Origin: Nitrospinae bacterium RIFCSPLOWO2_12_FULL_45_22
GTDB lineage: Bacteria; 2-12-FULL-45-22
Reading direction: 5' to 3'
Length of the DNA: 14,270 bases
Assembly: GCA_001803565.1 (NCBI GenBank)
Contig: MHDQ01000021.1
Span: forward strand, 1 to 14,270
Part shown: positions 1 through 14,270 of the stretch, in pieces
Layout of the letters: the number at the start of each line of letters is the position of its first letter
Position numbering within the stretch: position 1 is the first letter of the stretch
The notes under the pieces: generated by a model
What the model saw: only the letters and a program-made list of their open reading frames with translations
Told to the model about the DNA's origin: nothing
Databases searched by the model: none
Translations under genes and position numbers: made by a program

Positions 1-2
1 TG

Positions 3-1448
3 GTAAGCCTTTGTCTCCTGAGCCGACTGATTTTTTTTGCTCCCTACCTGGAGGATTGGGATGGGGTAGATTTTGCCCTGGCCTTACGCCATTATGACCT
101 GAGTACTTACCAACCCCATTTCCCTGGTTATCCTGTCTATATCGCCTTAGGACACCTGGTGTGCCAGTTCGTATCCTCTGAGCCTTCCGCCTTGATCCTG
201 ACCAATATCATTTTTAGTAGCTTGACTATACTCCCCCTTATGGCCTTAACCCAATTCATTTTTTCTGAAACGGTAGCTTTTATGGCCGGGCTGCTTTACC
301 TGACCAATCCTTTCTGCTGGTTAGAGGCCGGGAAGGCATTAGCTGATCCGACTGGTTTATTCTTCATCTTCACTGCGCTATACTTCCTAACCCGGGCAGC
401 GTGCGGAACTGGTAAATACCATTTGTTTGTCGGCGGATTGTTTCTAGGGTTGAGTTGGGGTGTACGGCTGGATTATTTCCCTTTTTTTGTGTCTCTGGTT
501 TATGCTTCTTACCATACCAAGCAGGGCCATTCTTTTCGGGGATACAGCGGATTTTTTCTAGGAATTCTTTTCTGGCTCTTGCCTCAAATTAGTATTGGTG
601 GGGAGAAGGAGTTCTGGATAGAGGCCAGGGCCTTTATTATGGGTCATTTCAATAGCTGGGGTGGTAGTATTTATTCGCAACCCAATCTGCCGGAGCGTGG
701 GAAAGATTTCTTCTGGGGATACTATGCTAACGGTTTGGGAGGCTGGTGGCCTGATACCCCTGAGTACCGACTCTTAACTTCGGCAATCCTTTTTGGTAGT
801 ATGATATATTTTAGCTACTGGATATATAAAGGTTACTGGAGCAAAGATAAGAAGAAAAAAATTATTCCAATTAGTCTGATATCTTATTGTCTCTGGGTTT
901 TCCTGGGACAGAACCTCGCTAATCCCCGGCATGTCTTACCTGCTATATCTTTAACCTTCATCCTATTAGCCGGGGCATGGCAAAGATGCCGGACACAATT
1001 CAAAGGGAAAAAGTTAGCTCCTTTGCCTAGCTTCTGCTTAGTAGCGCTGATAGGGTTCTGGGCTCTAGAAGCCATAAGATTAAACCTAATCCATTATACC
1101 CAACCTCCTCCTCAACTCCAGGCGGTCCAATATGTAAAGGATTGTTTTCCTGAACATTTTACCAGGATATACTGTCAGGAGACCAAGAGACTCTTTGATT
1201 ATTATGCACCCTATTATCAGGTTAAGAGGGTACGAAACTTTTCCCAATTGGAAAGAGACTTGCAGGGGGCTTATCCTCAAATGTCACCAGTTCTATTAGT
1301 CACATCCCGGAATGGAGAGGAGGTTGGTATTGGGAAGCTAAATCTACTGCAAGTATTCCAGAACAATAGATATATTTACTATCCCGGACATCATTGGTAC
1401 CTATATAACGTGAGAATACCTCTGGAAAACAAAACTAAAGATCATTGA
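3..1448 (+). CDS. GT39/PMT-type membrane glycosyltransferase, 5' end missing
   Basis: The frame is open from position 3, so the gene begins outside the window; a GTG at 159 is only an internal codon. 481 residues are visible. Near the visible N-terminus is an acidic segment (EDWDGVDFALALRHYD, residues 17-32) followed by YQPHFPGYP (36-44). Acidic residues in the first periplasmic loop followed by a PHxPGYP stretch are typical of GT-C enzymes of the ArnT/PMT (GT39) class, which move a sugar from a polyprenyl-phosphate carrier. Many hydrophobic segments follow, with basic cytoplasmic loops (for example KDKKKK), then a soluble C-terminal domain of about 120 residues. Substrate and acceptor cannot be told. 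The family is fairly clear; the exact subfamily is not. Confidence 0.8.
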   Translation, partial: VSLCLLSRLIFFAPYLEDWDGVDFALALRHYDLSTYQPHFPGYPVYIALGHLVCQFVSSEPSALILTNIIFSSLTILPLMALTQFIFSETVAFMAGLLYLTNPFCWLEAGKALADPTGLFFIFTALYFLTRAACGTGKYHLFVGGLFLGLSWGVRLDYFPFFVSLVYASYHTKQGHSFRGYSGFFLGILFWLLPQISIGGEKEFWIEARAFIMGHFNSWGGSIYSQPNLPERGKDFFWGYYANGLGGWWPDTPEYRLLTSAILFGSMIYFSYWIYKGYWSKDKKKKIIPISLISYCLWVFLGQNLANPRHVLPAISLTFILLAGAWQRCRTQFKGKKLAPLPSFCLVALIGFWALEAIRLNLIHYTQPPPQLQAVQYVKDCFPEHFTRIYCQETKRLFDYYAPYYQVKRVRNFSQLERDLQGAYPQMSPVLLVTSRNGEEVGIGKLNLLQVFQNNRYIYYPGHHWYLYNVRIPLENKTKDH

Positions 1449-1473
1449 CTGTGGTTAATATACAAGTTACCAT
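1445..1473 (+). promoter_or_regulatory. Possible sigma70 promoter for the histidine kinase
   Basis: TTGACT (1445-1450), a 17-base spacer and TACCAT (1468-1473) match the sigma70 consensus at 5/6 and 4/6 positions. The -35 box overlaps the stop codon of the upstream glycosyltransferase. It would give a leader of about 100 bases before the kinase ATG. This rests on sequence match only, and cotranscription with the upstream gene is also possible. Confidence 0.3.
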
Positions 1474-1582
1474 TGTTATCCCGAGAACTATCACGTTTGA
1501 GGTCCAGTGATATTTAGGAAAAGGTAATCGGGTTTTAGAAATTAGGCCCCTAAGATAGATCATTTAACAAGAGATCGGCTCT

Positions 1583-3079
1583 ATGAGTCATAACAAAGAA
1601 TTTAAACTACTCGAGTATTTCTTTATTAGTAGCTTCATTACTATTGCTTCAGTTACCTTGCTCCTAACTATCCTGTTTACCCATGGAGTCAAAAGGGATT
1701 TCCTCAAGGAGGGCCAGGATTATGCGACTTTGATCATAAAGAATTTATATAACCAAATCTATTATCGTTTCATACAACCGACAATGCAACAGAAAGGCTA
1801 TATTGACCTTTCTGAAAAAAAACAACTGGACGATTTGGATCAGGTTGTCAAACTTGCTATCAGCGGGCTAAAGATCAAAAACCTATATTTTTTTGACCTG
1901 GAGGGCAACATTATATACAGCACAAACCGGGATCATATCGGGTTTAAAATAAAGGATAACCCTAACTATTTAGATGCTGTCCAGGGAAAGATATCTTCTA
2001 TTTTTAAAAATCGAGGTGATCCCTTAGACATATCCCAAAAACCAGAAAAGATTACCCTACTGGAAACCTACGTGCCAATAAAGAGTTGGGGTGCGCCAAC
2101 AGGCAAAGAAAGTGGACCTATAATAGGTGTCATGGAGACCTATCAGGATGCCACGGCCCTGGCTAAAGAAATAAGGGCTGCCCGGATAAGAATCTTTTCT
2201 ATCTCTTCGCTGGGTATGACTCTTTTATTCCTGATTCTTTTTGTGATCGTAAAGAAAGCTGACCGGGTCATTCAAGGCAAGACCCGGGAACTGACCGCTA
2301 CTAATAAAGAACTACAAGACCTTACCCAGGAGCTGGAAGAGAAAGTTAGCAAGAGGACAGAACAACTCATAGCCCAGGCAAAATTGGCCAGTTTAGGAAC
2401 TCTGGCTGCCGGTATTGCCCACGAGCTTAACAGCCCCCTGGGCTCGATTGCCGCCTGTACGGAAGGGCTATTAAATATCCTGGCCGAAAATGGCCAGGTT
2501 AGCTCAGAATCTGATGGAGAGGTCCGGGAATATCTTAATATTATTAATGGAGAGGCATTTCGCTGTAAGGCGATAATAAACAGCTTACTCAATTTTGCCC
2601 GCCAGGCCCCTCCTATGAGTCAGGAAGAAACAGAGATAAATGAACTGCTCCGATCTACCATCCGGCTATTCAAATATCGAGCCTTCGACGAAGATAAAGA
2701 GATCATATTAGAACCATTATCCCAGGAGATTTATATCAAGGGTGATATCCATCTGCTTAAGCAGATAATCTTCAACCTCACAGAGAATGCTTTAGATGCT
2801 GTCGGCCTCCACGGACGAATAAAATGGTCCACTATAGATTTAGGCCATGCTGTAAGGCTGCTTTGTGAGGATAACGGATATGGCCTTAACAAGGAAGAGT
2901 TAGACAAGGTTTGGGACCCATTCTTTACTACTAAACCAGCAGGGAAGGGAACAGGATTAGGTTTGTCCCTCTCTTACAGTGCAGTAAAAAGGCATCAAGG
3001 AGATATAGAGATCCAGAGCGAGGGGAGAGATAAAGGGGCCAGGGTAATTATCACCCTGCCTAAAAATCCCCAAGAATAA
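1583..3079 (+). CDS. Membrane sensor histidine kinase with Cache-like periplasmic domain
   Basis: A 498-residue two-component sensor kinase. Membrane helices lie at about residues 12-34 and 202-223. Between them is a periplasmic domain of about 165 residues with Cache-like features (YFFDLEGNIIYSTN near 102-115 and the ETYVPI...GPIIGVMETY region at 161-187). A coiled-coil linker (about 225-265) leads to the HisKA domain, with phospho-acceptor His280 in LAAGIAHELNSPLGS. The ATPase domain follows: N box around N398/N402, G1 box with D430, F box DPFFTT (445-450) and G2 box GKGTGLGLS (454-462). All catalytic motifs look intact. There is no clear HAMP domain. No response regulator lies beside it; the next gene is convergent. 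The ATG at 1583 has only a weak ribosome site (aagaga), but the first membrane helix starts at the right distance from it. Similar kinases often pair with NtrC-type regulators, but the partner and signal are unknown here. Confidence 0.92.
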   Translation: MSHNKEFKLLEYFFISSFITIASVTLLLTILFTHGVKRDFLKEGQDYATLIIKNLYNQIYYRFIQPTMQQKGYIDLSEKKQLDDLDQVVKLAISGLKIKNLYFFDLEGNIIYSTNRDHIGFKIKDNPNYLDAVQGKISSIFKNRGDPLDISQKPEKITLLETYVPIKSWGAPTGKESGPIIGVMETYQDATALAKEIRAARIRIFSISSLGMTLLFLILFVIVKKADRVIQGKTRELTATNKELQDLTQELEEKVSKRTEQLIAQAKLASLGTLAAGIAHELNSPLGSIAACTEGLLNILAENGQVSSESDGEVREYLNIINGEAFRCKAIINSLLNFARQAPPMSQEETEINELLRSTIRLFKYRAFDEDKEIILEPLSQEIYIKGDIHLLKQIIFNLTENALDAVGLHGRIKWSTIDLGHAVRLLCEDNGYGLNKEELDKVWDPFFTTKPAGKGTGLGLSLSYSAVKRHQGDIEIQSEGRDKGARVIITLPKNPQE

Positions 3080-3151
3080 AAATAAAAAGTAAATGTTTAG
3101 CCAAAATAAGATGGAACACAAAATTAAAAGGGTTCCAGTGGCCAAGGGGTC

Positions 3152-3189
3152 AAGGATTCTAGAACCCTTGAATCCTCGAATCCTTTTTT
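3152..3189 (+). terminator. Possible intrinsic terminator of the histidine kinase gene
   Basis: An 8-bp stem (3152-3159 with 3178-3185) is followed by a T run that overlaps the stem end (3184-3189). A second gaatcc at 3170-3175 can pair with the same left arm in a tighter hairpin. The position, about 75 bases past the kinase stop codon, suits a terminator. The 18-base loop and AT-rich stem make it mediocre, and it may be only a by-product of the repeat. Confidence 0.35.
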
Positions 3190-3218
3190 GCATTGGTGTC
3201 ATTCGTCCATTCGTGTCA

Positions 3219-3248
3219 CCTGTCTGCCGTGCTGGCGGCACAGGCAGG
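3219..3248. repeat. GC-rich palindromic module inside repeat A
   Basis: The stem pairs cctgtc (3219-3224) with ggcagg (3243-3248), with one G-T pair, and tgccg (3225-3229) with cggca (3236-3240). A two-base bulge separates them and the loop is 6 bases. On either side the sequence reads cattcgtgtca and ttcgtggttaa, as if the hairpin had been placed inside an older repeat of the form attcgtgtcaattcgtggttaa. That reading of the flanks is inference. Confidence 0.65.
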
Positions 3249-3301
3249 TTCGTGGTTAAGCCCGATGAGTTTTATTTGGCTAAACTATAGTAATAGCACG
3301 A

Positions 3302-4456
3302 TCATTTTAGCTTCTTCAGGATTTCAGACGCAATGGTATTTTTTTGTACTTCTCTGGTCCCCTCGTAGATTTCAGTAACGCGAGCATCTCGATAGAAGCG
3401 TTCTACCTCGTATTCTGATATGTAACCATACCCTCCATGAATTTGGATCGCCTCTTCTGCCACCTCTACCGCTATCCTTGCAGCATACATCTTGGCCATA
3501 GAAGTAAGTTTTGGATCAATCCGCCCCTGGTCAAAGTTCCAGGCCGCTTTATAGGTGAGTAAACGTGCCGCTTCTAGCTTAGTAGCCATATCGGCCAGTT
3601 TGTGTTGAGTAACCTGGAAATCAGCGATCTTTCGGCCAAATTGCTCCCGCTGCATGCTATACGCTAAAGCACGGTCAAAGGCCCCTTGGGCTATCCCTAA
3701 TGCCTGGGCTGAGATCTCTATCCGGCTTTCATCAAAGAACTCCAGGGTTTGATAGAAACCACGGTTTTCTTGCCCAATGATATTACTTATTGGTACCCGG
3801 ACATCATCAAAGGATAATTGAGCCGTACGGGTCATCCTTATACCCATCTTGCCTTCTATTTCTGTGGCGCTAAAACCTTCTCTATTGGATTCTACCAGGA
3901 CAATGCTCAACCCCCGGTAGCTCGGGGTAGCATTGGGGTCAGTCCGGCAAAGTACAATAGCAAAGTCGGCAATAGTCCCATTGGAGATAAAGGTTTTACT
4001 ACCATTAATCAGATATTCATTGCTTACTCTCCGGGCAGTAGTTGACATGGCAGTAATATCGCTCCCATGATCAGGCTCAGTGAAGGCACCGGAGGAAACA
4101 GCTATCCCCTTGGCTACCATAGGGAGCCACTTCTCCTTTTGTTCTTGGATGCCAAAACGCAGGATGATCTCCGAAGCAAATTTAGTAATAAACATACAGG
4201 TCCCAAGCCCAGAATCGGCCCGACAGAACTCCTCTACAATCAAGGCATTTTCCAGGATGCCTAAACCCTGGCCGCCATAAGCCTTATCAAAATGTACCCC
4301 AATAAAACCCAGATCTCCCGCCTTCTTTATCAAATCGGCAGGCCACTCCCGGCTAGCATCATACTCTAAGGCTATCCGTTTATCGAATTCCTTTTTGCCA
4401 AACTCCCTGGCCGCATTCTGAATATCCCTCTGTTCCTCATTGAGCTCAAAGTTCAT
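3302..4456 (-). CDS. Acyl-CoA dehydrogenase (first copy)
   Basis: A 384-residue, full-length FAD-dependent acyl-CoA dehydrogenase, which would oxidise an acyl-CoA to the 2,3-enoyl-CoA and pass electrons to ETF. The N-terminal helical domain spans about 1-120. The FAD/substrate-binding middle domain contains FTEPDHGSD (125-133) and ISNG (157-160). The C-terminal helical domain carries QREQFGRKI (269-277), IQIHGGYGY (338-346) and RDARVTEIYEGT (356-367). E365 sits where the MCAD catalytic glutamate lies, and R245 is in the usual conserved spot. The start has a strong ribosome site (ggaggagg, 7 bases before the ATG). It is a single-gene unit here, with neither ETF nor thiolase adjacent. The chain length or type of substrate cannot be read from the sequence; short-chain, branched, aromatic and alicyclic substrates are all possible. 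Confidence 0.93.
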   Translation of the reverse strand: MNFELNEEQRDIQNAAREFGKKEFDKRIALEYDASREWPADLIKKAGDLGFIGVHFDKAYGGQGLGILENALIVEEFCRADSGLGTCMFITKFASEIILRFGIQEQKEKWLPMVAKGIAVSSGAFTEPDHGSDITAMSTTARRVSNEYLINGSKTFISNGTIADFAIVLCRTDPNATPSYRGLSIVLVESNREGFSATEIEGKMGIRMTRTAQLSFDDVRVPISNIIGQENRGFYQTLEFFDESRIEISAQALGIAQGAFDRALAYSMQREQFGRKIADFQVTQHKLADMATKLEAARLLTYKAAWNFDQGRIDPKLTSMAKMYAARIAVEVAEEAIQIHGGYGYISEYEVERFYRDARVTEIYEGTREVQKNTIASEILKKLK

Positions 4457-4491
4457 TGTTTTCCTCCTCCCATTAACATTCCATCAAATCA

Positions 4492-4633
4492 TTCAGCCTA
4501 CAGTCAGCTTTCAGCTAAATCAATAGTGAGGCATAAGGAGTAAGTGGGTAAGGGGTAAGAAAAATTTCTCCTCATGCCTTACCCCTGAGGCCTTACGATA
4601 AGTTTTACTGACCGCTGACAACTGACGGCTGAA
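4492..4633. repeat. Nested palindromic repeat C
   Basis: The outer arms carry ttcagcc (4492-4498) matched by ggctgaa (4627-4633), and gtcagc (4503-4508) matched by gctgac (4614-4619). They enclose a different inner palindrome made of gtgagg/gtaagg-type repeats, whose 9-bp core aggggtaag (4551-4559) pairs with cttacccct (4578-4586). The element separates two divergent genes and lies between the acyl-CoA dehydrogenase start and the promoter of the small winged-helix gene. A related gtgagg/gtaagg block is nested inside the different outer arms of repeat D. Confidence 0.65.
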
Positions 4634-4768
4634 CGCTTACCAAAATTTAAACCCTTTTCCTGAACCCGGTTAACTGTTACAACTAATTGCTTCATTCTTT
4701 GCGTCTTTACAATTATAAATAATGCTTGATAAAAATTAAACCTACATAGTTCGGGATAAACATTTTAA
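4634..4768. other. AT-rich spacer without a gene
   Basis: This stretch between repeat C and the small gene's promoter region is AT-rich. No convincing ORF or RNA gene is visible. On the minus strand, TATAAT (4712-4717) with a weak TTTAAT 17 bases upstream could be a promoter for the acyl-CoA dehydrogenase at 3302-4456. In that case its leader would run through repeat C. This is a weak suggestion. Confidence 0.3.
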
Positions 4769-4810
4769 GGATAAATATTCTTTTTTGTTGACAATAATAA
4801 TTATTTATCC
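4769..4810. promoter_or_regulatory. Candidate operator: 9-bp inverted repeat across the promoter
   Basis: ggataaata (4769-4777) and its exact reverse complement tatttatcc (4802-4810) flank the -35 box. The right half fills the second half of the spacer, up to the -10 box. The half-site centres are 33 bases apart, about three helical turns, so both would face the same side of the DNA. A third, partial copy (gggataaac) lies at 4752-4760. A regulator bound here would block RNA polymerase. Self-regulation by the downstream winged-helix-like protein is a guess. Confidence 0.45.
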
Positions 4811-4816
4811 TATTAT
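4788..4816 (+). promoter_or_regulatory. Near-consensus sigma70 promoter of the small winged-helix gene
   Basis: TTGACA (4788-4793), a 17-base spacer and TATTAT (4811-4816) give a perfect -35 box, an ideal spacing and a 5/6 -10 box. Transcription should start near 4823, about 23 bases before the ATG at 4846. It is one of the two clearest promoters in the window. Confidence 0.8.
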
Positions 4817-4845
4817 CGGTTATCAGGCCAAAGAAGGGAGTAGAA

Positions 4846-5154
4846 ATGGATAAAGAGAAGCTGAAGTTATTAAAAGAAGTCCATTCCCGAGAAGAATTCT
4901 TAACATTACCCTTAGAGGCTGCAAAGCTCTACCTTGTATTACTCATTACATCTGAAGGGCCTGAAAAAGAAGGGAAGATATCCTTCAAGACCATTAAAAA
5001 GGCCCTGGGGCATCACTTCCAGGTAAATCGCCTGGAGAAGGCCCTCTCTGCTTTATCTGATCGGGGATTGATCCAACTCCAACACCCCTTCTCGAAAATA
5101 TCTACTGATCATCTTTCCCCTGACCTCCAGCTCTATTATAAGATAATAAGATAA
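4846..5154 (+). CDS. Small winged-helix-like protein of unknown function
   Basis: A 102-residue, charged, soluble protein. I do not recognise the family. The middle looks like a winged helix-turn-helix: a leucine-rich helix (LEAAKLYLVLLIT, about 23-35), a short strand and helix (ISFKTIKKALG, about 45-55), then a likely recognition helix with a following strand (VNRLEKALSALSDRGLIQLQ, about 60-79). The SDRGLIQL ending is typical of the step from recognition helix to wing. The ATG has a ribosome site (aagggag, 5 bases upstream) and a near-consensus promoter, so the gene is real and probably well expressed. A 9-bp inverted repeat across its promoter would suit autoregulation. The next gene lies 200 bases downstream, beyond repeat D, so it may be transcribed alone. 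Confidence 0.75.
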   Translation: MDKEKLKLLKEVHSREEFLTLPLEAAKLYLVLLITSEGPEKEGKISFKTIKKALGHHFQVNRLEKALSALSDRGLIQLQHPFSKISTDHLSPDLQLYYKIIR

Positions 5155-5207
5155 AAGACCTTCCTTTGCCTACCAGGTAGTGATAAACTTTCTCTTCAAT
5201 ATGGATA

Positions 5208-5320
5208 TTCACCACAAAGATCACAGGGGGCGCAGGGCATACATAGTGAGGGGTGAGGAGTAAGGGGTGAGGAGTGAGGGAGTTATCGCCTTACGGCTTT
5301 TTGTGTGCTCGGCGGTGAAA
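5208..5320. repeat. Nested palindromic repeat D with a 14-bp tandem core
   Basis: The outer arms are ttcacc followed by a degenerate acaaagatcacag stretch (from 5208), and the matching ...gtgctcggcggtgaa at the right (to 5319), imperfectly inverted. Inside is a G-rich purine block with two adjacent 14-bp copies, gggtgaggagtaag (5251-5264) and gggtgaggagtgag (5265-5278), 13/14 identical. The gtaagg at 5260-5265 is answered by ccttac at 5289-5294. The gtgagg/gtaagg vocabulary is shared with the core of repeat C, though the outer arms differ. It lies just before the AmgK-like gene. Confidence 0.55.
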
Positions 5321-5354
5321 TGAAAGATCCTGTTTTCAGGACAAAGAAAAGACA

Positions 5355-6407
5355 TTGAATATACCAGAAGAGTTGTTAGGAAGGGTATTAGAGGGTAAGA
5401 AGCCTTGCCCGGAGCTCCCCTTCACTATTACCCCTTTAGCGGGTGATGCCTCAGACCGACAATATTTCCGAATAAATTGGGAGAGGCCAGGACCCCAATC
5501 TATAGTCCTCATGAAACTGGCCCAGAGGCCCAGTCCACCCGAACTCCCTTTTATCCAGATACAGGAACATCTCTGCGCTATAGGAGTACCAGTGCCGGAG
5601 CTCTATAGTTACTCACCCGAGCTCGGGATAGTGCTATTAGAAGACCTGGGGGGGATTACCCTCGAGAACAAGGTCAAGGATAGTTTGATGAGTGAGGAAG
5701 AGATAAAGGCCCTCTATCTTGAGGCGATAGATATCCTTTTGCAGATGCAGATCCAGGGTAGCCGTCCGGGGCGAGATAATTGTCCGGCCTTCCAGTTGGA
5801 ATTTGATGTAGCTAAATTCATGTATGAATTGAATTTCTTCAGGCAATATATGATCGAGGGTTTCCTAAACAAGAGGATAGCCCGGCAGGATCAGGCTATT
5901 CTGGAGGAGGAATTTTCCCGGCTCTGTCAGATATTGGCCCAAGAAAAGAAATATTTCACCCACCGGGATTACCATAGCCGGAACATCATGGTGCGGGAAC
6001 AAGGATTGTGGGTGCTCGATTTTCAGGATGCCCGTCTGGGCCTCTGCCAATATGATCTGGCCTCGCTGTTGCGGGACTCTTATGTGACCCTGCCTGAGGG
6101 GCTAGTGGAGGAATTGCTGGAATATTACCTGGTAACTAAAGAGATTTTAAAAGGGCAAAAGATAACAGCCAGGACGGAATTTAGGCGGCTTTTTGACTTT
6201 ACGGCAGTGCAGAGAAACTTGAAGGCTCTCGGTACCTTTGCCTTCCAGAAAGTGGAAAAAGGGAAAGATACTTACCTTCCTTATATTGCGCCAACCTTAG
6301 CGTATGTCTGGCAAAACCTGGATAAATACCCTTTTTTTAATACCCTAAAGAAAGTCCTCAAAAAGTACCTTGATAGCCCAGGAATTTCCCAACCGCAAAG
6401 GCGCTAA
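5355..6407 (+). CDS. AmgK-like aminoglycoside phosphotransferase-fold sugar kinase (COG3178)
   Basis: A 350-residue kinase-fold protein. LAGDASDRQYFRI (28-40) is the nucleotide-loop signature of the COG3178/AmgK group. LLEDLG (94-99) is the hinge. HRDYHSRN (203-210) is the catalytic loop, with Asp205 as the likely base, and LDFQDAR (221-227) is the metal-binding loop, with Asp222. AmgK phosphorylates the anomeric carbon of N-acetylmuramate and N-acetylglucosamine in cell-wall recycling, normally followed by the uridylyltransferase MurU; no murU-like gene is in view. The start is a TTG: an in-frame stop at 5316-5318 blocks extension and the first ATG is too far in (residue 53). Only a weak, distant agga precedes it. 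The last few codons and the stop lie in a repeat (6392-6417), so the C-terminal tail is probably not ancestral. The family call is strong; the substrate is inferred. Confidence 0.88.
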   Translation: MNIPEELLGRVLEGKKPCPELPFTITPLAGDASDRQYFRINWERPGPQSIVLMKLAQRPSPPELPFIQIQEHLCAIGVPVPELYSYSPELGIVLLEDLGGITLENKVKDSLMSEEEIKALYLEAIDILLQMQIQGSRPGRDNCPAFQLEFDVAKFMYELNFFRQYMIEGFLNKRIARQDQAILEEEFSRLCQILAQEKKYFTHRDYHSRNIMVREQGLWVLDFQDARLGLCQYDLASLLRDSYVTLPEGLVEELLEYYLVTKEILKGQKITARTEFRRLFDFTAVQRNLKALGTFAFQKVEKGKDTYLPYIAPTLAYVWQNLDKYPFFNTLKKVLKKYLDSPGISQPQRR

Positions 6408-6417
6408 GATTGCAAAG
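6392..6417. repeat. Short repeat module overlapping the end of the AmgK-like gene
   Basis: The sequence accgcaaaggcgctaagatt plus gcaaag belongs to the same style of module as those in repeats B and D (accacaaaga..., ccaccaagacactaag...). It contains the TAA stop (6405-6407) and the last four codons of the upstream kinase. The rest of the convergent spacer to 6490 shows no clear terminator hairpin. Confidence 0.5.
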
Positions 6418-6490
6418 ATTTCATAAGAAGAGGATTCGAGAATTATTTGCTATCTGAAGGTATCTAAGAGAATCTGTGTCCTAATTGGTT

Positions 6491-7768
6491 TTATCTGGTT
6501 TCTAGCACATTAAAGTAGTTTCTGATCTGACCCTTTATCTGTTCTTCAGACATGATCTTGGGGTCGCAGGCATCAATATCTACAATGACTGAAGATATAC
6601 CTGCCTTTTCCATGATGGCATCGGTTACTATTCGATTGAAGCCACAGGTCTGCTTGCAACCAAAATGGGCAAAAAATACTGATGAGTCGCACTGGAACTC
6701 TGCAGCCATCTTACCCAGGTCGTCGGCAAAGATATAAGAAGGGCCACCTAATCGGGCCAGGCAGGGATACACACTCAGGATTTTTCGGGCATAGGTTTCC
6801 AAAGGGTTGCTGGATATCTCATCAATATTACCAATAACACCTACCAGGGCATTAAAAAAATCAACTACGGCTACGGCACCAAACTCCTCCTCCATCCAAT
6901 CCAGTATCTTCATATTCCAGAAGGGGTATACACCGCTCATGACCACCCGGTGCCTCTCTTCTGGAACTACCCCTATCCCGGCTTCCATATTTTCTTTGCA
7001 TTCTTCATATTGGGCCCGCATAAAATCTACTACTATCGGGAGCCCCTCGCTGCACATCCGGATACCAAAATTGGCAAAGGCATCCTTGGCCCCCATAACC
7101 GTTGGGATAGCCCCACGCAGGGCTTGGGTCTTAATAAAATAGTCCTGGATAATGATATCCCGTTCCAGAAATTCTCTCAGTTTGGCCTCACTATATTTAG
7201 CGCCAGTATGTTTCTCGATAAAAAGGATCATCTCTTCCAACCCCGCTACGAGGTGTTTCATAGCTTCCTCGTCCTCGCGGAAGGGTAGATTAAGCCAAAA
7301 CGAGGGGCAATGGTAAATGTGTTCTATATTCTCGGCCATGATAGCCGAGGAGTCGCATGGTATCTGGCCGGTATAGAGCAACAGGTCTGGTCTAGGGAAG
7401 ATATCCTCTAAGGCCAGACCAATACAGGCCTTATGAGGGGAGCAGGCCTCTTTACTGAAGCCAAACCCCTCCCCGATATCCATAAACTCATAGCCTAAGC
7501 CAAAAGAGAGCATCTGAATAGTGTATTGCTCAAAGGCAAAGACCGGAATATCCATAGATAAGAGGATTTCAGGTGGGAAGAGGATGCTTATCATGGCCAG
7601 GGGCCGGCCCTCTTCTTTGGCCCTCAAGGCATTTCTTAAATAGTCAACCATAGCTTGAGAGAAGATAATCTTACTCTGTTCCTTGCCATACTTTATCTGC
7701 TTCTCTAATCTCCCTTCAAACAAGTCTAGCGCAGATTCTAGCCGCAGTTTATCTCCTAATTTAGGCAT
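6491..7768 (-). CDS. 2-hydroxyacyl-CoA dehydratase / benzoyl-CoA reductase family iron-sulfur protein (HGD-D)
   Basis: A 425-residue protein of the HgdB/BcrC-type family. These proteins hold a [4Fe-4S] cluster and take part in ATP-driven radical or low-potential reductions of CoA thioesters. Typical features are LFPPEILLSMDIPVF (63-77), a first cysteine region C109-x5-C115 (EACSPHKAC), then PDLLLYTGQIPCDSS with C138, and HFGCKQTCGFN with C371 and C375 near the C-terminus. There are 11 cysteines in all, also C154, C239, C257, C336, C360 and C401, more than a single cluster needs. Known dehydratases and reductases use two such subunits plus an ASKHA-type ATPase activator. Neither a partner nor an activator is present. 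It follows an acyl-CoA dehydrogenase in one operon, with its ribosome site inside the end of that gene. It could be a homodimeric double-cubane-type protein, an orphan dehydratase subunit, or something new; the reaction is not established. Confidence 0.88.
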   Translation of the reverse strand: MPKLGDKLRLESALDLFEGRLEKQIKYGKEQSKIIFSQAMVDYLRNALRAKEEGRPLAMISILFPPEILLSMDIPVFAFEQYTIQMLSFGLGYEFMDIGEGFGFSKEACSPHKACIGLALEDIFPRPDLLLYTGQIPCDSSAIMAENIEHIYHCPSFWLNLPFREDEEAMKHLVAGLEEMILFIEKHTGAKYSEAKLREFLERDIIIQDYFIKTQALRGAIPTVMGAKDAFANFGIRMCSEGLPIVVDFMRAQYEECKENMEAGIGVVPEERHRVVMSGVYPFWNMKILDWMEEEFGAVAVVDFFNALVGVIGNIDEISSNPLETYARKILSVYPCLARLGGPSYIFADDLGKMAAEFQCDSSVFFAHFGCKQTCGFNRIVTDAIMEKAGISSVIVDIDACDPKIMSEEQIKGQIRNYFNVLETR

Positions 7769-7770
7769 CT

Positions 7771-8916
7771 CTAACGACCTCCTTTAACACCCAGGATATG
7801 ATCAGCTATTATTATCCGCTGAATCTGGCTGGTACCTTCGAATATCTGAGTAAGTTTAGCATCCCGCATCATCCTCTCTACAGGATGGTCCTTCATATAG
7901 CCATATCCACCCAGGATTTGCACAGCATCAGTAGTTACCCGCATAGCCATATCAGAACAGTAACACTTGGCCATAGAGGCATAAAACCGGGCATCCTTTT
8001 CTTTTCTATCCACTTTCTTTGCGGCCGTATAGATAAGACCTTTACCGGCATTAATCTTCATAGCCATATCGGCCAGCATAAACCTGATGGCCTGAAATTC
8101 TGCTATAGGACGTCCGAACTGATACCGCTCGCGGGCATAGTTAGCCGCATATTCCATAGCCCCCGCTGCTATTCCTAAGGCCATAGTCCCTACAAAGACC
8201 CTTAGGGCCTCAAAGGCCTGCATAACTATAATAAACCCTTCTCCCTCAGGGCCTACCCGATTTCCCTGGGGAATCTTCACATCTTCAAAGATAAGCTCTG
8301 CCGTGGGGTAGCCTTTAAAACCCATCTTCTTTTCGATCTTCCCTACCGAGAACCCGGGGGTATCTTTTTCTAAGATAAAGGCCGAGATACCTTTGGCGCC
8401 CTTTTCCGGGCTGGTAATAGCCCAGACAAAGTATATATCTGCGATATTGCCATTACTAATAAAGCATTTCCGGCCATTCAAAATATAATGGTCTCTATCC
8501 AGGACTGCCCTGGATTTAATCGAGGCAGCATCAGAGCCGGCTTCAGTCTCTGTTAAGGCCAGGGCCACTACCTTGCCCTCAGCAATTTGGGGGAGATACT
8601 TTTTCCGCTGGGTCTCATTACCATGGGCAAGGAAGAGAGGGCCACTCCCTTGAATGGCTATCAAGGCAGAAACGGCGGCAGATGCCTTAGCTATCTCCTC
8701 TATGACCAGGGTAGTGGTCAATGCATCGCTGCCGCCCCCGCCCCATTCTTCGGGGATTAATAAAGTAACCAATCCCTGCTTGTGAAGAAGACGGAATATA
8801 TCCCAGGGAAACTCATCCTTTTCATCAATCTCAGCCGCTCTAGGGGCTATCTGCTCTTCCACTAGCCTTTTCACGGTCTTTAGCAAAAGCTGTTGTTCCT
8901 CAGTAAGCTCTATCAT
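7771..8916 (-). CDS. Acyl-CoA dehydrogenase (second copy), first main gene of the HGD-D operon
   Basis: A 381-residue, full-length acyl-CoA dehydrogenase, clearly diverged from the copy at 3302-4456. The middle domain has [12 protein letters not shown] (121-132) and FISNG (152-156). The C-terminal domain has [12 protein letters not shown] (264-275), LGGYGY (335-340) and [17 protein letters not shown] (351-367). E360 matches the MCAD-type catalytic glutamate and R239 the conserved arginine. The ATG at 8916 has a gaggggat ribosome site and overlaps the stop of a 14-codon leader ORF by ATGA. The downstream HGD-D gene is coupled to it, so the two products may act on the same or successive CoA thioesters. 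The substrate is unknown, and no ETF genes lie nearby. Confidence 0.93.
7777..7785 (-). promoter_or_regulatory. Ribosome site of the HGD-D gene inside the upstream gene
   Basis: On the minus strand aaaggaggt lies within the last codons of the acyl-CoA dehydrogenase (Gly-Gly-Arg-stop), 8 bases before the ATG at 7768. It is a near-perfect Shine-Dalgarno sequence. With a gap of only two bases between the stop codon and the ATG, it indicates translational coupling of the two genes. Confidence 0.85.
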
Positions 8917-8957
8917 TGTCTTATCCCCTCGTGATCGCTTCCTAACCGTTCACCCAT
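8913..8957 (-). CDS. Possible 14-codon leader ORF upstream of the acyl-CoA dehydrogenase
   Basis: On the minus strand an ATG at 8957 opens a short frame, [14 protein letters not shown], whose TGA overlaps the dehydrogenase ATG as ATGA. A gaggggat ribosome site stands a few bases upstream. That site and its surroundings are a near-copy of the ribosome site of the dehydrogenase (8958-8973 against 8921-8936, 15 of 16 identical). Codons 2-5 form one arm of a 10-bp hairpin. The peptide has no run of a single amino acid, as a classical attenuator would. It could instead arise by chance from a local duplication. Confidence 0.4.
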
Positions 8958-8985
8958 TTATCCCCTCGAGATCCAGTGAACGGTT
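8944..8985 (-). promoter_or_regulatory. Leader hairpin before the acyl-CoA dehydrogenase / HGD-D operon
   Basis: aaccgttcac (8944-8953) and gtgaacggtt (8976-8985) are exact reverse complements, giving a 10-bp perfect stem with a 22-base loop. The loop contains the ribosome site and start codon of the 14-codon leader ORF. The structure lies between the operon promoter and the dehydrogenase start, so it could control translation, or as DNA serve as an operator. No T run follows, so it is not an ordinary terminator. Confidence 0.55.
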
Positions 8986-9046
8986 GCATCGCTTCTAATC
9001 TATAAAACCCATCCTTTTTAACTCTATCATATAGATTTTTCACCAT

Positions 9047-9075
9047 ATTCTACCAATTGTTAGATAAGCCGTCAA
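9047..9075 (-). promoter_or_regulatory. Sigma70 promoter of the acyl-CoA dehydrogenase / HGD-D operon
   Basis: On the minus strand TTGACG (9075-9070), a 17-base spacer and TAGAAT (9052-9047) match the sigma70 consensus at 5/6 in each box. Transcription would start near 9040, giving a leader of about 124 bases. That leader includes the hairpin at 8944-8985 and the short leader ORF. Confidence 0.65.
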
Positions 9076-9186
9076 CTAAATTCCCTCATTATTGCAAAGC
9101 AGGGCTAATTTCTCTATAATTAAAAATTTGATGGGCAGGATGATATAGCTTACATTCGAGAGGTTTTGATTCTCAATTCGTAACTG
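9076..9186. other. AT-rich spacer without a visible gene
   Basis: Between the minus-strand promoter and repeat B the sequence is AT-rich, with no ORF, tRNA or clear hairpin that I can support. Together with repeat B and the leader region it makes up the 599-base divergent gap between the dehydrogenase operon and plsC. Confidence 0.4.
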
Positions 9187-9453
9187 GTTTAGCCAAAATT
9201 AGGATTTTAACCACGGATGAACACAGATAGACGTAGATTAGGCCACCAAGACACTAAGTCACTAAAGAAACGTAAAACGCAAAGCTAAAAGTGCAAAGCT
9301 GAGGAATAATTACCTTAATTTTACACTTTGTATTTTAAGCTTTGAGTTTCTTGGTGTCTTTGAGCCTTAGTGGCAAGGAAAGGTTAGCTAGGTGATCCGT
9401 GTTCATCTGTGTCTATCCGTGACAAATCTTCGGGATACTTTATTTGGCTAAAC
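9187..9453. repeat. Composite palindromic repeat B with 11-bp terminal inverted repeats
   Basis: This 267-bp block starts with gtttagccaaa (9187-9197) and ends with tttggctaaac (9443-9453), identical to the ends of repeat A. Inside, at least three layers are nested. The first is cacggat...acacagat arms (from 9212), whose 27-base left arm matches the inverted right arm ending at 9423 at about 20 positions. The second is gccaccaagacactaag-type arms (from 9242), answered by cttggtgtctttgag...ttagtggc (to 9374). The third is a core with aaagct/agcttt (9281-9286 and 9338-9343). No protein-coding potential is seen. It sits in the divergent spacer before plsC. Confidence 0.7.
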
Positions 9454-9471
9454 TGTTGCTTCAACTATAAT
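9444..9471 (+). promoter_or_regulatory. Possible plsC operon promoter overlapping the end of repeat B
   Basis: A perfect TATAAT (9466-9471) lies 16 bases after TTGGCT (9444-9449), a 3/6 -35 box formed by the right terminal repeat of element B. An 8-bp inverted pair, aactataa (9463-9470) and ttatagtt (9492-9499), spans the -10 box and the likely start region. The -10 box is good and the -35 weak, so an activator or another promoter may be involved. Confidence 0.4.
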
Positions 9472-9515
9472 AAAAACCTCTTGAATGTCAGTTATAGTTA
9501 CAAGGATAAGTGTAG

Positions 9516-10175
9516 ATGACCAGGAGATACAGCCTTCTGAAGAGCTGGTGGCTTACCTTTTGCGTGTTGGTAGCCCGGGTATTTTTTTGGAGCTTTTATC
9601 GCATCAAGGTAGTAGGTAAAGAACATATACCTGAAGAAGGGGGAGTCCTTATTGCCAGTAATCATGTATCCTTTTTTGATCCGGTATTGATTCCTTCTAT
9701 AATTATGTCCCTTAGGGACCCAGAGATTATCTATGGTCCAGCAAAGGCCGAGTTGTATCGAATACCGGTATTAAGACAGTTGTTATTTTCCCTGGGAATA
9801 TACCCTATCCAGAGGAGCGGTCGGGACGTCAAGGCTATGAAAAGGACAATGGAGTTGCTCAAGTCCAATAAGGTAATGCTCTTCCCTGAAGGGAGCCGGA
9901 GCATGAACGGCCAGCTCCAAAAGGGTAACCGGTTCGTGGGCAAGATGGTATATGAGTCTAAGCCGGTAGTGATTCCTACCGCGGTAAAAGGGACCGAAAA
10001 GGCCCTCCCTCGCGGAAAATACTTCCCTCGCCTCTTCACCAGGCTAGAGGTTATCTTTGGCCCGCCCTTAGACTTGACTCCATATTATACTTGCCCTACA
10101 GCAAAGGAGGCAGCGCCACTCATTACTGAAAGGATTATGGAGGCTATCGGCCAACTACTCCAAAAAGAAAAATGA
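9516..10175 (+). CDS. plsC: 1-acyl-sn-glycerol-3-phosphate acyltransferase
   Basis: A 219-residue membrane-associated acyltransferase that adds the second acyl chain to lysophosphatidate, giving phosphatidate for phospholipid synthesis. The catalytic motif I is NHVSFFD (49-55), with His50 and Asp55. GIYPIQRSGRD (94-104) is motif II, FPEGSRS (123-129) is motif III and VVIPTAVKGT (151-160) is motif IV. A hydrophobic N-terminal stretch (about 11-28) would anchor it in the inner membrane. The length is normal. The ATG is preceded by aaggataag. Its stop overlaps the next start as ATGA, making it the first gene of a compact operon. Confidence 0.93.
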   Translation: MTRRYSLLKSWWLTFCVLVARVFFWSFYRIKVVGKEHIPEEGGVLIASNHVSFFDPVLIPSIIMSLRDPEIIYGPAKAELYRIPVLRQLLFSLGIYPIQRSGRDVKAMKRTMELLKSNKVMLFPEGSRSMNGQLQKGNRFVGKMVYESKPVVIPTAVKGTEKALPRGKYFPRLFTRLEVIFGPPLDLTPYYTCPTAKEAAPLITERIMEAIGQLLQKEK

Positions 10176-10492
10176 AGAGAAAATATCAGTCAATTAATTC
10201 CTGGCAGCCAGTGGGTAAGGTCTTGAAAGAGACCTTACGAGAACTTCAGCTAGAGAAGGGGATTGATCAAGGAAAGATATGGTTAGTATGGGAAGAGGCG
10301 GTCGGGAAGACTGTTGCTCAGGTGGCCCAGCCAGACTCTATCAAATTCAAAACCCTGTTCGTTAAAGTCACAGATTCGATCTGGTTACATCAACTCTCCT
10401 GCTATCATGACTTGATCGTGAACAAGATCAATGACCAGGTGGGGGCGGAGGTGATAAATAAAATTCATTTTAAATTAGGAGAGGTTAGATGA
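10172..10492 (+). CDS. DUF721 / DciA-like protein
   Basis: A 106-residue protein with the DUF721 pattern: VGKVLKETLRELQLEKG near the start, then IWLVWEEAVGKTVAQVAQP (36-54), LFVKVTDSIWLHQLSCY (62-78) and a final IHFKLGEVR. The family includes DciA, which helps load the replicative helicase DnaB in bacteria lacking DnaC, and many members of unproven role. It overlaps both neighbours by ATGA (plsC before, the TPR gene after), so the three are probably translated together. Nothing in the operon links it directly to replication. The fold assignment is good; the helicase-loading role here is inferred. Confidence 0.82.
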   Translation: MKRKYQSINSWQPVGKVLKETLRELQLEKGIDQGKIWLVWEEAVGKTVAQVAQPDSIKFKTLFVKVTDSIWLHQLSCYHDLIVNKINDQVGAEVINKIHFKLGEVR

Positions 10493-12231
10493 CATTTTCT
10501 AGAATTTACTTGATAATTACTGTGTCCCTGCTGCTTTTGGTATCCCTATCTGCCTGTGGTCTCCTGAAGAGGCAAGCCCCTCCCCCAGCTCTACAGGCGC
10601 CAATCGAGGAGGTCTCGGAAAGAGCGCCTGGGCCCGAGGCCTATTATCACTATCTCATGGCTACCTTAGCAGAGCTTCAGTACGATTTTGATAAGAGCAT
10701 TGCGGAGTATAAAATCGCCCTCCAGTATGATCCTGATTCGGCATATCTCCTTAATAACCTGGCCAGCGTCAGTTTAAGGAAAGGGGATTTGAAGGGGGCG
10801 ATTTTTTACGGAGAAGAGGCGGTTCGTAATGATCCGACCTATGTTCCAGCCAGGGTTCAGTTGGGGAAACTATATTACAGTATGAAAGAGCCAGAAAAGG
10901 CCATTAAGCAATTCATGCAGGTGCTGAAGATTGACCCTCTGGAAGAAGAGGCATACATCTTCCTTGGCTCCCTCTATGCAGAGTCACGCAATTTTCCGGA
11001 AGCCATAAAAATACTTACTAATCTATTGAAGTTTAAGAAGGACTCAGCATTAGGAAATTATTATATCGGCATGGTCTATGCCCATATGGGCTTATATCTA
11101 AAATCCGAAGAATACTTGCGGGCCACCATTCAAATAGACCCCTATTTTGAAAATGCCATAGTAAAGCTAGCGGAGGTATATGAGATTCAGAAAAAGTACC
11201 GGCAGGCCATAGAGCTTTATCGTAAGGCATTAGAGATAAATCCCCATAATACTGCCTTACGGTATCGTTTAGGTCAGCTCTATCTCCAAAAAGAGAGGTT
11301 TGGCGAGGCCTTAAAGGAGTATAAAGAACTGAGCCGATTAGACCCTAAAGACCTTGATACCCACACCCGGTTAGGGTTCGTCTATTTTCAGCAAAAGGAT
11401 TATCATAGAGCCCTGGAGGAGTTTCAACTGGTCTTAGCGGCTAATCCCCAAAATAGCGATATTCACTATTATATGGCCGCTATTTATGAAGAGACGAAAA
11501 GGTATCGAGAAGCCTTGCAGGAGCTAAAAAAGGCCCTAGACTATAAGCCTAAATCTGTAGAGATCAGACTATATATGGCCCAGTTGTACCAACAGTTGAA
11601 GGAGATAAAAGAGACTATTAGCGTCCTGAATGAGGCCCTACCCTATGAACCGAAGAATGCCCGGGTCCATTTTTATCTGGGCTTAGCCTATTCTGAAGAT
11701 AAACAATACCAGGCCGCTATCAAAAGCCTCCAGGAGGCCATCAAGCTGGAACCCAGGAATGATCAGTATTATTTTAATTTAGGGGCGGTATATGATAAGG
11801 CCGGCTATTTTGAAGAATGCATCGTTCAGATGAGAAAGGCTGTGGAACTGAATCCTAAAAATGCCGAGGCCCTCAACTATTTGGGTTATCTGTTTGCTGA
11901 GAGGGGGATACGGTTAGAAGAATCGCTGGTAGCTATTCGGAAAGCCCTGGAATTAGAACCCGATAATGGCTATTTTATTGATAGTTTAGGGTGGGCTTTC
12001 TTTAAGCAAGGGAAGATAAAAGAGGCATTGAAGGAACTGCAGCGGGCTGCGCGACTAGTTTCTGACGACCCGATTATCCGGGAGCACTTAGGAGACGTCT
12101 ATTATGAGCTAAAAATGTATAAAGAATCTATGCGGGAATGGAAGGAATCCCTAGAATTAAAACCCGAAAGTGAGGCAGTAAAGAAGAAGTTGGCCGATAT
12201 CGAGAGGATTTTGGGCCCTGGGAAGAAATAA
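10489..12231 (+). CDS. TPR-rich outer-membrane lipoprotein
   Basis: A 580-residue lipoprotein. The N-terminus is a lipoprotein signal peptide (hydrophobic 6-20) with the lipobox LSAC and lipidation Cys23, followed by a Pro/Ala-rich linker (29-40). From about residue 52 to 562 there are about 15 consecutive 34-residue tetratricopeptide repeats, most ending in a DP/NP/KP turn (for example LQYDP, LEINP, LELNP). No enzymatic domain is visible. The protein should be a periplasm-facing scaffold, perhaps for envelope assembly or lipoprotein transport, given the LolB-like gene that follows with a one-base overlap (TAATG). The exact function is unknown. Confidence 0.9.
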   Translation: MTFSRIYLIITVSLLLLVSLSACGLLKRQAPPPALQAPIEEVSERAPGPEAYYHYLMATLAELQYDFDKSIAEYKIALQYDPDSAYLLNNLASVSLRKGDLKGAIFYGEEAVRNDPTYVPARVQLGKLYYSMKEPEKAIKQFMQVLKIDPLEEEAYIFLGSLYAESRNFPEAIKILTNLLKFKKDSALGNYYIGMVYAHMGLYLKSEEYLRATIQIDPYFENAIVKLAEVYEIQKKYRQAIELYRKALEINPHNTALRYRLGQLYLQKERFGEALKEYKELSRLDPKDLDTHTRLGFVYFQQKDYHRALEEFQLVLAANPQNSDIHYYMAAIYEETKRYREALQELKKALDYKPKSVEIRLYMAQLYQQLKEIKETISVLNEALPYEPKNARVHFYLGLAYSEDKQYQAAIKSLQEAIKLEPRNDQYYFNLGAVYDKAGYFEECIVQMRKAVELNPKNAEALNYLGYLFAERGIRLEESLVAIRKALELEPDNGYFIDSLGWAFFKQGKIKEALKELQRAARLVSDDPIIREHLGDVYYELKMYKESMREWKESLELKPESEAVKKKLADIERILGPGKK

Positions 12232-13058
12232 TGGCAAGGTGGCGGCAGTTGAAGGCTAGCGGTGGCATTTTAATTTTAATATTTTCCCTTAGCATCTTTT
12301 CTTACAATGGGTGCGTGAAAAAACCTCCCCTACACCCCAAAGCCATTATCACCTCTGCCCAAGTTGTTATCCAGGCCCTGGAAGAGCGTAAGAGAAGGAT
12401 TCAAGACCTAAAGGCCTTAGCCCGTATCTCTTTAGTATCTCCAGAGAGGAAATTTTCTGCTAAACAGGCCATTACCCTCCGAAAGCCCTATTATCTCCGA
12501 TTAGAGACCCTGAGTTTCTTTGGCTATCCCATGCTCTATCTCTTTGCCAACGATCAGCAACTATCTTTCTATAACCCCCAAGAAAATAAGCTGTTTAGGG
12601 GCTCTGTCCAGTTAGATAATATCTTTAAACTCACAGGTCTCCCTTTAGAGATAAGCGAGATAATAGCCATCCTTTGTGGAGATATGCCCTTAAATTCTAA
12701 TAGCAGCCAGGCAGAACTCCGTTTTGAACCGGAAACTACCCTCTATTCCCTTAGGCTTGGGCCTGATGAGGAGATAAAACTTGGGGCCATGGACCTACTA
12801 CCCAGGCAATACCGTTGGGCTGACAAATCGGGGAAGACATATCTAGAAGTAATCTACCAAGAATATGAGAAAATCAATGGTTTTTTTTCCCCTTTTACTA
12901 TCAGGGTAAAGCTTCCCCAGAGAGCTATCTCGGTGGAGATAAAATATAGCGAGGTCAAACTTAACCAGGCAGTGCCTATCACGAGCTTTGAGCTGCCTCG
13001 ACTGGAAGGGGTTGAGGTGATAGATTTGGATGATGGTTGGCCTTATGAGAAGAGATAG
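12231..13058 (+). CDS. LolB/DUF4292-like lipoprotein
   Basis: A 275-residue probable lipoprotein. Positive residues and a hydrophobic stretch (12-24) precede a likely lipidation site at Cys28. The residues before it (Y-N-G) are unusual for a lipobox, so lipidation is less sure than for the upstream gene. The body resembles DUF4292/LolB-like proteins: IQDLKALARISLVS (57-70), PYYLRLETLSFFGYPMLYLFANDQQLSFYNP (83-113) and a GLPLEISEIIAILCGDMPL segment. The fold is a lipid-binding open beta-barrel. By analogy with LolB it may receive lipoproteins at the outer membrane. Its start overlaps the TPR gene, and its last 29 bases overlap ispE. Confidence 0.8.
   Translation: MARWRQLKASGGILILIFSLSIFSYNGCVKKPPLHPKAIITSAQVVIQALEERKRRIQDLKALARISLVSPERKFSAKQAITLRKPYYLRLETLSFFGYPMLYLFANDQQLSFYNPQENKLFRGSVQLDNIFKLTGLPLEISEIIAILCGDMPLNSNSSQAELRFEPETTLYSLRLGPDEEIKLGAMDLLPRQYRWADKSGKTYLEVIYQEYEKINGFFSPFTIRVKLPQRAISVEIKYSEVKLNQAVPITSFELPRLEGVEVIDLDDGWPYEKR
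13014..13021 (+). promoter_or_regulatory. Ribosome site that decides the ispE start
   Basis: gaggtgat is an eight-base match to the 16S anti-Shine-Dalgarno complement and lies 8 bases before the ATG at 13030. Alternative ATGs at 13033 and 13045 have no comparable site at a suitable distance. The site is inside the upstream LolB-like coding sequence. Confidence 0.75.
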
Positions 13059-13935
13059 CATCCAGTTTAAATCGCCCGCCAAAGTCAATTTAGGTCTTAA
13101 AGTAATAAAGAAGAGGCCGGATGGCTATCATGAGATAGAGACAGTCATGCAGATGATAACCCTTTCCGATGCCTTACTCTTTGAACCAACGGAAGGGGGG
13201 ATAGAGCTTATTTGCCAGGGACTAAACCTGCTGGGAGATAGGAGCAACCTGGTTTATCAGGCAGCCGAGTTGATCAGGGAGAAGGGTGGGGTAGGTTCAG
13301 GGGTGAGGATCATTCTGGATAAGAGGATTCCGGTGATGGCTGGCCTTGGGGGTGGCAGCAGCAATGCTGCTACTACTCTTATAGGGCTCAATAGGCTATG
13401 GCAGTTGGGCCTAAGGCGTGATGAGTTGATAGACTTAGCCAGGGGCCTGGGAGCTGATGTCCCTTTTTTCCTCTACGGGCCAAGGGCCTATGCTACCGGT
13501 AGAGGTGACCAATTATCTCCCCTGCCATCTTTACAAAAGCTGATTATGCTCTTAGTTAAACCATATCTATCCATCCCTACTTCATGGGCCTATAAGGCCC
13601 TAAATTTGTCGTTGACAAAGGATAGGGACAGTATTAAAATCATATGCCAATTAATAGAGCAAGGGCTCGATAATCAGATAGCTGCTTATCTTTTTAATGA
13701 CTTTGAAGAGACTATTATCGCCCATTACCCGATAATAGGAGAAATAAAAAATGACCTCCTAAACCAGGGAGCCCTGGGGGCATTGATGTCAGGAAGTGGC
13801 CCGACGGTGTTTGCTATATTCCCCACCCACCATAAGGCTGCCGAGGTGTACCAGCGATATAGCGAGAGAAAGATGCAGGTTTTTGTGGTGGAGACTATTA
13901 TGGACATGGAGGAGGTGACTTGCGAGACAGAATAG
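13030..13935 (+). CDS. ispE: 4-diphosphocytidyl-2-C-methyl-D-erythritol kinase
   Basis: A 301-residue GHMP kinase of the MEP (non-mevalonate) isoprenoid pathway, phosphorylating CDP-methylerythritol. The N-terminal SPAKVNLGLKV (15-25) carries the substrate-binding Lys18, and RPDGYHEIETVM (29-40) follows. PVMAGLGGGSSNAAT (101-115) is the ATP-binding loop. GADVPFF (141-147) contains the catalytic Asp143, and LMSGSGPTVFAIF (252-264) is the third GHMP motif. Length and motifs are complete. It overlaps the LolB-like gene by 29 bases. Its product feeds the synthesis of undecaprenyl phosphate and quinones, in keeping with an envelope operon. Confidence 0.96.
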   Translation: MMVGLMRRDSIQFKSPAKVNLGLKVIKKRPDGYHEIETVMQMITLSDALLFEPTEGGIELICQGLNLLGDRSNLVYQAAELIREKGGVGSGVRIILDKRIPVMAGLGGGSSNAATTLIGLNRLWQLGLRRDELIDLARGLGADVPFFLYGPRAYATGRGDQLSPLPSLQKLIMLLVKPYLSIPTSWAYKALNLSLTKDRDSIKIICQLIEQGLDNQIAAYLFNDFEETIIAHYPIIGEIKNDLLNQGALGALMSGSGPTVFAIFPTHHKAAEVYQRYSERKMQVFVVETIMDMEEVTCETE

Positions 13936-14031
13936 TTTCCACTAAGGGGGTTTGCGGTCGTTGGCTAGTCTGGGTATTCTAACAGCAACTCGGTATTTGA
14001 ATCTGCAATAAGGAAAAGGGTGGTGAGGGAG

Positions 14032-14270
14032 ATGAATATTACCGAGGTAAGGGTTTATCCCGTAGAGGAGGAGAGACTAAAGGCCTACGCTACTATTACT
14101 TTTGATGATTGTTTTGTCGTGAGGAATCTCAAGGTAATTCAAGGCAATAGTGGCCTTTTTGTGGCTATGCCTAGTAAGAGACGAAAGGATGGTACTTATG
14201 TGGATACTGCCCATCCGCTAAATAATGAGACCAGAAGGATGATAGAAGGTAGGGTCTTGGAACGGTATTG
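14032..14270 (+). CDS. spoVG: SpoVG family RNA/DNA-binding regulator, 3' end missing
   Basis: 79 codons are visible before the window ends, most of a protein usually about 85-100 residues long. The sequence MNITEVRVYPVEEERLKAY, followed by ATITFDDCFVVRNLKVIQG, then GLFVAMPSKRRKDGTYVDTAHPLN and NETRRMIEGRVLE, is a clear SpoVG match. In Gram-positive bacteria SpoVG binds nucleic acid and affects division and gene expression; in other bacteria it is commonly found after ispE. A ggtgaggga ribosome site precedes the ATG. The 96-base gap after ispE holds no gene that I can support, so spoVG may have its own promoter or remain in the operon. Confidence 0.95.
   Translation, partial: MNITEVRVYPVEEERLKAYATITFDDCFVVRNLKVIQGNSGLFVAMPSKRRKDGTYVDTAHPLNNETRRMIEGRVLERY

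Follow-up and report, generated by a model that had tools for sequence, protein, structure and literature searches.

The intergenic DNA of this locus holds inverted repeats that enclose other, different inverted repeats, and a preliminary description had proposed that such composites grow by repeated insertion near the centres of earlier palindromes, such as hairpin loops. What are these modules, and do they really favour palindrome centres? The window, that is, the whole stretch of 14,270 nucleotides that was analysed, corresponds to contig C21 in a metagenome bin that is incomplete (3.67 Mb, 321 contigs), and its nested repeats are all intergenic.

Module families and layered elements

A genome-wide census covered 141 stretches (1.71 Mb, 47% of the bin), about 55 of which were picked for containing matches, which biases absolute densities upward. 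Across these stretches, the dispersed repeats fall into a few word families, most of them with arms built from 7-10-bp quasi-tandem repeats:

Family T: GTAAnnGTTYA ends, the outer layer
Family S: word TCAGCnn
Family K: words CACnAAGn and CACAGAGn
Family H: word ACGGATGAAC
Family A: words GCAAAGC/TAAAAGT
Family G: word GTRAGGn
Family W: word GGTTATTn
Family C: word CTAAATC
Family E: word GAATACAg

Written as bracket strings, the sampled stretches are properly nested (e.g. T-K-A-E-e-a-k-t, T-H-K-A-a-k-h-t and T-S-G-g-s-t), with up to four layers in the census, as in the first of these strings, and five in element D of the window. Of 306 strong hairpins tested in the genome-wide sample, 41 lie within a second hairpin, whereas the threshold applied predicts about 1.5. 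The modules also mix freely, as had been described from the window: the ends of outer module O4 enclose A (L108), K-A (the window and L127) or another hairpin (L073), inner module G occurs in S, K, A and H contexts, and the order can be reversed: K can enclose W, and W can enclose T-K or a CACGAA hairpin. These varied combinations and orders support accumulation by repeated insertion, and because outer and inner roles mix and reverse, the alternative that all composites are copies of one ancestral unit with the same layer order does not apply. Many composites are nevertheless copies of one another (e.g. the T-K-A group), so that the number of composites cannot be read as a number of events, and inner modules that recur with high identity at many places have been copied as units.

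The window contains the following features:

3089-3102: lone IS66-MITE-like end, GTAAATGTTTAGCC, an inverted match to the end of element D
4485-4640: element B, a MITE with IS66-type ends belonging to subfamily GTAAGCGTTCAGC(nnTCAGC)n, aligned by eye to copies with a confirmed target-site duplication (TSD); the right end, GGCTGAACGCTTAC, is intact and the left one, CAAATCATTCAGCC, is decayed
4526-4597: module G inside B, inverted GTAAGGn heptads, from the sequence
4650-4680: truncated right end of another IS66-type MITE subfamily (CTTTTCCTGAACCCGGTTAACTGTTAC), by eye against L074:6792-7019 and L147:3057-3200
5208-5319: element C, decayed K-around-G composite (TTCACCACAAAG ... CGGCGGTGAA), with homologues in L060, L094 and L105
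8942-8987: empty IS66-type MITE of 46 bp with nothing inside, perfect 8-bp TSD ATCGCTTC at 8934-8941 and 8988-8995
9144-9496: layer Y, outermost inverted repeat of element D, arms 9144-9171 / 9469-9496, 86% complementary
9180-9459: layer T of D, arms 9180-9194 / 9443-9459, IS66-type MITE ends GTAACTGGTTTAGCC / TTTGGCTAAACTGTTGC
9210-9424: layer H of D, arms 9210-9239 / 9393-9424, ACGGATGAACACAGAT-type with a 10-bp period
9242-9400: layer K of D (arms 9242-9266 / 9349-9374) with subterminal sequence, positions 12-170 of an O1-type IS66 MITE (173 bp)
9270-9345: layer A of D, innermost, CGTAAAACGCAAAGC-type hairpin with a 7-bp period

The nested inverted repeats reported at 4492-4633 and 9187-9453 are borne out by their arms and by DNA folding. 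In element B, outer arms of TCAGCnn heptads (4492-4515 / 4608-4640) enclose inner GTAAGG-type arms (4526-4559 / 4570-4597), and the DNA folds at -25 kcal/mol, compared with -15.0 (sd 3.0) for shuffles (z -3.35). There are 43 places in the genome resembling B, the TSD-confirmed comparison copies including L124:13198-13343 and L073:8803-8949, while the TSD of the window copy is no longer recognisable. GTAAGGn-type runs occur at 26 places in the sample and at none in the reversed-sequence control. The whole B element as query gave no match in 59 diverse genomes, and neither B nor K-type runs were found in the one other genome of the same phylum that was searched.

For element D, where at least three layers had been claimed, we count five (Y, T, H, K and A), and none of 100 shuffles folds as well (z -8.06). 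A sister copy, L127:8375-8641, is 91% identical and has a perfect TSD, CTTTATAC; in the window copy the TSD is not recognisable (5 of 8 positions). The K-A layer matches the TSD-confirmed element L083:11740-11912 by BLAST, at 89% over 133 nt in one orientation and at 70% over 161 nt in the other, reaching position 170 of 173. By this alignment, the K-A layer of D is an O1-type MITE inside an O4-type MITE, with its left 11 bp gone. One arm of Y and its flank are shared with L110:4128 on another contig, and the Y arm, ACATTCGAGAGGTTTT, occurs as single copies at several other places. A CRISPR array with repeat GTTTCAATCCCGTATAAATCCGGTCTAGTCTTCCTAC adjoins a D-like composite in L121 (about 9080-9450).

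The nesting described at 5208-5320 stands in part. Element C retains little of the right arm of its GTAAGG block, and its DNA folds no better than shuffles (z -0.18), but near-complete K-around-G layouts are found at L060:7219-7339, L094:7720-7815 and L105:3149-3244, and judged by these homologues C is such a composite despite its weak fold.

IS66-type ends and target duplications

In this genome, GTAAnnGTTYA end pairs are flanked by 8-bp direct repeats in 31 perfect cases and 11 with one mismatch, whereas perfect duplications of 5-7 and 9-14 bp number at most one at each length. At TCAGC-subfamily loci of other genomes, 33 perfect duplications were found at 8 bp, against 0-3 at other lengths. 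The 42 elements with such ends in this genome measure 46-341 bp and carry no transposase gene; empty forms with a TSD measure 46 and 48 bp. The family was checked on annotated IS66-family transposase genes of plasmids, which were inspected for ends and duplications. Five of the six plasmid elements, from Methylotuvimicrobium, Nostoc, Thiodictyon, Geobacillus (ISGst1) and Calothrix, have GTAAnnGTTYA-type ends (GTAATCGTTTAGCC, GTAACCGTTCACAGG, GTAACCGTTTAGCC, GTAACTATTCAGCC and GTAGTCGTTCACAGG, respectively) and a perfect 8-bp duplication. The genome under study has one IS66 transposase gene (PF03050 + zf-IS66), at C275:12150-13467 with its left end; the gene starts about 135 bp inside an upstream end, GTAACCGTTCACCC, that is identical to the MITE end, and the right end and TSD of this element are lost at an assembly gap. 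An IS66 fragment in L309 is decayed.

The ends, the 8-bp duplication and the site choice of these IS66-family MITEs are directly observed, and we infer that the elements are mobilised in trans by an IS66 transposase. We consider it highly probable that the outer layers are IS66-family MITEs and that the nesting arose by insertion of MITEs into MITEs, together with co-amplification and slippage. In the literature collection that was searched, no earlier description came up for nested palindromes of this kind, for the module sequences or for IS66 MITEs.

A second MITE family, TGCTTCATTTCATAAA ... ATTATGGATTAGAGCA, of 119-196 bp and almost always with CTWAG on both sides, was seen at L055:7241-7359, L107:5770-5948, L120:4243-4438 and L134:3220-3378 and 7909-8067. 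At L097:5674-5916, L106:2447-2650 and L077:10555-10666, palindromes GTCATTCTGAGC / GTCATTCCGA, which we take to be of a kind present in many genomes, make up the inside of IS66-type MITEs whose duplication is confirmed.

Of 290 sampled genomes, counting this one, 10 contain exact K-type runs and 9 contain exact G-type runs, and local amplification can be strong (85 K runs in one genome); such a patchy distribution with local amplification fits mobile elements. Hosts of the TCAGC subfamily include Deltaproteobacteria, Methylomirabilota, Chloroflexota, Cyanobacteria (Okeania), Acidobacteria, Planctomycetes and others.

Growth of the layers and modules without transposon ends

Short non-autonomous elements with IS66 TIRs (GTAAnnGTTYAsC...) would be moved by an IS66 transposase, and they insert into AT-rich DNA with an 8-bp duplication, disregarding palindromes. 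Each carries long imperfect inverted arms built from 7-10-bp repeats, and these elements in turn receive other MITEs and small palindromes. An insert lying between the two ends would travel with the element when it next transposes, but an insert that disrupts an end would not; because end-breaking inserts would stop the spread, the elements that multiply would be those holding a palindrome near the middle. Inner MITEs, whose ends are then dispensable, would lose them, giving layers in varying order, and such loss is seen in the K-A layer of D. The arm repeats would grow and shrink by slippage; at L255:1878-2086, in another genome, one arm of an IS66-type MITE is expanded to about 12 copies of TAGCTGA.

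Among the 41 nestings, taken regardless of family and not independent as events, symmetry holds to within 8 nt in 22, and 11 lie off centre by more than 20 nt. By a rough, uncomputed estimate, even insertion would place about one fifth within 8 nt if about 15 outer pairs must survive. A central tendency thus remains when all hairpins are pooled, but other causes also fit it. The carriage argument covers the symmetrical nestings only for layers within intact-ended elements; the tendency may come from the same end-integrity filter, if the elements concerned once had outer ends that later decayed, or it may reflect a genuine process at hairpin tips.

Modules A, G and W show no transposon ends. 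Stand-alone K hairpins show no TSD signal above shuffled pairs. Of 50 K hairpin ends outside confirmed MITEs, 11 agree with the end motif at 6 or more of its 8 positions precisely where a T end should lie, compared with 0-3 at any other offset; as these carry the T end in place, part of the K class consists of decayed MITEs. It is conceivable, though rather unlikely in our judgement, that hairpin tips are where a distinct kind of periodic repeat, comprising the end-less modules A, G and W and some of K, inserts or originates, for example through template switching by a polymerase at a stalled hairpin, and that IS66 MITEs do no more than spread the products.

A rival explanation by replication slippage and template switching, in which a polymerase halted at the tip of one hairpin switches to a second one and copies it, so that arms and inner modules would form without a transposase, would account for the quasi-tandem arms of most modules, for the heptad expansion in L255 and for the lack of transposon ends on A, G and W. 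We find it distinctly unlikely, as the outer layers carry transposon ends and 8-bp duplications and the inner modules, recurring at high identity, were copied as units.

Palindrome centres and known systems

Preferential entry of modules into hairpin loops, as the preliminary description suggested, where the target would be the unpaired tip of a hairpin or cruciform already present, can be confronted with pre-insertion sites rebuilt from the 8-bp duplication of IS66-type elements. One of 42 MITE insertions in this genome and one of 44 in other genomes (2 of 86 in total) lie at a palindrome centre, close to the 0.8% of nearby control points; for the 42 sites of this genome the median palindrome score is 4.5, compared with 4.0 for nearby points, and the duplicated target sites are 69% A+T. 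The single central case among the 42, L066:3011, lies exactly at the centre of a W hairpin. It speaks for tip entry together with the position of element D at the centre of palindrome Y, the W module around a CACGAA hairpin in L089 and the symmetrical share of the nestings; the nestings far off centre speak against it. Palindromes of 19-28 nt with exact ends, CCTGYCTG...CAGRCAGG, lie in a scored hairpin in one of 32 copies. Six more were seen by eye in A modules, whose imperfect arms cause the palindrome score to miss them, and at least three of the six are copies of one event. An automatic comparison of filled and empty paralogues was excluded from the statistics as noisy and biased to centres, since it needs 18 matching bases on each side. 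Readable insertion sites give hairpin-tip targeting no support, and we regard a preference for loops as quite improbable. Comparison of L113:271-579 with L139 shows that an element of 156 bp, with ends TGCATATGCACTTG, has entered a W hairpin along its arm and not at its tip.

Movement as REP/REPIN-type elements by RAYT (Y1) transposases is very improbable: the genome has five Y1_Tnp matches, and of three Y1 genes that were examined two have small hairpins nearby that are GTAG-tagged or related (TAGTGGCAGGTC.., CAAGGCTAAAGCC..), but none of the main modules lies near those three genes, and the outer elements carry 8-bp duplications and IS66 ends. The small GTAG-tagged or CTTTAGCC hairpins that adjoin Y1 (RAYT-like) genes, at L095:2005-2032 and L143:2159-2306, are a separate repeat class that also occurs inside some MITEs. 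It is extremely improbable that these are ordinary repeats selected as terminators or RNA structures and nested by chance, an idea that would suit their intergenic position in the window and the strong folds of B and D, but not the dispersed near-identical copies with target duplications or the fold of C.

Unrelated environmental genomes carry dispersed periodic palindromes of the CACAGAG, TCAGC and GTAAGG kinds. For many of these otherwise unexplained intergenic hairpins, IS66 ends with an exact 8-bp duplication allow annotation as mobile elements that have a named transposase, and their readable insertion sites offer a test of the way in which layered repeats build up.

According to Elhai and co-workers, the small dispersed repeats of cyanobacteria are reportedly very small palindromes inserted in other repeats; by description, not by sequence, these are comparable to the 19-28-nt CCTGYCTG...CAGRCAGG elements, and they are unlike the outer layers found here. 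REP/REPIN elements with RAYT (PMC3733652, PMC3116915) are likewise palindromic, intergenic and multicopy, and small GTAG-tagged hairpins of that kind are also present in this genome, whereas its main modules have no GTAG tag and have an 8-bp TSD and the ends of an IS66, not a tyrosine, transposase. Single-gene IS66-family elements (PF03050 + zf-IS66, e.g. ISGst1) share the GTAAnnGTTYA TIRs and the 8-bp duplication; the elements described here differ in their small size, in having no transposase gene and in an interior of nested periodic hairpins. With bacterial MITEs they have in common that they are short, non-autonomous and dispersed in intergenic DNA, with TIRs and TSDs, but as many as four or five palindromic layers are nested in them, in an order that varies, and their arms are made of periodic words of 7-10 bp.
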